Of a stretch of 64,000 nt of DNA, positions 1 to 64,000 are shown piece after piece. Under the pieces are notes generated by a model. That model was given only the letters and a program-made list of their open reading frames with translations, was not told the origin of the DNA and did no database searches. Origin of the DNA: Oceanibaculum nanhaiense. Its GTDB lineage: Bacteria; Pseudomonadota; Alphaproteobacteria; Oceanibaculales; Oceanibaculaceae. The stretch's first letter is position 1, and every line of letters begins with the position of its first letter. The DNA lies in the NCBI RefSeq assembly GCF_002148795.1, contig NZ_MPOB01000004.1, forward strand, positions 310,001-374,000. The letters run 5' to 3'. A program made the translations under genes and the position numbers.

Positions 1-276
1 CGCCATGCCGCTGGGCGTTGCGCGGCAGGTCTCGGCGCCTTCCAGCAGCCGCAGCCGTTCCTCGAACATGGCGACGGTGGGGTTGGAATAGCGCGAATAG
101 ACGAAGCGCGAGCCTTCGTTCCTGAAGGCCGCCTCGGCCTCCTCGGCGCTGTCATAGACGAAGCCGGAGGTGAGATAGAGCGCCTCCGAGGTTTCGGAGA
201 AGGGGCTGCGCAACTGCCCGCCACGCACCAGCTGCGTCTGCGGCTTCCAGTCTGCGCGTTTATCCTGATCGCCCAT
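1..276 (-). CDS. metZ: O-succinylhomoserine sulfhydrylase, 5' end (partial)
   Basis: Only the first 92 residues are in the window; the rest lies to the left. The reading begins MGDQDKRADW and contains YSRYSNPTVAMFEERLRLLE followed by GAETCRATPSGMA, the pattern of the Cys/Met-metabolism PLP family and especially of MetZ. MetZ joins sulfide to O-succinylhomoserine to give homocysteine in methionine synthesis. The PLP lysine is outside the window. The start is the ATG whose complement lies at 274-276. Cystathionine gamma-synthase or O-acetylhomoserine sulfhydrylase are alternatives, but the N-terminal wording favours MetZ. Confidence 0.85.
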   Translation of the reverse strand, partial: MGDQDKRADWKPQTQLVRGGQLRSPFSETSEALYLTSGFVYDSAEEAEAAFRNEGSRFVYSRYSNPTVAMFEERLRLLEGAETCRATPSGMA

Positions 277-346
277 GTCGATGATTCCCGCCCTCTAATC
301 AAGCAACGGACGGTAGGCGGGCGGCCAAGGCCGAGTCAAGGTGCCC

Positions 347-994
347 TCAGGGCGTGACCGGGTTGCGCGCATCGGCAAGGATGCGCCCGCCGATGGCGAC
401 GAAGCACACCCCGGCCAGCCGCTCGATCCAGTGCTGCGCGTTGCGGAAGCGGCGCATCACCGGGCCGGAGGACATGAACAGGCTGACGATGGAATACCAG
501 ATCAGCGAGCTGGCCATCACCAGCGCCACCATCAGCCCCATGAACCAGAGCGGCGTGCCGGTGGTGACGGCGGGCGCGAACACGCTGGCGAACAGCACGA
601 TGGCCTTCGGGTTGGTCAGCGTCACCAGGAAGCCGAAGACCAGCGGGTTGCCGCGCGGCCTGCCCGATTCGGTGGTGTCCTGAAGGACGATCTCCTCCAG
701 CTTGCCGCGGCTGGCCAGGAACAGCCTTATGCCGAGATAGATCAGATAGAGGCCGCCCAGTACCCGCACGCTCCAGGCCAGCCACTGATACTCCGCCAGC
801 ACCGCCGATAATCCCAGCAGGCTGAGGCTGGCATACATCCCCAGGCCGAGCGTGACGCCCAGTGTGGTCATCAGCCCCGCTGCCGTGCCGCGTGTCATGG
901 AGGAGCGCACCACGGCGATGAAATCCGGTCCCGGCAGCATCAGGGCCGGGATAAAAATGGCGAACACGCTGGCGAGGATCAGGATCGGGGACAT
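347..994 (-). CDS. LysE/RhtB family amino-acid exporter
   Basis: A 215-aa inner-membrane protein beginning MSPILILASVFAIF, with about six hydrophobic segments. It carries the family signature ALMLPGPDFIAVVRSS near the N terminus and GFLVTLTNPKAIVLFASVF in the middle, both typical of LysE/RhtB translocators that export amino acids or homoserine-lactone-like compounds. The frame stays open about 50 residues upstream, but that extension is hydrophilic and off-family, so the ATG at 994 is chosen. The substrate cannot be told from sequence. It runs in the same direction as metZ but is separated from it. Confidence 0.85.
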   Translation of the reverse strand: MSPILILASVFAIFIPALMLPGPDFIAVVRSSMTRGTAAGLMTTLGVTLGLGMYASLSLLGLSAVLAEYQWLAWSVRVLGGLYLIYLGIRLFLASRGKLEEIVLQDTTESGRPRGNPLVFGFLVTLTNPKAIVLFASVFAPAVTTGTPLWFMGLMVALVMASSLIWYSIVSLFMSSGPVMRRFRNAQHWIERLAGVCFVAIGGRILADARNPVTP

Positions 995-1156
995 GGCGGA
1001 ACCGGCGCTGTGGTAGCTGCTACAGCCAATCCTAGCGCACCCGTTCACCCTGTCACGGGGAGTATTGTCGCCGTCACAATAGGCCACCTCTTGCCGATCC
1101 GTCATTTCGACGCTAGGAGAGGGCGCACTATTTCCAGCCCACAAAAGGCATCAGCC

Positions 1157-1393
1157 ATGACCGATCTGCCCGACCGTCTCTCCGTCAATCCGGCCAGCCC
1201 CTATCATGACGAGGAATTGCTGAAGCGCGGCGTCGGCGTGCGCTTCAAGGGTGTGGAGAAGACCAATGTCGAGGAATATTGCGTCAGCGAAGGGTGGATC
1301 CGTGTCGCCGCCGGCAAGACGCTGGACCGCAATGGCAATCCGCTGACCATCCTGCTGAAAGGCCCGGTCGAAGTCTTCCTGAAGGAAGAGTGA
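1157..1393 (+). CDS. DUF3297 family protein
   Basis: A 78-aa soluble protein, MTDLPDRLSVNPASPYHDEE..., matching the small conserved DUF3297 family of Proteobacteria. It has no signal peptide, no membrane segment and no cysteine motif; its role is unknown. The ATG at 1157 is preferred because the sequence upstream in frame is not family-like. A hairpin with a T-rich tail lies about 55 bp past the stop. It is divergent from the LysE gene, so the two promoters probably share the 995-1156 interval. Confidence 0.75.
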   Translation: MTDLPDRLSVNPASPYHDEELLKRGVGVRFKGVEKTNVEEYCVSEGWIRVAAGKTLDRNGNPLTILLKGPVEVFLKEE

Positions 1394-1446
1394 TATCTGC
1401 CATTCCGATTGATCCTTAGGGCGCGGCGTTCCTGCCTGTTAATATT

Positions 1447-1470
1447 CCCGGCCTGTGAGGCTGGGCTTTT
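1447..1470 (+). terminator. Rho-independent terminator after the DUF3297 gene
   Basis: CCCGGCC (1447-1453) pairs with GGCTGGG (1459-1465) across a five-base loop, with one G-T wobble, and is followed by CTTTT and further T-rich sequence. It lies 54 bp after the stop at 1393, in the right orientation. Confidence 0.5.
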
Positions 1471-1560
1471 CCTGTTTTCAGCGTCTTTCCTGTTTTCGTT
1501 GATTGAAGAAATTATAATGTTTCTTTTGCCGGTCGCGAGCCCAAGACACCGGGCTGCGCC

Positions 1561-2175
1561 ATGAGCATTTCCAATGGCGACTGGCTCGCCCGTCTGGAAG
1601 CCGATGCAACCCTGAGCGATGACGCCCGGTCGCGACTGCACGCACATCAGAACGCGGTCGGCGATGTGGCCAGGCTGATTGCCCGCCGGCTGCGCCTGGG
1701 CCGGTCGCTAGGCGAGGCCATCGGCAGGGCCGCTGCCTATCACGATATCGGCAAGCTGCGGATACCGTCGGATATCCTGTGCAAGCCGGGGCGGCTGACG
1801 GCGGAGGAATATTCGGTCATCCGCGCGCATTCGGCGATCGGCTATGATCTGCTGGCATCCCAGGCGGGCCGGCTGGCCCCGCTCGCCGCCCGGATCGCGC
1901 TGCATCACCATGAAGCGATGGACGGTTCCGGCTATCCCAATGGCTTGCGCGGACGCGACATCCCCCTGGAGGCCCGCATCGTCGGCGTGGCGGACGTCTA
2001 TGACGCGCTGCGCGAGGACCGGCCCTACCGGGCGGGCATGCCGCACGATCAGGCAATGAAAGTCCTGCTGGAAGGCGATGAGCGCACCTCCCGCGACAAA
2101 TTCTGCCCGCTGGTGAAGCGCATCGTCGAACGGCATGACACGGAAATCGCCCAGCACTGGCGGCACTATCACTGA
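1561..2175 (+). CDS. stand-alone HD-GYP domain protein (putative c-di-GMP phosphodiesterase)
   Basis: A 204-aa protein made almost entirely of one HD-GYP domain. The HD pair is at residues 61-62 (YHDIGKLRIP). HHHE at 115-118 is followed by DGSGYP at 121-126, which carries the GYP signature, and ADVYDAL is at 144-150. The ligand set looks complete, so cyclic-di-GMP hydrolysis is likely. There is no receiver, PAS or membrane domain, so input must come from a partner or from expression control. No Shine-Dalgarno sequence is obvious before the ATG. A TATAAT hexamer sits at 1513-1518 but lacks a good -35 element. Confidence 0.85.
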   Translation: MSISNGDWLARLEADATLSDDARSRLHAHQNAVGDVARLIARRLRLGRSLGEAIGRAAAYHDIGKLRIPSDILCKPGRLTAEEYSVIRAHSAIGYDLLASQAGRLAPLAARIALHHHEAMDGSGYPNGLRGRDIPLEARIVGVADVYDALREDRPYRAGMPHDQAMKVLLEGDERTSRDKFCPLVKRIVERHDTEIAQHWRHYH

Positions 2176-2305
2176 TCTTGCCGACACCGATCTTGTCGGG
2201 ATCGCTCCCCCTTTTGCGCTTGCGCGGTCTAGCCATGCAATCTTCGCACCTGCACAATAGGCTGAAGCGGGCACAATAGGGCCTGACGAAACCGGCAGGG
2301 GCCCA

Positions 2306-3667
2306 ATGGCGGAAGCGGCACGCGCGAAGAAACCCGGCGAGAAGCAGGCTGAGCAGGCAATCCCCCTGCTGGTGCTCATCATCTGGATCCTGGCGGTAAC
2401 GGAACTGGTCACCGGCTGGCGCTGGCCGATCACCATCGCCGCAGCGATGGCAGCGATGATCGCGCTGTGGGGCGCCATCGTGCGCGGCGGTTTCCCGCGC
2501 TTCGCCGTTATCGTCTTTGGCGGTATCGGCACGCTGCTGATCTGGCGCGTCGGCGCCTGGGGCGACGGCCTTGTCGGGCTGGAGCGCGCAGCGCGGCTGA
2601 CGGCCTTCGTCACCTGCCTGCACGGGTTGCGCAGCATCGTGCAGACCGCCCCGCGCCTGGCCGAGGTGCAGGACAGCCTCGTCGCCTTCCGGCTGCAGGC
2701 GCGGCGCGGCGCCATGCAGCTGCTGAGCTTTGCCTTCTCGGTGCCGCTCGCGATTGGCGCGGTCAGCGTCATCGCCCCGTTCCTGACGCGCGAGCGAGAC
2801 GCCGAGACCCGGCAGGACCTCGCCGTCTGGGGTATGCGCGGCATGGGCATTGCCATCTTCTTCTCGCCCTTCACCGTGGCGATGGGCGTCGCCGTGGCGG
2901 CGCTGCCGGAGGTCAATCTGCCGCTGCTGATGGGCATGGGCTTCGCGCTGGCGCTGGCGGTGCTGGCCTTTCCGTTCCTCATCGGCCAGTGCGCATTGCC
3001 GCGCCAGCTGACGCCGCGCTTCTGGGGCGCGCTGGGTGCCGTGCTGCTGCCCATCGTGGTGATCGTGGTGGTGAACATCGCCACCATCCTGACGCTGGGC
3101 CTGACCACCGTGCAGTCGGCCATCGTCGTGGTGCCGTCCTCGGCGCTGGTCATCGCCCTTCTGGCGGAGGTGGCGGGCGACCGCCGCACCAGCGGGCGGG
3201 GCATGGCGATGTTCCGGCTGGTGCGCCAGGTGGCGGTGAATTTCGATATGGAATCGGCGGTATTCGTCGCCGCCATGTGGTTTGCCGCCGCCATCACCGC
3301 GACGCCGGAAGTCGGCCAGTTCGTGGCGCTGCTGACGCCCTATCTCGGTGCGGGAGCGATGATCGCGGTGACGCTGGTCGTGATGATCGCGGTGGTCTCC
3401 GCCGGGGTGCACATGATGGTGCCGATGACGGTGCTGCTGACCCTGTTCGGCCCGCATATGCCGGACCCGCTGCATCTGGCGCTGCTGGCGCTGGCCGGGC
3501 TGATCGGCTGGGCCTTCGGCGCGCTGGCGGCGATGGGCTCGATCTCCTTCCTGGTCTGCGCCAAGCTGTTCGAGGTTTCCGCCCGGCAGCTCGCCTACGG
3601 CATCAACCTACGCCTCATGCTGAGCATCGTGGCGCTGTACAGCCTCGGCGTGCTGTTGCTCGCCTAA
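2306..3667 (+). CDS. polytopic inner-membrane protein, possible ion/solute transporter
   Basis: A 453-aa protein with roughly ten to twelve hydrophobic segments in two groups, after a short charged N terminus (MAEAARAKKPGEKQ). The first half contains an amphipathic stretch (about 95-150) and TRERDAETRQDL; the second half has GAGAMIAVTLVVMIAV and a conserved-looking VSAGVHMMVPMTVLL. The architecture resembles ion-transporter superfamily proteins such as ArsB/NhaD or gluconate/citrate carriers, but I see no diagnostic motif and assign no substrate. It converges on the liv operon, with only 11 bp between the two stops. Confidence 0.6.
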   Translation: MAEAARAKKPGEKQAEQAIPLLVLIIWILAVTELVTGWRWPITIAAAMAAMIALWGAIVRGGFPRFAVIVFGGIGTLLIWRVGAWGDGLVGLERAARLTAFVTCLHGLRSIVQTAPRLAEVQDSLVAFRLQARRGAMQLLSFAFSVPLAIGAVSVIAPFLTRERDAETRQDLAVWGMRGMGIAIFFSPFTVAMGVAVAALPEVNLPLLMGMGFALALAVLAFPFLIGQCALPRQLTPRFWGALGAVLLPIVVIVVVNIATILTLGLTTVQSAIVVVPSSALVIALLAEVAGDRRTSGRGMAMFRLVRQVAVNFDMESAVFVAAMWFAAAITATPEVGQFVALLTPYLGAGAMIAVTLVVMIAVVSAGVHMMVPMTVLLTLFGPHMPDPLHLALLALAGLIGWAFGALAAMGSISFLVCAKLFEVSARQLAYGINLRLMLSIVALYSLGVLLLA

Positions 3668-3678
3668 ACACCTAGATC

Positions 3679-4365
3679 CTAAACGCCCAGATAGCGCTTG
3701 CGCAGCGCCGTATCGGCGGCCAGCGCGGCGGAGCCGCCGGCCCAGACGATGCGGCCCTTCTCGATGATGTGGTGCCGGTCGGCGAGGCGCAGCAGCGCGT
3801 CGAGATTCTTGTCGATCAGCAATATCGCCTGGCCGTCCGCCTTCAGGCTCTCGACGCAGCGCCAGATTTCCTCGCGGATCAGCGGTGCCAGCCCCTCCGT
3901 CGCCTCATCCAGGATCAGCAAGCGCGGGTTGGTCATCAGCGCCCGCCCGATGGCCAGCATCTGCTGCTCGCCGCCGGACAGCGTGCCGGCACGCTGGCCG
4001 GCGCGTTCGGCAAGGCGGGGGAACAGGGCGAACACCCGGTCCTCGGTCCAGCCACCGCCGCGCGCGGTGGCAATCAAATTCTCGCGGACGGTGAGGGTGG
4101 GGAAGATGTGCCGTCCCTCCGGCACCAGCCCGATGCCGGCCCGTGCGATGCGGTAGGGCGGCAACCCGTCGAGCCGCTGCCCGTCCATTGCGATCTCGCC
4201 GCGGCGCGGCGGGGTGAGGCCGAGAATGGCGCGCACCGTCGTCGTCTTGCCCATGCCGTTGCGGCCGAGCAGCGTCGTCACCGTACCGGAGGCGACGTCC
4301 AGATCGACACCGAACAGCGCCTGGCTCGAGCCGTAGAAGCTTTCCACGCCGCGCAGGCTCAGCAT
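3679..4365 (-). CDS. livF: branched-chain amino-acid type ABC transporter ATPase LivF
   Basis: A 228-aa ABC ATPase: Walker A GRNGMGKT at 34-41, signature LSGGEQQ at 129-135 and Walker B LLILDEA at 149-155. VPEGRHIFPTLTV in the middle is the LivF hallmark. It forms the cytoplasmic motor together with LivG. Its ATG overlaps the LivG stop (TGATG), implying translational coupling. It is the last gene of a five-gene operon (binding protein, H, M, G, F). Confidence 0.92.
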   Translation of the reverse strand: MLSLRGVESFYGSSQALFGVDLDVASGTVTTLLGRNGMGKTTTVRAILGLTPPRRGEIAMDGQRLDGLPPYRIARAGIGLVPEGRHIFPTLTVRENLIATARGGGWTEDRVFALFPRLAERAGQRAGTLSGGEQQMLAIGRALMTNPRLLILDEATEGLAPLIREEIWRCVESLKADGQAILLIDKNLDALLRLADRHHIIEKGRIVWAGGSAALAADTALRKRYLGV

Positions 4366-5126
4366 CAGGAATCGCTCCCCAAAGAATCGCTCCCGAGATA
4401 GGCCTCGCGCACCGCCTCGTCGGCGCGGATCGCGTCCGGTGTGCCGGTGGCGAGGGCGCTGCCATAGACCAGCACGGTGATGCGGTCGGCCAGCCGGAAC
4501 ACCGCGTCCATGTCATGCTCGACCAGCAGGATGGTGACGCTGCCCTTCAACCCGGCCAGCAACTCGGTCATGCGCGCCGATTCCTCCGGCCCCATGCCGG
4601 CCATCGGCTCATCCAGCAGCAGCAGGGCAGGCTTCCCGGCCAGCGCCATGGCGAGTTCCAGCTGGCGCTGCTCGCCATGCGCCAGCGCGGCGGCAGGCAC
4701 ATTCGCGCGGTCGCCGAGGCCGACCTGTTCCAGCGCCGCCATCGCGGCATCGCGCAACGCCGTCTCGGACAGGGCGGGCCGCCAGAAGCGGAAGCTGTGC
4801 CCGTCATGCGCCTGCACCGCCAGCAGCACATTCTCCAGCGCGGTGAAGCCCTGCAGCACGCTGGTGATCTGGAAGGAGCGGGCCAGGCCCATCAGCGCGC
4901 GGTTCGGAGTCGGCAGGACGGTGATGTCCTGGCCCCTGAAGCGGATAAGGCCGGCATCCGGGGCGATCTCGCCGGAAAGCTGACCGATCAGCGTGGTCTT
5001 GCCGGCGCCGTTCGGCCCGATGATGGCGTGAATTTCGCCGGGGACGATGTCGAGCGACAGGCTGTCGGTGGCGGTGACGCCGCCGAACCGCTTCTCCAGC
5101 CCCTCTATAGACAGGATTGCGGTCAT
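4365..5126 (-). CDS. livG: branched-chain amino-acid type ABC transporter ATPase LivG
   Basis: A 253-aa ABC ATPase with Walker A GPNGAGKT at 37-44, the LivG-type signature LAHGEQRQ at 148-155 and Walker B ALLLLDEP at 167-174. LARSFQIT around 81-88 is also LivG-like. The usual end, YLGSDS, is followed by a repeat of the same residues (LGSDS) caused by a small duplication in the DNA. The start overlaps the LivM stop by four bases; the end overlaps the LivF start. Confidence 0.92.
   Translation of the reverse strand: MTAILSIEGLEKRFGGVTATDSLSLDIVPGEIHAIIGPNGAGKTTLIGQLSGEIAPDAGLIRFRGQDITVLPTPNRALMGLARSFQITSVLQGFTALENVLLAVQAHDGHSFRFWRPALSETALRDAAMAALEQVGLGDRANVPAAALAHGEQRQLELAMALAGKPALLLLDEPMAGMGPEESARMTELLAGLKGSVTILLVEHDMDAVFRLADRITVLVYGSALATGTPDAIRADEAVREAYLGSDSLGSDS
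4369..4394. repeat. short tandem duplication at the livG/livF junction
   Basis: GAATCGCTCCC occurs at 4369-4379 and again at 4384-4394, a 15-bp period. On the coding strand this duplicates the last residues of LivG, so that the protein ends GSDSLGSDS, and places its stop over the LivF ATG. Confidence 0.8.
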
Positions 5127-6079
5127 TTGTGTCTGCCTTCCGGCGTCAGCAGCCCATAGAGGCCGCGCCGTGCCAGCAGCACGATGAGGATGAGCAGCGG
5201 CCCCAGCACGATCATCCAGTGCTGGGTGATCTCCGACAGCACATCCTCCAGCACCAGGAAGGCGAAGGCGCCCAGCACCGGACCCGCTATCGAGCCCATG
5301 CCGCCGAGGATGACCATCACCATCAGCTCGCCGGAGCGCGTCCAGTGCAGCAGCGACGGGCTGACGAATTCGGTCAGATTGGCCATCAGCGCGCCGGCGA
5401 GGCCAGCCAGCGCGCCGGATATCACGAAGGCAACAAGCTTGTAGCGGTAGGTGGGGAAGCCCAGCGCGCGCATGCGGCGCTCATTCTCGCGGATACCGCG
5501 CAGCACCATGCCGAAGCGAGACTGCACCAGCCGGTGCTTCAGGAACAGCACCGCCAGCAGCAGCACGAGGGCGAGATAGTAGAAGCTGGCATTGTCCGAC
5601 AGGTCGAGCGGGCCGGCGTCGGAGCGGCTCCACATCTGCATGCCGTCCATCCCGCCATAGTCCTGCTGCGAGACGAAGAAGAAATAGACCATCTGCGCAA
5701 AGGCCAGCGTGATCATGATGAAATAGACGCCGCTGGTGCGAAGGCTGATCGCGCCGATGACCAGCGCGAACAGGGCCGAGACCAGCATCGCGGCGGGAAA
5801 GGCCACAAAGGCGCTCTCGGTGCCGAACCAGTCGCCGGAATGGTAGGCGAGGATGCCGACCACATAGGCGCCAATTCCGAGATAGGCCGCGTGGCCGAAG
5901 CTGACCATGCCGCCATAACCCAGAATGAGGTTCAGGCTGACCGCGCCCAGCGCCAGGATCAGCACGCGGCTGACCATCACCGTGTAGAAGCCCTCGCCCA
6001 GCGCCTCGGCCAGCGGCGGCAGCACGCAGAGCAGGGCAAGCCCGCCCCACAGCACGATGCGGCGGAATATATCAAGCAT
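5123..6079 (-). CDS. livM: branched-chain amino-acid type ABC transporter permease LivM
   Basis: A 318-aa permease with about nine to ten membrane segments. LNLILGYGGMVSFGHAAYLGIGAYV is the classic LivM motif (broken here only by length: GYGGMVSFGHAA is its core). A second signature near the C terminus is VILGGMGSIAGPVLGAFAF, the cytoplasmic coupling loop for the ATPases. It overlaps LivG by four bases and LivH by eight. Confidence 0.92.
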   Translation of the reverse strand: MLDIFRRIVLWGGLALLCVLPPLAEALGEGFYTVMVSRVLILALGAVSLNLILGYGGMVSFGHAAYLGIGAYVVGILAYHSGDWFGTESAFVAFPAAMLVSALFALVIGAISLRTSGVYFIMITLAFAQMVYFFFVSQQDYGGMDGMQMWSRSDAGPLDLSDNASFYYLALVLLLAVLFLKHRLVQSRFGMVLRGIRENERRMRALGFPTYRYKLVAFVISGALAGLAGALMANLTEFVSPSLLHWTRSGELMVMVILGGMGSIAGPVLGAFAFLVLEDVLSEITQHWMIVLGPLLILIVLLARRGLYGLLTPEGRHK

Positions 6080-6944
6080 GTGCGGGGAAGAGTCCCTGCG
6101 GGCGCCAGACCAGGATCGCCGCCATCAGGATGTAGATCGTCATCTCCGACAGCGCGCCGGGCAGCAGCACGCGCCCGAAGGTGTCGGCCAGCCCGACCAG
6201 CAGGGCGGCCACGAAGGCGCCACGCACCGAGCCGATACCGCCAATGACGATGACCACGAAGGCGAGGATCAGGATGTTTTCGCCCATGCCGACCTCCAGC
6301 GCCAGCAGCGGCCCGGCCATCACGCCGGCCAGCCCGGCCAGCGCCGCGCCCAGCCCGAACACCAGCATGTAGAGCCGGTCCACATTCACGCCCAGCGCAT
6401 TCACCATCTCGCGGTTGGTCGCACCGGCGCGGATCAGCATGCCAATGCGCGTGCGGGTGATGAGCAGATAGAGGAACAGCGCCGCCGCGATGCCGGTCGC
6501 CACGATGGCCAGCCGGTAGGCCGGGTAGGGCGCGCCCGGCAGGATTTCCACGCTGCCCGACAGTGCTGCCGGCACCGCCATGAAATAGGCCTGCGGCCCC
6601 CAGACGATCTTCACCAGCTCGTTGAAGAACAGGATCAGCCCGAAGGTCGCCAGCACCTGGTCCAGATGGTCGCGGTCATAGAGCCGTCGCAGGGCAATAG
6701 CCTCCATCGCCATGCCGGTCAGCGCGGCGGCGGGCAGGGCCGCCAGCAGCCCCAGCGTGAAGCTGCCGGTCGCCTGCTGCACGGTGGCCGCGACATAGGC
6801 GCCGATCATGTAGAGCGAGCCATGCGCCAGGTTGATCAGGTGCATGATGCCGAATACCAGCGTCAGCCCGGCCGCCATCAGGAACAGCATGGTGCCGAGC
6901 TGCAGCCCGTTCAGCACCTGTTCGATGAAAAGCAGGAGGGTCAT
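6072..6944 (-). CDS. livH: branched-chain amino-acid type ABC transporter permease LivH
   Basis: A 290-aa permease beginning MTLLLFIEQVLNGLQLGTML, the usual LivH N terminus, with about eight membrane segments. Core motifs are FGIMHLINLAHGSLYMIGAY near the start and VIVIGGIGSVRGAFVAALLVG near residue 245, the EAA-like loop that contacts LivG/LivF. It pairs with LivM to make the channel. The stop overlaps the LivM start. The 70-bp gap to the upstream binding-protein gene shows no strong hairpin. Confidence 0.92.
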   Translation of the reverse strand: MTLLLFIEQVLNGLQLGTMLFLMAAGLTLVFGIMHLINLAHGSLYMIGAYVAATVQQATGSFTLGLLAALPAAALTGMAMEAIALRRLYDRDHLDQVLATFGLILFFNELVKIVWGPQAYFMAVPAALSGSVEILPGAPYPAYRLAIVATGIAAALFLYLLITRTRIGMLIRAGATNREMVNALGVNVDRLYMLVFGLGAALAGLAGVMAGPLLALEVGMGENILILAFVVIVIGGIGSVRGAFVAALLVGLADTFGRVLLPGALSEMTIYILMAAILVWRPQGLFPAHA

Positions 6945-7014
6945 GCGACGTCCGGAATGGCGACGGGGACCGCGCTGGCGCGATCCCCGTTCACGCTGAT
7001 TGTCGTTTCGTGGC

Positions 7015-8193
7015 TCACTTCATCTTGCACTGATCGTGATAGGCGTCCATGTGGCGCGCGAACACCGTGCCGACCAGCCGGTTGGTGATCCGGCCCTGAT
7101 CGTTCTTGATGACCTCGCGCAGATAGAAATTCTGGATCGGGTAATGGTTGGTGTTGAAGGCGAACGGGCCACGCACCGACTCGAAATCGGCGGCGCGCAT
7201 GGCGCTGCGGAATTTCGCCTCGTCCTTCACGCTGCCGCCGGTCTTGGTCAGCGCGGAGGCCAGCAGCAGCGCGCCGTCATAGGCCTGTGCGGCGAAGGGC
7301 GAGGGCGGACGGCTGTACTTCGCCTCGAACGCCTTCACGAATTTCTGGTTCTGGGCGTTCGGCATGTCCGGGCTCCAGAAGCCGGTGTTGAACACGCCCA
7401 GCGCTGCCTCGCCGACCGCCGGCAGGATGGTCTGGTCGAAGCTGAAGGAGGGGCCGAACAGCGGCACCTCCGCCTTCAGCCCGGCCTGCGCGTACTGCTT
7501 GATGAAGTTCACGCCCATGCCGCCCGGATAGAAGATATAGACCGCATCGGGCTTGGCGGCGCGCAGCTGGGCCAGTTCCGCCGCATAGTCCGGCTGGTTG
7601 ATCTGGGTATAGATCTCGCCGATCACCTCGCCGCCGGTGTAATAGCGCTTGAAGCCGGTCAGCGCGTCCTTGCCGGCAGGGTAGTTCGGCGCCATCAGAT
7701 AGACGCGCTTGTAGCCCTTGTCGGAGACGTGCTTGCCCATCGCCTCGTGGCTCTGGTCGTTCTGCCAGGCGACGTTGAAGAAGTAAGGGCTGCAGCGGTT
7801 GCCGGCCAGCGCCGAGGGGCCGGCATTCAGGCTCAGCATGAAAGTCTTGGAATCGAAGATCGGCTTGGCAACCGCCATCATCACGTTGGAGAACACCACG
7901 CCGGCGATGAGATCGACCTTGTCGCGCTGGATCATGCGCTCGGCCAGCTGGCGGCCGACATCCGGCTTCAGCTGGTCGTCGCCGGTCACCAGCTCGACCG
8001 TGCGGCCGCCCAGCATGCCGCCGGACTGCTCGATACCGAGATTGAAGCCGTCCAGCAGATCCTTGCCAAGCGCCGCACCCGGCCCGGACAGGGTGGAGAT
8101 GAAGCCGATCTTCAGCGGCTCGGCGGCGTGCGCCGGCGCGAAAGTGAATGATGCGAGAAATGCGGCCGTGGCCAGCAGCGATGCCCGTTTCAT
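7015..8193 (-). CDS. Liv-type ABC transporter periplasmic binding protein
   Basis: A 392-aa type-1 periplasmic binding protein. It has a Sec signal peptide (MKRASLLATAAFLASFTFAPAHA, cleavage near residue 23) followed by EPLKIGFISTLSGPGAALG, the normal start of the Peripla_BP_6 fold. It is the first gene of the operon and should deliver ligand to LivH/LivM. These proteins bind leucine-type amino acids, but many alphaproteobacterial members take amides, urea or aromatic acids, and the sequence does not decide. The repeat at 8289-8388 lies between its likely promoter region and the next gene. Confidence 0.88.
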   Translation of the reverse strand: MKRASLLATAAFLASFTFAPAHAAEPLKIGFISTLSGPGAALGKDLLDGFNLGIEQSGGMLGGRTVELVTGDDQLKPDVGRQLAERMIQRDKVDLIAGVVFSNVMMAVAKPIFDSKTFMLSLNAGPSALAGNRCSPYFFNVAWQNDQSHEAMGKHVSDKGYKRVYLMAPNYPAGKDALTGFKRYYTGGEVIGEIYTQINQPDYAAELAQLRAAKPDAVYIFYPGGMGVNFIKQYAQAGLKAEVPLFGPSFSFDQTILPAVGEAALGVFNTGFWSPDMPNAQNQKFVKAFEAKYSRPPSPFAAQAYDGALLLASALTKTGGSVKDEAKFRSAMRAADFESVRGPFAFNTNHYPIQNFYLREVIKNDQGRITNRLVGTVFARHMDAYHDQCKMK

Positions 8194-8288
8194 ATGTTCC
8201 CAAGCCTCCCGGAATCAGCATTATCAAGACCGTGCGCATCCTAGCGCAGGCTCAATTGAAACCAAACGGCAATGTAGATTTCCACGGT

Positions 8289-8388
8289 CGTCATTCCCGC
8301 ACTTGTTGCGGGAATCCAGGCTTCAGCTTACTCGACCGGCGATCCAGCATGCAGAAACATGGACCCCCGCAACAAGTGCGGGGGTGAC
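8289..8388. repeat. bipartite palindromic intergenic repeat, copy 1
   Basis: About 100 bp flanked by CGTCATTCCCGC on the left and GCGGGGGTGAC on the right. The left arm folds alone (TTCCCGCA, loop CTTGT, TGCGGGAA). So does the right arm (CCCCCGCA, loop ACAAG, TGCGGGGG). The arms are also complementary to each other over GCACTTGTTGCGGG. A second copy is at 14781-14882. This type of element is widespread between genes in alphaproteobacteria. It lies between the RAM-domain gene and the liv binding-protein gene. Confidence 0.85.
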
Positions 8389-8434
8389 AGTAAGGAGAAT
8401 GCAGAAGCCCGAGGGTGACGATTAAAGGAGATGA

Positions 8435-8677
8435 TTACCCGAAGGCCTTGAAGGTGATCAGGGTGAAGGTGTCCTTCACGCCGGGCAGGGTCTGGATGCG
8501 TTCGGTCACGAAATGGCCGATATCGGCATCTTCTTCCAGGTAGCACTTCATCAGCAGATCGTACTGGCCGGAGGTGGAATAGACCTCGGATATCTGCTCG
8601 ACGCCCTGCACTGCCTCGTCGGCCACCTTGTAGGCCTGGCCCAGATCGCACTTCACCATGATGAAGATCGCCTTCAT
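8435..8677 (-). CDS. stand-alone Lrp/AsnC effector (RAM) domain protein
   Basis: An 80-aa protein, MKAIFIMVKCDLGQAYKVAD..., matching only the C-terminal ligand-binding half of Lrp/AsnC regulators (beta-alpha-beta-beta-alpha-beta, with SEVYSTSGQYDLLMKC as the core strand-turn). There is no DNA-binding helix-turn-helix, so it should not bind DNA itself. Such proteins form rings and may bind amino acids or modulate full-length Lrp partners. It starts four bases after the helicase stop, so the two are probably co-transcribed. Confidence 0.82.
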   Translation of the reverse strand: MKAIFIMVKCDLGQAYKVADEAVQGVEQISEVYSTSGQYDLLMKCYLEEDADIGHFVTERIQTLPGVKDTFTLITFKAFG

Positions 8678-8680
8678 GGC

Positions 8681-10261
<1,581 letters not shown>

Positions 10262-10404
10262 TATGGTCCGTTCTTTGGAAATGGCGCCTCAGGCGAAAAA
10301 AACGCCTGTCGTCGCGGGCGATATTAGAGTTGCATGCGATTCTGTCAACTTTTGTCTGGTTTCGCGGACCATAGAGTGCGCTTTTGCCGCAAAGCGAGGT
10401 ACCG

Positions 10405-10965
10405 ATGCTGCTGCATCATGGCGATTGTTCCCTGCTGCTGATCGATGCGCAGGAAAAGCTGCTGCCCGCCCTGCGGGGCCAGGACGGCATGGTGGCGGCC
10501 TGCGACCTGCTGCTTCGCGCCGCGCGGGAATTGCGGGTGCCGGTTCTGGCGACGGCGCAATATCCCAAGGGGCTGGGCGGCGTGGTGCCGGGCCTGGCCG
10601 GGTTGCTGCCGCCTGGTTCCACTGTCGAGAAGATCGCCTTCGATGCGATGGCGGAGCCGGGCGTACCTGCGCGTGTGAAGACCCTCGGCCGGCCGAAGGT
10701 CGTGCTGTGTGGCGCGGAGGCGCATGTCTGCGTGCTGCAGACCGCCTTCGGCCTGCAGGCGGCGGGCTATGATGTCGTAGTGGTGGCCGATGCCGTCGCC
10801 TCCCGCGATGGCGAGGACCGGCAGCGCGGGCTTGCCCGGATGGAACGGGCCGGTATGCTCGTCGTCACATCCGAGATGGTCGTCTTCGAATGGCTGCACC
10901 GGGCCGACACGGCTGCGTTCAAGGCGACGATCCCCTTCATCAAGCGGTTGAAAGAAAAGAGCTGA
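10405..10965 (+). CDS. isochorismatase-like cysteine hydrolase (YcaC type)
   Basis: A 186-aa cytoplasmic hydrolase of the isochorismatase/nicotinamidase fold. The catalytic triad is visible: D14 (LLIDAQEK), K76 (TVEKIAFD) and C109 (GAEAHVCVLQ), with the cis-peptide context expected for the family. The ATG at 10405 is chosen because GCGAGG precedes it at the right distance; a TTG 21 bp upstream in frame is possible. Family members cleave amides or isochorismate; the substrate is unknown. The stop is followed six bases later by the hydrolase gene at 10972. Confidence 0.82.
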   Translation: MLLHHGDCSLLLIDAQEKLLPALRGQDGMVAACDLLLRAARELRVPVLATAQYPKGLGGVVPGLAGLLPPGSTVEKIAFDAMAEPGVPARVKTLGRPKVVLCGAEAHVCVLQTAFGLQAAGYDVVVVADAVASRDGEDRQRGLARMERAGMLVVTSEMVVFEWLHRADTAAFKATIPFIKRLKEKS

Positions 10966-10971
10966 TACGGA

Positions 10972-11673
10972 ATGGCTGAGAAGATTCCCCTGGTCCTGTT
11001 GCCGGGCCTGCTGTGCGACGAGAAGCTGTGGGCACCGCAGATGCAGGCGCTGTCCGACATGGCGGACTGCCAGGTCGCCGACCTCACCCGTCACGAGTCG
11101 GTGACGGAAATGGCGGCCGCCGCACTGGCGGAGGCGCCGGAGAAATTCGCGCTCGCCGGCCTGTCGATGGGTGGCTATGTCGCGCAGGAGATCATGCGCC
11201 AGGCGCCGGAGCGGGTGCTGAAGCTGGCGCTGCTCGACACCTCGCCGCGTGCCGATTCGGAGGAGCAGATGCTACGCCGGCGCGGTCTTATCGAGCTGGC
11301 GCAGAAGGGTCGCTTCAAGGGGGTGACGCCGCGCCTGCTGCCGCTGCTGATCCACCCGGACCGGCAGCAGGATGAGAAGCTGACCGCCATCATCTTCGCG
11401 ATGGCCGAGAATGTCGGCATGGACGGCTTCATCCGCCAGCAGAAGGCGATCATGGGCCGGCCGGACGGGCGCGCCGATCTGGCGAAAATCAAGGTGCCGG
11501 CGCTGGTGCTGTGCGGCCGGCAGGACGCGCTGACGCCGCTGGACATCCATAAGGAAATCGCCGCGGGCATCGCCGGATCGCGCCTGGTCGTGGTTGAGGA
11601 ATCCGGCCATCTGCCGACGCTGGAACGCCCCGCCGAGGTGAACATGGCGATGCGCGAGTGGCTCAGGGGGTAG
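10972..11673 (+). CDS. alpha/beta hydrolase
   Basis: A 233-aa alpha/beta-hydrolase. It begins MAEKIPLVLLPGLLCDEKLW, has the nucleophile elbow GLSMGG (serine nucleophile), an aspartate after the sixth strand (LVLCGRQDALTP) and a late histidine in VVEESGHLPTLERP, so the triad looks complete. There is no signal peptide. It is close to esterases of the MenH/BioH type, but the substrate is not evident. It probably forms a two-gene operon with the preceding isochorismatase-like gene; a perfect hairpin follows the stop. Confidence 0.8.
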   Translation: MAEKIPLVLLPGLLCDEKLWAPQMQALSDMADCQVADLTRHESVTEMAAAALAEAPEKFALAGLSMGGYVAQEIMRQAPERVLKLALLDTSPRADSEEQMLRRRGLIELAQKGRFKGVTPRLLPLLIHPDRQQDEKLTAIIFAMAENVGMDGFIRQQKAIMGRPDGRADLAKIKVPALVLCGRQDALTPLDIHKEIAAGIAGSRLVVVEESGHLPTLERPAEVNMAMREWLRG

Positions 11674-11680
11674 GGGTTCT

Positions 11681-11707
11681 TACCCTCTCCCGCAAGGGGA
11701 GAGGGTA
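11681..11707. terminator. perfect inverted repeat between convergent genes
   Basis: TACCCTCTCCC (11681-11691) and GGGAGAGGGTA (11697-11707) are exact complements around GCAAG. The hairpin lies between two convergent stops and probably ends transcription from both sides, although no T-run follows. The CCCTCTCCC...GGGAGAGGG motif is common as an intergenic element in Proteobacteria. Confidence 0.6.
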
Positions 11708-11711
11708 AATC

Positions 11712-13190
11712 TCAGGCCGCCTTGCCGAACGTCCCCAGCTGCTGGCGGCGGATGGCGCGGCCGGGCCGCGCGCCGGTAACCGCGCCCTCCTGCCAGACCG
11801 GGCGGCCATTCACGATCACCAGCGCGATGCCGGTGGCGGCCTGCATCGGGTCGGTGAAGCTGGCGGTGTCGATGACGGTGTCGGGATCGAACATCACGAT
11901 ATCGGCGTAATTGCCGACCTTCAGCGTGCCGCGGTCCTTCAGGCCGAACTGGGTGGCCGACAGGCCGGTCATCTTGCGCACGGCCTCTTCCAGCGGGAAC
12001 AGCCCGACATCGCGGCTGTAATGGCCCAGCACGCGCGGGAAGGTGCCCCACAGCCGCGGATGCGGGCGGGTATCGTGCGGCAGCCCGTCGGAGCCGATCA
12101 TCGAATGCGGATATTTCATGATCCGCTGCACATCTTCCTCGGCCATGGAGAAATAGACCGCGCCGGCGGGCAGCAGCTTGCCGGCGGCTTCGGTCTGGCT
12201 CAGACCCATCTCGGCGGCGATATCGGCCAGGTCGCGCCCGGCATGTTCGGGATGCGGCACCGACCAGGTGACCAGCACGCGGCTGGCTCCCGCCATGCGG
12301 TCCGGGCTCAGCATGGTGGAGCTGGCGATATAGGGATAGACGTCGAGGCCGATACGCTGCTGCTTCATCGCCGCGTCGATCAGCGGCAGGGTCTCGACCG
12401 AGCGGCCATGATTGTCGGCGCCGGCGCATTTATGGTGCGAGATCACCACCGGGATGTCGGCCTCGCGGCCGATGCGGAAGGTCTCCGCCAGCGAGTCGGT
12501 GATGTGCGCCGCCTCGTCGCGCATATGGGTGGTGTGCAGCCCGGCATGGTCGTGCAGCGCCTTGCCGAGTTCGATAACTTCCTCGGTCGGGGCCGCCTGC
12601 GACGGCGGATAGAACAGGCCGGTCGAGAAGCCGATGGCGCCGGCTTCCAGCGATTCTTCCAGTTTTTTCCGCATCACCTTGATTTCACTGGAAGATGCGG
12701 CGCGGGTCAGATCGGCGACGGCACCGACACGCAGCGAGGAATGACCGACCTGCGCCAGCACGTTCACCGCTGCCGGCGCATCGTCCAGCGCCTTCAGATA
12801 GCTGGCGAAATCGCCATAGAAGCCTTCCGGCGTGTCGCAGATCAGGTCCAGCGGCGCCGGCGGGCGGCGGTCGATCTTCAGCGGTGCCAGGCTGACCCCG
12901 CAATTGCCGGTGACCACGGTGGTGACACCCTGGCTGACCTTGTTCTTCATCGTCGGGTTCGCCAGCACCGCCCGGTCGTCATGGGTGTGCACATCGATGA
13001 AGCCGGGGGCGACCGCCTTGCCCTGCGCGTCGATCTCGCTGCCGCCGCTCATGCCGCCCAGCGCGCCCAGCGCCACGATGCGGTCGTCGCGGATGGCGAT
13101 GTCGCCCATGAAGGACGCACCGCCGGTGCCGTCGATCAGGCGGGCGTTGCGGATGATCAGATCGGCCTTACCATCGACGGGCGCGCTCAT
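11712..13190 (-). CDS. N-acyl-D-amino-acid deacylase (D-aminoacylase)
   Basis: A 492-aa amidohydrolase. AVAPGFIDVHTHDDRAVL supplies the metal-binding HxH, ISHHKCAG two further histidines, and MIGSDGLPHDTRPHPR the catalytic aspartate. STGLFYPPS and HMRDEA are typical of the D-aminoacylase subgroup, as is GNCGVSLAPL. It would free D-amino acids from N-acyl forms, possibly from cell-wall or peptide debris. No signal peptide, so it is cytoplasmic. A YdcZ-type membrane protein lies 69 bp upstream on the same strand. Confidence 0.87.
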   Translation of the reverse strand: MSAPVDGKADLIIRNARLIDGTGGASFMGDIAIRDDRIVALGALGGMSGGSEIDAQGKAVAPGFIDVHTHDDRAVLANPTMKNKVSQGVTTVVTGNCGVSLAPLKIDRRPPAPLDLICDTPEGFYGDFASYLKALDDAPAAVNVLAQVGHSSLRVGAVADLTRAASSSEIKVMRKKLEESLEAGAIGFSTGLFYPPSQAAPTEEVIELGKALHDHAGLHTTHMRDEAAHITDSLAETFRIGREADIPVVISHHKCAGADNHGRSVETLPLIDAAMKQQRIGLDVYPYIASSTMLSPDRMAGASRVLVTWSVPHPEHAGRDLADIAAEMGLSQTEAAGKLLPAGAVYFSMAEEDVQRIMKYPHSMIGSDGLPHDTRPHPRLWGTFPRVLGHYSRDVGLFPLEEAVRKMTGLSATQFGLKDRGTLKVGNYADIVMFDPDTVIDTASFTDPMQAATGIALVIVNGRPVWQEGAVTGARPGRAIRRQQLGTFGKAA

Positions 13191-13259
13191 GGGGAAACTC
13201 CTGTTATGACTTGTCAGCGGTGATTACAGACCAGCCGGCGGGGCTTGGCAAGAAGGCGC

Positions 13260-13703
13260 TCAGAAAGCGCGGATCAGCACCACGCCGGCGACCAGCAGCA
13301 CCACGCCCAGCACCCGCAGCAGCGTGATCGGATTCTCCGGAAAGCCGACCAGCCCGTACTGGTCGATCACCAGTGAGGCGATCATCTGCCCGGCAATCAC
13401 CAGCGCCAGCAGGGTGGCGGCGCCCAGCTTTGGCGCCAGGAAGGTGGAGGAGGCGACATAGATCAGCCCCATCAGCCCGCCGGCATAGGCCCAGACCGGC
13501 ACGCTGCCGAAGGCGGCGAGGCTGGGCAGGGTCGGGCGTGTCACCGCCAGGATCAGCGCCAGCGCCCCGGTGCCGATGATGAAGGACAGGAAGGTGGCGC
13601 TCAGCGCGCCGCCGATATGGCGCGCCATCACGGCGTTCAGGCCGGCCTGTACCGGCACCACAATGCCTGCGAACAGCGCCAGGACGATATAGGCCCAGCT
13701 CAT
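13260..13703 (-). CDS. YdcZ/DUF606 family DMT-type membrane protein
   Basis: A 147-aa protein with about five membrane segments, MSWAYIVLALFAGIVVPVQAGLNAVMARHIGG..., matching the small half-size DMT transporters of the YdcZ (DUF606) family. The internal ASLVIDQYGLVGFPENPITLLRVLGVVLLVAG is typical (VIDQYGLVGFP being the core). Such proteins probably act as dimers; no substrate is known. It lies upstream of the D-aminoacylase on the same strand and may be co-transcribed with it. Confidence 0.8.
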   Translation of the reverse strand: MSWAYIVLALFAGIVVPVQAGLNAVMARHIGGALSATFLSFIIGTGALALILAVTRPTLPSLAAFGSVPVWAYAGGLMGLIYVASSTFLAPKLGAATLLALVIAGQMIASLVIDQYGLVGFPENPITLLRVLGVVLLVAGVVLIRAF

Positions 13704-13736
13704 CGATTCCTCCGTGGATGGTTTCGTATCGTTCCG

Positions 13737-14765
13737 TCAGGCGGACAGCAGGTCGCGCACGCCCTGGGCGATGAAACGCTCGTCCTCGGGATTTTGCGAG
13801 GGGTTTCCGGCGCGGTGGCCCCAGATCGAGGGAATCGGCCGCAGTTCCGCATTCTTCAGATGCGGCAGCTCCAGTTCATTGTCTTCCGTGCGGAAATACA
13901 GATCGGTTTCGCCCGGCATCAGCAGCACCTTCGCCTTGATGGCGGAAAGCGCCGCGGCGAGGTCACCCTTGTAAAGCTCGTTGGCGCTGATGTCGGAGGT
14001 GAACCAGGTGCCAAGTTGGGCATACAGGTCATTGGCGTCACGCCGGGAATAAGTCCATTCCCAGAAGCGGACCAGGAAATCCTCCAGCGTCGTGTAGCCG
14101 AGGCTCTTGTAGAGCTGCTGGCGGTAGAATGTCTGCGAGATCGCCCAGCCGGCATAGATGCGGCCCATGGCGCGGATGCCCTTCACCGGCTGCTCGTGGA
14201 ACCAGCCGTCGCGCCAGGCAGGATCGGCGGTCAGTGCGGCGCGGATGCTGTCGAGAAAGATCTTGTTGTGCTCCGAGGTGCGCGCGGAGGAGCAGGTGAT
14301 CAGCAGCCGGTCCACGTCGTCAGGGAACAGCGCGCCCCAGTGATAGGCCTGCTGGCCGCCCATCGACCAGCCATAGACCATCGCCAGCCGCTCGATGCCG
14401 AAGACCTCATTCAAGAAGCGGCGTTGCAGCAGGACATTGTCGTAGATGGTGATGTCCGGGAACCGGCCCTGATTCAGCGGATAGGGTGTGTTCGACGGCG
14501 AGGTCGACAGGCCATTCGTCATCATGTTGGGGATGATGATGAAATAGCGCGTCGGATCAAGGATGCGGTCCTTGCCGATCAGCCAGTCGATATCGCTGTG
14601 CTGCGCGCTGTAGGAGGTCGGGTAGAGGATGACGTTCGATTTATCATCCGCCAGCGTGCCATAGGTCTTATAGACCAGCCGCGCCACCGGCAGGGTGATG
14701 CCGCATTGCAGAACGAAATCCTTGCATTCGTAGGTGCTTGTGTCGGTCATCGCAGCGTCAGTCAT
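13737..14765 (-). CDS. MetX-like alpha/beta hydrolase (homoserine acetyltransferase fold)
   Basis: A 342-aa protein of the homoserine O-acetyltransferase-like fold. The nucleophile elbow is YGWSMGGQQAYHW, an aspartate follows in MPGETDLYFRTED, and a histidine is in SIWGHRAGNPSQNPEDE. TSYSAQHSDIDWLIG and RYFIIIPNMMTNGLSTSPSN are typical of the non-MetX hydrolase subgroup, so I do not call it MetX. The ATG at 14765 is favoured because AGAGG precedes it; the earlier in-frame ATG at 14786 lies inside the intergenic repeat. The reaction is unknown. Confidence 0.75.
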   Translation of the reverse strand: MTDAAMTDTSTYECKDFVLQCGITLPVARLVYKTYGTLADDKSNVILYPTSYSAQHSDIDWLIGKDRILDPTRYFIIIPNMMTNGLSTSPSNTPYPLNQGRFPDITIYDNVLLQRRFLNEVFGIERLAMVYGWSMGGQQAYHWGALFPDDVDRLLITCSSARTSEHNKIFLDSIRAALTADPAWRDGWFHEQPVKGIRAMGRIYAGWAISQTFYRQQLYKSLGYTTLEDFLVRFWEWTYSRRDANDLYAQLGTWFTSDISANELYKGDLAAALSAIKAKVLLMPGETDLYFRTEDNELELPHLKNAELRPIPSIWGHRAGNPSQNPEDERFIAQGVRDLLSA

Positions 14766-14780
14766 TCGATCCTCTTCCAT

Positions 14781-14882
14781 CGTCATTCCCGGGCTTGTCC
14801 CGGGAATCCAGGGTTAAGCTTACACGGGCGGGCATCCAGAGGGCGGAAGCCTGGACCCCCGCAACAAGTGCGGGGGTGACGG
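14781..14882. repeat. bipartite palindromic intergenic repeat, copy 2
   Basis: The second copy of the element at 8289-8388. The right arm (GGACCCCCGCAACAAG then TGCGGGGGTGAC) is identical to copy 1. The left arm differs but keeps its own hairpin (TTCCCGGG, loop CTTGT, CCCGGGAA), a compensated change that suggests selection on folding. It sits between the desaturase stop and the start of the MetX-like gene. Confidence 0.85.
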
Positions 14883-14908
14883 CAAGAGTTTGGTGCGCCT
14901 TTGGGAGT

Positions 14909-15841
14909 TTATGCCGCCCGTCCTGGATTAGCCCCCAGATCGGCGTGAATGGCGCGCAGCGTCGGCAGGTAGCCCGGCGCCAGATGGGCGAGGTCGCCCC
15001 GCACCTTGACGTGCAGCGCCGGCAGGGCGTGGAACGGGATCGAGGGGTAGAGGTGATGCTCGACATGGAACGGCATGTTCCACATCAGCAGCCGGACCGG
15101 CCAGGAGGCCAGCGTGGTCCGGGTGTTGGTCAGGCCGTTCGCATCCTCGCTGCAACCGGTATGCTCGGTCAGCAGATAGGCGCGCAGGAAGGGCTGGCCC
15201 AGGATGACCGGGGCGATCCAGTAGAGCAGCGGCCAGGCGCTGCCCGTCGCCACGGCGCCGGTGAGCACCAGCGCATAGAAACCGATCATCAGCCGGACCG
15301 AGCGCACCACCTCGCCGCGCGCCTTTTCCGGCACGAAATCCGCGCCCGCGAAATTGCCGACAGCCAGCTTGCCCAGCGAGCGGAAGCGGCCGATCCAGTA
15401 GGGGATGGCGGTGATGCGCCACCAGAATTCGCCGCGCGTCGCCGGCGGCGGCGGGGTCAGTTCCGGGTCGCGCGCCGGATCCTGCGTGTGGCGGTGATGG
15501 GCGAGGTGGAAATGCTTATAGTAGGTGGAATTCAGCATCGAGGGCAGGGCGGCCAGCCAGCCCACCGCCTCGTTCAGCTGGCGGCTCCTGAACGCCGTGT
15601 AATGCACCGTTTCGTGGATGGTGGCGAACAGCGAGACCAGGAACAGCCCCTGCACCAGCATGGAAGGCAGCACCCAGAGCGTGCCCTGCGTGCGCCAGAT
15701 GGCGTAGCTGGACAGGCCGATCAGCCCGGCATGCAGGGCAAGCCGCACCAGCCCCCTGGCGTCGGAGCGCTGGCTCAGCGCCTTCAGCTCGGCCGGGCTG
15801 ACGAGACGGTGGCTGGACCGGTTCACGCTGGCGTCGGTCAT
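14909..15841 (-). CDS. membrane fatty acid desaturase family protein
   Basis: A 310-aa di-iron membrane enzyme. The histidine boxes are HETVH, HLAHHRH and FHVEHHLYP, with TEHTGC between the second and third. About four membrane segments surround them. This pattern fits the fatty acid desaturase/hydroxylase superfamily (the FA_desaturase family also includes carotenoid and sphingolipid enzymes). The substrate is unknown. The start at 15841 (MTDASVN) avoids overlap with the upstream gene's stop, which is two bases away. Confidence 0.83.
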   Translation of the reverse strand: MTDASVNRSSHRLVSPAELKALSQRSDARGLVRLALHAGLIGLSSYAIWRTQGTLWVLPSMLVQGLFLVSLFATIHETVHYTAFRSRQLNEAVGWLAALPSMLNSTYYKHFHLAHHRHTQDPARDPELTPPPPATRGEFWWRITAIPYWIGRFRSLGKLAVGNFAGADFVPEKARGEVVRSVRLMIGFYALVLTGAVATGSAWPLLYWIAPVILGQPFLRAYLLTEHTGCSEDANGLTNTRTTLASWPVRLLMWNMPFHVEHHLYPSIPFHALPALHVKVRGDLAHLAPGYLPTLRAIHADLGANPGRAA

Positions 15842-15842
15842 C

Positions 15843-16484
15843 TCAGTAGAGCCTTTCCTTGTAGGCAACCTCGATACGTTCCTCGACGGTCTCGACAGTG
15901 TCGCCCATGGCCTCGACCTGAGTCTTGATCATGCGGGCCAGCGACGGGATCGTGCCCTTCGGCACCTGCACCGACGGATCCCACAGGCTGGAGCGCTTCA
16001 GCGCCTTCGCGCAATGGATGAAGGCCTCGCGCACCGTCACCAGAATGGCGGTCTTCGGCGGTTTGCCGTTCATCGCCATGCCCTCCAGCAGGGCCACATC
16101 CTCGGTGATCCGCGCGGTGCCGTTCACCCGCATGGTCTCGCCGACGCCGGGAACGAAGAAGATCAGCCCGACCTCCGGGTTGTCCCGCAGGTTCTTCAGC
16201 GTGTCGATGCGGTTGTTGCCGACCCGGTCGGGGATCGCCAGTGTCTTGTCGTCCAGCACCTGCACGAAGCCGGGCGGGTCACCGCGCGGGCTGACATCCT
16301 GCTTGCCTTCGGCATCGGCCGTGGCGATGCACAGGAAGGGCGAATGCGAGATGAACAGCCGGCAATTCTCGTCGATCCGGTCCAGCACCTTGGCGATGGC
16401 CAGCGGCGTTGCCTCGCCATAGAGCGCTTCGAGATCGGGACCAGATGCGGGCGAAGCGGGGGCGGCGGTATCGTCCAGCGGCAT
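15843..16484 (-). CDS. pyridoxamine 5'-phosphate oxidase-like FMN-binding protein
   Basis: A 213-aa split-barrel flavin-binding protein of the MSMEG_1061-like group. Recognisable parts are FISHSPFLCIATADAEGKQDVSPRGDPPGF (the flavin-contacting strand pair, core ATADAEGKQDVSPRGD), RIDTLKNLRDNPEVGLIFFVPG and ETMRVNGTARI. It is longer than true PdxH relatives at the C terminus and lacks their substrate-binding tail, so it is unlikely to make PLP. Its gene lies directly upstream of the desaturase. Confidence 0.78.
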   Translation of the reverse strand: MPLDDTAAPASPASGPDLEALYGEATPLAIAKVLDRIDENCRLFISHSPFLCIATADAEGKQDVSPRGDPPGFVQVLDDKTLAIPDRVGNNRIDTLKNLRDNPEVGLIFFVPGVGETMRVNGTARITEDVALLEGMAMNGKPPKTAILVTVREAFIHCAKALKRSSLWDPSVQVPKGTIPSLARMIKTQVEAMGDTVETVEERIEVAYKERLY

Positions 16485-16563
16485 GGTGCCTCCAGAGTGT
16501 TTGGAACAGTTAATTTGTAAGCCGATTATACAAGAGCCTGCCCGCGATAACAGCCGCCCGTAC

Positions 16564-17256
16564 TTACTTCGGCGAATTTTCCTGTGCGGCCGCTTCGCCG
16601 CAGGCTTGCCGCGTCAGATGCAGCAGCCGTTCCATGTAGCGGTCGGCGATCTTCAGCTCGTGCAGGTGCTGCACGGTATTTTCCAGATATTCCGCACAGC
16701 GCCCGATGCGGCCGCTGGCGGCGGCGATGACGCCGGCCGCCTCGCGATCGTCCATGCGGCCGACATAGCGTTCATGCTGCCGGTTGATGGTGAAGGTGAT
16801 GGCGCGGACCGGTCCGTCCGCGGTTTCCACATTCACCCAGCGCGGGATATAGGCGTGGCTGACCATCTCCCGGCGCCAGACGATCTGCAGCTCTTCCGCC
16901 GCCTGGCTGGATTCGATGCGGAAGGCGACACCCCGGCAGCTGCCGCCACGGTCCAGCGCCAGCATCAGGCCGGGCCGTTCCGGCGTGCCGCGCCCCATCG
17001 TGCTCCACAGGCAGAAGCGCCGATGCAGGCCGCGCACCGTGCCGATGCGGCGTTCGGCGAAATGGAAGGCCGGGTTCCAGATCAGCGAGCCATAGCCGAA
17101 CAGCCAGATGTCGCCGTCCGGCCTGCCTGCCGGGAACATGCCGGCGAGCGACCCTTCCAGCTCCGCCTCGCTGAGTACGCGGAAGCCCGGCGGCGCCTCC
17201 TCCATCATCTTGCGAATGAAGCCGTTACGGATGTTCTCGCGGGTAAGCGTCACCAT
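16564..17256 (-). CDS. ChaC-family gamma-glutamylcyclotransferase
   Basis: A 230-aa protein with the family motif LFGYGSLIWNPAFHF at about residues 52-66, followed by GLHRRFCLWSTMGRG and a C-terminal ARMDDREAAGVI-like helical part. ChaC enzymes release 5-oxoproline from glutathione in the cytoplasm. It is transcribed in the same direction as the flavin protein and desaturase but about 80 bp upstream of them, so shared transcription is possible. Confidence 0.87.
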   Translation of the reverse strand: MVTLTRENIRNGFIRKMMEEAPPGFRVLSEAELEGSLAGMFPAGRPDGDIWLFGYGSLIWNPAFHFAERRIGTVRGLHRRFCLWSTMGRGTPERPGLMLALDRGGSCRGVAFRIESSQAAEELQIVWRREMVSHAYIPRWVNVETADGPVRAITFTINRQHERYVGRMDDREAAGVIAAASGRIGRCAEYLENTVQHLHELKIADRYMERLLHLTRQACGEAAAQENSPK

Positions 17257-17426
17257 GATCCTCGTGGCAAGGGGGCGGACAATTGACAGGATGGACGCCG
17301 CGAACGAAAAGCGCGACTATTCAAATGTAATCGAAATGCACTAAAAATCCATTCGATTGCCCGCTGCGCCGCTCTCATAGCGGTTGCGCCGGGCCGGATG
17401 AGAGATCAGAGGAGAAAGAGACGGCC

Positions 17427-17744
17427 ATGGCGCTCACGCCCGAAGACGTGAAGGATCTGCATTATTCGATCCAACGCATGAACAGCGTCGCGGCCGTATT
17501 CCGGATGCGCGCCGACAATGCGATGAACGACAAGTTCAGCGCCCTTGCCGACCTGATCGACCTGTATGTGTCGCTGTGCCAGCACAGCACCACCCAGGGC
17601 AAGGATTTCGTGCGCGACGGGCTTGTTATCAGCGAGGAAGAGCGTGCCGAGGCGACATCGCTGTTCGAGCGCGTGTTCGAAGGTACCCCGGCATCCGGGC
17701 CAGCAGCGCCGGCACCCGCGCCCGCGGCCAAGGACCACAAGTAA
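17427..17744 (+). CDS. small conserved-looking protein of unknown function
   Basis: A 105-aa soluble protein, MALTPEDVKDLHYSIQRMNS..., helical and acidic/basic mixed through residue 85, then an Ala-Pro-rich tail (GPAAPAPAPAAKDHK). No known domain was recognised. A good AGAGGAGAAAGAG purine tract precedes the ATG, and codon use matches the surroundings, so it is probably real. A G-rich run follows the stop. Confidence 0.6.
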   Translation: MALTPEDVKDLHYSIQRMNSVAAVFRMRADNAMNDKFSALADLIDLYVSLCQHSTTQGKDFVRDGLVISEEERAEATSLFERVFEGTPASGPAAPAPAPAAKDHK

Positions 17745-18199
17745 GCCGGCGTTCCTGCCCAGGGCGGGGCGGGGGGGCGGGGCAGGGGTGGCTTTTGGGT
17801 TGCGACCCGGGCATTCGACCTATAGTTTATCCTGCATAATTTGCATCCTGCCCGCGCCATGGCTGCATGACTTCAGGCTGGCGGTCGATTTGGTGAAGTT
17901 GGTATTGGCGTTGATCACCCGGCATCGAATGCCTGGTTGTCGAACGTCTGAATTAGGGATGTAGGGGCACGACCGCGTCAGTCACTCGTTTGTGGCCGTA
18001 CCCATCTGGTGGTGCGGTCGGCGACGGGCTGGAGCGGACGTGGCAAGACCGGCGGTTGACGCCTTGATCGTTTGGAGCCTTGGGTTCCGGCGAAAAAGGC
18101 GACCGGTGCGAGGGTCGCGGGGATGTGGTCTCTCGCCAGGCACGACTGGACGGTTGCCAAGCGTGTTGAGACGTAAGGAGGGGGCGTCCGATCAGCGTG
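17745..18199. other. gene-free interval before the M23/bactofilin pair
   Basis: About 455 bp without a convincing gene. It opens with a run of guanine tracts at 17762-17788, has an AT-richer part around 17815-17850 with TTGCGA (17800-17805) and TATAGT (17821-17826) only 15 bp apart, and ends with AAGGAGGG shortly before the peptidase start. Short frames on both strands lack supporting features. I see no known RNA family in it. Confidence 0.5.
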
Positions 18200-19729
18200 A
18201 TGACTGAAAAACGCCATAGAATTCTACGGCCGGTATCGGCCTTGCTGGAACGCCTGTTCGTTGACCGGCAGATCATCCTTCGTTCCGAAGGGCATACCCG
18301 CTATTTCCTGCTGCCGCGCCGCACGCAGATGATCAGCGTCGCCGTGTTGATGGGGCTGGTCGGCTATGTCGTCGTCGCCACCGTCGGCTATGTCGAGAAA
18401 AGCCGCATCATGATGAGCAAGGACGAGTCGGTCGAACGCTCGCAGCTTGCCTATCGAAATCTCCTGGATCAGGTCGCCAACTACCGCGAATCCATCGTTA
18501 CCATCACCAAGGATCTGCGCGAGAAGCAGGCCTTCCTGCGCCAGCTTTTCGAGCAGAACGAATCGCTGAAGCAGAATCTGAACACGGCCGAGAGCCAGTT
18601 GAAGCAGACCGAGACCGAGCGCAAGCAGATCGTCGAGGGGCGCATGGCGATGCGCGACCAGATGATGGCGCTCGAGAACGAGGTCAAGAATATGAACTCG
18701 CAGAATGTTGGCCTGGAAAAGCACATGGCCATGCTGCGGGGCAAGCTGTCGGACGCGGAAGCGGCTGCAGCCAATCTCGACCAGACCCGCAGCCAGCAGG
18801 CGGCGATGATCCTCGATTTGCGCAAGCGCCTGGCGCTTGAACAGACCAGGACCGAGCGGATGGATTTCGAGATGGCCTCGATGCGCCAGGATCTGCAGAA
18901 GGCGATGAGTGACCGTGGCGAGATCGTCGGCGAGAAAGAGACGCTGCACACCAGCATCGAGCAGCTGGAACGGCAGATCGCCGAGATGAAGATCGCGCAT
19001 CACGAGGCGCTGCGGCGCTTCGCGGAGCGGACGCTGGAACGCATCGCCTTCGCCGAGGATCTGATCGCCAAGACCGGCGTGCCGGTGTTCGATCTGCTGC
19101 CCGGGCCGCCGCCGCCGCCGCCGCCGCCGCGCGAACTGGCGAAAGGTCCGCAGGGCGGTCCGTTCGTTCCCTATCGCGAGGAAAGCGGCATCGCCGCTAC
19201 GCGCGGGGAAAGCCTGTCGCGTGCCGGCCTAAGGGCTGTGTCCCTGGAGCATCTCGAGGCCTCCATCGAGGCGCAGATGGACCGGTGGGAGCATGTGCAG
19301 AATATCCTGGTGGCCATCCCCTTCGCGGCGCCGATGACGGAATATGCGCTCAGCAGCGGTTTCGGCCCGCGCAGCGACCCGTTCAGCCGGCGGCCGGCCC
19401 GTCATGAAGGGCTTGATTTCACGGCGCCTTACAAGAGCGATATCCTGGTTACGGCACCTGGCATTGTGCGACATGCCGGGTGGCGCAGCCAGTATGGACG
19501 GCTGGTTGAAGTGGACCATGGCAACGGTCTTTCGACACGATATGCGCATCTGGCAAAAGTCACCGTCAAGGTGGGGGAAAAGGTTGAATTCGGCGATGTC
19601 ATCGGGCTGCTCGGATCATCGGGACGTAGTACGGGACCGCACCTGCACTATGAAATTCTGGTGAACGGACGGCCTTACGATCCCCTCAAATTCATCAAGG
19701 CTGGTCAACATGTTCTCAAGAGCCAATAA
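18200..19729 (+). CDS. membrane-anchored M23 peptidoglycan endopeptidase (LmdC-like)
   Basis: About 509 aa. One membrane anchor lies near residues 45-65 (ISVAVLMGLVGYVVVATVGY), then a long coiled coil (about 75-285) rich in E, Q, K and L, a proline run after LLPG, and a C-terminal LytM/M23 domain. There, HEGLDF and later THLHY-type TGPHLHYE supply the zinc site, with GNGLSTRYAHL between. It should cut peptide bridges in the cell wall from the periplasmic side. A GTG three bases upstream is an alternative start; AAGGAG is 19 bases from the ATG, which is long. The stop overlaps the bactofilin gene. Confidence 0.87.
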   Translation: MTEKRHRILRPVSALLERLFVDRQIILRSEGHTRYFLLPRRTQMISVAVLMGLVGYVVVATVGYVEKSRIMMSKDESVERSQLAYRNLLDQVANYRESIVTITKDLREKQAFLRQLFEQNESLKQNLNTAESQLKQTETERKQIVEGRMAMRDQMMALENEVKNMNSQNVGLEKHMAMLRGKLSDAEAAAANLDQTRSQQAAMILDLRKRLALEQTRTERMDFEMASMRQDLQKAMSDRGEIVGEKETLHTSIEQLERQIAEMKIAHHEALRRFAERTLERIAFAEDLIAKTGVPVFDLLPGPPPPPPPPRELAKGPQGGPFVPYREESGIAATRGESLSRAGLRAVSLEHLEASIEAQMDRWEHVQNILVAIPFAAPMTEYALSSGFGPRSDPFSRRPARHEGLDFTAPYKSDILVTAPGIVRHAGWRSQYGRLVEVDHGNGLSTRYAHLAKVTVKVGEKVEFGDVIGLLGSSGRSTGPHLHYEILVNGRPYDPLKFIKAGQHVLKSQ

Positions 19730-20252
19730 ATCGGCGAAAGGCGCGGATCGTCCCGTCATGCCGTCGATCATCAGCGCCAATCTGCGCATTACCGGCAATC
19801 TGGAAAGCGAAGGCGACATCCAGATCGACGGTGTCGTGGAGGGCGATATCCGCTCATCCAGCCTGACGGTCAGCGACAGCGCCACGGTACGCGGCGCCAT
19901 TGAGGCTGATACGGTCGCCATCGCCGGCAGCGTTACCGGGCAGATCAAGGCCAAGACCGTCACACTGCAGCGCACGGCCCGCGTCATCGCCGATATCGTG
20001 CAGGAATCGCTGTCGATTGAGCCGGGCGCCTATTTCGAAGGCAATACAAGGCGCATCGCGCAAGAAGCGCCACGCAAGCTGGAACAGCCGAAGCTGGAGC
20101 AACCCCAGCCGGGAAAGTCGCTTAGCGGTCCAGCTGGCGGTACTTCGGAGTCCGTCCGTCCTGCCCTGACGAATGGGGCTGCACCCAACGGCGCCGCGCC
20201 CAACGGGCTGGGCACGGAAGACAAGACCGGGCCGGGCCAACTGCGCGTCTGA
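19710..20252 (+). CDS. bacA: bactofilin cytoskeletal protein
   Basis: A 180-aa protein with a short charged N terminus, a central bactofilin beta-helix (about 20-115; SIISANLRITGNLESEGDIQ, then VVEGDIRSSSLTVSDSATV) and a disordered proline-rich tail with PKLEQPKLEQP and NGAAPNGAAPNG repeats. Bactofilins self-assemble without nucleotide and position wall enzymes. Its start overlaps the M23 peptidase by 20 bp, the arrangement known for BacA/LmdC-type pairs. A strong terminator follows at 20301. Confidence 0.92.
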   Translation: MFSRANKSAKGADRPVMPSIISANLRITGNLESEGDIQIDGVVEGDIRSSSLTVSDSATVRGAIEADTVAIAGSVTGQIKAKTVTLQRTARVIADIVQESLSIEPGAYFEGNTRRIAQEAPRKLEQPKLEQPQPGKSLSGPAGGTSESVRPALTNGAAPNGAAPNGLGTEDKTGPGQLRV

Positions 20253-20300
20253 GGATAGGACACACGCCCCTGCTTTCCGGCCAGGGCGTTTAGAAGATTG

Positions 20301-20332
20301 CGGGCGGGGGGCAAACCCCGCCCGTTTTCTTT
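20301..20332 (+). terminator. Rho-independent terminator of the bactofilin operon
   Basis: CGGGCGGGG (20301-20309) pairs perfectly with CCCCGCCCG (20316-20324) around a six-base loop and is followed by TTTTCTTT. It lies 48 bp after the bactofilin stop. Confidence 0.85.
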
Positions 20333-20350
20333 AGGCCCCGCCCGTTTTCG

Positions 20351-21355
20351 TCAGACCTCGCCCGCTTTCGTCAGGGCCTCGAGGAAGGTCGCCTGATCGA
20401 CATTGCCGCCGGAGCAGACCACGGCCACGGTCTTGCCCGTCATGTCGATCTTGCCGGTGACGGCGGCGGCCAGCGCCACCGCGCCGCCGGGCTCGGCCAC
20501 CAGCTTCAGATAGCGGAAGGCATGCGCCATGCCGATCTGCGCCTCGGCGTCGCTGACCACGAGGCCGGCCTTCAGCAGCTTGCGGTTCAGCTCGAAGGTG
20601 ATCTCGCCCGGCTTTTCCGCCAGCAGCGCATCGCAGATCGAGCGGTTCGACATGTCGTTGGCGATCCGGCTACCGCTGGCCAGCGAGCGGGCGGTGTCGT
20701 CGAAGCCGGTCGGCTCCACGGCATAGACCGGCACGCCCGGCAGCTTTTCCGACAGCGCCAGCGCGGTGCCGGAGACCAGCCCGCCGCCGCCGCAGCACAC
20801 CAGCACCGCGTCCAGCATGGCGCCCAGCTCGGCGGCTTGTTCGGCGATTTCCAGACCGATGGTGCCCTGGCCGGCGATCACGCCGGCATCGTCATAGGGG
20901 CGCACGATGGTGGCGCCACGCTCGGCGGCGATGCGGGCGCCGATCTCCTCCCGGTTCTCGCCGAAACGGTCGTAGGTTATGACCTCGGCGCCATAGGCCC
21001 TGGTGTTGGCAATCTTGATGGCGGGCGCGTCGGCCGGCATGACGATGACCGCCGGCAGGCCGAGCATGGCGGCGGCGCAGGCCACACCCTGCGCATGATT
21101 GCCCGAGGAATAGGCGACCACGCCGGCCTTGCGCTGTGCCTCCGGGATCATCGAGATGCGGTTGAAGGCGCCGCGGAATTTGAAGCTGCCGGTCTTCTGC
21201 AGCATTTCCGGCTTCACCAGCAGCCGGCCGCCCAGCTTGGCATTCAGCAGCGGCGCTTCCAGCAGCGGCGTGCGCACGGCATGGCCCTTGATGCGCCCGG
21301 CGGCGGCCAGCACATCATCGAAGCGCGGCGGGGTGCTGTTGGTCAGGGATGCCAT
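20351..21355 (-). CDS. threonine/serine dehydratase (PLP enzyme)
   Basis: A 334-aa fold-type II PLP enzyme. The PLP lysine is in GSFKFRGAFN and the glycine-rich phosphate loop in CCGGGGLVSG; SSGNHAQGVA binds the substrate carboxylate. It lacks the C-terminal regulatory ACT domains of biosynthetic IlvA, so it resembles catabolic threonine dehydratases or serine racemase-type enzymes, giving 2-oxobutanoate or pyruvate plus ammonia. Single gene, convergent with bactofilin. Confidence 0.85.
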   Translation of the reverse strand: MASLTNSTPPRFDDVLAAAGRIKGHAVRTPLLEAPLLNAKLGGRLLVKPEMLQKTGSFKFRGAFNRISMIPEAQRKAGVVAYSSGNHAQGVACAAAMLGLPAVIVMPADAPAIKIANTRAYGAEVITYDRFGENREEIGARIAAERGATIVRPYDDAGVIAGQGTIGLEIAEQAAELGAMLDAVLVCCGGGGLVSGTALALSEKLPGVPVYAVEPTGFDDTARSLASGSRIANDMSNRSICDALLAEKPGEITFELNRKLLKAGLVVSDAEAQIGMAHAFRYLKLVAEPGGAVALAAAVTGKIDMTGKTVAVVCSGGNVDQATFLEALTKAGEV

Positions 21356-21588
21356 GTCTCGTCTCCGGAAGGTGATGTTGGGATGGCTTTGTCTTGCGCC
21401 GGAAACGGGGATCGGTCAAGGGGACTGCGCCACCGGGCCGGGGGGCCTGCTCCGCTGGCCATTGCCGGACGGACGGGAACGGCGCATGTTGCGTGCGGCC
21501 TGTCCCGATACCGGTTGAACCCTGCGGTTGCGGTCTGTGGGATGCCGATCTTTCCCGTCAACATGCTTCCTTTGTGGAGACGATTTCC

Positions 21589-21963
21589 ATGACATCCCGT
21601 GCCTGGCTCTGGTCGCTGGTCGTTGCTGCGCTGCTGCTTCTGTCGCCCGGTGCCTGGGCGCAGGGAAAGCAGGATTTCACGGTGGAAAACCAGACCGGCT
21701 ATGACATCAGCCATGTCTATGTCTCGCCCTCCGATTCGGAGAATTGGGGCGAGGATATCCTCGGCCAGGACGTTCTGGAGGACAAGGCGGCGGTCGATAT
21801 CGAGTTCGACCGGGCTGATACGGCCTGCAAATGGGACCTCATGGTCACCTATGCCGATGACGATTCGAATGCCTTCTGGCGGGACATCGATCTGTGCACG
21901 GTTTCGGTCATAACCATTCGCTATAACCGGAAGACCGATAAGAGCACCGCCAGCTTCAGATAG
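21589..21963 (+). CDS. small secreted protein of unknown function
   Basis: A 124-aa protein with a Sec signal peptide (MTSRAWLWSLVVAALLLLSP then GAWAQG, cleavage near residue 25). The mature part is predicted beta-rich: DFTVENQTGYDISHVYVSPS, a repeated acidic pattern (DSENWGEDILGQDVLED), and two cysteines (TACKWD, DLCTVS) that could form a disulfide in the periplasm. Similar short periplasmic proteins occur across alphaproteobacteria without a function; some databases mislabel them as argininosuccinate lyase. Confidence 0.68.
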   Translation: MTSRAWLWSLVVAALLLLSPGAWAQGKQDFTVENQTGYDISHVYVSPSDSENWGEDILGQDVLEDKAAVDIEFDRADTACKWDLMVTYADDDSNAFWRDIDLCTVSVITIRYNRKTDKSTASFR

Positions 21964-21993
21964 GCGGCTGGCGCGGGGTGCTGGGCGGCCGGT

Positions 21994-22764
21994 TCAACCG
22001 CCGCTCAGCGCCGTTTCGGCCAGTTCGCGGAACTGTCGCATCGCGGTGCGGTAGGGGCCGGGGCCATGGCTGATGCGGGCGACGCCGAGATCCCCGAGCG
22101 TGCGTGCCGGCGGCGCGCCATCCAGCAGCATCACGTTCACCGGTAACGCCGTCTCGCGGCACAGCGTGCCGATGCTGTCGGCATCAACAAGGCCGGGGGC
22201 GAAGAAGCCACTGGCCCCGGCCGCCGCATAGGCTTGCGCGCGTTCCAGTGCCGCCGGCAGCAGGGCCGGATGGCGGGTGCGGTCGCTCTCGCGCAGGAAC
22301 AGGTCGGTGCGGGCGTTGATGAACAGCGGAATTCCGGCCTGCTCCGCCGCCTGGCGGATGGCGGAGAGGCGGGCGGATTGCGCGGCGATGTCGTAAAGAC
22401 CGTCGCCGCCCACGATGCGATCCTCGACATTCATGCCGATGGCGCCGGTTCCGATAAGGCGTCGCGTCGAGGCCGACACGTCTTCCGGCGTCGTGCCGTA
22501 GGCGCCTTCGAAATCGACGGACACCGGCACCGCGACATTGCTGACGATCCGCTGCACGATGGTCAGCAGCAGGTCGAGCGGTATCTTCTCGCCATCGCCA
22601 TAGCCATGGGCGGCGGCGACCGACCAGCTGCCGGTGGCGACGGCTTTCGCGCCGGCCTCCTCGGCGGCCTTCGCAGTGCCGGCATCCCAGATATTGTAGA
22701 GGATCAGCGGCGCGCCCTTCTCATGCAGGCTGGCGAAGCTCCGGGCTTTCTCGATCTGGTTCAT
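21994..22764 (-). CDS. isocitrate lyase/PEP mutase family protein
   Basis: A 256-aa single-domain TIM-barrel protein. Family marks are LYNIWDAGTAKAAEEAGAKAV near the start (WDAGTA core), SVDFEGAYG for metal binding, MNVEDRIVGG and INARTDLF. Members cleave or rearrange C-C or P-C bonds of small oxo-acids such as oxaloacetate or 2-methylisocitrate. The KKCGH motif of true isocitrate lyase is missing, so the exact reaction is open. The start overlaps the end of the ada gene by 44 bp on the same strand. Confidence 0.8.
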   Translation of the reverse strand: MNQIEKARSFASLHEKGAPLILYNIWDAGTAKAAEEAGAKAVATGSWSVAAAHGYGDGEKIPLDLLLTIVQRIVSNVAVPVSVDFEGAYGTTPEDVSASTRRLIGTGAIGMNVEDRIVGGDGLYDIAAQSARLSAIRQAAEQAGIPLFINARTDLFLRESDRTRHPALLPAALERAQAYAAAGASGFFAPGLVDADSIGTLCRETALPVNVMLLDGAPPARTLGDLGVARISHGPGPYRTAMRQFRELAETALSGG

Positions 22765-23839
22765 GCGATGTGCCTCCTTCGGATGCGCGGCTGTTCATGC
22801 GGTTTTCGTGACGCAGCAGCCAGCGCTTGCGCCACAGGCCGCCGCCATAGCCGGTAAGGCTGCCATCCGCGCCGATGATGCGGTGGCAGGGAATGACGAT
22901 GGCGATCTGGTTGGCGCCGTTCGCCTGGGCAATGGCGCGGATCGCGGCGGGCCGCCCGAGATCGCGGGCAAGCGCGCCATAGCTCAGCGTCTCGCCTGGG
23001 GCCATGGCGCGCAGCCTTTCCCAGACCGACCGCTGGAAAGGCGTGCCGTGCGCCGCCAGCCTTGTGTCGAAGCGGGCCGTCTGGCCAGCGAAATAACTGT
23101 CAAGTTCGGTCGCGATCTGGTCGATCGGCGCGCAGCGGCCGATGGCGATGGCGGAGCGGGTATTCTCTTGAATCTTGCGGATTTCGGCGGGCAGCGCCGG
23201 ACGGTCGGCGAATTCCAGCAGATGTAGCGCCAGCCTGTCCGCGATGGCCAGCATCGGACCGATGGGGGTGTCGATCCAGTCCGCCTTCAGCAGATCGCGC
23301 GTCTGCAGATGTTTCGGTGCGGCGCCGAACAGGCGGGTTATGGCGGCGCGGAAGCCGCTGCCCGATTCGTAACCGGCATCAAGTTGCGCATCGATGACGC
23401 TGGTACCGGCGGTCAGCGTTTCCGCAGCCTGGCCAAGCCGGCGCAGCCGCGCCAGCTCCAGAAAGCTGACGCCGAAGCGGCGCTTGAACTGCCGGCGTAC
23501 CGTCGATGGATCATAGCCCCGCTCGATCAGATCACGCTCGCCCCAGCGCCGCTCGGGCTCCTGTTCCAGGAGATCGATCAGGGCGCTGACCGCTGGTTCC
23601 GGTTCCCGCCCGGTCGAAAGCGGCCGGCAGCGCAGGCAGGGACGGAAGCCAGCCTCCAGGCATTCGGCGGTGGTTTCGAAGAAGATGACATGCGCGCGCT
23701 TCGGCTTGCGGGCCGGGCAGGTCAGCCGGCAGAAGATACCGGTGGTTCTGACCGCAACATAGGCGAGGCCGTCATAAGCGGCGTCGCGGGCGAGCAGCGC
23801 GGCATAGAGCGTATCATCGGAGGGGCGTTCGAGCAGCAT
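22721..23839 (-). CDS. ada: Ada: methylphosphotriester/O6-methylguanine repair protein and AraC-type regulator
   Basis: A 372-aa full-length Ada. The N-terminal zinc site has C37, C41, C68 and C71, one residue offset from E. coli Ada, where C38 takes methyl groups from phosphotriesters. An AraC-type DNA-binding part follows (RRQFKRRFGVSFLELARLRR in the middle, GYESGSGFRAAITRLFG after it). The C-terminal methyltransferase has the acceptor cysteine in VIPCHRIIG. It repairs alkylated DNA and, when methylated, should activate its own gene. It overlaps the following PEP-mutase family gene. Confidence 0.92.
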   Translation of the reverse strand: MLLERPSDDTLYAALLARDAAYDGLAYVAVRTTGIFCRLTCPARKPKRAHVIFFETTAECLEAGFRPCLRCRPLSTGREPEPAVSALIDLLEQEPERRWGERDLIERGYDPSTVRRQFKRRFGVSFLELARLRRLGQAAETLTAGTSVIDAQLDAGYESGSGFRAAITRLFGAAPKHLQTRDLLKADWIDTPIGPMLAIADRLALHLLEFADRPALPAEIRKIQENTRSAIAIGRCAPIDQIATELDSYFAGQTARFDTRLAAHGTPFQRSVWERLRAMAPGETLSYGALARDLGRPAAIRAIAQANGANQIAIVIPCHRIIGADGSLTGYGGGLWRKRWLLRHENRMNSRASEGGTSHEPDRESPELRQPA

Positions 23840-23889
23840 GCAAGGAGGCTAGCACCGCCGGCTTTCCGGTGCCGCCGAAAATCGGGCGG

Positions 23890-24774
23890 TTATTCCCGCT
23901 GCGTCCGCACGGCGGAGAGCAGGGCGCCGATCGCCTCCAGGCAGGGCGGTTCGGTCAGGGCAGGGGCATGGCCGACGCCGGCCAGGGTCAGGCTGAGGCA
24001 TGACGGATGTTCCCGGGTCATGCGTTCGAATGTCGGCCCGGTCAGGATGCGTGACACGCCGCCGCGCACCACCAGCAGCGGGAAGGGCTTCAGGCCGCCG
24101 AACAGTGCCCACAGATCGTAGCCATCCGCCGCGCCCCTGGCGAAAGGCAGGGCGATGGCGGGATCCCAGTCCAGATGCAGCATTCCGTCCGTGCCGGGCA
24201 CGAAGGTCGCCTCGGCGAATTCCCGCCATTGCTGCGGGGTGGTGAAGGACAGGTCGGGCATCAGCCCCTGCAGCCAGGCGATGGCGCTTTCCCAGTCGGG
24301 TACAGGATGATCCTGGCCGACATAGCGCAGGATCGCGCCGCTCTCGCCTTCGGTGACGTCCGGCCCGATATCGTTCAGCACCGCGCCGGCCAGCCGGGAA
24401 GGGGCCATGGCGCCCAGCGCCATGGCGATGGCGCCGCCCAGAGAGGTTCCGATGGCGACGATCCGGTGCAGCCCGGCGACGTCCAGCAGGTGGCGGATAT
24501 CCTCGACGATGCGGGCGGGTGCGTAATCGTGCCAGTCGGAACAGCGGCCAGAGCGGCCGCGCCCGCGATAATCCGGCACGACGACCCGATGGCCGCGTAC
24601 CGTCAGGTGCCGGGCGAGGCCATCGAAATCCTTCGAATTGCGCGCCAGGCCGGGCAGGCACAGAACGGCCGGCCGGTCGCCTGTCCTGGCCGGCGCATAG
24701 TCGCGGAAATAAAGCCGGACTCCGTCACTGGCGGAAAAGACGCACCCCCGATAGGCCGCCGGATCGCCGGTCAC
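23890..24774 (-). CDS. alpha/beta hydrolase
   Basis: A 294-aa alpha/beta-hydrolase. It opens with SASDGVRLYFRDYAP, has the oxyanion turn CLPGLARNSKDF, the nucleophile elbow GTSLGG (serine) and a final histidine in GVGHAPALTEP. VPDYRGRGRSGRC before the elbow is typical of the epoxide hydrolase/haloperoxidase-like branch. There is no signal peptide. The substrate is unknown. It lies 15 bp downstream of the lytic transglycosylase stop on the same strand, so the two may be co-transcribed. Confidence 0.8.
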   Translation of the reverse strand: MTGDPAAYRGCVFSASDGVRLYFRDYAPARTGDRPAVLCLPGLARNSKDFDGLARHLTVRGHRVVVPDYRGRGRSGRCSDWHDYAPARIVEDIRHLLDVAGLHRIVAIGTSLGGAIAMALGAMAPSRLAGAVLNDIGPDVTEGESGAILRYVGQDHPVPDWESAIAWLQGLMPDLSFTTPQQWREFAEATFVPGTDGMLHLDWDPAIALPFARGAADGYDLWALFGGLKPFPLLVVRGGVSRILTGPTFERMTREHPSCLSLTLAGVGHAPALTEPPCLEAIGALLSAVRTQRE

Positions 24775-24789
24775 GCCGTCCCGCCGCGC

Positions 24790-26871
24790 CTATTCCGGCG
24801 CCCGCTCGAAATCGGCTGCCAGGCTGTTATGCAGGGTCGGGTGCGGCAGCAACGCCGCATCGCGCTGCAGATTGTCGAGCCGCACGCCGCAGGCGATCAC
24901 GCACCAGACATGCAGGGTGCGGTCCTTCGTGGTGTCGGTCGGATGCAGCTGCAGCCGGGTGCGATAGACATAGAGATTCTCCAGCACGCGCTGCACGTAA
25001 TTGCGTGTCTCGGAGAACGGGATCAGCTCGATCCAGTCCACGATGTCGATATCGCCGCGCCTTGGGTCGCCGATCTCGCGCAGCCAGCGGCTGGCCCGGC
25101 TGGGGCCGGCATTGTAGGCGGCGATAGCGGCCGGATAGAAACCGTCGTAATTGTCCAGCAGATCAACCATGTAGCGGCTGCCCAGCGCGACGTTGAAGTC
25201 GGGATCCTCGGTCAGCTTTGCCGGTGCATAGGTCAGGTTTTCCTGGCGGGCGACCTGCCGGGCGGTGGCTGGCATCAGCTGCATCAGCCCGCGCGCACCG
25301 GCGCGGCTGACCGCCTGGCTGTCGAAATTGCTCTCCTGGCGGATCAGCGAGAGGATAAGCGTCTGTTTGGGGTGCCCCTCGGCGATCCGGCCCGGAACCG
25401 GATAGCCGGCTTCGATCAGCTGCAACCCGTCCTGGGCGAACTGCCGGGCAAGCCGGACGCCGACATCGGGATTGCCGTTGGCCTGTCCGAGGTCGGCCAC
25501 CAGCTGCCGCTGCCCGGCGCTGTCGGCCTGGCGCGCCACCGCGTCGAGGAAGATGGAGAGCAGCTTCGGCTGGTCGATCTCGCTCAGCCGGCGCACCAGC
25601 CGCACCAGTTCCAGCTTTTCGAAGGCGGCGATCTCGGCAGCGTCGGGGATCGGGTCGACGGGCAGGGCCGGCAGCGGGCCTTCCAGCCGCGCGGCGGCCA
25701 GCTGGCCGTAGAAGGTGGTGATGTGTGCGCTGGCCTCGCCATACCAGCGTGCGGCCTCCTCGCGGCGATTCAGCGCCTCAGCGGCGCGGCCGGCCCAATA
25801 GGCGGCGCGGCCACGGCTGATCGGGGTGGAAACCCCGTCATGCATGCGGGTGAAGTGGGTGAGCGCGTCCTTCTTGTCTTCCAGGAAGCGCAGCGCGGTC
25901 CAGCCGGCCAGGAACTCGCCCTCGGCGAACACGATGCCGCTCTTGGCGCCGTGGCGGCTGGCCAGCTTGTAGGCATCGCTGATGTGTCCCGCGTTCAGCG
26001 CCTCGCGGAAATGATAGGCGCGCTCGCGCCACCAATAGCCGGCATTGTCCGGGTCGGCCGGGGCCTGCACCAGCAGTTCCCGCGCCTCGTCTGTACGGCC
26101 CTTCATACGGCGCCAGCGGATGCGCTCGTACAACAGCGCCGGATCGTCCTGCAGCGCCTTCGGCACCGCGTTGATGGCGGCATCGACGCCGGGGCTCAGA
26201 TCGCGCAGCCGCATGCGCGCGACGGCCAGCGCGCGCAGGTCGGCCGGCACCAGCGGCAGCATGCGTTCGGCGCTGGTCAGATGACCCTCCCACAGCAGCC
26301 AGTCCAGCCGGCTTGCGTGGTCCTGGGCGCGCAGCAGCCCGGCATAAGCCTTCAGGAAATCGGTCTCGGCGCTTCTGCCGAACACGCTGCGCCGCCAGAC
26401 AGTGCGGGCGAGGCCGGTCAGCTTCTCGGTATGACCGCTTGCCTTCAGTGCCGCCAGCTGGCGTAGCCGTCCATCCTGCGTCAGCGGCGGGAATTCCGCG
26501 AACCACAGGGACACCGCCGTTGCGGGCAGGGTCTCCGGCATCTTCTGTTCGCCGCGCAGGCGCAGCGTGTTGCGATGCGGCCAGTCCGGATGGGCGTGCA
26601 GGAAGGCGGTGATCTCGGCGAAGGTGGCGTTGCTGTCGGGCCGCGTCAGGTCCATCCAGTCCAGCGCCTTGTCCAGCAGCGCGTCTTTTCCCCTGGCGGC
26701 GGTCGCGCGCGCCTCGGTCCATTTATCGGCCTGCGCCGCTGCGAAAACCCTGGTGTAGATATCCTTCTGGGCAGGCTTCAGCGCATCGGCAGCCGAAGCC
26801 GGCGCGCCAGCAACCAGTCCGCTCGCCAGGGCAAACAGACACATAACCAGAATCGTCAGGCGGATAGGCAT
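24790..26871 (-). CDS. slt: soluble lytic murein transglycosylase (Slt70-like)
   Basis: A 693-aa periplasmic enzyme with a Sec signal (MPIRLTILVMCLFALASGLV and a following GAPASAADA). The long helical superhelix (about 30-500) is typical of Slt. The C-terminal SLT domain carries the catalytic glutamate in LIRQESNFDSQAVS, then GARGLMQLMPATA and YNAGPSRASRWL. It cleaves the glycan strand, leaving 1,6-anhydro-MurNAc. It is divergent from dapA across about 297 bp. Confidence 0.9.
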   Translation of the reverse strand: MPIRLTILVMCLFALASGLVAGAPASAADALKPAQKDIYTRVFAAAQADKWTEARATAARGKDALLDKALDWMDLTRPDSNATFAEITAFLHAHPDWPHRNTLRLRGEQKMPETLPATAVSLWFAEFPPLTQDGRLRQLAALKASGHTEKLTGLARTVWRRSVFGRSAETDFLKAYAGLLRAQDHASRLDWLLWEGHLTSAERMLPLVPADLRALAVARMRLRDLSPGVDAAINAVPKALQDDPALLYERIRWRRMKGRTDEARELLVQAPADPDNAGYWWRERAYHFREALNAGHISDAYKLASRHGAKSGIVFAEGEFLAGWTALRFLEDKKDALTHFTRMHDGVSTPISRGRAAYWAGRAAEALNRREEAARWYGEASAHITTFYGQLAAARLEGPLPALPVDPIPDAAEIAAFEKLELVRLVRRLSEIDQPKLLSIFLDAVARQADSAGQRQLVADLGQANGNPDVGVRLARQFAQDGLQLIEAGYPVPGRIAEGHPKQTLILSLIRQESNFDSQAVSRAGARGLMQLMPATARQVARQENLTYAPAKLTEDPDFNVALGSRYMVDLLDNYDGFYPAAIAAYNAGPSRASRWLREIGDPRRGDIDIVDWIELIPFSETRNYVQRVLENLYVYRTRLQLHPTDTTKDRTLHVWCVIACGVRLDNLQRDAALLPHPTLHNSLAADFERAPE

Positions 26872-27063
26872 GCCGGCCCCTTCACTGTCTTAACGGTCGT
26901 GACCCAAGCCGCGATCGGCTGATTTGTGGCGCGCCTTCTATCGCTCCAATCCTAACGTTTTCTTGGGTTTACAACAAGCCGTCACGGATTTGCCGGGGTG
27001 TGCGGTGCTGGCGTAGGAACGCGCGCGGATTTATTGAGGTGCCGGGGCCCGTGCCAGCGACGC

Positions 27064-27092
27064 TTGCGGGCCGGGCGGCCGGGCGCTATGGT
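27064..27092 (+). promoter_or_regulatory. candidate sigma-70 promoter of dapA
   Basis: TTGCGG (27064-27069) and TATGGT (27087-27092) are separated by exactly 17 bp. The pair lies in the slt/dapA gap (26872-27168), about 77 bp before the dapA ATG. Matches are partial and the region is GC-rich, so this is a weak call. Confidence 0.35.
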
Positions 27093-27168
27093 CTTCGGCC
27101 TTTCGCAGCGTGCGGAAGGGCCGGGCCGCGACGGCCCGATGCATCAAACAGCCAGAGGGAGTCTCGTC

Positions 27169-28056
27169 ATGGCCAAGCCGCAGTTCAGCGGTGCCATCAC
27201 CGCCTTGATCACGCCGTTCGCAAACGGGGCGGTGGACGAGAAAAAATTCCAGGCTTTCGTGGACTGGCAGATCAACGAAGGCATCAACGGCGTCGTGCCC
27301 TGTGGCACCACGGGCGAATCGCCGACGCTGAGCCATGCGGAGCACAACCGGGTTACCGCGCTGTGCGTTGAGGTCGCCAAGGGGCGCGTGCCGGTGATTG
27401 CCGGTACCGGCTCGAACTCGACCGCCGAGGCGATCAGCTTGACGCAGCATGCCCAGAAGGCGGGTGCCGATGCGGCGCTGCTGGTGACGCCCTATTACAA
27501 CAGGCCGACCCAGGCCGGTCTGATCGCCCATTACAAGGCGATCCACGATGCGACCGACATTCCGATCATCATCTACAACATTCCCGGCCGCTCGGTCGTG
27601 GACATGAAGGTGGAGACGATGGCGGAACTGGCGAAGCTGCCACGCATCGTCGGCGTGAAGGACGCGACCAACGATCTGACCCGGCCGGTCACCACGCGTC
27701 TTGCCATCGATGCCGATTTCGTCCAGCTCTCCGGCGAGGACGGCACCCAGGTCGCCTATCTGGGGCAGGGCGGGCATGGCTGCATCTCGGTCACGTCCAA
27801 TGTGGCGCCCCGGCTGGTGTCGGAAATGCATGCCGCCTGGAAGGCCGGCGACCGCGCCACCGTGCAGAAGCTGAACGATCGGCTGATGCCGCTGCACGAG
27901 GCGCTGTTCTGCGAATCCAGCCCCGGCCCGGTGAAATATGCCGCGGCGCTGCTGGGCAAGTCGGATGCCGGGACGCGCTTGCCGCTGACCGAAATCGCGG
28001 CCTCCAGCAAGGCACGGGTGGAAGCGGCAATGAAAAGCGCCGGCCTCATTAACTAA
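27169..28056 (+). CDS. dapA: 4-hydroxy-tetrahydrodipicolinate synthase
   Basis: A 295-aa TIM-barrel enzyme that condenses pyruvate with aspartate semialdehyde in lysine and meso-DAP synthesis. Active-site residues fit E. coli DapA with a shift of three: T47 and T48 in GTTGES, Y110 in TPYYNRP, Y136 in IIYNIPGR, R141, and the Schiff-base lysine K164 in VGVKDATND. The ATG at 27169 follows AGAGGGA at a normal distance; upstream residues in frame are unlike the family. smpB follows 31 bp later. Confidence 0.95.
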   Translation: MAKPQFSGAITALITPFANGAVDEKKFQAFVDWQINEGINGVVPCGTTGESPTLSHAEHNRVTALCVEVAKGRVPVIAGTGSNSTAEAISLTQHAQKAGADAALLVTPYYNRPTQAGLIAHYKAIHDATDIPIIIYNIPGRSVVDMKVETMAELAKLPRIVGVKDATNDLTRPVTTRLAIDADFVQLSGEDGTQVAYLGQGGHGCISVTSNVAPRLVSEMHAAWKAGDRATVQKLNDRLMPLHEALFCESSPGPVKYAAALLGKSDAGTRLPLTEIAASSKARVEAAMKSAGLIN

Positions 28057-28087
28057 CGGATACGGATGCTAAAGCGGGGTTATCGCC

Positions 28088-28564
28088 ATGACGGGCGACA
28101 AGGCCGCCCGGTATCGGATCGTTGCCGATAACCGCCGGGCGCGGCACGACTATTTTATCGAGGATACGCTCGAGGTTGGCATCATGCTGCTGGGCACGGA
28201 GGTGAAAGCCCTCCGTGCCGGCCGCGCCAGCATCGGCGAATCCTTTGCCGGGCCGAAGGCGGGCGAACTGTATCTGTTCAACGCCCACATCCCGGAATAC
28301 GGGCAGGCGGCAAACCAGATGAATCACGAGCCGCGGCGCATGCGCAAGCTGCTGGTGCACAAGCGCGAGCTGGCAAAGCTGCTGGGCCAGGTCAAGCGCG
28401 AGGGTGTTACGCTGGTGCCGTTGCAGATGTATTTCAACGACCGTGGCATCGCCAAGCTGCAGCTCGGCCTGGCCAAGGGCAAGAAGCTGGTGGACAAGCG
28501 CGAGACCGCGAAGAAGCGCGACTGGCAGCGCGACAAGGCCCGGCTGCTGCGCGCCAAGGGCTGA
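28088..28564 (+). CDS. smpB: SsrA-binding protein SmpB
   Basis: A 158-aa basic protein needed with tmRNA for rescue of stalled ribosomes. [20 protein letters not shown] at the start, [20 protein letters not shown] and [20 protein letters not shown] are all canonical SmpB blocks (cores [27 protein letters not shown]). The C-terminal tail ([20 protein letters not shown]) is basic and helical as expected. It lies just after dapA, the common alphaproteobacterial order. The tmRNA gene itself was not found here. Confidence 0.96.
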
Positions 28565-28580
28565 GGGTCAGCCCGCCGGC

Positions 28581-29882
28581 TTATCCTGCCGTCCGGCGGT
28601 CGATCCAGTCGCGCATCCTGTAATAGCTGCCGACGATGGGCAGGAACCAGGGATTGCCGCCATAGAGCGGCACGGTCGGCATTGGCAGCGCCTCGTAGGC
28701 ACTGGGGCTGTTGGCATGGCCCAGAATATTCAGCGCCGTGCGATGGCCGAGATGCGTCATCATCACCACGCCGCTGCCATTGCAGCCCAGCGCGTAATGC
28801 AGGCCGGCCTGCCGGCCCATATGCGGCAGCCTGTCGAAGGTGAAGGCGACATTGCCGGTCCAGGCATGGGTGATCTTCACGCCGCGTACCTGCGGGAAGC
28901 GGTCGCACATGAAGCCATAGAGGATCGGCGCGCTCTCGGTCGGTGTCGCCTGGCCGAATTTGGCGCGGCCGCCGAAGATGATGCGTTTGCCGTCCGGCGA
29001 GGGGCGGTAATAGCACAGCACCCGCTTCGATTCGGAGATCATGCGCAGTTTTGGGAACAGCGCGCGGACGCGTTCTTCGCCCAGCTCCTCGGTGGCGATG
29101 ATGAAGCTGCCGACCGGGACCAGCCGGCGTTTCTGCCAGGGTGTGGCGTCGCCGGTATAGCCATTGGTGGCGATCACTACCTCCTTCGCCTTCAGCTCGC
29201 CCTTCGAGGTGCTCAGCCGGAAGCTGCCGGGGGCGCCGTCGATGCGGCCGACCCGCGCGCCGGCGCAGAGCCGGGCACCGGCCTTGTGCGCGGCCTCCAG
29301 CATGCCCTTGTGCAGCAAGGCGGGATGCACGCCGCCGGCGCGCTGCACCACCATGCCGCCATGATAGAAATCACTGGCGATTTCCTCGTGCTGGCGGTCG
29401 CGCGGAACCATGTAGGCCTCCGACTCGGCCAGCCGGTTCAGCGCCTCCACGCGCTTCGCCTGCGCCTCGTAAGCCGCTGGCGTGTGCGCGCCGACAAAGC
29501 GGCCGGTCCTGGCGTAGAAGCAGTCGATCCCCTCGCGCGTGATCAGATTTTCCAGATGCGCATAGGCCGCGCCGGCCTCGGCCAGCATCGCGCGGGTGGC
29601 ATCGTCCTCCATGGTGCGGCCCTTGCCGACATTCACGCCGCCCGAGACCATGCCGCCATTGCGGGAGCTGGCGCCCCAGCCCAGATCCTCGGCCTCCAGC
29701 ACCGTGACATCGGTGCCGTTGCGCGCCAGTTCCAGCGCCGTGGACAGGCCGGCATAGCCGCCGCCGACGATGGCGACATCGGTGGCGCCAGGCAGGGTGC
29801 TGGCCAATGCGGCGGTCGGCCTTGCGGCTTCCCACCAGTAGGGTTCGGCCTTGAAGCTGTCCGCGAAGATATCGGCGGTCAT
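28581..29882 (-). CDS. FAD-dependent amine oxidase (PuuB/DAO family)
   Basis: A 433-aa flavoprotein. The dinucleotide-binding fold is VAIVGGGYAGLSTALELAR near residue 36, followed by WGASSRNGGMVSGG, the usual gamma-glutamylputrescine oxidase/glycine-oxidase pattern. A second FAD-contacting region, RKEVVIATNGYTG-like (KEVVIATNGYTG), and a C-terminal GCNGSGVVMMTHLG are present. It probably oxidises a secondary or primary amine; the substrate is unknown. It converges on smpB. Confidence 0.82.
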   Translation of the reverse strand: MTADIFADSFKAEPYWWEAARPTAALASTLPGATDVAIVGGGYAGLSTALELARNGTDVTVLEAEDLGWGASSRNGGMVSGGVNVGKGRTMEDDATRAMLAEAGAAYAHLENLITREGIDCFYARTGRFVGAHTPAAYEAQAKRVEALNRLAESEAYMVPRDRQHEEIASDFYHGGMVVQRAGGVHPALLHKGMLEAAHKAGARLCAGARVGRIDGAPGSFRLSTSKGELKAKEVVIATNGYTGDATPWQKRRLVPVGSFIIATEELGEERVRALFPKLRMISESKRVLCYYRPSPDGKRIIFGGRAKFGQATPTESAPILYGFMCDRFPQVRGVKITHAWTGNVAFTFDRLPHMGRQAGLHYALGCNGSGVVMMTHLGHRTALNILGHANSPSAYEALPMPTVPLYGGNPWFLPIVGSYYRMRDWIDRRTAG

Positions 29883-30084
29883 GAAGCGCTCCTGTCTGTC
29901 CTGTTAGTCTTAGTTACAACATCATCACGGCGATGCGGACGCGATACAAGGGTAGCCTTTTTGGCGCCGGCTTTCCGCAGGGCTGTCGCCAGCGGGAGGC
30001 CGCCCTGCGCACGGGTGTCTGGCCTGCGCGGCCAATCCCTTGCAGGATGGCCGGCACGCAATGCGGCGGAACGGGGGAGGGAAC

Positions 30085-30990
30085 GTGTCGCGACGGCAAG
30101 CCTATCTGCTGCTGGCCCTGGCGGCGCTGTTCTGGGCCGCCAACCCGGCGCTGGGGCGTTTCCTGGTGGACAGCGTGCCGCCCATCAGCCTGTCCTTCTG
30201 GCGCTGGACCGGGGCGTTGATCGTCATGACGCCGCTGGCGTTGCCGGCCTTGTGGAAGCAGCGCGCGACCCTGCGTCAGGACTGGCTGGCGGTACTGGTG
30301 CTGGGCTTCCTGTCGGTCGCCGGTTTCACCACCCTGGTCTATGTCGGGCTGCGCTATACCACCGCCACCAACCTGTCGCTGCTGAACGCCACCATGCCGG
30401 TGATGATCCTGATTGTTGCCCGGCTGCTGCTGGGGCATGTCATCGGCAGGCAGCGGCTGATCGGGGTGGCGGTGTGCCTGGCCGGTGTCGTGCTGATTGT
30501 CGGGCAGGGCAGCCTGGCGACGCTGCTGGCGGTCCAGGTCAATCCCGGCGATCCGATCATCCTGGCGGCGATGCTGTGCTGGGCGGCCTATTCGGTGCTG
30601 CTGGCGCGGATGAAGCCGCGCCTGCCGATGCTGCCCTTCCAGCTTGCCGCCTTCGCCGCCGGCTGGTTCTTTCTCGGTCTTGGCTTCGCCTGGGAGGTCG
30701 CGGCGGGCACGGCCTGGTGGCCGACGCTGGATGTGGGATGGGTGCCGCTGGTCAGCCTTGTCTTCCTGGCGGTGTTCCCTTCGGTGTTGGCCTTCCTGTT
30801 CTGGCAGAAGGGCATCGAAGCGACCTCGCCGGGCACGGCGGGCTATTTCATCTATCTGGTGCCGGTGTTCGGCACGCTGCTGGCGGTCGTCACGCTGGGG
30901 GAACGGCTCTACTGGTACCATTTCGCCGGCATGGTGGCGATCTTCGCCGGCATCTGGCTGGCGCAGCGCGTTACAGGGCGAACCGGCTGA
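30085..30990 (+). CDS. EamA/DMT family transporter
   Basis: A 301-aa inner-membrane protein with ten hydrophobic segments in two EamA repeats (about 5-140 and 150-295). ALFWAANPALGRFLVDSVPP and TLVYVGLRYTTATNLSLLNA are typical of the first repeat, YFIYLVPVFGTLLAVVTLGE of the second. A GTG at 30085 is chosen because GGGGGAGGG lies at the right distance; an ATG at 30061 is possible. The substrate is unknown. Its 3' end overlaps the end of the facing dadA-like gene by 20 bp. Confidence 0.82.
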   Translation: MSRRQAYLLLALAALFWAANPALGRFLVDSVPPISLSFWRWTGALIVMTPLALPALWKQRATLRQDWLAVLVLGFLSVAGFTTLVYVGLRYTTATNLSLLNATMPVMILIVARLLLGHVIGRQRLIGVAVCLAGVVLIVGQGSLATLLAVQVNPGDPIILAAMLCWAAYSVLLARMKPRLPMLPFQLAAFAAGWFFLGLGFAWEVAAGTAWWPTLDVGWVPLVSLVFLAVFPSVLAFLFWQKGIEATSPGTAGYFIYLVPVFGTLLAVVTLGERLYWYHFAGMVAIFAGIWLAQRVTGRTG

Positions 30991-32236
30991 GAGTCATGCC
31001 GCTGAGGTCATGGTCCGGCGTGCGTCCGGCGACGAGATCCGCAATCACCTGCGCGGAGCCGCAGGCATAGGTCCAGCCATAGGTGCCATGGCCGGTATTC
31101 AGCAGCAGGTTCGGCACTTTGCAGCTACCCAGGATCGGCAGCCCGTCCGGCGTCAGCGGGCGCAACCCGCACCAGAACTCGGCCCGCCCGCCATCAATGC
31201 CGGGGAACAGCGACAGGCCGGCCTCCAGCACCTGCCGGGCGCGCGGCTGCTCCAGCGTCAGATCGTACCCGGCGATATCGGCCATGCCGGCGATGCGCAG
31301 CCGGTCGCCCAGCCGGCTCATAGCCACCTTCTTCTCGGCGATATAGAGGCTGATCTTTGGCGCGCTGTTGCTGTCGCCGACCGGGCCCCCCACCGGCACG
31401 GTCGCGGAATAGCCCTTCACCGGATAGACCGGCAGCGACAGGCCAAGCTTGCGAGCCAGTTGCGGCGAATGGCTGCCGAGCGCCAGCACGAACAGTTCGC
31501 CGCCGATCTCGCCCTTGTTGGTGCGCACCGAGAGAATCTCGCCCTTATGCATCTCGACATCGCGGATATCTTGGCCATAGCGGAAATCCACGCCCAGCGC
31601 CGCACAGCGGTCGGCGAGGCCGCGTGCGAATAGATGCGCGTCGCCGCTCTCGTCGGTTGGCAGGTGCAGGCAGGCGGCAAGCCGGCCGCGCACCGGTTCC
31701 AGTGCCGGTTCCAGGGCGATCGCCTCCTCGGCCGATAGCCGGCGTGCCGGAATCTCCGCGCGCTGCAGGATGGCCTCGAAATCGGCAAGGTCGGCGACGG
31801 TTTCCGGCGTGGTGCAGAGCTTCAGGATGCCCTTTTCCAGCTGGTCGTAGGCAAGGCCGGTCTCTTGCTTCACCCCGGCCAGCATCGTCTGGCTGTACTG
31901 GCCGAATTCCAGCATCCGGCGGAAGGTGGTCTCGAATCTGTCGCGCCGGCATTCGGCAAGGAAGCGCAGCCCCCACAACCATTGCCGGTGGTCGGCTTTC
32001 AGGCGGAACCGCATCGGGCTGTCGGCCCGGCGCATCCAGTCCAGCATCTGGCCGGGCACGCCGGGTGCGGCCCAGGGGCCGGACAGCGCGGCGGCGATCT
32101 GTGCCGCGTTGGCGAAGCTGGCCTCCAGCGCCGGCCCCGGCTGGCGGTCGATGACCGTGACCTTGTGGCCGTCGCGCGCCAGCCGGTAGGCGGTGGTGAC
32201 GCCGACGATGCCGGCGCCCAGGACAACGATACCCAT
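30971..32236 (-). CDS. dadA: D-amino-acid dehydrogenase (DadA type)
   Basis: A 421-aa FAD protein starting MGIVVLGAGIVGVTTAYRLA (GxGxxG flavin site), then DRQPGPALEASFANAAQIA, the DadA family wording. GHGTYGWTYACGSAQVIADL at the C terminus is also typical. It would oxidise D-amino acids such as D-alanine and pass electrons to the respiratory chain. No alanine racemase lies alongside. It ends three bases before znuB, but on the same strand upstream, so znuB is followed only by intergenic sequence and this gene's start. Confidence 0.86.
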   Translation of the reverse strand: MGIVVLGAGIVGVTTAYRLARDGHKVTVIDRQPGPALEASFANAAQIAAALSGPWAAPGVPGQMLDWMRRADSPMRFRLKADHRQWLWGLRFLAECRRDRFETTFRRMLEFGQYSQTMLAGVKQETGLAYDQLEKGILKLCTTPETVADLADFEAILQRAEIPARRLSAEEAIALEPALEPVRGRLAACLHLPTDESGDAHLFARGLADRCAALGVDFRYGQDIRDVEMHKGEILSVRTNKGEIGGELFVLALGSHSPQLARKLGLSLPVYPVKGYSATVPVGGPVGDSNSAPKISLYIAEKKVAMSRLGDRLRIAGMADIAGYDLTLEQPRARQVLEAGLSLFPGIDGGRAEFWCGLRPLTPDGLPILGSCKVPNLLLNTGHGTYGWTYACGSAQVIADLVAGRTPDHDLSGMTLSRFAL

Positions 32237-32239
32237 CGT

Positions 32240-33046
32240 TCAGCCTTTCGCGGTCAGGCCGCCGCGGATCGCCGGAATCAGCAGCGACAGCACGAACAGG
32301 GTCGCGGCGGCGACCACGATGGCCGGGCCGGTCGGCAGGTCGAAGCGCAGCGAGGCGGTCAGCCCGATCACCACGGCCAGCATGCCGATCAGGCTGGCAT
32401 AGAGCGCCATGCGTTCCGGCGTGCGGGCGAAGGAGCGGGCGGCCGCCGCCGGGATGATCAGCAGCGAGGTGATGAGCAGCATGCCGATGATCTTCATGGC
32501 GATCGCCACGGTAATCGCCAGCAGCAGCACGAAGCCCAGCTTCACGCGCTCCACCGGCACGCCCTCGACGCGGGCCATCTCCTCATGCACCGTCATCGAC
32601 AGCAGGGGGCGCCACAGCCAGATCATCAGCCCCATGACCACGGCGCCGCCGGCATAGATCGTCGCCACATCGCGCCAGCCGACCGCCAGGATATCGCCGA
32701 ACAGGTAGCCCAGCAGATCGACCCTGAGCGTGCTGAGGAAGGCAATGGTGACGAGGCCGAGCGACAGCGCGGTATGCGACAGGATGCCCAGCAGCGTATC
32801 GCCGGGCAGTTTCTGCTGGCGTTGCCAGACCGGCAGCAGCAGGGCGATGGCGATGCAGCTGGCGAAGATTCCGAGCGTCAGGTCGATGCCCAGCACGAAG
32901 CCCAGCGCCACGCCGAGCAGCGCCGAATGCGCCAGCGTGTCGCCGAAGAAGGCCATGCGCCGCCAGACGATGAAGGAGCCGAGCGGACCGGCAAGCGCCG
33001 CAACGCCGAGGCCGCCCAGCAGCGCGCGCAGGAAGAATTCATCCAT
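32240..33046 (-). CDS. znuB: zinc ABC transporter permease ZnuB
   Basis: A 268-aa ABC-3 type permease with about eight to nine membrane segments. GPLGSFIVWRRMAFFGDTLAHSALLG is the ZnuB signature (RRMAFFGDTLAHSALLG core), and TSLLIIPAAAARSFARTPERM is the coupling region. The start overlaps the ZnuC stop by eight bases, so the two are translated together. It forms the inner-membrane channel of the high-affinity zinc importer. Confidence 0.93.
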   Translation of the reverse strand: MDEFFLRALLGGLGVAALAGPLGSFIVWRRMAFFGDTLAHSALLGVALGFVLGIDLTLGIFASCIAIALLLPVWQRQQKLPGDTLLGILSHTALSLGLVTIAFLSTLRVDLLGYLFGDILAVGWRDVATIYAGGAVVMGLMIWLWRPLLSMTVHEEMARVEGVPVERVKLGFVLLLAITVAIAMKIIGMLLITSLLIIPAAAARSFARTPERMALYASLIGMLAVVIGLTASLRFDLPTGPAIVVAAATLFVLSLLIPAIRGGLTAKG

Positions 33047-33869
33047 GATGGTGATGATGCCCGTGCGGGTGATCGCTGGCCGCCTGCTCGACAGTGCTGT
33101 CCTCGTGCAGCGGCACCACGCCGCCGCCCGGCGTGTGGTGATGGTCGTGATGATGCTGATAGACCGCCAGCGCCTGCGCCGCCCTCGGTCCGAACAGCGA
33201 CAGATAGGCGGGGTCGCGGCTGACATCCTCGGGATGGCCGGTGCAGCAGATATGGCCGTTCAGGCAGATCACCCGGTCGGTCGCCGCCATGACGAGATGC
33301 AGATCGTGCGACACCATCAGCACGGCGCAGCCGCGGTCGCGCCTGATCCGGCCGATCAGCTCGTACAGCTCGACCTGGCCATTGACGTCCACGCCCTGTG
33401 CCGGTTCGTCCAGCATCAGCAGGTCCGGCTGGTTCAGCAGGGCGCGGGCCAGCAGCGCGCGCTGGGTCTCGCCACCGGACAGGCCCTGCATCGGCCGGTC
33501 GGCCAGATGCGCGATGCCGGTGTCCTGCATCGCCTGCCGGCGGGCGGCGGCGTTTGCATTGCGCGACAATCCCAGAAACCGCTCCAGCGTGATCGGCAAT
33601 GTCGGGTCGATGGCAAGGCGCTGCGGCATATAGCCGATGCGCAGGCTGGGGCGGCGCGTCACACTGCCGTCCTGTACGGCGATGAGACCCAGCAAGGCGC
33701 GCAGCAATGTCGTCTTGCCGGAGCCGTTGGGGCCGATAATGCAGACGATCTCGCCAGCACTCAGCGTGAGGTCCACATGGTCGAGCACCGGAACGTCGCC
33801 GCGCCGGACGGTGATGCTGCTGGCCTCGATCAGCGCGGGGAGGGCGGCAGCGGAAGAGTCAGCCTGCAT
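33039..33869 (-). CDS. znuC: zinc ABC transporter ATPase ZnuC with His-rich tail
   Basis: A 276-aa ABC ATPase. Walker A is GPNGSGKT, signature LSGGETQR, Walker B LLMLDEP, and the switch histidine is in VSHDLHLV. After the normal ATPase end the protein carries a 40-residue tail with 14 histidines (QHHHDHHHTP ... DHPHGHHHHHG), a likely cytoplasmic zinc-binding segment. The start overlaps the zur stop. An ATG nine bases earlier (33878) is an equal candidate. Driven from the Zur box at 34444. Confidence 0.92.
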   Translation of the reverse strand: MQADSSAAALPALIEASSITVRRGDVPVLDHVDLTLSAGEIVCIIGPNGSGKTTLLRALLGLIAVQDGSVTRRPSLRIGYMPQRLAIDPTLPITLERFLGLSRNANAAARRQAMQDTGIAHLADRPMQGLSGGETQRALLARALLNQPDLLMLDEPAQGVDVNGQVELYELIGRIRRDRGCAVLMVSHDLHLVMAATDRVICLNGHICCTGHPEDVSRDPAYLSLFGPRAAQALAVYQHHHDHHHTPGGGVVPLHEDSTVEQAASDHPHGHHHHHG

Positions 33870-34416
33870 GGTTGGCATTGCATTTCGGGCACAGGCCGGA
33901 AACCTCGACGGTGATCCGCTCGATGGTGAAGCCAATCTTGCGGGCATGTTCGCCGATGGCGCGCCGGATCGCCGGATCGTCGATCTCCGCCGCGTTGCCG
34001 CATTGCGTGCAGATCAGGAACTGGCCGTTATGCTCGCTGTCAGGGTGCGGGCAGCCGACATAGGCGTTCATCGATTCGATACGGTGGACCAGCCGGTGCT
34101 TCAGCAGGAAATCCAGCGCGCGATAGACCGTGGGCGGGGCTGCCGGGCGGCCATCCTCGCCGGCGCTGTCCTCGCGCTGCAGTTTCGCCAACACATCATA
34201 GGCACCGATGGGTTCATGGCTGCGCCAGACCAGCTCCAGCACCTGCCGGCGTAGCGGCGTCAGCCGGGCATTGCGCCCGGCGCAGATATCCTCGGCAGCG
34301 GCCAGCGCCTGATCCACGCAATGCGCATGATCGTGCCGTTCCGACGGGAAAAGGGCCGGGAGGCCTGCATTCTCTGCGGTTTTCGTTGCAGCAATCATGG
34401 ATTTCGTTTCCGTCAT
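33859..34416 (-). CDS. zur: zinc uptake regulator Zur (Fur family)
   Basis: A 185-aa Fur-family repressor. The winged-helix part includes RLTPLRRQVLELVWRSHEPIGAYDVL and PPTVYRALDFLLKHRLVHRIE (recognition helix in TVYRALDFL). The dimer domain has HPDSEHNGQFLICTQCG and SGLCPKCN, whose two CxxC pairs form the structural zinc site. An N-terminal HDHAHC stretch may add metal ligands. The ATG at 34416 is chosen over a GTG at 34434. It lies 28 bp from the Zur box and heads the zur-znuC-znuB operon. Confidence 0.92.
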   Translation of the reverse strand: MTETKSMIAATKTAENAGLPALFPSERHDHAHCVDQALAAAEDICAGRNARLTPLRRQVLELVWRSHEPIGAYDVLAKLQREDSAGEDGRPAAPPTVYRALDFLLKHRLVHRIESMNAYVGCPHPDSEHNGQFLICTQCGNAAEIDDPAIRRAIGEHARKIGFTIERITVEVSGLCPKCNANHAG

Positions 34417-34443
34417 CCGGATTTCCCGTTGCACTGTTCGGTA

Positions 34444-34460
34444 ATGTTACTTTATAACAT
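34444..34460. promoter_or_regulatory. Zur box between zur and znuA
   Basis: ATGTTA-CTTTA-TAACAT, a perfect six-base palindrome with a five-base centre. It matches the proteobacterial Zur consensus ATGTTATA-N-TATAACAT at 15 of the 16 defined bases or nearly so, in the only intergenic space between the two zinc operons. With zinc bound, Zur would sit here and shut both directions. Confidence 0.85.
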
Positions 34461-34521
34461 CACCTGATTTTCGAGTCGATAGCGGCTCATCATGCCGGTT
34501 TCGTGCATTAGGAGCATTCCC

Positions 34522-35514
34522 ATGTCCGCTTGTCACGCTTTGAGGCGTCCCCTGCATCTGCTTGCCGGTGCGGGTCTGCTGCTGTTCGCCGCGCTCGGTT
34601 CCGCGCAGGCGCAGCCGGCGCCGAAGGTTTTCGTCACGGTGAAGCCGGTGCATGCGCTGGTCGCCGGCGTGATGCAAGGGGTGGGAGAACCTTACCTGCT
34701 GCTGAAGGGCGGCGAATCTCCGCACAGCTACACGCTGAAACCCTCGGACGCGCGTGCCCTGTCCGAATCGGCGCTGGTGTTCTGGGTTGGCGAGTCGCTG
34801 GAGACCTTCCTGGAGCATCCGCTGGAAACGCTGGGCAAGCAGGCGCGCATCGTCGAGCTGGCCGAGGCGAAGGGCATTGAGACGCTGGAAGGCCGGGAAG
34901 GCGGCGCCTGGGAATCGCATGAGGCAGCGCATGACCACGACAAGAAACATGATCATTCGCACGACAAGAAACACGCGCACGCCGCGCATGATGGGATCGA
35001 CGGCCATCTCTGGCTCGACCCGCACAATGCCGAGGCCATCGTGACCGTGGCGGCCGAGGCGCTGGCCGGGATTGATCCGGCCAATGCGGCGGCCTATCGC
35101 GACAATGCGCAGAAAATGGTCGAGCGGATCGAGGCGCTGGATGCGGAGCTGACGGCGCAGCTGGCGCCGGTGAAGGACCGGCCCTACATCGTGTTCCACG
35201 ATGCCTATCAGTATTTCGAGGCGCATTACGGGCTGAAGGCGGTGGGGTCCATCACCCTGTCGCCGGAGCGCCAGCCGAGCGCGCAGCGTCTGACCGAAAT
35301 CCGCAAGCGGCTGGCTGACAGCGGTGCGGCCTGCGTGTTCTCCGAGCCGCAGTTTCGGCCGGCGCTGGTCGATGTGGTGATCGAAGGCAGCACGGCAAAG
35401 CGCGGCGAACTTGACCCCATAGGTGCCGCCCTGAAGGCGGGGCCGGATTCCTATTTCGAGGTGATGCGCGGGCTGGCCACTTCGTTGCGCAACTGCCTGA
35501 TGCCGCAAAGCTGA
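34522..35514 (+). CDS. znuA: zinc ABC transporter periplasmic binding protein ZnuA
   Basis: A 330-aa cluster A-I binding protein with a Sec signal (cleavage near AQAQP, residue 31). Zinc ligands include H in GGESPHSYTLKPSD, H in GHLWLDPHNA and H in YIVFHDAYQYFE. A His/Asp/Lys-rich loop (HDHDKKHDHSHDKKHAHAAH) around residues 130-150 is the mobile metal-collecting loop of ZnuA. The ATG at 34522 has AGGAG nine bases upstream. It is the first gene of the plus-strand arm. Confidence 0.94.
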   Translation: MSACHALRRPLHLLAGAGLLLFAALGSAQAQPAPKVFVTVKPVHALVAGVMQGVGEPYLLLKGGESPHSYTLKPSDARALSESALVFWVGESLETFLEHPLETLGKQARIVELAEAKGIETLEGREGGAWESHEAAHDHDKKHDHSHDKKHAHAAHDGIDGHLWLDPHNAEAIVTVAAEALAGIDPANAAAYRDNAQKMVERIEALDAELTAQLAPVKDRPYIVFHDAYQYFEAHYGLKAVGSITLSPERQPSAQRLTEIRKRLADSGAACVFSEPQFRPALVDVVIEGSTAKRGELDPIGAALKAGPDSYFEVMRGLATSLRNCLMPQS

Positions 35515-35587
35515 AGCGGTTTGGCCACTGGAATGTCGCTGCGGGACGGCCTATTTTAAAGCCAGCTGCCCGTTGCAAGGACACATC

Positions 35588-35893
35588 ATGCTCAGCCGAC
35601 GCCGCCTTCTGGAAACCAGCATGCTCACTGCCGTCGCGGCGCTTGTGCCGGGCTTTCTTGCCGGACGGGCCTACGCTTTCAGCGTGGAGCCGGCACCGGT
35701 ACCGGTGCAGCAGCTCCGCTTGCAGGCCTGCACCGAGCAGCAGCGCCACAAGCAGCTGGTCGAGGAGGTGCTGGCGAAGCTCGATACAGCGGGCCAGTCC
35801 CTGCCGGAGCCAGAACGGCAAAGCCTGATGGCGGCCTTCGATTGCCCCTATTGCGGCTGCCGTCTGGACCCCAAATTCCCACCCATCGGCTGA
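35588..35893 (+). CDS. secreted 101-aa protein with a CPYCGC motif, in the zinc locus
   Basis: A small protein with a possible Tat-type signal (SRRRLLETSM at 3-12, hydrophobic 13-30, GRAYA before the cut). The mature part is helical (QLVEEVLAKL) and ends with C86-P-Y-C89-G-C91, plus C48 upstream. The three clustered cysteines could bind zinc or take part in thiol chemistry. It lies 73 bp after znuA and four bases before the DUF1007 gene, so a zinc-related job is inferred. No known family was recognised. Confidence 0.68.
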   Translation: MLSRRRLLETSMLTAVAALVPGFLAGRAYAFSVEPAPVPVQQLRLQACTEQQRHKQLVEEVLAKLDTAGQSLPEPERQSLMAAFDCPYCGCRLDPKFPPIG

Positions 35894-35897
35894 CGCC

Positions 35898-36500
35898 ATG
35901 AAAGGGCTGGCAAGTTTCCTGCTGGCGCTGGCTCTCCTGGCCACAGGACTGCCGCGCACCGCCGATGCCCATCCGCATGTCTGGATCGATACCCATGCGA
36001 CGCTGCGCTTCGATGCCGGCAAGCTGGTTGCCCTCGATGTCGTCTGGGTGTTCGACGATTTCTTCAGCTCGATGATGATCGAGGATTTCGCGGCGAAGGG
36101 GGGTAAGGATTTCACGCCGGAAGGGCATGGAGAGCTGGAAAGCCAGGTCATGCTGCCGATGGAGGAGTTCGGTTTCTTTACCCATCTCACAGCCGACGGC
36201 GCGGCGCTGAAGATCGAGAAGATCGCGAATTTCAAGGCCAGCATCGAGGATGGGCGGGTGATCTTCGCCTTCCGGGCGCTGTTGCCCCAGGCCGTCGATC
36301 CGCGCGTCACAGCGCTGTCGGTCGGGCTCTATGACGAAAGCTATTATGTCGAACTGCTCCTGGATGAGTGGGATCCGTTCCGTCTTGCGGGCGATGCGGT
36401 GCCCGCCTGCGCCATCGACATGACGGAGGATATGAGCCGCCCGCTCTATTACGGCGCCTTCTTTCCGCGCGTTGCCACGCTGCGCTGCACCGGGAGCTGA
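35898..36500 (+). CDS. DUF1007 family periplasmic protein
   Basis: A 200-aa protein with a Sec signal (MKGLASFLLALALLATGLPR then TADA). The mature N terminus HPHVWIDTHATLRFD is the DUF1007 hallmark; a free N-terminal His-Pro-His after cleavage could bind metal. WVFDDFFSSMMIEDF and FVGFFTHL-like (EFGFFTHLTADG) segments follow. DUF1007 genes often sit beside NicO permeases, as here, where the next gene starts five bases later. A role in metal handling is inferred. Confidence 0.85.
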   Translation: MKGLASFLLALALLATGLPRTADAHPHVWIDTHATLRFDAGKLVALDVVWVFDDFFSSMMIEDFAAKGGKDFTPEGHGELESQVMLPMEEFGFFTHLTADGAALKIEKIANFKASIEDGRVIFAFRALLPQAVDPRVTALSVGLYDESYYVELLLDEWDPFRLAGDAVPACAIDMTEDMSRPLYYGAFFPRVATLRCTGS

Positions 36501-36505
36501 GTTTC

Positions 36506-37480
36506 ATGCGCATCGCCGCCGTTTGCGGGCTGTGCCTGCTGATGCTTCTTGCCTGCGCTATTCCAGACGCGCTGGCGCAATCACCATTGGCGGGCCCGGC
36601 GGCCGCACCGGCGGGGGAGCCCGGATTCTTTTCGGGCGTGCTGGCACAGATCGCGCGCTGGCAGTCGGAATTGCATCGCGAGATGGCGGCACTGGTGCGC
36701 GCCGTGCGGCAGGGTGACGCGTTGTGGCCGGCGCTGACGTTGATCGGCGTCTCTTTCCTGTACGGCATCTTCCATGCTGCCGGACCGGGGCATGGCAAGG
36801 CCGTGATCTCCGCCTATCTGGTCGGGCATGACAGCCGCCTGAAGCGCGGCATCGCACTCGCCTTCGCCTCCTCGCTGGTGCAGGGGCTGAGCGCCATATT
36901 GCTGGTGGTGGTGCTGGCGGTGCTGCTGGGCGCGTCGCGCTTTGCCGTTGGCGAGCAGGTGCGGGTGCTGGAGATCGTCAGTTTCAGCCTCGTCATCCTG
37001 ATCGGCCTGTGGCTGGCAGTGCGCGCCTGGAAGGGCGAGAGCTGCGACCATGATCATGGCATCGGGCATGGCCATCAGCATGACCATGCCCACGACCACA
37101 CCCACCATCATGACCACGACCAAGACCACGAGACAGCGGCCCGGCGCGGCCTGCGGCGCTTCTGGGCGATGGCGGCGGCGGTCGGCATCCGGCCATGCAG
37201 CGGTGCCGTGCTGGTGCTGTTGTTCACGCTGGCCAACGGGATGTTCCTGCTGGGCATTGCCGCAACCTTTGCGATGGCGCTGGGCACGGCGATGACGGTC
37301 GCGGCGCTGGCCACGGCCAGCGTCTATGGCCGCAAGGCCGCGCTGGCGTTCGGCGGCGGTGCGGAGTCAGTCTGGCGCGACCGGCTGCATCGCGGCCTCG
37401 GCGTTGCCGGGTCGCTGGCGATTTCCGGCTTCGGCCTGCTGTTCCTGCTGGCGACGTTGCAGCGCGGCGGGATGTTCTGA
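36506..37480 (+). CDS. NicO family nickel/cobalt-type metal permease
   Basis: A 324-aa polytopic protein with an N-terminal signal-like segment and about six further membrane segments. LYGIFHAAGPGHGKAVISAY is the NicO signature (HAAGPGHGKAV core), and GIRPCSGAVLVLLF the second conserved site. Between segments lies a loop with many histidines (HDHGIGHGHQHDHAHDH, then THHHDHDQDHE). RcnA-type relatives export nickel or cobalt, but position in a Zur-controlled operon suggests zinc. The start is fixed by the five-base gap after DUF1007. Confidence 0.87.
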   Translation: MRIAAVCGLCLLMLLACAIPDALAQSPLAGPAAAPAGEPGFFSGVLAQIARWQSELHREMAALVRAVRQGDALWPALTLIGVSFLYGIFHAAGPGHGKAVISAYLVGHDSRLKRGIALAFASSLVQGLSAILLVVVLAVLLGASRFAVGEQVRVLEIVSFSLVILIGLWLAVRAWKGESCDHDHGIGHGHQHDHAHDHTHHHDHDQDHETAARRGLRRFWAMAAAVGIRPCSGAVLVLLFTLANGMFLLGIAATFAMALGTAMTVAALATASVYGRKAALAFGGGAESVWRDRLHRGLGVAGSLAISGFGLLFLLATLQRGGMF

Positions 37481-37570
37481 TCCCCCCATTCTGTCCTGCC
37501 GAGGCATCCGTTCCGGCATCCCTTGCGTAGAAAGGTCAATTGATCCGCAACGGGACAAGGACTGGTTGAC

Positions 37571-38278
37571 ATGAAACGCCTTCTTGCCGCCGCTGCCATC
37601 TTTCTGGCTGCGACCACTGTCGCGCGCGCCGAACCCATGGTTGAGCGCATCGATTTCGAGGTGACGCGCGGCGGCGATCCGCTGGGCTGGCAGCGTTTGC
37701 GCATTGCACGCGATGGCGACCGGGCCATTGTCGAGGTGATGATCGACTTCGAACTGAAATTCGGCCCCATTGCGCTGTACCGCTACACCCATCGCAACCG
37801 CACGGTGCTCGAGGCCGGCAAGGTGGTGAGCGTCGAGACCCGGACCAATGATGATGGCGATTATTACGCCGTCCTTGCCCGGCAGGGGGAAGGGGCTGGA
37901 GAGGGCGGTCTGACCGTCCTGGGTGTCGATGGCCGGATCATGGCGCCGACGGATATCTTCCCCTCGGATTACTGGCGCTATGCGACTGTCCGCCAGGGCC
38001 GTCTGCTGGACACGCAGAAGGGTATTCTGCGCGATGTCGAGATGACTGCGGTGGCCGGACGCGAGGGCTGTTACGATATGACCGGCGAGTTGACCATGCA
38101 GCTCTGCTACGATGACGGGCGCTGGGTCGGCGGCAGCTTCGACGGGCGTGGCAAGGAAGTGCTCTATACCCGCCGGGAGATGCCCGCCGATGCGCCCTGG
38201 AATTTCAGCCTGGAAGATGTGCCGGCGGGCGAGCCCGCCAGCCGTTATGTGATGATGGCCCAGAATGAACAGCGATAA
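37571..38278 (+). CDS. DUF6134 family secreted protein
   Basis: A 235-aa protein with a Sec signal (MKRLLAAAAIFLAATTVARA). The mature part is beta-rich: DFEVTRGGDPLGWQRLRIAR, YRYTHRNRTVLEAGKVVSVE and GRIMAPTDIFPSDYW resemble the DUF6134 family of periplasmic or outer-membrane-associated proteins with a YceI-like look. The function is unknown. Its last 14 bases overlap the SDR gene, so it forms an operon with the SDR and NTF2-like genes, facing the stress/lipid operon. Confidence 0.72.
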   Translation: MKRLLAAAAIFLAATTVARAEPMVERIDFEVTRGGDPLGWQRLRIARDGDRAIVEVMIDFELKFGPIALYRYTHRNRTVLEAGKVVSVETRTNDDGDYYAVLARQGEGAGEGGLTVLGVDGRIMAPTDIFPSDYWRYATVRQGRLLDTQKGILRDVEMTAVAGREGCYDMTGELTMQLCYDDGRWVGGSFDGRGKEVLYTRREMPADAPWNFSLEDVPAGEPASRYVMMAQNEQR

Positions 38279-39032
38279 ACCTGGCGGCCGGCTGGTCTGG
38301 ATCACCGGCGCCAGCTACGGGCTGGGCCGTGAAGTCGCCCTGCAGCTTGCCGCGCGTGGCGACCGGGTGGCGGTCAGCGCGCGCTCGGCGGACAAGCTGA
38401 AGGCGCTGGCGGGGGAAGCGCCGGAAGGGTGCATCCTGCCCTACGAACTGGACGTCACCGACCGGCAGGCGGTTGCCGATACCGTCGCCCGCATCGAGGC
38501 GGAGCAGGGCCCTATCGACCTGGCGCTGCTGAATGCCGGCACGCATGAGCCTATCAGCGCCGGCGATTTCAACGTCGATACGGTGCGCACGCTCGTCGAG
38601 CTGAACCTGATGGGGACGGCAAACTGCCTAGAGCCGTTGCTCTCCCGTTTCAGGGCGCGCGGGCAGGGGCACATCGCCATCGTCGCCTCGGTCGCCGGCT
38701 ATCGCGGGCTGCCGACCTCTGCCGCCTATGGGGCGACCAAGGCCGGGCTCATCAATATGGCGGAATCGCTGAAGCCGGAATGCGACCGGCTGGGAATAAA
38801 GCTGCAGATCGTCAATCCCGGCTTCGTGCGCACGCCGCTGACCGACAAAAATCCGTTTCCCATGCCATTCCTGATGGAACCGGAGGATGCGGCCGCTGCG
38901 CTGATTCGCGGTCTGGACGGGAACGGTTTCGAGGTCAGCTTTCCGAAGCGTTTCACCTGGATGCTGAAATTCCTGCGCTGCCTGCCCTATGCTCTGTATT
39001 TCCCGATGATCAGCCGGGCGACCAAGCAGTGA
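38265..39032 (+). CDS. short-chain dehydrogenase/reductase (SDR)
   Basis: A 255-aa classical SDR. The Rossmann motif is TGASYGLG (about 15-22), followed by NAG, a catalytic serine in VASVAGYRG and the YxxxK pair in SAAYGATKAG. The C terminus is hydrophobic (FLRCLPYALYFPMI), suggesting membrane contact. It uses NAD(P)H to reduce or oxidise an unknown alcohol or ketone. SDRs like this recur beside CFA-like/DUF1365/FAD oxidase genes. Its stop overlaps the GTG start of the next gene. Confidence 0.87.
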   Translation: MNSDKPGGRLVWITGASYGLGREVALQLAARGDRVAVSARSADKLKALAGEAPEGCILPYELDVTDRQAVADTVARIEAEQGPIDLALLNAGTHEPISAGDFNVDTVRTLVELNLMGTANCLEPLLSRFRARGQGHIAIVASVAGYRGLPTSAAYGATKAGLINMAESLKPECDRLGIKLQIVNPGFVRTPLTDKNPFPMPFLMEPEDAAAALIRGLDGNGFEVSFPKRFTWMLKFLRCLPYALYFPMISRATKQ

Positions 39033-39451
39033 AAGATGCCGTCGCGGCCTATGGCCGCTTTTTCGAAACCATCGCGCCAGACAGCCTGGACCGGCTGGAC
39101 GGGATCGTGGCACCCGATGTCCGCTTCGTCGATCCATTCAACGACGTGACCGGCATCGAGGGGTATCGCGCGGTCTTCCGGCATATGTTCGAGACGGTGG
39201 ACCAGCCGCGTTTCACCATATTGCGCACCGCCATCGACGGCGATACGGCGTTTTATCGCTGGCGGTTCAGCTTCCGCCGCAAGGGCGTGGCGGACATCTG
39301 GACCATCGAGGGGATGAGCGAGGTGCGCTTCCTGGCCAACGGTCTGGTGGCCGCGCATATCGACCATTGGGATGCAGCATCGCAGCTCTATGAGCGCCTG
39401 CCGGTCATCGGCACACTGCTGCGGTGGATCAGGCGGAAGCTGGCGGTGTAG
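39029..39451 (+). CDS. NTF2-like / SnoaL-fold protein
   Basis: A 140-aa protein starting at a GTG that overlaps the SDR stop (GTGA). The fold is shown by FFETIAPDSLDRLDGIVAPD, FVDPFNDVTGIEGYRAVFRH, and IDGDTAFYRWRFSFRRKG (cores DVRFVDPF and YRWRFSF). SnoaL-like proteins bind or isomerise small polycyclic or lipid substrates. It converges on the DUF3833 lipoprotein gene, four bases away. Likely partner of the SDR. Confidence 0.8.
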   Translation: MKDAVAAYGRFFETIAPDSLDRLDGIVAPDVRFVDPFNDVTGIEGYRAVFRHMFETVDQPRFTILRTAIDGDTAFYRWRFSFRRKGVADIWTIEGMSEVRFLANGLVAAHIDHWDAASQLYERLPVIGTLLRWIRRKLAV

Positions 39452-39455
39452 CCTC

Positions 39456-40016
39456 TCACTCCGCCGCCAGGGAGGCGCTCTGCTTGCCGTTCTCGCGCAG
39501 GAAGAACAGGGTCACCTCGCCCAGCTCGATGCCGAACTTGCTGACCGTGGCGCGGTTTACCATCACCTTCTCGTCCTGGCGGAACATCCAGTCGTCGAAA
39601 TGCACGCGGATCGTGCGTTCACCCACCTTCAGGTCGAAATCGTAACGCCAGTTCAGCGCCTTGCCGTAGGCGATGCCGGTTGCGGTGCCGACCACATCAT
39701 CGGCCCTTCCTTCATAGCGGTGCTCGTCCAGCTTGCGGATGCGCCAGACGCGGCGGTCGGTCTCGCCATCATCATAGAGGAAATCCTCGGTGAGGACGAA
39801 CTCGTCGCCTTCCTGCCGGCCTTCGATATCGACCGTGAAGCTGCGCTTCAGCGTGCCGAACCGGTCCTGGAAAATGCCCCAGGCGCGGCTCTTGCCGATG
39901 AAATACTCCTCGACGGTCAGCTTCGGCTCGGAGCCGGCGAAATCCTCAGGCTTCATGGTGCTGCATCCTCCCAGCAGAAGAGCGGCAGCCAGTAGCGTCG
40001 CTGCGGCGCGGAACAT
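39456..40016 (-). CDS. DUF3833 family lipoprotein
   Basis: A 186-aa lipoprotein: MFRAAATLLAAALLLGGCST gives a lipobox LLGGC with cysteine at 18. The mature part (KLTVEEYFIGKSRAWGIFQD, FLYDDGETDRRVWRIRKLD, GTATGIAYGKALNWRYDFDL) is the DUF3833 family, with a lipocalin-like beta-barrel look. Residue +2 is S, so the protein should reach the outer membrane. It is the last gene of the operon behind the 46280-46308 promoter. The gene family travels with CFA-like and DUF1365 genes in many Proteobacteria. Confidence 0.86.
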   Translation of the reverse strand: MFRAAATLLAAALLLGGCSTMKPEDFAGSEPKLTVEEYFIGKSRAWGIFQDRFGTLKRSFTVDIEGRQEGDEFVLTEDFLYDDGETDRRVWRIRKLDEHRYEGRADDVVGTATGIAYGKALNWRYDFDLKVGERTIRVHFDDWMFRQDEKVMVNRATVSKFGIELGEVTLFFLRENGKQSASLAAE

Positions 40017-40043
40017 CGGTGGTCCTCCCGAAGGTGATGGGGT

Positions 40044-41375
40044 TCATGGCACGGTCTCGATCCGGCGTTTCACCGCCGCATGCTCGGCTGCGCCGATCGG
40101 ATAGCCCCACATCAGCGCGATGGCGGCCAGCTTGAACAGGATCGGGGCAATGGCGTAGAGCGCGGCCAGGGTTGTCAGCGCGGCCGGGTCGTTCACGCTG
40201 CCGCTCGCCGCCTGAAAGCCGAACAGGTCGAGGATCGGGAAAGCGATGCCCACGGCCAGCGCCAGCGCCAGCTTCGTCGCCACGCCCCACAGCGCGAAAT
40301 ACAGGCCGGCGCGGTGCGCCCCGCTCTCGGCCGTGTCGATATCCACCACATCGGCCTGCATCGAGGGCGGCAGGGCGAGATCGGCACCCAGGCACAGGCC
40401 GGTCAGCACGCAGATCGCCAGGAACCCCGCCATGTCGCCCGCACCCAGAAAGGGCACCGGCGCGAAGAACAGGCAGTTCAGCAGCATCGCCATACACCAG
40501 GCGCGGTGCTTCTCCAGCTTGCGGCTGGCCGCGATCCAAACTGGTATGGAGAGAATGCCGCATCCGAAATACACCGTCAGGAACAGGCCGCTCAATTCGC
40601 CCAGTTGAAGCACCTGGGCCGCGAATAAAAGTACAAGTGTTGCCGGCAGGCCGTTTGCGATGCCATTCAGCAGATAGGCCACGATCAGCCGGCGGAAGGG
40701 TCTGTTCGCGGCCAGCACCCTGATTGCCAGCCTCCAGTTACTTGTACGCGGCGCGGGGCGCGGCGGTTCACCCACGGCGGCACAGGCCAGAAGGATGGTC
40801 AGCGGCAGGGCGATCAGCAGGGTGAGAGCAAGCACCTTGAGCACAGCGGCGTTGCCGCCCTCGACCAGCGCCGGCAGGCCGGCGGCGATCAGTGTTCCCA
40901 GCACGACGAACAGCTCGCGCGAGGCGGTGATGCGGGAACGTTCATGATAATCGGGCGACAGCTCCGCCCCCCAGGCGGAATGCGGCAGGGAGATCATCGT
41001 CCAGCCGAGATAGAGCAGCATCGACCAGCCCAGCAGATGCGCGATGCCGGCACCCTGCGGCGGCACGAACAGCATCCACATGGCGAGCAGCGTGACCGGC
41101 AGGCCGGCGATCATCCAGGGACGGCGGCGGCCCCATCGGCTGACGGTGCGGTCGCTGAGCACGCCGATCGCCGGGTCGGTTACCCCATCCCACAGCCGGG
41201 CCAGCAGCAGCACCGCGCCCACCGCCGTGAGGTTCAGCCCCAGATCGGCGGCGTAGAAGGTCGGCAGGTAGATGAACAGCGGCAATCCCAGCGCCGCCAT
41301 CGGCAGGCCGGGCAGACCATAGGCGGCCAGCAGCCGGCGCGCGAGGGGCCGATGATCGGGGAGGGATTGCTCCAT
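40044..41375 (-). CDS. MFS transporter of the GPH (glycoside-pentoside-hexuronide) family
   Basis: A 443-aa membrane protein with about twelve segments. LLLARLWDGVTDPAIGVLSDRT and RWGRRRPWMIAGLP are the first-half GPH signatures (LWDGVTDP, GRRRPW), and SLPHSAWGAELSPDYHERSR follows. The second half includes ADLALPPSMQADVVDIDTAES, close to the MelB/GPH pattern (QADVVD). In this locus the cargo is more likely a lipid or lipid precursor than sugar. It lies three bases downstream of the CFA-like gene. Confidence 0.86.
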   Translation of the reverse strand: MEQSLPDHRPLARRLLAAYGLPGLPMAALGLPLFIYLPTFYAADLGLNLTAVGAVLLLARLWDGVTDPAIGVLSDRTVSRWGRRRPWMIAGLPVTLLAMWMLFVPPQGAGIAHLLGWSMLLYLGWTMISLPHSAWGAELSPDYHERSRITASRELFVVLGTLIAAGLPALVEGGNAAVLKVLALTLLIALPLTILLACAAVGEPPRPAPRTSNWRLAIRVLAANRPFRRLIVAYLLNGIANGLPATLVLLFAAQVLQLGELSGLFLTVYFGCGILSIPVWIAASRKLEKHRAWCMAMLLNCLFFAPVPFLGAGDMAGFLAICVLTGLCLGADLALPPSMQADVVDIDTAESGAHRAGLYFALWGVATKLALALAVGIAFPILDLFGFQAASGSVNDPAALTTLAALYAIAPILFKLAAIALMWGYPIGAAEHAAVKRRIETVP

Positions 41376-41378
41376 GCG

Positions 41379-42620
41379 CTAGCGTTTGAAGGCGATCTGG
41401 CGCACGTCGATGCTGCCGGACCGGAACCCGCCCTCGCAATAGTGCAGATAGAATTCCCACATGCGCTGGAAACGCTCGTCGAAGCCCAGTTCACGGATGT
41501 CCGGCCAGGCGGTCTTGAAGGCGTCGCTCCAGTGGCGCAGCGTACGGGCATAATCCAGCCCGAAGCCGTCATCCTGGGTCAGCACCATGCCGGCATCGCG
41601 CACCAGCCCGCGCAGGATGCTGTCTGACGGCAGCATGCCGCCGGGAAAGATATAGCGCTGGATGAAGTCGGGGGAGCTGCGATAGGCCTCGAACCGGTCG
41701 TCGGCGATGGTGATGACCTGCATCGCCGCCCTGCCATCCTCCTTGAGGCAGGATTTCACCTTGTCGAAGAAGACCGGCCAGTAACGTTCGCCCACCGCCT
41801 CGAACATTTCAATGGAGGCGATGCGGTCGTAGCGTTCCGCCACATCGCGGTAATCCTGCAGGCGCAGTTCCACGCGGTCGGAAAGGCCGGCGCGGGCCAT
41901 CCGCTCGGTGGCGTAGGCATGCTGCTCTTGCGACAGGGTGATGCCGGTGACCTTCAGGCCGAACTCGCCGGCCGCCATTTCCGCGAACCCGCCCCAGCCG
42001 CAGCCGATCTCCAGCACATGCTGGCCGGGTTTGGCGTCCAGCAGGGTGCAGATGCGACGGTACTTGGCACGCTGGGCGGCTTCCAGATCCTGCTGGCCGC
42101 TCTCGAACACCGCCGCGGAATAGGTCATCGAAGGGTCGAGCCAGCGCCGGTAGAACTCATTCCCCAGATCGTAGTGATAGGCGATGTTGCGCTGGCTGCC
42201 GCGCCGGTTGTTGCGGTTCAGCGCGTGCAGCGCGCGGCCGGCCAGGCGGCTCCACCAATTGCCGTCAATATGCTGTTCCAGCGCGGTGATGTTGGCGGAG
42301 AACAGCTCCACCACCCGGGCGGGATCGGGGCTGTCCCATTCGCCATCGAGGTAGGATTCCGACCAGCCGACGCTGCCGCCCATGAACCAGCGCCGCGCCA
42401 TGCGCTGGTCACGCACCAGGATGGTTGCCTCCGGCCCGTCATGCGGGCTGTCGAAACGGAACCGCCTGCCGTCCGGCAGCACGACGATCAGCGTGCCGTG
42501 GCTGAGGTTGCGCAGCATCTTCAGGCCAAGCCACATCCAGCGTGTCAGGCTGCGGTCCGGGCGGCGCCGTGTCTGGGCGATCCAGGTGCGGCCATCGATG
42601 GTCAGGGTCGCGTCGCTCAC
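41379..42620 (-). CDS. CFA-synthase-like SAM methyltransferase, lacking two bicarbonate ligands
   Basis: A 413-aa protein with the N-terminal lipid-handling domain and a C-terminal SAM methyltransferase of the cyclopropane fatty acid synthase family. The SAM site is VLEIGCGWGGFAE (202-214); YHYDLGNEFYRRWLDPSMTY and QRYIFPGGMLPSD are also conserved. Against E. coli Cfa, E239, I268, Y317 and C354 match E274, I303, Y357 and C395, but C139 becomes A169 and H266 becomes Q301. Those two hold the bicarbonate base. The enzyme may therefore methylate an unsaturated acyl chain without closing the ring, as UfaM does in furan fatty acid synthesis. Overlaps DUF1365 by four bases. Confidence 0.85.
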   Translation of the reverse strand: MSDATLTIDGRTWIAQTRRRPDRSLTRWMWLGLKMLRNLSHGTLIVVLPDGRRFRFDSPHDGPEATILVRDQRMARRWFMGGSVGWSESYLDGEWDSPDPARVVELFSANITALEQHIDGNWWSRLAGRALHALNRNNRRGSQRNIAYHYDLGNEFYRRWLDPSMTYSAAVFESGQQDLEAAQRAKYRRICTLLDAKPGQHVLEIGCGWGGFAEMAAGEFGLKVTGITLSQEQHAYATERMARAGLSDRVELRLQDYRDVAERYDRIASIEMFEAVGERYWPVFFDKVKSCLKEDGRAAMQVITIADDRFEAYRSSPDFIQRYIFPGGMLPSDSILRGLVRDAGMVLTQDDGFGLDYARTLRHWSDAFKTAWPDIRELGFDERFQRMWEFYLHYCEGGFRSGSIDVRQIAFKR

Positions 42621-43459
42621 TTGTCATGTCTCCCGTTTGCGAGGGCGGGGTCGGACCAGATCGAAACTTCTTCCAGGGGCGGCGTGGGGCGGGAATGGAA
42701 CCGCGCGCCCTTGCGCCACAGACGCAGCGCCTCCCAATGGATGCCGGCGACCACTTTCAGGGTCATCAGCGGGTGGCGGGCGAAGGCACTCAGAAGCGTG
42801 GCGTCGGTAAGTGCCGCACGCTGCGCATTGTGGGTGGCGGCCAGCAGCGGCTTTCCGTCGGGGCCAGCCTCGTCCTGGCGGATCAGGATGGACAGGCTCT
42901 CGTCCGGCTCGTTCAGCCGGAAGCGGTAGCGGCATTCCATCGGCAGGAAGGGCGAGACATAGAAGCCCTTGTCGTGGCGCTGCAGGATCGGTGCGCCGGG
43001 CTGCCGGCCCGCTGGGACGGGCAGCAGATAGCCATGCTGCTGGCCGAAGGTGTTCTTCACCTCGTAGAGGATCGCCGCCAGCCGGTCCTGGCGGTCGCGG
43101 CAGTAATAGATCGACAGCGGATTGAAGGCGAAGCCCATGAGGCGCGGAAAGCAGAGCAGCGAGATTCGTCCGCCATCAATATCGATGCCGGCGGCGGCCA
43201 GATGGTGCTCGACCCAGGGGCGTAGCGCGCTGCCGTCGCGCGGGCCATGGTCGCGGTCATGGAAGCTGAGCAGATTCGCGCGATTGTAGGAGAACAGCCG
43301 CAGCCCGGCATCGAGCACCGGCAACTCGTCCAGATCGACCAGCAGCGAGAAGACCCGGTAATGGAATTTGTGCCGGAACGGCGTCAGCCGGCTGTGCGTC
43401 ACCCGCCCGCGATAGAGGCAGGATTTCCAGGCCGTATCTGGCGTCATCTGGTTGTTCAT
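42617..43459 (-). CDS. DUF1365 family protein
   Basis: A 280-aa cytoplasmic protein. KSCLYRGRVTHSRLTPFRHK at the start, RLFSYNRANLLSFHDRDHGPRDG, and GFAFNPLSIYYCRDRQDRLA are the DUF1365 blocks (cores FRHKFHYRVF, FHDRDHG, FNPLSIYYC). The His/Asp cluster could hold metal, but no activity is proven to my knowledge beyond links to lipid modification loci. Its ATG overlaps the upstream FAD oxidase stop (TGATG) and its end overlaps the CFA-like gene, so the three are translated as a block. Confidence 0.88.
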   Translation of the reverse strand: MNNQMTPDTAWKSCLYRGRVTHSRLTPFRHKFHYRVFSLLVDLDELPVLDAGLRLFSYNRANLLSFHDRDHGPRDGSALRPWVEHHLAAAGIDIDGGRISLLCFPRLMGFAFNPLSIYYCRDRQDRLAAILYEVKNTFGQQHGYLLPVPAGRQPGAPILQRHDKGFYVSPFLPMECRYRFRLNEPDESLSILIRQDEAGPDGKPLLAATHNAQRAALTDATLLSAFARHPLMTLKVVAGIHWEALRLWRKGARFHSRPTPPLEEVSIWSDPALANGRHDK

Positions 43460-44775
43460 CAGTCGCCTGCCAGCAGCGGTTTGGCAGCGGTTGCGGGCTG
43501 ACCGGCGGGCTTCACGTCGGTCTGCCACGGCACATCGGCACCCAGCGCCAATGCGACGGCAATGCCCGATTTTAACCCATCTTCGTGGAAACCGTAACCG
43601 CCCCAGGCGCCGCAGAACCAAAGGCCGCGCGTCCCCTGGATATGGTTCATCTCCTTCTGTGCCTGTATGGCCGGACCGTCGAATACCGGATGGCTGTAGG
43701 ATATCCGCGCGAAAACCTTTGCCGGATCGGGCTGGCGGATCGGGTTCAGCGTGACAAACAGCGGATGGGCGGGATCGATGCCCTGCAGCAGGTTCATCCA
43801 GTAGGTGACGGCCACCTCGCGGTCATAGGCCTCGCCCTCGGCCAGATAGTTCCAGCTCGACCAGACAGCGCGGCGCTTCGGCATCAGGGCAGGATCGCAG
43901 TGTAGCACCGCCTCGTTCGGCTGGTAGCGACACCGGCCCATAATGTCGCGCTCGGCGGCGTCGGAATCCTGCAGCAGAGCCAGCGACTGGTCGGCATGGC
44001 AGGCCAGGATCACCTGGTCGTACAGCGTTTCCTCGCCGTCGGAACCGCGTACCATCACGCCGCCGGGCACGCGCCGTACCGATACCGCCGCATTGCCGAG
44101 GCGGAACCGGTCGGCGAAGGGGGATGTCAGGCGCCGCACATATTCACGGCTGCCGCCGGTGACCGTCATCCATTGCGGCCGGTCATTCACCGACATCAGA
44201 CCGTGATTGTGAAAGAAGCGCGCGAAGCTGGCGGCCGGGAACTCCAGCATGGTCTCCACCGGGCAGGACCAGATGGCGGCGGCCATCGGCAGCAGATGGT
44301 CGTACAGGAAGCCGTCGGAATAGCGGTTGCGCTTCAGATACTCACCCAGCGACAGCGTGCCGGGATCGCCCTCCAGCAGCGCCGGCGCTTCACGGAAGAA
44401 GCGCAGAATGTCATGGACCATGCGGCCGAAGCGCGGGCGCAGCAGGTTGCGCTTCTGCGCGAAAAGCTGCGGGATACTGCCGCCGCCATATTCCAGGCGT
44501 CCGTCATCGATAGAAACGGCGAAGGACATCTCGCTGTTCTGATAGGGCACGTCGATCTGCCCGAACAGGCCGCGCAGGTTCGGGTAGTTGCGGTCGTTGA
44601 ACACGATGAAACCAGTATCGACCGGGATCGTCCGGCCGCCGACATCGGCCTCCACCGTATTGGCGTGGCCGCCGATCCGGTTTTCCTTCTCATAGATTGT
44701 GATCTCGTGCTGCTGGTGCAGCAGCCATGCGGCACCCATGCCGGAAATGCCGCTGCCGACGATCGCAAGTCTCAT
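43459..44775 (-). CDS. FAD-dependent amine-oxidase-like oxidoreductase
   Basis: A 438-aa flavoprotein starting MRLAIVGSGISGMGAAWLLH (GxGxxG) and YEKENRIGGHANTVEADVGG, then VDTGFIVFNDRNYPNLRGLF, the pattern of the NAD(P)-binding amine oxidase/desaturase-like group. The C terminus RGLWFCGAWGGYGFHEDGLKSG closes the flavin site (FCGAWGGYGFHEDG). These genes regularly accompany DUF1365 and CFA-like genes. A role in introducing a double bond in a methylated acyl chain is suggested by analogy with furan fatty acid synthesis. One base separates it from the photolyase gene. Confidence 0.87.
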   Translation of the reverse strand: MRLAIVGSGISGMGAAWLLHQQHEITIYEKENRIGGHANTVEADVGGRTIPVDTGFIVFNDRNYPNLRGLFGQIDVPYQNSEMSFAVSIDDGRLEYGGGSIPQLFAQKRNLLRPRFGRMVHDILRFFREAPALLEGDPGTLSLGEYLKRNRYSDGFLYDHLLPMAAAIWSCPVETMLEFPAASFARFFHNHGLMSVNDRPQWMTVTGGSREYVRRLTSPFADRFRLGNAAVSVRRVPGGVMVRGSDGEETLYDQVILACHADQSLALLQDSDAAERDIMGRCRYQPNEAVLHCDPALMPKRRAVWSSWNYLAEGEAYDREVAVTYWMNLLQGIDPAHPLFVTLNPIRQPDPAKVFARISYSHPVFDGPAIQAQKEMNHIQGTRGLWFCGAWGGYGFHEDGLKSGIAVALALGADVPWQTDVKPAGQPATAAKPLLAGD

Positions 44776-46236
44776 TCAGGCCGCTTTCTTGATGCGGGAG
44801 AAGGCGTCGAGCGCGCGGTCGCGCGCCGTGCCGTGATCCACGATGGGGGTGGGGTAGGTCTCGCCGAGCGTCACGCCGGCCTGACGCATCACATCGTCGG
44901 GGGCGAGCCAGGGCTTGTGGATATGGGAGGCCGGCATTTTCGCCAGCTCCGGCACCCAGCGCCGGACATAGGCGCCGTCCGGGTCGAATTTCTCGCCCTG
45001 CAGCACCGGGTTGAAGATGCGGAAATAGGGTGCCGCATCCGCGCCGCAGCCGGCGACCCATTGCCAGCTTGCGGCATTGTTGGCGAGATCGGCATCGACC
45101 AGCGTGTCCCAGAACCAGGCCTCGCCTTCCTGCCAGGGGATCAGCAGATCCTTCACCAGGAAGGAGGCGACGATCATGCGCACCCGGTTGTGCATCCAGC
45201 CGGTCGCCCACAGCTCCCGCATGCCGGCATCGACGATGGGGAAGCCAGTGCGGCCGCGCTGCCAGGCGGCCAGCGCGTCGCCGTTCTCGTGCCAGGGGAA
45301 GTCCGCGAATTCCGGGCGCAACGGATGATCCGGCAGGGTGTCGTTGTGATAGAGCAGGTGATGGGCGAATTCGCGCCAGCCAACCTCGGACAGGAATTTC
45401 TCGGCGCTGGCCTCGTTAAGGTCGTGAGCGGCAATGTCGGCGCGGGTCGCGTGCCAGATCTGGCGGGGGCCGATCTCGCCGAAATGCAGATGTGGCGACA
45501 GCCGCGAGGTCGCCTCGATATCCGGCCGGTCGCGTTCTGCCTTGTAGCGGTTCACCGCAGCGTCGAGAAAGCCGGTCAGCCGGTCGCGCGCGCCAGCCTC
45601 GCCGGGTGTCCATGCGGCCTCGAAGCTCCTGGCCCAGTTCGGTGCGGTGGGCAGCAGCGCCCAATCCGCCAGCCTGTCGCCTTGGGGCGCAGGGGCAGGT
45701 GTGGATTCCAGTGCTTCCGGGGTGGGCAGCGGCGCTTCCGGTCCGTCCTTGGCAAGACAGGCGCGCCAGAAGGCGGAATAGACGCGGAACGGCTCGCCGG
45801 CCTTGTTCTCGACGGTCCAGGGTTCGTGCAGCAGGGCCGAATTGAAGCTGCGCGCCGCGATCCCATCGCGTTTCAGCGCGGCCTTGATGGTCTCGTCCCG
45901 CTTGCGGGCGAATGGCTCGTAGCAGCGGTTCCAGTACACCGCCGCAGCACCGGTTTCGCTGACGAGATCGGAGATGATCTGCCGTGAATCGCCGCACCGC
46001 AGGACAAGCGGCAGGCCCAGCGCGTCAAGGTCGCGGGACAGCGCCGTCAGGCTGTGGTGCAGCCACCAGCGTGCAGCATCGCCGGTCCGCCAGGTGCCGG
46101 GCGTCTCATCATCCAGGATATAGACGGGCAGGACCGGCTGGCCGCTGGCCATGGCCGCGCACAGCGCCGGATTATCTGCAAGACGCAGATCCTGGCGAAA
46201 CCAGAGGAGAACGGGCCTATCGCTGTCTCGTGCCAT
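44776..46236 (-). CDS. phrB: deoxyribodipyrimidine photolyase
   Basis: A 486-aa class I photolyase/cryptochrome. The N-terminal antenna domain begins VLLWFRQDLRLADNPALCAA. The FAD domain has LHFGEIGPRQIWHA, GWREFAHHLLYHND, FPIVDAGMRELWATGWMHNR and NNAASWQWVAGCGADAAPYF, with the tryptophans expected for electron transfer. It repairs UV cyclobutane dimers using light. The ATG at 46236 leaves about 37 bases from the predicted transcription start; an ATG at 46263 would leave about ten. First gene of the operon. Confidence 0.92.
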   Translation of the reverse strand: MARDSDRPVLLWFRQDLRLADNPALCAAMASGQPVLPVYILDDETPGTWRTGDAARWWLHHSLTALSRDLDALGLPLVLRCGDSRQIISDLVSETGAAAVYWNRCYEPFARKRDETIKAALKRDGIAARSFNSALLHEPWTVENKAGEPFRVYSAFWRACLAKDGPEAPLPTPEALESTPAPAPQGDRLADWALLPTAPNWARSFEAAWTPGEAGARDRLTGFLDAAVNRYKAERDRPDIEATSRLSPHLHFGEIGPRQIWHATRADIAAHDLNEASAEKFLSEVGWREFAHHLLYHNDTLPDHPLRPEFADFPWHENGDALAAWQRGRTGFPIVDAGMRELWATGWMHNRVRMIVASFLVKDLLIPWQEGEAWFWDTLVDADLANNAASWQWVAGCGADAAPYFRIFNPVLQGEKFDPDGAYVRRWVPELAKMPASHIHKPWLAPDDVMRQAGVTLGETYPTPIVDHGTARDRALDAFSRIKKAA

Positions 46237-46279
46237 CTTGCTTGCTGTAAAATCTTCGATCATCTTGGAATTCTGTAAG

Positions 46280-46308
46280 TTTTACGTACCGCGCCGGGCG
46301 GCGGATCA
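46280..46308 (-). promoter_or_regulatory. RpoE/ChrR-type (singlet oxygen) sigma-E promoter
   Basis: On the minus strand TGATCC (46303-46308) is followed after exactly 18 bp by TAAAA (46280-46284). This matches the alphaproteobacterial RpoE (ECF11) consensus TGATCC-N18-TAA, and it sits right before the photolyase gene, a known member of that regulon in Rhodobacter sphaeroides. Transcription would start near 46273. Confidence 0.8.
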
Positions 46309-46452
46309 TTCCGGAAGCAGAAATAGATGCTGCCCGAATGAAGCCGCAGTGAAAGATGAATAACATTTTATTGATTTGCACGGCGGGCGTGCGCTGCGCG
46401 ATAAACAGGCTGTTTCGGAGCATGCCAGCTGCGAAAACACAGCGGAGGCAGG

Positions 46453-46851
46453 ATGGCCAAGCCCAAGATTCTCGACCGTCGGGTGTTTTATGCCGGCGCG
46501 CTGCTGTTCCGGGAGGGTGAGCTGGGCAGTCACGCCTACCTCATCGAATCCGGCCGGGTGGAAGTCTTTGTCGGCCGCAACGAGGCGGAGACGGTGCTGG
46601 CCGATCTCGGTCCCGGCGAGATCATCGGCGAGATGGCGCTGATCGCCAAGGGGCCGCGCCAGGCCTCGGTGCGGGCGCTGGAACTCACCGTCTGCTCGAC
46701 GATCAACGAGCAGGTCATGGATCGGCTGCTGGAAAGCTGCGAGCCGGGCGTGAAGGCGCTGCTGAAAGTACTGATGAAGCGGCTCTACGCCACCAACATG
46801 ATGCTGGCCGACCATCTGCACCGCGATGCCGAAATGGGGCGCTGGAACTAG
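46453..46851 (+). CDS. single-domain cyclic-nucleotide-binding protein
   Basis: A 132-aa protein holding one Crp-type cNMP-binding barrel: FYAGALLFREGELGSHAYLIESG, GRVEVFVG, and DLGPGEIIGEMALIAKGPRQASVRAL (phosphate cassette GEIIGEMALIAKGPRQASV with the expected E and R). No DNA-binding domain follows, only a helix (VLMKRLYATNMMLADHLHRD). It may bind cAMP/cGMP or be a degenerate regulator acting on a partner. It is divergent from the photolyase operon across 190 bp, and its end overlaps the facing AraC gene by four bases. Confidence 0.82.
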   Translation: MAKPKILDRRVFYAGALLFREGELGSHAYLIESGRVEVFVGRNEAETVLADLGPGEIIGEMALIAKGPRQASVRALELTVCSTINEQVMDRLLESCEPGVKALLKVLMKRLYATNMMLADHLHRDAEMGRWN

Positions 46852-47693
46852 ACCATCTTGCCGCGTCGCCAGGAAGCTGGCGTCTGGCCGAAGGTGCGGC
46901 GGAAGCGCCGGGTGAATTCCGACAGATCGCCGAATCCGGCCGATAGCGCCGCGTCCAGCACGCTCATGCGGTCCTCGCGCAAGGCGCGGGCGGCCGCCCG
47001 CAGTCGGCGGTTCAGCAGATATTGATAGGGTGTGACCCCAAGCACGGTGCTGAACCGGCGCAGGAAGTGATAGCGGCTGAGGCCGACCGCGGCGGCGATA
47101 TCGGCGACCGATAGCGGTTCGGGATGGTGCGCCTCGATCAGCCGCGCGGCGGTTGCGATGCGGGCGAGATCGCGCGTCCGTTCCGGTGACGCCGCGTCGG
47201 CATGGCTGAGGCGCAAGGCCGCGCCGGCCATCCGCAGCGCCAGCTCCTCCAATGCCAGTGCATCCTGCTCCGACAGCGCGGCTTCCGCCGCCGCGAACAG
47301 CGGCGACAAGGCCGTCACGGGTGGCAGCCGGTGCTGCGGGAAATCGATATGTTTTACGCCGGGCAGAGCGCCTGCGACCTCCGCCATGAATTCCGGTGCG
47401 AAATGGAAGGCAAGGCAGCGGTCGCCGGCGCCATGTTCATGCCCGCAGGAATAGCAGGCGCCTTCATTCCCCAGCATCAGCGATCCCGCTGCCATCAGCG
47501 TGCTGCCCCGGTCCGAGCGATAGACGAAATTGCCCGACAGCACGGCAGCGATCACCGCCGGGCCGTGCTGTTCCTCATAGGGTTTGTCCTCAGGTCCGCA
47601 GCGGCAGATCACGTCGCTGACGCTCCAGCCGGAGCCCTCGGCGAGGAAGCTCTGGGTGACCTTGTCCTGATCGATGGCAGGGGCGATGCTCAT
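46848..47693 (-). CDS. AraC family transcriptional regulator
   Basis: A 281-aa regulator. The C-terminal 100 residues hold two helix-turn-helix motifs: LSVADIAAAVGLSRYHFLRRF and RMSVLDAALSAGFGDLSEFTRRF (cores DIAAAVGLSRYHF and ALSAGFGDLSEFTRRF), ending FGQTPASWRRG. The N-terminal cupin-like part has a Cys-rich stretch (ACYSCGHEHGAGDRC) that could bind metal or sense redox. The ATG at 47693 lies only about ten bases after a TATAAT, so the transcript may be nearly leaderless. Targets unknown; the divergent 47779 gene is a candidate. Confidence 0.85.
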   Translation of the reverse strand: MSIAPAIDQDKVTQSFLAEGSGWSVSDVICRCGPEDKPYEEQHGPAVIAAVLSGNFVYRSDRGSTLMAAGSLMLGNEGACYSCGHEHGAGDRCLAFHFAPEFMAEVAGALPGVKHIDFPQHRLPPVTALSPLFAAAEAALSEQDALALEELALRMAGAALRLSHADAASPERTRDLARIATAARLIEAHHPEPLSVADIAAAVGLSRYHFLRRFSTVLGVTPYQYLLNRRLRAAARALREDRMSVLDAALSAGFGDLSEFTRRFRRTFGQTPASWRRGKMV

Positions 47694-47778
47694 GGGCGAA
47701 ATTATAGCAATAATCCCCAAGAAACGCGCGCGTGTCGGGCGCTAGGGTCCAGCCATACCAAAGTCATGGAGGCAGCGA

Positions 47779-48885
47779 ATGACACCGAAGATGCGGACCC
47801 TGATGTGGCGGCGCGACTGGGACGGCAACAGCATGGAACAGGCCACCGTTCGCCGTGACGATTCGGGAATCGAAATCGCCGGCACCGTGCTGCTGGCGGA
47901 GAAGGGCGCCCCTTTGCGCGTCGAATACCGGCTGCAGTGCGATGCCGGCTGGATCACAAGGCGGGTCGAGGTCAGTCAGGATTTCGAGGGCGCAACGCAG
48001 AGCCTGACCTTGCTGCATGACGGCACGGGCAACTGGCGGCTGAACGGCGCGGCCGCCCCGGATCTTGCCGGCTGCACCGATATCGATCTGGGCGTGAGCC
48101 CTTCGACCAATGCGCTGCCGGTGAACCGGCTGCGTCCTGCCATCGGGGAGACAACGGAAATCCGTGCCGCCTGGGTGCGGTTTCCGGAGATGATTGTGAC
48201 GGCGGCGCCGCAGGCCTATGACCGGCTGGCGGAGCGGCGTTACCGCTACCGCAATCTGGACAGTGACTTCAAGGCGGTGCTGGAAGTCGATGAGGACGGG
48301 TTCCCCATCGATTACGAAAGCATCTGGACGCGCATCGCCGATGGCGCGCCGGCGCGCGGACTGACCCATGTGCTGGCCGCTGCCCTCTTCTCGTCCGGCC
48401 CGTCGCCGGAACTGGGGGAGGCGGCGAAGGCTTTCGACTGGGTGATCGGCGGCTGGCGTGCCGAAGTGTTCGACTATGCCGAGGATGGCACGGCACGCAC
48501 CGGCGAGGGCGAATGGTGGTTCAGCTGGGCACTGGAGGGCCGGGTCATCCAGGATATCTGGATCGCCCCGCCCCGTGGTGAACGAGAGGGCGGCGACCTG
48601 CCGGTCCGCGACCGCTACAGCACCACGCTGCGCTGGCTCGATGGGGATGGCGAGACCTGGCGCATCCTCTGGCTGAACCCGGTGACCGGCGTGCTGAACC
48701 GGCTGTCCGGCCGCCTGACGGATGGCCGGATCGTGCTGGAAGGCGAGGAATATGGCCACCCGGCGCGCTGGAGCTTCAACGACATCACGCCGGATAGCTT
48801 CGTCTGGCGCGGCGAGAGCCAGCAGGAGGACGGCAGCTGGCGGCTGGATGCCGAATTCCGGCTGCTGCGGATCACCCCACGCTGA
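47779..48885 (+). CDS. glycolipid-binding (DUF1089) domain fused to a second beta-rich domain
   Basis: A 368-aa protein with two parts. Residues 1-185 match the putative glycolipid-binding family: [39 protein letters not shown] and [20 protein letters not shown] are its blocks. Residues 205-365 ([57 protein letters not shown]) resemble DUF1579-type lipocalin-like domains. Fusion of the two is unusual. GGAGG precedes the ATG. Its 3' end overlaps the facing dehydratase gene by 14 bp. Confidence 0.75.
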
Positions 48886-49984
48886 ACACCGGCGCTCCCA
48901 GCACCTCCATGCGCGGTATCACGCCCAGCCCCGGGGCGGTCGAGGCGCTCATCCGGCCGTGCTGGCGTTGCGGCGCCCCTTCCGCCAGGGAGACAGTGAC
49001 ATAGGAGTTGAAGTCCGTCGCCGAGAACAGGAAATCGGCCGGCGTCGAATGGGCGAGATGGGCGATGGCGGCGGTGGTGATGTCGCCGCCCCAGGTGTCC
49101 TCGATGGTCATGGCAATGCCGAGCGACAGGCAGAGATCGCGGATCTGCCGCGCCCTGGTCAGCCCACCGACCTTGGAAATCTTCAGGTTGATGACGTCCA
49201 TGGCGAGGTCCGACGCGCCGCGCAGCACGGCGGGTAGCCCGTCGATCACCTCGTCCAGGATGAAGGGCTTCGGCGTGCGGCGGCGGATCGCCAGGCATTC
49301 CTCGTAGGATGGGCAGGGCTGCTCGATATAGACATCGACATCGCGCACCCCCTCGACCACGCGCGCCGCCTCATGCATCAGCCAGCCGGTATTGGCATCG
49401 GCAATCAGCACATCGCCGGGCAGCAGCTTCTCGGCGACAGCATGGATGCGCGCGATGTCGGTATCCGCGTCGCCGCCGACCTTCAGCTGGAATTTGGTAT
49501 AGCCCTCCGCCCGGTAGCCGGCCACATTGGCCGCCATCGCCTCGGGCGTGTCCTGCGAGATCGCGCGATAGAGCAGGACATCCTCGCCGCAGCGGCCACC
49601 GAGCAGAGTCACCACCGGCAGTCCCGTTGCCTGGCCCAGAATGTCCCAGCAGGCGATGTCGAGCGGCGATTTCACGTAAGGGTGCCCGCGCATCGCCTGG
49701 TCCATCACCCGGTTGATGGTGCCGAGGTCACGCGGGTCCAGCCCGATCAGCCCTGGCGCCAGTTCCTTGATGCCGGTACGCGCGCCATTGGCATAGGCCG
49801 GCAGATAGGCCGGCCCGAGCGGGCAGACCTCGCCATGACCGGTGATGCCTTCGTCGGTCTCGATGGCGACCACGGTCGAATCGAACACCTCCACGGATTT
49901 GCCATCCGCCCATTTGTAGCTGCCTTCATGCAGCGGCAGATCGATCTGGTAAGCGGATATCCGGGTGATCCTCATGGCGCGCAT
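48872..49984 (-). CDS. enolase-superfamily dehydratase, probable cis-3-hydroxy-L-proline dehydratase
   Basis: A 370-aa mandelate racemase/muconate lactonizing type enzyme. The KxK catalytic pair is in KFQLKVGGD, metal ligands in [15 protein letters not shown] and FILDEVI, and the second-side residues near [11 protein letters not shown]. The N terminus [20 protein letters not shown] resembles cis-3-hydroxy-L-proline dehydratases rather than dipeptide epimerases. It would convert cis-3-hydroxy-L-proline to pyrroline-2-carboxylate. Substrate confidence is moderate. It diverges from the M81 peptidase genes across 165 bp. Confidence 0.72.
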
Positions 49985-50149
49985 CCTCCGCTGGCCGGCT
50001 TCTTATGAAACGGAACACTAACCCCTGAGTCAGCGGGATTCCATACAACTTTAGTGATTTAGCACGGGAGGGCTTGACGGGACTTGTAAAGGAAGTTTGC
50101 ATATCGGCCTGTCTGAAAAAACAAAACAACTGAATGGGGATTCGTTTCG

Positions 50150-51655
50150 ATGCATTTCTTGCTCGCCATGATGAAACACGAGACGAACACCTTCTCCCCG
50201 GTACCCACACCGCTGGAGCGCTTTGCCCGCGGCCGCGGCACGCCACCGGAAGGCCAGGACGCCGTTGCGGCCTATCGCGGCACGCAGAGTGCGCTGGCTG
50301 CCTTCATCGACATCGCGGAGAAAGAGGGCGCCACCTACGACATTCCGGTTGCCGGCCAGGCCTGGCCCTCCGGCCCGGTGCAGGATGATGCCTACAACTA
50401 CATGACCGGCAAGATCATCGCGGCGGCGAAGGCGCGGAAATACGACGCCATCCTGCTCGACCTGCATGGCGCGATGGTGACCGAGAGCTTCGAGGATGGT
50501 GAGGGCCAGCTGATCAAGATGCTGCGCCAGATCGCGCCCGACACGCCCATCGCCGTGGCACTGGATATGCACACCAACCTCTATGCCGAGATTGTCGATA
50601 ACGCGACCTCGGTGGCCGGCTATCAGACCTATCCGCATATCGACGTCTATGAGACCGGCACGCGCGCGGCGCTGCCGGTGATCGCCAAGCTGAAGGGCAA
50701 GGCCAATCCGGTCATGGCCTGGGGCAACCGGCCGATGCTGCCGCATGTGATGCGCCAGGGCACCGACGATTTCCCGAACAAGGAACTGCAGATCCGCGCC
50801 CATGAGATGGAGACCACCGGCGGCGCGCTGGCGGCGACCTTGTTCACCGGCTTCCCGCATGCCGACATCCACAATGCCGGCCTGTCGGCGGTGGTGGTGA
50901 CCGATGGCGACAAGGCACTGGCGCAGAAATATCTGGACGAGCTGCTGGACTTCGCCTGGGACGAGCGCGAGGCTTTCGTCTACAAGCTGGAGCCGCTGGG
51001 CGAGTCGGTGGCGCGCGCCAAGAAGATGAATGACGGGCCGGTGGTGCTGCTCGACCATTTCGACAATGCGGCCTCTGGCGGCACGATGGACACCACCGCC
51101 GTATTGGGGGAGATCATCCGGCAGGGGCTGGAGAATGTCGCCTTCTTTGCGATCCACGATCCCGAAGCCGTGCAGCAGATGATCAAGGCCGGCATCGGTG
51201 CCAAGCTGACGCTGAAGCTGGGCGGCAAGATCAAGATGCCGCTGCTGGCCGCCGATGCCATCAGCGAACCGCTGGAGGTGACCGGCACGGTGCGCGTGCT
51301 GACCAATGGCGAGTTCCGCAACCGTGGGCCGATGGGCACCGGCATCCTGAACGATATGGGGCCGACCGCCGTGTTCGATACCGGCAAGGTGGAGATCGTC
51401 GTCATCTCCCGCCATCAGGAGCCGAACGACCTCAACTGCTTCTACAGCCTGGGCATCGACCCGCTGGCCAAGCGCTATCTGTGCCTGAAGAGCCGGGTGC
51501 ACTGGCGCGCCGGTTTCAAGCCGATCATGAAGGATGTGGTGGAATGCGCCGGCGTCGGTGTCTGCACTTCGGATTACAACCAGCTTGAATTCAAGCATGT
51601 CCGGCGGCCGATCTATCCGCTCGATATTCTCAACGAGCCGAAGGCCGGCCGGTAA
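50150..51655 (+). CDS. M81 family metallopeptidase (MlrC-like), copy 1
   Basis: A 501-aa protein of the M81/DUF1485 family, which includes microcystinase C (MlrC). MMKHETNTFSP at 7-17, LLDLHGAMV at 102-110 and LDMHTNLYAEIVDNAT supply the conserved D/H metal residues; GDNA-type LLDHFDNAASGG lies in the C-terminal half. It probably hydrolyses short peptides or related amides in the cytoplasm. It is the first of two tandem homologues and sits upstream of a peptide importer, so a role in using imported peptides is inferred. Confidence 0.86.
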   Translation: MHFLLAMMKHETNTFSPVPTPLERFARGRGTPPEGQDAVAAYRGTQSALAAFIDIAEKEGATYDIPVAGQAWPSGPVQDDAYNYMTGKIIAAAKARKYDAILLDLHGAMVTESFEDGEGQLIKMLRQIAPDTPIAVALDMHTNLYAEIVDNATSVAGYQTYPHIDVYETGTRAALPVIAKLKGKANPVMAWGNRPMLPHVMRQGTDDFPNKELQIRAHEMETTGGALAATLFTGFPHADIHNAGLSAVVVTDGDKALAQKYLDELLDFAWDEREAFVYKLEPLGESVARAKKMNDGPVVLLDHFDNAASGGTMDTTAVLGEIIRQGLENVAFFAIHDPEAVQQMIKAGIGAKLTLKLGGKIKMPLLAADAISEPLEVTGTVRVLTNGEFRNRGPMGTGILNDMGPTAVFDTGKVEIVVISRHQEPNDLNCFYSLGIDPLAKRYLCLKSRVHWRAGFKPIMKDVVECAGVGVCTSDYNQLEFKHVRRPIYPLDILNEPKAGR

Positions 51656-51768
51656 CGGTTGCTTACAACCTGCCGGCGTAACCATTCGCGCGCGTACAAT
51701 ATTGTGCCGGGCCGGCGGAGCGGGCAGTCTTCATTTTCCAACTGGCGAAAAAACAGGAGGTCCAAGGG

Positions 51769-53274
51769 ATGCGTCTCGTTCTCGGCATGATGAAGCACGA
51801 GACCAACACCTTCTCTCCGCTGCGTACCGACTGGGCGCGGTTCCAGGCCTGGGGTGCCTTCACCGGCGAGGAAGCCCGCAAGAATTTCGAGAAGACGGCA
51901 ATGCCGCTGGGCGCCTATATGAAGCTGGCGCGCGAGCGCGGCGCCGATTTCACCATCCCGATGGCGGCGGAGGCGATGCCCTCCGGCCCGGTCGAACGCG
52001 ACGCCTATGAACGCATGGCCGGCGCCATCTGCGAGGCGGTCGCCAAGGGCTGCGACGGCGTGCTGCTCGATCTGCATGGCGCCATGGTCACGGTCGATCA
52101 TGAGGATGGCGAAGGCGAGTTGCTCGCCCGCATCCGCAAGATCGCGCCCGATGTGCCGATTGCCGTCACGCTCGACCTGCATACCAACCTGACGCAGCGC
52201 ATGGTCGATAACTGCACCGCGCTGATCGGCTACAAGACCTATCCGCATGTCGATATGTACGAGGTGGCCGAGCAGGTCGGCCGCATCGTGCTGGACAGCA
52301 TGGCGGGCAAGTGCCGGCCGGTGATGGCCTGGCGCAGCCTGCCGTTGCTGTCCCAGACCCTGAGACAGGGCACCGACGACGAGCCGATGAAGTCGCTGAT
52401 CGCCATGACGCGCGCGGCCGAGGCGAAGCCGGGTGTCCTGGCGGCGAGCGTGTTCGGCGGGTTTCCGATGGCCGATATCCGCGATGCCGGCACCTCTGTC
52501 ATCACCGTGACCGATGGCGATGCGGCGCAGGCGCAGGCCGTCTGTGACGAGATCGGCGCGGCGGCCTGGAAGGCGCGCGAGAGTTTCATCTACCAGCATG
52601 AACCGCTGGAGCAGGCGGTCGCCCGCGCCAAGACCCTGACGGAAGGTCCGGTGCTGCTGCTCGACCATGCCGACAATACCGGCTCCGGCGGCACGCAGGA
52701 TGTGATGACGGTGATCGCCGAGGTGATGCGCCAGGGGCTGGAGGATGTCGCCGTCGCCGCGGTCTGGGACTCGGCGGCGGTGCAGGAAATGGCCAGGGCC
52801 GGAGTCGGTGCCACGGTGACCATCCGGCTGGGCGGCAAGACCGACATGCCGTCGATCGACCTAAAGGGCGAGCCGCTGGAAATCACCGGCAAGGTGAAGA
52901 CCCTGACTGACGGCGAATGGGTGGTGCACGGGCCGATGTACACCGGTGTGACGGTGCAGATGGGGCCGACGGCGGTGCTGGATACCGGCAAGGTCCAGAT
53001 CGTCATCGTGTCGCGCCATCACGAGCCTTGGGATACCGGCGTGTTCCGCTCCGTCGGGATCGAGCCGGAGCACAAGCGCTATCTGGTGCTGAAGAGCCGC
53101 ATCCATTATCGCGCGGGTTTCGCCGGTCTGGGCAAGGCGACGATCACCTGTGACGGTCACGGGGTGACGACATCGGATAACAGCATCCTCACCTTCACCC
53201 GGCTGCGGCGGCCTATTTACCCGTTGGACCGGATGAACGACGATACGCTCTTGCCATCGACTGCCCAACAGTGA
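51769..53274 (+). CDS. M81 family metallopeptidase (MlrC-like), copy 2
   Basis: A second 501-aa M81 protein, clearly a homologue of the first: MMKHETNTFSP at 7-17, LLDLHGAMVTVDHEDGEGEL and LDLHTNLTQRMVDNCTAL keep the same positions and metal residues, and both end near RRPIYPLD. The N-terminal third and the loop after DMYE differ, so substrates may differ. AGGAGG precedes the ATG. The gap of about 113 bp after copy 1 has no strong hairpin. Confidence 0.86.
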   Translation: MRLVLGMMKHETNTFSPLRTDWARFQAWGAFTGEEARKNFEKTAMPLGAYMKLARERGADFTIPMAAEAMPSGPVERDAYERMAGAICEAVAKGCDGVLLDLHGAMVTVDHEDGEGELLARIRKIAPDVPIAVTLDLHTNLTQRMVDNCTALIGYKTYPHVDMYEVAEQVGRIVLDSMAGKCRPVMAWRSLPLLSQTLRQGTDDEPMKSLIAMTRAAEAKPGVLAASVFGGFPMADIRDAGTSVITVTDGDAAQAQAVCDEIGAAAWKARESFIYQHEPLEQAVARAKTLTEGPVLLLDHADNTGSGGTQDVMTVIAEVMRQGLEDVAVAAVWDSAAVQEMARAGVGATVTIRLGGKTDMPSIDLKGEPLEITGKVKTLTDGEWVVHGPMYTGVTVQMGPTAVLDTGKVQIVIVSRHHEPWDTGVFRSVGIEPEHKRYLVLKSRIHYRAGFAGLGKATITCDGHGVTTSDNSILTFTRLRRPIYPLDRMNDDTLLPSTAQQ

Positions 53275-53420
53275 TGCAGTTGATGGTGATCTGCCTCGTA
53301 TGAGGGCAGGCCCATGCCTGACACGGGCAAGAAACAGGCAGAAGCTGTTGCAATTGCTAAAAGGAGTACGGCTTATCTAATAAAAACAGTTACTTATAAA
53401 AAAATCGCGACATCGCTGAG

Positions 53421-53436
53421 TTGGCACGGTTTTCGC
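53421..53436 (+). promoter_or_regulatory. sigma-54 (RpoN) type promoter before the peptide importer
   Basis: TTGGCACG-GTTT-TCGC has the -24 GG (53423-53424) and -12 GC (53435-53436) exactly ten bases apart and agrees with the TGGCACG-N4-TTGC consensus except for one base. It lies 76 bp before the binding-protein ATG. An enhancer-binding activator is expected but none is in the window. Confidence 0.75.
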
Positions 53437-53511
53437 CTTAGTGGCGGGGAAGCGTCGATCCGGCAAAGCCGCGATAGCTAAAAAAAGTTGAACAGGAAAG
53501 GACACGAGACA

Positions 53512-55116
53512 ATGAAACTCCATCACATGCTGAAGGGGGCTTGCGCCGCCATCGCGCTGAGCGCGCCGATGCTGCTGGCGAACGCCGCCCCGGTCTCGGC
53601 CGAGTCGGTCCTGCGCGTGGTCAAGCATTCCAGCCTGCGCGTGCTCGACCCGATCATGACCACGGCCTACATGTCGCGTAATCATGGCTACATGATCTAC
53701 GACACGCTTTTCGCGCTGAACGAGAAGCAGGAAATCACCCCGCAGATGGCCGAGGGCTACAAGGTCAGCGCCGATGGGCTGACCTACACCATCACCCTGC
53801 GCGACGGGCTGAAGTTCCATGACGGCGCGCCGGTCAAGGCCGAGGATGCCGTGGCCTCGCTGCAGCGCTGGGGCAAGCGCGACGGCATGGGCCAGAAGCT
53901 GATGGACTTCGTGAAGGAAATGAAGGCCACCAGCGACAAGAGCTTCGACATCGTCTTGAAGGAGCCCTACGGCCTGGTGATGGCCTCGCTGTCCAAGCCC
54001 AGCTCCAACGTGCCCTTCATCGTGCCGAAGAAGCTGGCCGAGACGCCGCCCTCCGAGCCGATGCCGGAGCAGATCGGGTCCGGCCCCTTCACCTGGGTGA
54101 AGGCGGAATTCCAGCCGGGCGTGAAGGCGGTCTATTCCAAGTTCGGCGATTACAAGCCGCGTTCCGAGCCGGCCAGCTGGGCCGCTGGCGGCAAGATCGT
54201 CAAGGTCGATCGCGTCGAGTGGGTGACCATGCCGGATCACATGACGGCGGCGAACGCGCTCATCAGCGGCGAGATCGACTATATCGAGAACCCGCCGACC
54301 GACCTGCTGCCGCTGCTAGAGGCCGATGACGGCATCGAGATGCGCAGCATCAACGAGCTGGGCAGCATGGTCATGCTGCGCCCGAACCATCTGCATCCGC
54401 CCTTCAACAACCCGAAGATCCTTCAGGCCATGGCCTACGCCATCAATCAGAAGGATGTGATGGTCGGCATGATGGGCGACAACGAGAAATACTACAATCT
54501 CTGCAAGTCGCAGTTCGTCTGCGGCACGCCCTATGGCACCGAGGCCGGCTCCGAAGGCATGATGGTCGGCAACATCGACAAGGCGAAGGCGCTGCTGAAG
54601 GAAGCGGGCTATGACGGCACGCCGGTGCTCATCATGCACCCGACCGATGTCGCCACCCTGTCCAGCCATCCGCCGATCGTCGCCCAGGCGATGCGTCAGG
54701 CCGGCTTCAAGGTCGATCTGGCGGCGATGGACTGGCAGACCCTGGTCGGCCGCCGCGCAAAGCAGGACCCGGTCGCGCAGGGCGGCTGGAACGTGTTCAT
54801 CACCACCTGGGTCGGTCCGGACCTGATGAATCCGGTCGCCAATCTCGGCGTGAACGGCCGCGGCAAGAAGGGCGGCTGGTTCGGCTGGTACGAGGATGCC
54901 GAGATGGAGAAGATGAAGGATGCGTTCGCCCGCGAGACCGATCCGGCAAAGCAGAAGGCGCTTGCCGAGGAGATGAACAAGCGCGCCTGGCAGACCATCC
55001 CGAACCTGCCGCTGGGCCAGTTCTTCACCGTCAGCGCCTGGCGCAAGGGCGTGGTGAAGGGCGTGCTTGACGGCCCGGCACCGTTCTTCTGGAACATCGA
55101 AAAGACCAAGGGCTAA
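53512..55116 (+). CDS. dipeptide/oligopeptide ABC transporter binding protein (DppA type)
   Basis: A 534-aa cluster C binding protein with a Sec signal (MKLHHMLKGACAAIALSAPM, cut near VSAES). LRVVKHSSLRVLDPIMTTAY, YDTLFALNEKQEITPQMAEG and LTYTITLRDGLKFHDGAPVK are SBP_bac_5 blocks (YTITLRDGLKFHDG core). It would capture peptides or related ligands for the two permeases downstream. The ATG at 53512 follows GGAAAGGA. Promoter of sigma-54 type at 53421. No ATPase gene follows the permeases. Confidence 0.9.
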   Translation: MKLHHMLKGACAAIALSAPMLLANAAPVSAESVLRVVKHSSLRVLDPIMTTAYMSRNHGYMIYDTLFALNEKQEITPQMAEGYKVSADGLTYTITLRDGLKFHDGAPVKAEDAVASLQRWGKRDGMGQKLMDFVKEMKATSDKSFDIVLKEPYGLVMASLSKPSSNVPFIVPKKLAETPPSEPMPEQIGSGPFTWVKAEFQPGVKAVYSKFGDYKPRSEPASWAAGGKIVKVDRVEWVTMPDHMTAANALISGEIDYIENPPTDLLPLLEADDGIEMRSINELGSMVMLRPNHLHPPFNNPKILQAMAYAINQKDVMVGMMGDNEKYYNLCKSQFVCGTPYGTEAGSEGMMVGNIDKAKALLKEAGYDGTPVLIMHPTDVATLSSHPPIVAQAMRQAGFKVDLAAMDWQTLVGRRAKQDPVAQGGWNVFITTWVGPDLMNPVANLGVNGRGKKGGWFGWYEDAEMEKMKDAFARETDPAKQKALAEEMNKRAWQTIPNLPLGQFFTVSAWRKGVVKGVLDGPAPFFWNIEKTKG

Positions 55117-55166
55117 AACGGCCTAGGGCTTTATTTTGAAAAATCAGAAGAAAAGAAAAACCGACG

Positions 55167-56108
55167 ATGTTTGCTTTCATTAGTCGGCGCATCCTGGCCA
55201 CCATCCCCGTCATGGGGGTGGTGGCGCTCGTCGTCTTCCTGCTGCTCAGGCTGACGCCGGGCGATCCGGCGGCGATCATTGCCGGTGACGCCGCGACCCC
55301 CGCCGAGCTGGAAGCGATCAGGGAGCGCCTGGGGCTGAACCAGCCGATCTACCTCCAGTTCTTCGACTGGCTGATCCGGTTGCTGCAGGGTGACCTCGGC
55401 ACCTCGATCCTCTCCAATACCTCGGTTGGAACGATGGTGCTGCAACGGATGGAGCCGACGTTGGCACTGGCCACGACAACGATCATCTTCGCGGTTCTGG
55501 TCGCGGTGCCGATGGGCGTGATCGCGGCCTGGAAGCACGGTACTTGGATCGACCGGGCGATCATGATCTTCTCCGTGATCGGCTTCTCGGTTCCGGTTTT
55601 CGTGATGGGCTATATCTGGATCTACGGCATCTCGATCAATCTGCGCTGGCTGCCGGTGCAGGGCTATCGATCGATTTCCGGCGGCTTCTGGCCGTTCTTC
55701 GAGCGGCTGATCCTGCCGACTCTGACACTCAGCGTCATCTATATCGCGCTGATCGCCCGCATCACCCGGGCCAGCGTGCTGGAAATTCTCGACGAAGACT
55801 ATATCCGGACCGCACGGGCCAAGGGGCTGACCGAGAAGCGGGTGCTGCTGGTGCATGCGCTGCGCAACGCGGCGGTGCCCATCGTCACCATCATCGGCAT
55901 CGGCATCGCGCTGCTGATCAGCGGCGTGGTGGTGACCGAGAGCGTGTTCAACCTGCCGGGGCTGGGCCGGTTGACCGTCGATGCCGTGCTGGCACGGGAT
56001 TATCCGGTGATTCAGGGCATCATCCTGATCTTCGCCTTCGTCTATGTGATCGTGAATCTGGTTATCGATCTTAGTTACACGCTGTTTGACCCGAGGATAC
56101 GATACTGA
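55167..56108 (+). CDS. dipeptide ABC transporter permease (DppB type)
   Basis: A 313-aa permease with six membrane segments. MFAFISRRILATIPVMGVVA at the start and GDPAAIIAG are the DppB/OppB N terminus; the coupling EAA loop is RTARAKGLTEKRVLLVHALRNA. VVTESVFNLPGLGRLTVDAVLARDYPVIQG is the usual C-terminal block (VFNLPGLGRL core). It pairs with the next permease, whose ATG overlaps its stop. Confidence 0.92.
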   Translation: MFAFISRRILATIPVMGVVALVVFLLLRLTPGDPAAIIAGDAATPAELEAIRERLGLNQPIYLQFFDWLIRLLQGDLGTSILSNTSVGTMVLQRMEPTLALATTTIIFAVLVAVPMGVIAAWKHGTWIDRAIMIFSVIGFSVPVFVMGYIWIYGISINLRWLPVQGYRSISGGFWPFFERLILPTLTLSVIYIALIARITRASVLEILDEDYIRTARAKGLTEKRVLLVHALRNAAVPIVTIIGIGIALLISGVVVTESVFNLPGLGRLTVDAVLARDYPVIQGIILIFAFVYVIVNLVIDLSYTLFDPRIRY

Positions 56109-56992
56109 TGGCCGTGCAAACCGAAAACGTGCCAATCGCTGCGGTGCCGGCCAAGCCCGCCCAGGCGATTTTCCGGCAGGCGCTGCGCAATCCGGGTGTG
56201 ATCCTGGGGGGCGTCATCCTGTCGATCATGATCTTCGTGGCCATCTTCGCGCCGTTTCTGGGCACGGTCGATCCGGTGTATCTCGACCCGCTGACGCGCC
56301 TGAAGAAGCCTTTCACCGACTGGTTCCTGGGCACCGATGCTTTCGGGCGCGATATCTATTCCCGCATCATCTATGGCGCGCGTATCTCGCTGATCATCGG
56401 TATCGGCGCCGCCGTGCTCAGTATCGCGATCGGTCTGTTCGTCGGCCTGATCTCCGGCTATTTCCGGATCATCGATGCCATCGTCATGCGGATCATGGAT
56501 GGCCTGATGGCGATCCCCGGCATCCTGCTGGCGATTGCCCTGGTGTCGCTGTCCGGCGCCTCGTTGCTGACCGTCATGGTGGCGATCACCATTCCGGAAA
56601 TTCCGCGCGTCGTGCGTCTGGTACGCTCGGTCGTGCTGTCGATCCGCGAGGAGCCCTATGTCGAGGCGGCAATCTCGATTGGTACGCCGCTGCCGCTGAT
56701 CCTGATCCGCCACGTCATGCCGAACACCTTCGCCCCGTTGATCGTGCAGGGGACCTACATCTGCGCCTCGGCGATGCTGACGGAGGCGATTCTCAGCTTC
56801 CTCGGCGCCGGCATTCCGCCGGAAATCCCAACCTGGGGCAACATCATGGCCGAGGGGCGGGTCTATTTCCAACTGGCCCCCTGGATCATCCTGTTCCCGG
56901 GCATTTTCCTGTCGCTGACCGTCCTCGCGGTGAACATCCTGGGCGACGGGCTGCGCGACACGCTGGACCCGAGACTGGCGAAAAGGGTCTGA
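56108..56992 (+). CDS. dipeptide ABC transporter permease (DppC type)
   Basis: A 294-aa permease with six membrane segments and a cytoplasmic N terminus. WFLGTDAFGRDIYSRIIYGA is the DppC/OppC signature (GTDAFGRDIYSR), the EAA-like coupling loop is YVEAAISIGTPLPLILIRHV, and LTEAILSFLGAGIPPEIPTWG completes the family pattern. It closes this unit: a strong terminator follows at 57025 without an ATPase gene. Confidence 0.92.
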   Translation: MAVQTENVPIAAVPAKPAQAIFRQALRNPGVILGGVILSIMIFVAIFAPFLGTVDPVYLDPLTRLKKPFTDWFLGTDAFGRDIYSRIIYGARISLIIGIGAAVLSIAIGLFVGLISGYFRIIDAIVMRIMDGLMAIPGILLAIALVSLSGASLLTVMVAITIPEIPRVVRLVRSVVLSIREEPYVEAAISIGTPLPLILIRHVMPNTFAPLIVQGTYICASAMLTEAILSFLGAGIPPEIPTWGNIMAEGRVYFQLAPWIILFPGIFLSLTVLAVNILGDGLRDTLDPRLAKRV

Positions 56993-57024
56993 TCTCAATT
57001 TTCCACAATACGGAATTGTTTCTG

Positions 57025-57051
57025 CGCGGGGCTTCGGCCCCGCGTTTTTTT
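57025..57051 (+). terminator. Rho-independent terminator after the Dpp-type permeases
   Basis: CGCGGGGC (57025-57032), loop TTCG, GCCCCGCG (57037-57044), then seven Ts. A textbook terminator 33 bp past the DppC stop. Confidence 0.95.
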
Positions 57052-57229
57052 GTTGATGGCGCCGCTCAAGTTAGGCAAGTCTTACTGAAGTGGTATGTCA
57101 CTTGGTCACAGGCCTTGCCGTTAAGGTGGAGAAGCCGAACAAGAAAAAATATAACAAAATCAATGTCATCCAAAAAGGGTGGGCCGGCTGGTTTGCATGC
57201 CAACCGTATAAAACAGGGAGGAATGAGAC

Positions 57230-58378
57230 ATGGAAAGCGTAAAGAAGGCGACCTCGCGTCGCAATTTTCTGAAGAACACGACGGTTGCCACCGCCGCCAC
57301 GGCGGGTGCCGTTGCCGGTGTCGGCAGTCTGGCTGCGCCGGCGGTGCTGGCACAGGCACCGATCGTCCTGAAGATGCAGTCTTCCTGGCCGTCCTCGGAT
57401 ATTTTCCAGGATATGGCCAAGCAGTATGTGGAGCGCGTCGAGGCGATGTCCGGCGGGCGGCTGAAGATCGATCTGCTGCCGGCAGGGGCGGTCGTCGGAG
57501 CCTTCCAGGTGCAGGATGCCTGCCATGATGGTGTGCTGGACGCGGCCCATTCGGTGCCGGTTTACTGGTACGGCAAGAACAAGGCGGCCTCGCTGTTCGG
57601 CACCGGCCCGGTGTTCGGCGCCAATGCGGCGCAGATGATCGCCTGGATGTATCATGGCGGCGGCAACGAATTTTATCGTGAGCTGACGCAGGATATTCTC
57701 GGCCTCGACATCGTTGGCTTCATGGGCTTCCCGATGCCGGCGCAGCCTTTCGGCTGGTTCAAGAAGCCGATAGACGATGTGAGCCAGGTCAAGGGCCTGA
57801 AATACCGTACCGTCGGTCTTGCCGCCGACCTGTTCCAGGCGATGGGCGCCAGCGTGGCGCAGCTGCCCGGCGGCGAAATCGTGCCGGCGATGGAACGCGG
57901 CGTGATCGATGCCTTCGAGTTCAACAACCCGACCTCGGACATGCGCTTCGGCTCGCAGGATGTGGCGAAGAACTACATGCTGTCCTCCTATCATCAGGCG
58001 AGCGAGAGCTTCGAGTTCATCTTCTCCAAGCGCAAGTTCGAGAGCCTGCCGCCGGACCTGCAGGCGGTCCTGCGCTATGCCGTCGAGGCGGCCAGCACCT
58101 CCAACTATGCGCTGGCGATGCACCAGTATTCTCAGGATCTGGAGAAGTTGCAGAAAGACCATGGGGTGACTGTGAAGCGCACCCCGGAATCGGTCCTGAA
58201 GGCGCAGCTGGCGGCCTGGGACAAGATCCTGCCGCCGCTGATGAACGACCCCTATTTCAAGAAGGTCGTGGACAGCCAGAAGGCCTGGTGCGAGCGCGTC
58301 GTGTTCTACGATTTGATGAACGCGCCGGACTACAAGCTGGCCTACCAGCATTACTATCCCGGCAAGATCACCTTCTGA
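57230..58378 (+). CDS. dctP: TRAP transporter binding protein (DctP), Tat-exported
   Basis: A 382-aa TRAP binding protein. SRRNFLK at 9-15 followed by a hydrophobic Ala/Val segment and AAPAVLAQA is a twin-arginine signal, so the protein should fold before export. KMQSSWPSSDIFQDMAKQYV and the later GLKYRTVGLAADLFQAMGAS and EIVPAMERGVIDAFEFNNPT (core PAMERGVIDAFEF) match the TakP/alpha-keto-acid or lactate type. A hairpin terminator lies right after it, before the permease genes. Confidence 0.9.
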   Translation: MESVKKATSRRNFLKNTTVATAATAGAVAGVGSLAAPAVLAQAPIVLKMQSSWPSSDIFQDMAKQYVERVEAMSGGRLKIDLLPAGAVVGAFQVQDACHDGVLDAAHSVPVYWYGKNKAASLFGTGPVFGANAAQMIAWMYHGGGNEFYRELTQDILGLDIVGFMGFPMPAQPFGWFKKPIDDVSQVKGLKYRTVGLAADLFQAMGASVAQLPGGEIVPAMERGVIDAFEFNNPTSDMRFGSQDVAKNYMLSSYHQASESFEFIFSKRKFESLPPDLQAVLRYAVEAASTSNYALAMHQYSQDLEKLQKDHGVTVKRTPESVLKAQLAAWDKILPPLMNDPYFKKVVDSQKAWCERVVFYDLMNAPDYKLAYQHYYPGKITF

Positions 58379-58410
58379 TTCTTGGCCGCGAGAGCGCGGA
58401 TAGGGAAAGT

Positions 58411-58432
58411 CCGGCCTTCGGGCCGGGCTTTT
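58411..58432 (+). terminator. attenuating terminator between dctP and dctQM
   Basis: CCGGCC (58411-58416), loop TTC, then GGGCCGG and GCTTTTC. It stands 33 bp after the dctP stop and 57 bp before dctQ, and would let the binding protein be made in excess of the permease. Confidence 0.75.
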
Positions 58433-58488
58433 CTGCCGCCGGGCGGGACGGCGCCCCTTGTCCCGAAGGATATATTGCGAGCGGTTAG

Positions 58489-59109
58489 ATGGAGCAGTTC
58501 ATTCGGTTCGCCGACAAGCTTTCGGCCTGGTTCGGCAAGGCGTTTGCCTGGTGCGTCCTGGTCATGACGCTGGGCGTGGGATACGAGGTATTCGTCCGCT
58601 ATGTCCTGAACGCCCCCACGGTGTGGGCGTTCGATCTGACCTACATGATGTACGGCACCATGTTCATGATGGCGGGCGCTTACACATTGTCGCGTGATGG
58701 CCATGTGCGGGGCGACTTCGTCTATCGGCTCTGGAAGCCGGCGACCCAGGCGAAAATCGAGCTGGTCCTCTATTTCTTCTTCTTCTTTCCCGGTGTCCTG
58801 GCGCTGATTTTCGCCGGCTGGAGGTACGCCAGCCGGTCCTGGCGCTATCTTGAGGTCAGCGTCATGAGCCCGGCCAATATCCCGATCTATCAGTTCAAGA
58901 GCGTCATCATCGCCGCCGGGGTGCTGCTGACGATCCAGGGGATCGCGGAAGTGTTCCGCTGCATTCTGACGATCCGGCGCGGCGCCTGGCCGGAGCGCGA
59001 ATCCGATGTCGAGGAGCTGGAGGCGGTCTTGCAGAAAGAAGGGATCGCCGCCCTCCACCATGGCAGCGAAGCCGTCGATGTGGTCACGCCGAAAGTGGAG
59101 CGGTCATGA
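58489..59109 (+). CDS. dctQ: TRAP transporter small permease (DctQ)
   Basis: A 206-aa protein with four membrane segments: FADKLSAWFGKAFAWCVLVM, YEVFVRYVLNAPTVWAFDLT, MMAGAYTLSRDGHVRGDFVY and the fourth near residue 140 (IIAAGVLLTIQGIAEVF). VFVRYVLNAPTVWAFDL and GAYTLSRDGHVRGDF are classic DctQ motifs. The C-terminal 50 residues are hydrophilic and longer than usual. Its last four bases overlap dctM. Confidence 0.9.
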   Translation: MEQFIRFADKLSAWFGKAFAWCVLVMTLGVGYEVFVRYVLNAPTVWAFDLTYMMYGTMFMMAGAYTLSRDGHVRGDFVYRLWKPATQAKIELVLYFFFFFPGVLALIFAGWRYASRSWRYLEVSVMSPANIPIYQFKSVIIAAGVLLTIQGIAEVFRCILTIRRGAWPERESDVEELEAVLQKEGIAALHHGSEAVDVVTPKVERS

Positions 59110-60455
59110 GCGATCCCGTCATTGCGATCATGATGCTGGGGATTTTCATCATCATCATCATGCTGGGTTTCCCCATTGCCTTCACGCTGATGGCGATGGG
59201 AATCGGGTTTGGCTACTACGCCTATTTCGACCCGGAGCGGATGCGGACGCTGTTCGACAACCGCATCTTCGATCTGTTCGTGAATCAGACCTATTCGGTG
59301 ATGTCGAACGATGTGCTGACGGCGATCCCGTTATTCCTGTTCATGGGATATATCGTCGAACGGGCGAACATCGTCGATCGGCTGTTCCAGACGCTGAGTG
59401 TCGCGACCCGCCGGGTGCCGGGCTCGATGGCGGTGGCGGCGCTGATCACCTGCGCGCTGTTCGCCACCGCGACCGGCATCGTCGGGGCCGTGGTCACACT
59501 GATGGGGCTGCTCGCCTTTCCGGCCATGCTGAAGGCGCGCTACGACACCAGCTTTGCCTCGGGTGTGATCTGCGCCGGCGGCACGCTCGGCATCCTGATT
59601 CCGCCGTCGATCATGCTGATCGTCTATGCGGCGACGTCGGGCGTCTCCATTGTCCGGCTCTATGCCGGGGCGCTACTGCCCGGCTTCGCGCTGGCCGGCA
59701 TGTATCTGATCTACATCCTGGTGCGCGCCTGGCTGCAACCCAAGCTGGCGCCGAAGCCGGAGAAACTGGAGGATGTGCCGATCAGCCGGGTGATGTGGAT
59801 GCTGGTGACCTCCTTCTTCCCGCTGGCTTTCCTGATTCTCTCCGTGCTGGGGGCGATCCTGTTCGGTCTCGCCACCCCGTCGGAGGCGGCGGCGATCGGC
59901 GCGCTGGGCGGGCTTTTGCTGGCCGTCGCCTATCGCGCGCTGACCTGGAGGCGGCTGCAGGAATCGGTCTATCTGACGGTCCGCACGACGGCGATGGTGT
60001 GCTGGCTGTTCGTGGGGTCCTGGGTGTTCGCCTCGGTGTTCTCCTATCTCGGCGGCGAGCATGTGGTCAGCGAGTTCGTGAAGGGGCTGGATCTGACGCC
60101 GTTGCAGTTCCTGATCATGGCGCAGCTCATCATCTTCCTGCTGGGCTGGCCGCTGGAATGGTCGGAGATCATCATCATCTTCGTGCCGATCTTCCTGCCG
60201 CTGCTGCCGCTGTTCGATATTGATCCGCTGTTCTTCGGCATCCTGATCGCGATGAACCTGCAGACCTCCTTCCTGACGCCGCCGATGGCGATGTCAGCCT
60301 ATTATCTGAAGGGGATTGCTCCACCCCATGTGCAGCTGGTGCAGATTTTCCGTGGCTCGCTGCCTTATGTGGCGATGGTCTTCATCACCATGGTGCTGCT
60401 CTACACGGTGCCTGAGATCGTGTACTGGCTGCCCCAGCTGATCTATGGCCGTTAA
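59106..60455 (+). CDS. dctM: TRAP transporter large permease (DctM)
   Basis: A 449-aa membrane protein with about twelve segments. PLFLFMGYIVERANIVDRLF, GGTLGILIPPSIMLIVYAAT and NLQTSFLTPPMAMSAYYLKG are hallmark DctM blocks (GGTLGILIPPSIMLIVY, FLTPP). It drives sodium- or proton-coupled uptake with DctQ. It is followed 19 bases later by a small membrane protein gene. Confidence 0.92.
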   Translation: MSDPVIAIMMLGIFIIIIMLGFPIAFTLMAMGIGFGYYAYFDPERMRTLFDNRIFDLFVNQTYSVMSNDVLTAIPLFLFMGYIVERANIVDRLFQTLSVATRRVPGSMAVAALITCALFATATGIVGAVVTLMGLLAFPAMLKARYDTSFASGVICAGGTLGILIPPSIMLIVYAATSGVSIVRLYAGALLPGFALAGMYLIYILVRAWLQPKLAPKPEKLEDVPISRVMWMLVTSFFPLAFLILSVLGAILFGLATPSEAAAIGALGGLLLAVAYRALTWRRLQESVYLTVRTTAMVCWLFVGSWVFASVFSYLGGEHVVSEFVKGLDLTPLQFLIMAQLIIFLLGWPLEWSEIIIIFVPIFLPLLPLFDIDPLFFGILIAMNLQTSFLTPPMAMSAYYLKGIAPPHVQLVQIFRGSLPYVAMVFITMVLLYTVPEIVYWLPQLIYGR

Positions 60456-60474
60456 GGGCCGTCAGGAGGACGCC

Positions 60475-60636
60475 ATGATTCTCGACCGTCTGCTCGGCCT
60501 GATCGCGCTGGCCTTCTTCATCGGCTTCATCGGCATCATCGCGCTGTCGGTGAAGCAGCCGGCGCTGATCGTGGTCGCAGTCATTGGCTGCGCGTTGGTG
60601 GTGTACGATTTCTGGCGGCAGCTTGTGCGGCGGTAA
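60475..60636 (+). CDS. 53-aa membrane protein at the end of the TRAP operon
   Basis: A small protein with two hydrophobic segments (LIALAFFIGFIGIIALSV and LIVVAVIGCALVVYDF) and a basic tail, QLVRR. CAGGAGGA precedes the ATG by five bases, an excellent ribosome site, and it follows dctM by 19 bp. I know no family for it; a helper of the TRAP permease is inferred from position. Confidence 0.68.
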   Translation: MILDRLLGLIALAFFIGFIGIIALSVKQPALIVVAVIGCALVVYDFWRQLVRR

Positions 60637-60666
60637 GGGCGTTAACCCTTAAGCCGCCAAGAGGTC

Positions 60667-61809
60667 TTACTGCCGTGGTGCCTGTTGTTCCGTGCCGGGG
60701 GGCGTAGCAGGGGCCGCGGGGCGGGGACTCGTCCTGTCGATCACCGCGTCGGTCGTCGCGACAAGGCCCTCGGTGGCGAAGTCGGGCAGGCGGAAGTGCC
60801 AGCCGGCGGTGCGGGCATTAATGGCATCTGCCTCCTGCTTCGCATCGCCCGCACTGTCGGCTTCCGCCTTGATTTCAGCCCAGTTCACATCATTCTGCCG
60901 GACCATCGCCAGTTTTACGCGCAACCCGTCGAGCGTTTCGAACTCCGCCTCGACCTTGTCGGCGTCCGGCGGCAGGGTGGCGTCATTTGCCTTGCGGGCC
61001 TCGACGATCTGCAGCTTTTCCAGCGCACCGGCCATCCGGGTCAGCTGCCAGGCCTCCGAGACACGGGCGCCTTCAGGCAGGCCGGTCGGCTTGAAAGGGT
61101 GCTCCATATTCTCCTGGCGCTCGATGCCCAGACTGTTGCCGTTGGCATCGCGCAGACGTGCCGATGTAATACGGTCCGGGCCGATATCCAGGATGATGGA
61201 GGTCGTCCAGGCGGGTAGATCGATGGGGACGGCAATTTCCCTGGCGGACAGCCAGGCGCGTTCCTCACCGCCGGGCTGGACGTAGGTCCGGTTGATTTCA
61301 GCGCCTCCCGGCGTGGCGACAGTGTCGCCGATCAGCAGGTCGGCAAGGGCGTTTCCCCCGCGGTCGCGGACGGTCACAGCCGTTGCCGTGTTCTGATTGC
61401 GCAAATCAGGAACATTGGCGGCGGTGATTTTCTCCGTGCTGGCCGGCGCGCCGTGCAGGGCGGCAAAGCTGTCGATCAGGCCGGCGATCTTGCTCTCATC
61501 GACCGGATAACCGTCCCAGTTGGCAAGCCCCCACTGGCCATCTTCCTGACGCGTCAGTTCCAGCCTGTCGCCGCTGCGCTCGATGACAATGCTGCTTACG
61601 GCCGCGCGGTTGTCAGACAGGCGCGGGAACAGCTGTTCATCCTGTTGCTGAACGGTCTGGACGATGGAGCGATCCATAAACAGATTAGCGCCGAGCGCCA
61701 CCATGCCGATCACGACAAAGACCGCGATCACGATCAGCAGGTTGATGGGGCTCACCCATTTCGTCGGGGTTTTCTTGGTCGCACTGTCCATGTTCTTGCC
61801 GTCACTCAT
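60667..61809 (-). CDS. DUF4340 domain protein
   Basis: A 380-aa protein with one N-terminal membrane anchor (INLLIVIAVFVVIGMVALGA at about 23-42) and a large periplasmic part made of repeated DUF4340 units: IERSGDRLELTRQEDGQWGL, LLIGDTVATPGG, and later FETLDGLRVKLAMVRQNDVN. The C terminus is Pro/Ala-rich. DUF4340 proteins usually stand beside GldG-like ABC components; none is adjacent here. It converges on the TRAP operon. Function unknown. Confidence 0.82.
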   Translation of the reverse strand: MSDGKNMDSATKKTPTKWVSPINLLIVIAVFVVIGMVALGANLFMDRSIVQTVQQQDEQLFPRLSDNRAAVSSIVIERSGDRLELTRQEDGQWGLANWDGYPVDESKIAGLIDSFAALHGAPASTEKITAANVPDLRNQNTATAVTVRDRGGNALADLLIGDTVATPGGAEINRTYVQPGGEERAWLSAREIAVPIDLPAWTTSIILDIGPDRITSARLRDANGNSLGIERQENMEHPFKPTGLPEGARVSEAWQLTRMAGALEKLQIVEARKANDATLPPDADKVEAEFETLDGLRVKLAMVRQNDVNWAEIKAEADSAGDAKQEADAINARTAGWHFRLPDFATEGLVATTDAVIDRTSPRPAAPATPPGTEQQAPRQ

Positions 61810-62021
61810 GTCATTCCTGGGCGGTGGTGGTAAAAATTAAAGAAATTCTGTTTTTACTTTTGTGTAACTCAGTCAGTTAACGGAATATTTTAATCCTTAC
61901 AAAGCAGATATCTAACTCATAATGCCGTCATATTGTGTCCATTTTTTGTTGAGTTGATTGTCGGTAGGCGATTTTTTACCATCGCCTTACCTGTGTTTTT
62001 GCACTGAATTATGGATCGTAT

Positions 62022-62420
62022 ATGAGTCGTAAGCGCATATTTTTCAAACGCCCACCAAGGCGCCGGTTTGGCTGGTTGTTGGGCACTGCGGTTCTGGTCG
62101 CCGGTTTGTCATGGTCGCTGTATGGCGGTTTTCCCGATGCCGGGGTGCCGGATTGCGGCAGTGATGCGGTGCGCCAGCAGATTCGTAAAACCCTGACAAC
62201 GAACTCGCCGGCGCAGGCTTCCGGGATCGAGGTGGTTTCCTACCGTGAGAACCGACGCCGGATGGCCGAAGATGTCGTTGAAGCGCGTGACTGCGCGGCC
62301 CGCACCCTGCATGACGGGACCGTGGGAATTGTCCGCTATACCGTGCTGAGACGATCGGACAGCGACGGGTTTCACGTCGATATAAGGGAGCAGGCGGCCT
62401 TGCAGGATTTACGCCGCTGA
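62022..62420 (+). CDS. small membrane-anchored protein of unknown function
   Basis: A 132-aa protein with a very basic N terminus (KRIFFKRPPRRRFG), one membrane segment (WLLGTAVLVAGLSWSLYGGF) and a periplasmic domain of about 95 residues with two cysteines (PDCGSD, EARDCAARTL). The pattern suggests an inner-membrane anchored periplasmic protein. No family recognised. The region before it (61810-62021) is markedly AT-rich and may hold its promoter. Confidence 0.62.
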   Translation: MSRKRIFFKRPPRRRFGWLLGTAVLVAGLSWSLYGGFPDAGVPDCGSDAVRQQIRKTLTTNSPAQASGIEVVSYRENRRRMAEDVVEARDCAARTLHDGTVGIVRYTVLRRSDSDGFHVDIREQAALQDLRR

Positions 62421-62601
62421 CGCCGGCTTCTTTTTTTCGGATTCCCGCGTTTTTGCGGTGCAAACTTGCCTCAAACCCTGACATCTTCGCTATAGTCTAA
62501 CCTGCGTCCGGGAAATGACCGGGCGTGACAATGAAACGCCCTTGCACGCCGCGCTGATGTGGTGAAGCGGGGGACGATGAACCAGGCGAGCGTGAACCGT
62601 T

Positions 62602-62677
62602 CTAGAGCGCGATCGCATTAAAGCGTGAATCGCCCTCTATGTTTTTGGTTAGAGCAGGATCGTTCGATCCGGCTCTG
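62602..62677. repeat. possible dispersed palindromic element before the ABC ATPase gene
   Basis: TCTAGAGCGCGATCGCATTA ... TAGAGCAGGATCGTTCGATC ... GGCTCT has internal inverted repeats and resembles intergenic palindromic elements of alphaproteobacteria (AGAGC...GATC...GCTCT). Only one copy is present here, so the call rests on memory of the type. Confidence 0.4.
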
Positions 62678-62695
62678 GGAGATGGAAGGGAACAG

Positions 62696-64000
62696 ATGTC
62701 CGATAAGCCGGTCCTGCAAGTAAAGAACCTGACCGTTCGCCTGCCGCGCGGCGCCGACCGCGAGAATGCGGTGGAAAACATCAACCTGGAAGTCCGTCCG
62801 CAGGAGATTCTCTGCGTTGTCGGCGAATCGGGGTCCGGCAAGTCGGTGACGGCCCATACCGTCATGGGGCTGTTGCCGAAGAAACAGCTGGTGCCGACCG
62901 CCGGCGAAATCCTGCTGGAAGGCGAGAATCTGCTCACCGCCACGCCGGAGCGCATGCGGCAGCTGCGCGCCAGCCGCATGTCGATGATTTTCCAGGAGCC
63001 GATGACGGCGCTCAATCCGGTGATGACGGTTGGCGACCAGATCGATGAATTGCTGCGCTTCCACACGCAGATGAGCCAGGAAGAGCGCCTGACGCGGGTG
63101 CTGACGGTGATGGCGGATGTGCATCTGCCGGACCCGGAACGTATCCGTAATTCCTATCCGCACCAGCTTTCCGGCGGCCAGCGCCAGCGCATCATGATCG
63201 CGATGGCGCTTGCGCTCGATCCGGTGCTGCTGATCGCCGACGAGCCGACGACCGCGCTGGATGTGACGACCCAGGCCCAGATTCTGCGTCTTATCAAGGA
63301 TTTGCAGGGGCGCCATCAGACGGGTGTGCTGTTCATTACCCATGATTTCGGTGTGGTGGCGGAAATCGCCGACCGCGTCGCCGTCATGCAGTATGGCAAG
63401 CTGGTCGAATTTGGTGAGGCAAAGCAGATCCTGCGCAACCCGCAGCATCCCTACACGCGGATGCTGATTTCCTCCGTGCCCAGCATCAAGCCGAAGCATC
63501 GTGAACCCATCGTCAATGCACCGATCGTGCTGGAGACGGAGAATCTCTCGAAGACCTATGGCGGTGGCGGCGGCCTGTTCCAGAAGGCGCATCCGGTGCA
63601 TGCGGCAAAGGATGTCAGCCTGACGGTCCGCCGTGGCGAAACACTTGGCATCGTAGGCGAATCCGGTTCCGGCAAGTCCACCGTGGCCCGCTGCGTGGTG
63701 CGGCTGATCGACCCGACCTCGGGCTCCATCAATCTGCACAATGTCGATATCGGCACCTTGCCGCCGAGCTTGCTGCGGCCGCACCGCAAGAAGGTGCAGA
63801 TCGTCTTCCAGGATCCCTACCGCTCGCTCAATCCGCGGCGCACCGTCGGCCAGTCGATTGTCGAGGGGCCGATGAATTTCGGCCTGTCCTCGAAGGAAGC
63901 CTGGGAACGCGCCCGCGACCTGATGAAGCTTGTGGGGCTCGACCCTTCCGCGGTTGACCGTTTCCCGCACCAGTTCTCTGGCGGTCAGCGTCAGCGTATC
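62696..64000 (+). CDS. double ABC ATPase of the peptide/nickel type (partial, runs off the window)
   Basis: At least 435 aa of a protein with two fused ATPase halves, like GsiA or YejF. Half 1: Walker A GESGSGKS at 43-50, signature LSGGQRQR at 157-164, Walker B LLIADEP at 177-183. Half 2: Walker A GESGSGKS at 320-327 and FSGGQRQR at 427-434, where the window ends. [19 protein letters not shown] between is the oligopeptide-ATPase linker. GGGAGATGGAAGGGA precedes the ATG. It could serve the ATPase-less Dpp permeases at 55167-56992 or a unit further right. Confidence 0.9.

Follow-up and report, generated by a model that had tools for sequence, protein, structure and literature searches.

A predicted UfaM-type methyltransferase in a single-operon furan fatty acid locus of Oceanibaculum nanhaiense

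The analysed window is a stretch of 64,000 nucleotides from Oceanibaculum nanhaiense. An open reading frame check identified a 413-aa CFA-type ORF with a GTG start on the minus strand (here named ufaM, Table 1), and its product matched the CMAS profile PF02353 with an E-value of 8e-91. The profile search of the window further showed that the gene lies in a minus-strand operon with the order phr-ufaD-ufaO-ufaM-MFS-DUF3833, in which starts and stops touch or overlap (TGAATG, TGATG and GTGA). The true start of phr may be the ATG at 46236. A gene for a cyclic-nucleotide-binding domain protein (46453-46851, plus strand) is divergent from the photolyase operon. Elsewhere in the window (33859-36500), a Fur-family-like regulator gene adjoins a gene for a histidine-rich metal-binding-protein-like product, a pair that, judged by eye, is probably concerned with zinc uptake.

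Table 1. Features of the ufa region, with positions counted from the first nucleotide of the window.
Feature	Position	Strand	Remark
Predicted sigma-E/ChrR (ECF11)-type promoter, TGATCC-N18-TAAAA (= TGATCC-N16-CGTAAA)	46280..46308	-	upstream of phr
phr, DNA photolyase	44776..46263	-	opens the operon; 46% identity with the photolyase adjoining R. sphaeroides ufaM
ufaD, putative FAD amine-oxidase-family fatty-acyl desaturase	43459..44775	-	assigned by family and position only
ufaO, DUF1365 protein (PF07103), putative furan-forming step	42617..43459	-	ATG shares 1 base with the ufaD stop
ufaM, SAM-dependent fatty-acyl-phospholipid methyltransferase, CMAS family	41379..42620	-	GTG start shares 4 bp (GTGA) with the ufaO stop
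Ala169 codon (E. coli Cfa Cys139 position)	42114..42116	-	from alignment
Glu271 codon (Gly236 position)	41808..41810	-	invariant among UfaM-type proteins
Glu274 codon (Glu239 position, retained)	41799..41801	-	from alignment
Ala275 codon (His240 position)	41796..41798	-	invariant among UfaM-type proteins
Gln301 codon (His266 position)	41718..41720	-	from alignment
MFS_2/GPH-type transporter	40044..41375	-	RSP1089 counterpart, 33% identity
DUF3833 protein	39456..40016	-	RSP1088 counterpart, 33% over 75 aa
Short-chain dehydrogenase, convergent	38265..39032	+	likely RSP1087 counterpart by family and place

The region upstream of phr was searched for promoters of the sigma-E/ChrR type. The strict pattern TGATC-N17-19-TAAGA gave no match, and a pattern with a relaxed -10 element (TAARA) gave one site in the window, where 0.02 were expected, and three in the whole genome. 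The core of this site, TGATCC-N16-CGTAAAA, was identical in four Oceanibaculum genomes (L211, L212, L213 and L203), with differing spacers. The same core, with TAAGA, precedes phrA of R. sphaeroides, and the promoters of Shewanella RpoE2 follow the same layout (PMC4336711). At L204:4836-6256 on contig C5, the host genome also carries a ChrR anti-sigma factor gene (TIGR02451, above the curated cut-off) behind a gene for an ECF sigma factor; near this rpoE a similar relaxed pattern had no match, and a looser pattern had three, on the other strand only. Furan fatty acid genes belong to the core sigma-E/ChrR regulon (PMC6852236), and we infer that the ufa operon is under sigma-E/ChrR control, through which singlet-oxygen stress would turn it on.

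The identity of the methyltransferase was addressed by comparison with characterised enzymes. It was 50% identical to the UfaM of a genome (L198), with near certainty that of R. sphaeroides 2.4.1, and both proteins lay inside one UfaM clade with a support of 100/100. The roles of ufaM, ufaD and ufaO have been established genetically and biochemically (Lemke 2020, PMC7380195). Read at the positions of E. coli Cfa, whose numbering is used below, the R. sphaeroides protein (SMTYSSALF, SIEMFEAVGE, LQIITV) has the same E/E/A/Q/I/Y signature as the window protein, and has Ser at 139. Next to R. sphaeroides ufaM lies a photolyase gene that has a sigma-E promoter, and phrA (RSP_2143) and RSP_2144 belong to the RpoE regulon (PMC7074977). 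The window UfaO was 40% identical to R. sphaeroides UfaO, at whose locus the counterparts of UfaO, the MFS transporter and the DUF3833 protein occur in the same order (40%, 33% and 33%). Judging from the locus numbers RPA2569-2571, the order ufaM-ufaO-ufaD probably also occurs in R. palustris, and O. pacificum has a gene 84% identical to the window ufaM. Its sequence identifies the window protein as UfaM, which catalyses the first step of furan fatty acid synthesis in bacteria. As an enzyme it is typical of a family already known, and what is added is the complete Oceanibaculum furan locus.

The linkage of the three genes was examined among the loci gathered in the searches described below, most of which carry a flank of only ∼1.5 kb, limiting the following counts. 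Genes for UfaO and UfaD were found near 71 of the 112 UfaM-type loci and, with 2 exceptions, lay directly upstream on the same strand; one further locus had UfaO only. Neither gene occurred near any of 28 Cfa-type loci. The short flanks, and the separation of ufaM from ufaD and ufaO in R. sphaeroides, explain part of the UfaM loci that lack these neighbours. Orthology and gene neighbourhood thus carry the proposal of the sequence-only reading that the enzyme is a fatty-acyl methyltransferase most likely giving a methylated alkene, and its suggestion that the neighbouring FAD enzyme performs the next step of the furan pathway agrees with the assignment of that enzyme, by family and gene position, as a putative UfaD. 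A methyltransferase of the BfaB/TmpB type, forming 10-methylene fatty acids with the help of a neighbouring reductase, is highly improbable. As in bfaAB (PMC7791843), a gene for a FAD enzyme does lie close by, but here the gene of the DUF1365 protein UfaO lies between the two, and the photolyase and sigma-E context is that of ufa genes, BfaB being compared by description and context alone. Moreover, the main unsaturated chain in alphaproteobacteria is cis-vaccenate.

The host genome contains two further Cfa-type paralogues, 38% and 34% identical to the window UfaM, both with the canonical Cys, Gly, His and His at 139, 236, 240 and 266. The window UfaM scored below the NCBIfam Cfa cut-offs (296.5 of 400 bits for NF008686, 283 of 600 for NF053839 and 245 of 650 for NF040703); one of the paralogues (L001) also fell narrowly short of its cut-off (588 of 600). 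On contig C10, a sigma-factor-like gene (L001:2901-3530) is divergent from a paralogous Cfa gene. That the window protein is instead a working cyclopropane synthase with an altered site is very unlikely. Such enzymes exist, as cotton synthases with Ser for Cys139 and a substituted His266 make cyclopropanes, but the window protein has the clade and signature of characterised UfaM, lies beside ufaD and ufaO, scores below the Cfa cut-offs, and its host already has two paralogues with a canonical site.

The active-site residues were assigned by aligning the window UfaM to E. coli Cfa, to which it is 38% identical, in two ways: with HMMER against 6BQC and with MAFFT together with Cfa of E. coli K-12. 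Both placed Ala169 at Cys139, Glu274 at Glu239, Gln301 at His266, Tyr357 at Tyr317 and Cys395 at Cys354. MAFFT also placed Ile303 at Ile268, and HMMER opened a gap of two residues right after Gln301, so that the assignment of Ile303 is slightly uncertain while that of Gln301 is firm. The two replacements and four retained residues listed in the sequence-only reading are therefore correct, with this reserve for Ile303, and the full alignment, checked for Cys and His at 139 and 266, had Ala and Gln there without ambiguity. Two further changes had been overlooked: the Cfa loop VGMFEHVG reads IEMFEAVG in the window protein, with Glu271 for Gly236 and Ala275 for His240. The earlier description of Cys139 and His266 as two lost bicarbonate-holding residues stands for His266, which with Glu239 and Tyr317 makes up the side-chain ligand set given for the E. 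coli enzyme, but not for Cys139, which is not among them (PMC11387697). This side-chain set is incomplete in the window UfaM, where His266 is Gln301. Two of the five bicarbonate contacts are made by backbone amides (PMC3132707). Cys354 is uninformative, as many ordinary Cfa proteins have Ser at that site. Since we take the contact of Cys139 to be one of the backbone amides, its side chain may be irrelevant to bicarbonate binding.

To place these changes in the family, relatives were drawn from the same class, from named genomes and, taking a Rhodobacter genome, from its genus and family, and Cfa-type genes were gathered by a second search with a Cfa paralogue as query. The scan of named genomes was biased towards the signature, one of its two patterns being the peptide EM[FL]EAVGE; the class search, for which the whole protein served as query, was free of this bias and agreed with the scan. 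Glu236, Glu239 and Gln266 were present in all 112 UfaM-type loci of the first set, and Glu236, Ala240 and Gln266 in 159 of 159 UfaM-type rows, a number slightly inflated by a few duplicate records of genomes that occur twice (e.g., L020/L041 and L161/L178). The canonical Cys139, Gly236, His240 and His266 were found in 38 of 40 Cfa-type rows, with mycobacterial MmaA1, MmaA4 and UmaA set aside. Because the changes are invariant on the UfaM side and the canonical set nearly so on the Cfa side, they are not due to chance. At position 139 the UfaM-type rows had Ser (135/159), Ala (23/159) or Cys (1/159, L103), so loss of Cys139 is not strict. The one exception, L103, is a betaproteobacterial UfaM adjoining ufaO and ufaD. 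In the tree UfaM formed a single clade apart from all Cfa proteins (support 100/100) with only one label change; as the signature arises once, UfaM represents one evolutionary event and not 159. A signature peculiar to the Oceanibaculum gene is ruled out by its spread over the whole clade and all 159 rows. A literature search on UfaM and bicarbonate, to which most subscription journals were out of reach, found no earlier report of the signature. Single sequences of interest include L137, a Cfa-type protein in which 236 and 240 are both Ala and Cys139 and His266 are retained, which offers a natural test of which position counts, and L143, a Cfa-type protein with His266 to Gln as the sole change among the watched positions. 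The UfaM-type gene L078 comes from a 4.8-kb contig that was binned as Verrucomicrobiota, and in the tree it was nested among Hyphomicrobiales, which reflects either transfer or a binning error.

The structure of the window UfaM was predicted with AlphaFold2 from 14 sequences. The model had a mean pLDDT of 85, and its top PDB matches were the Cfa structures 5z9o and 6bqc (TM 0.82-0.87, depending on the target). The predicted protein has the two-domain fold of the CMAS family with an N-terminal lipid domain. The strand holding Gln301 (292-305) was well predicted; the region near residue 169 was less certain, with block means of 55-73 across 111-170. A search of the PDB found no UfaM structure.

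Taken as a whole, the locus would encode a UfaM forming a methylated alkene, a UfaD forming a diene and a UfaO forming the furan, in a sigma-E/ChrR-induced operon, an account to which we give a probability of about 0.9. Family, orthology, operon and promoter rest on sequence, from which we infer product and regulation. UfaM would methylate a membrane fatty acid, as a cis-vaccenate 11-methyltransferase, and so begin the furan fatty acid pathway. The resulting cation would then lose a proton from C13 of the chain and not from the new methyl group, yielding 11-methyl-12-trans-18:1 and no cyclopropane; this loss is presumed for the window UfaM because 11-methyl-12-trans-18:1 is the published UfaM product (PMC7380195). 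UfaD would desaturate the methylated alkene to the 10,12-diene, and UfaO would insert oxygen, closing the furan ring.

How deprotonation is redirected is less certain. In Cfa, bound bicarbonate removes a proton from the transferred methyl group (PMC11387697). According to the sequence-only reading, the lost contacts of Cys139 and His266 would weaken or empty the bicarbonate site, so that the methyl proton is not taken and the reaction stops at the methylated alkene. We consider this unlikely. The replacements do exist and mark nearly all UfaM, Cfa activity falls when bicarbonate is removed or its ligands are mutated (PMC11387697), and MmaA4, which closes no ring, also has Gln at 266. However, loss of the two residues is not sufficient as a cause of the open-chain product, as cotton GhCPS1 and GhCPS2 lack both and still close the ring (PMC3132707), and it is not necessary, as MmaA1, UmaA and BfaB retain Cys139 and His266 or, as described for BfaB, the bicarbonate site and, as far as known, make no ring. 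Further, E. coli Cfa C139S retains 31% efficiency according to PMC3132707, Cys139 is present in L103 although it lies beside ufaO and ufaD, and a base is needed for the alkene product too.

Glu236 and Ala240 appear to be better candidates than Cys139 and His266 for deciding the product. In the alignment, Glu236 is common to UfaM, MmaA1 and MmaA4, and Ala240 to UfaM, MmaA1 and UmaA; as far as known, none of these four enzymes forms a ring. Crystals of MmaA4 show one water held by Glu146, Glu149 and Ser178 (PMC8708032), of which the glutamates align with 236 and 239 and Ser178 lies near 266-267. By analogy with this site and the sharing of Glu236 and Ala240, a re-placed base is likelier than a lost one. 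We tentatively suggest, at somewhat less than even chances, that the proton acceptor is not simply lost with Cys139 and His266: Glu271, together with Glu274 and possibly a water, would take its place, in space opened by Ala275. More tentatively still, UfaM may be distinguished by a gained catalytic group, Glu236 (with Ala240), that redirects deprotonation to the chain, and MmaA1 and UmaA may have reached the same type of product by overlapping changes (Glu236, Ala240) with Cys139 and His266 kept. The mycobacterial enzymes are closely related to each other and represent few independent events, and Glu236 and Ala240 may also occur in plant cyclopropane synthases.

The residue signature separates UfaM from genuine Cfa, a distinction that public annotation does not draw, and the locus adds a full single-operon furan fatty acid pathway in Oceanibaculum. 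If Glu236 is indeed the gained group, a read-out of positions 139, 236, 240 and 266 would sort UfaM among entries named 'cyclopropane-fatty-acyl-phospholipid synthase family protein'. Mutational work on ring closure versus double-bond shift in this enzyme family would be steered to Glu236 and Ala240 over Cys139 and His266.

Compared with known systems, the window protein most resembles UfaM (RSP2144 of R. sphaeroides, RPA2569 of R. palustris and YLGW01_00254 of Halomonas) in fold, full length and the E/E/A/Q/I/Y signature, the sequence comparison being made with R. sphaeroides alone. With the latter it shares the ufaD and ufaO partners, the photolyase neighbour and a sigma-E-type promoter motif, but it has Ala instead of Ser at 139, and its six genes form one operon; in R. 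sphaeroides, phrA-ufaM and RSP1091-1087 lie apart. With E. coli Cfa (6BQC) it shares the two-domain fold and Glu239, Ile268, Tyr317 and Cys354, and it differs by C139A, G236E, H240A and H266Q. MmaA1 (∼31% identical), whose reported product is a trans alkene with a vicinal methyl group, resembles it at 236 and 240, and UmaA at 240. UmaA has been assigned the same kind of product (PMC8708032). Unlike the window UfaM, both mycobacterial enzymes keep Cys139 and His266 in the alignment, lack the N-terminal lipid domain and act on mycolic acid precursors. MmaA4 (Hma) shares Glu236, Gln266 and the absence of ring closure, but keeps Cys139 and His240, has Ser at the Ile268 position and forms a hydroxyl product. 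BfaB, selected for its conserved Cfa bicarbonate site, yields 10-methylene acids (PMC7791843). Cotton GhCPS1 and GhCPS2 have a substituted His266 in common with UfaM (that of GhCPS2 is printed as I729, probably a misprint for Q729), Ser at 139 like most UfaM, and a fused N-terminal oxidase domain, a layout resembling a UfaD-UfaM fusion; unlike UfaM they yield cyclopropane fatty acids, whether in yeast, in tobacco cells or in Arabidopsis (PMC3132707).
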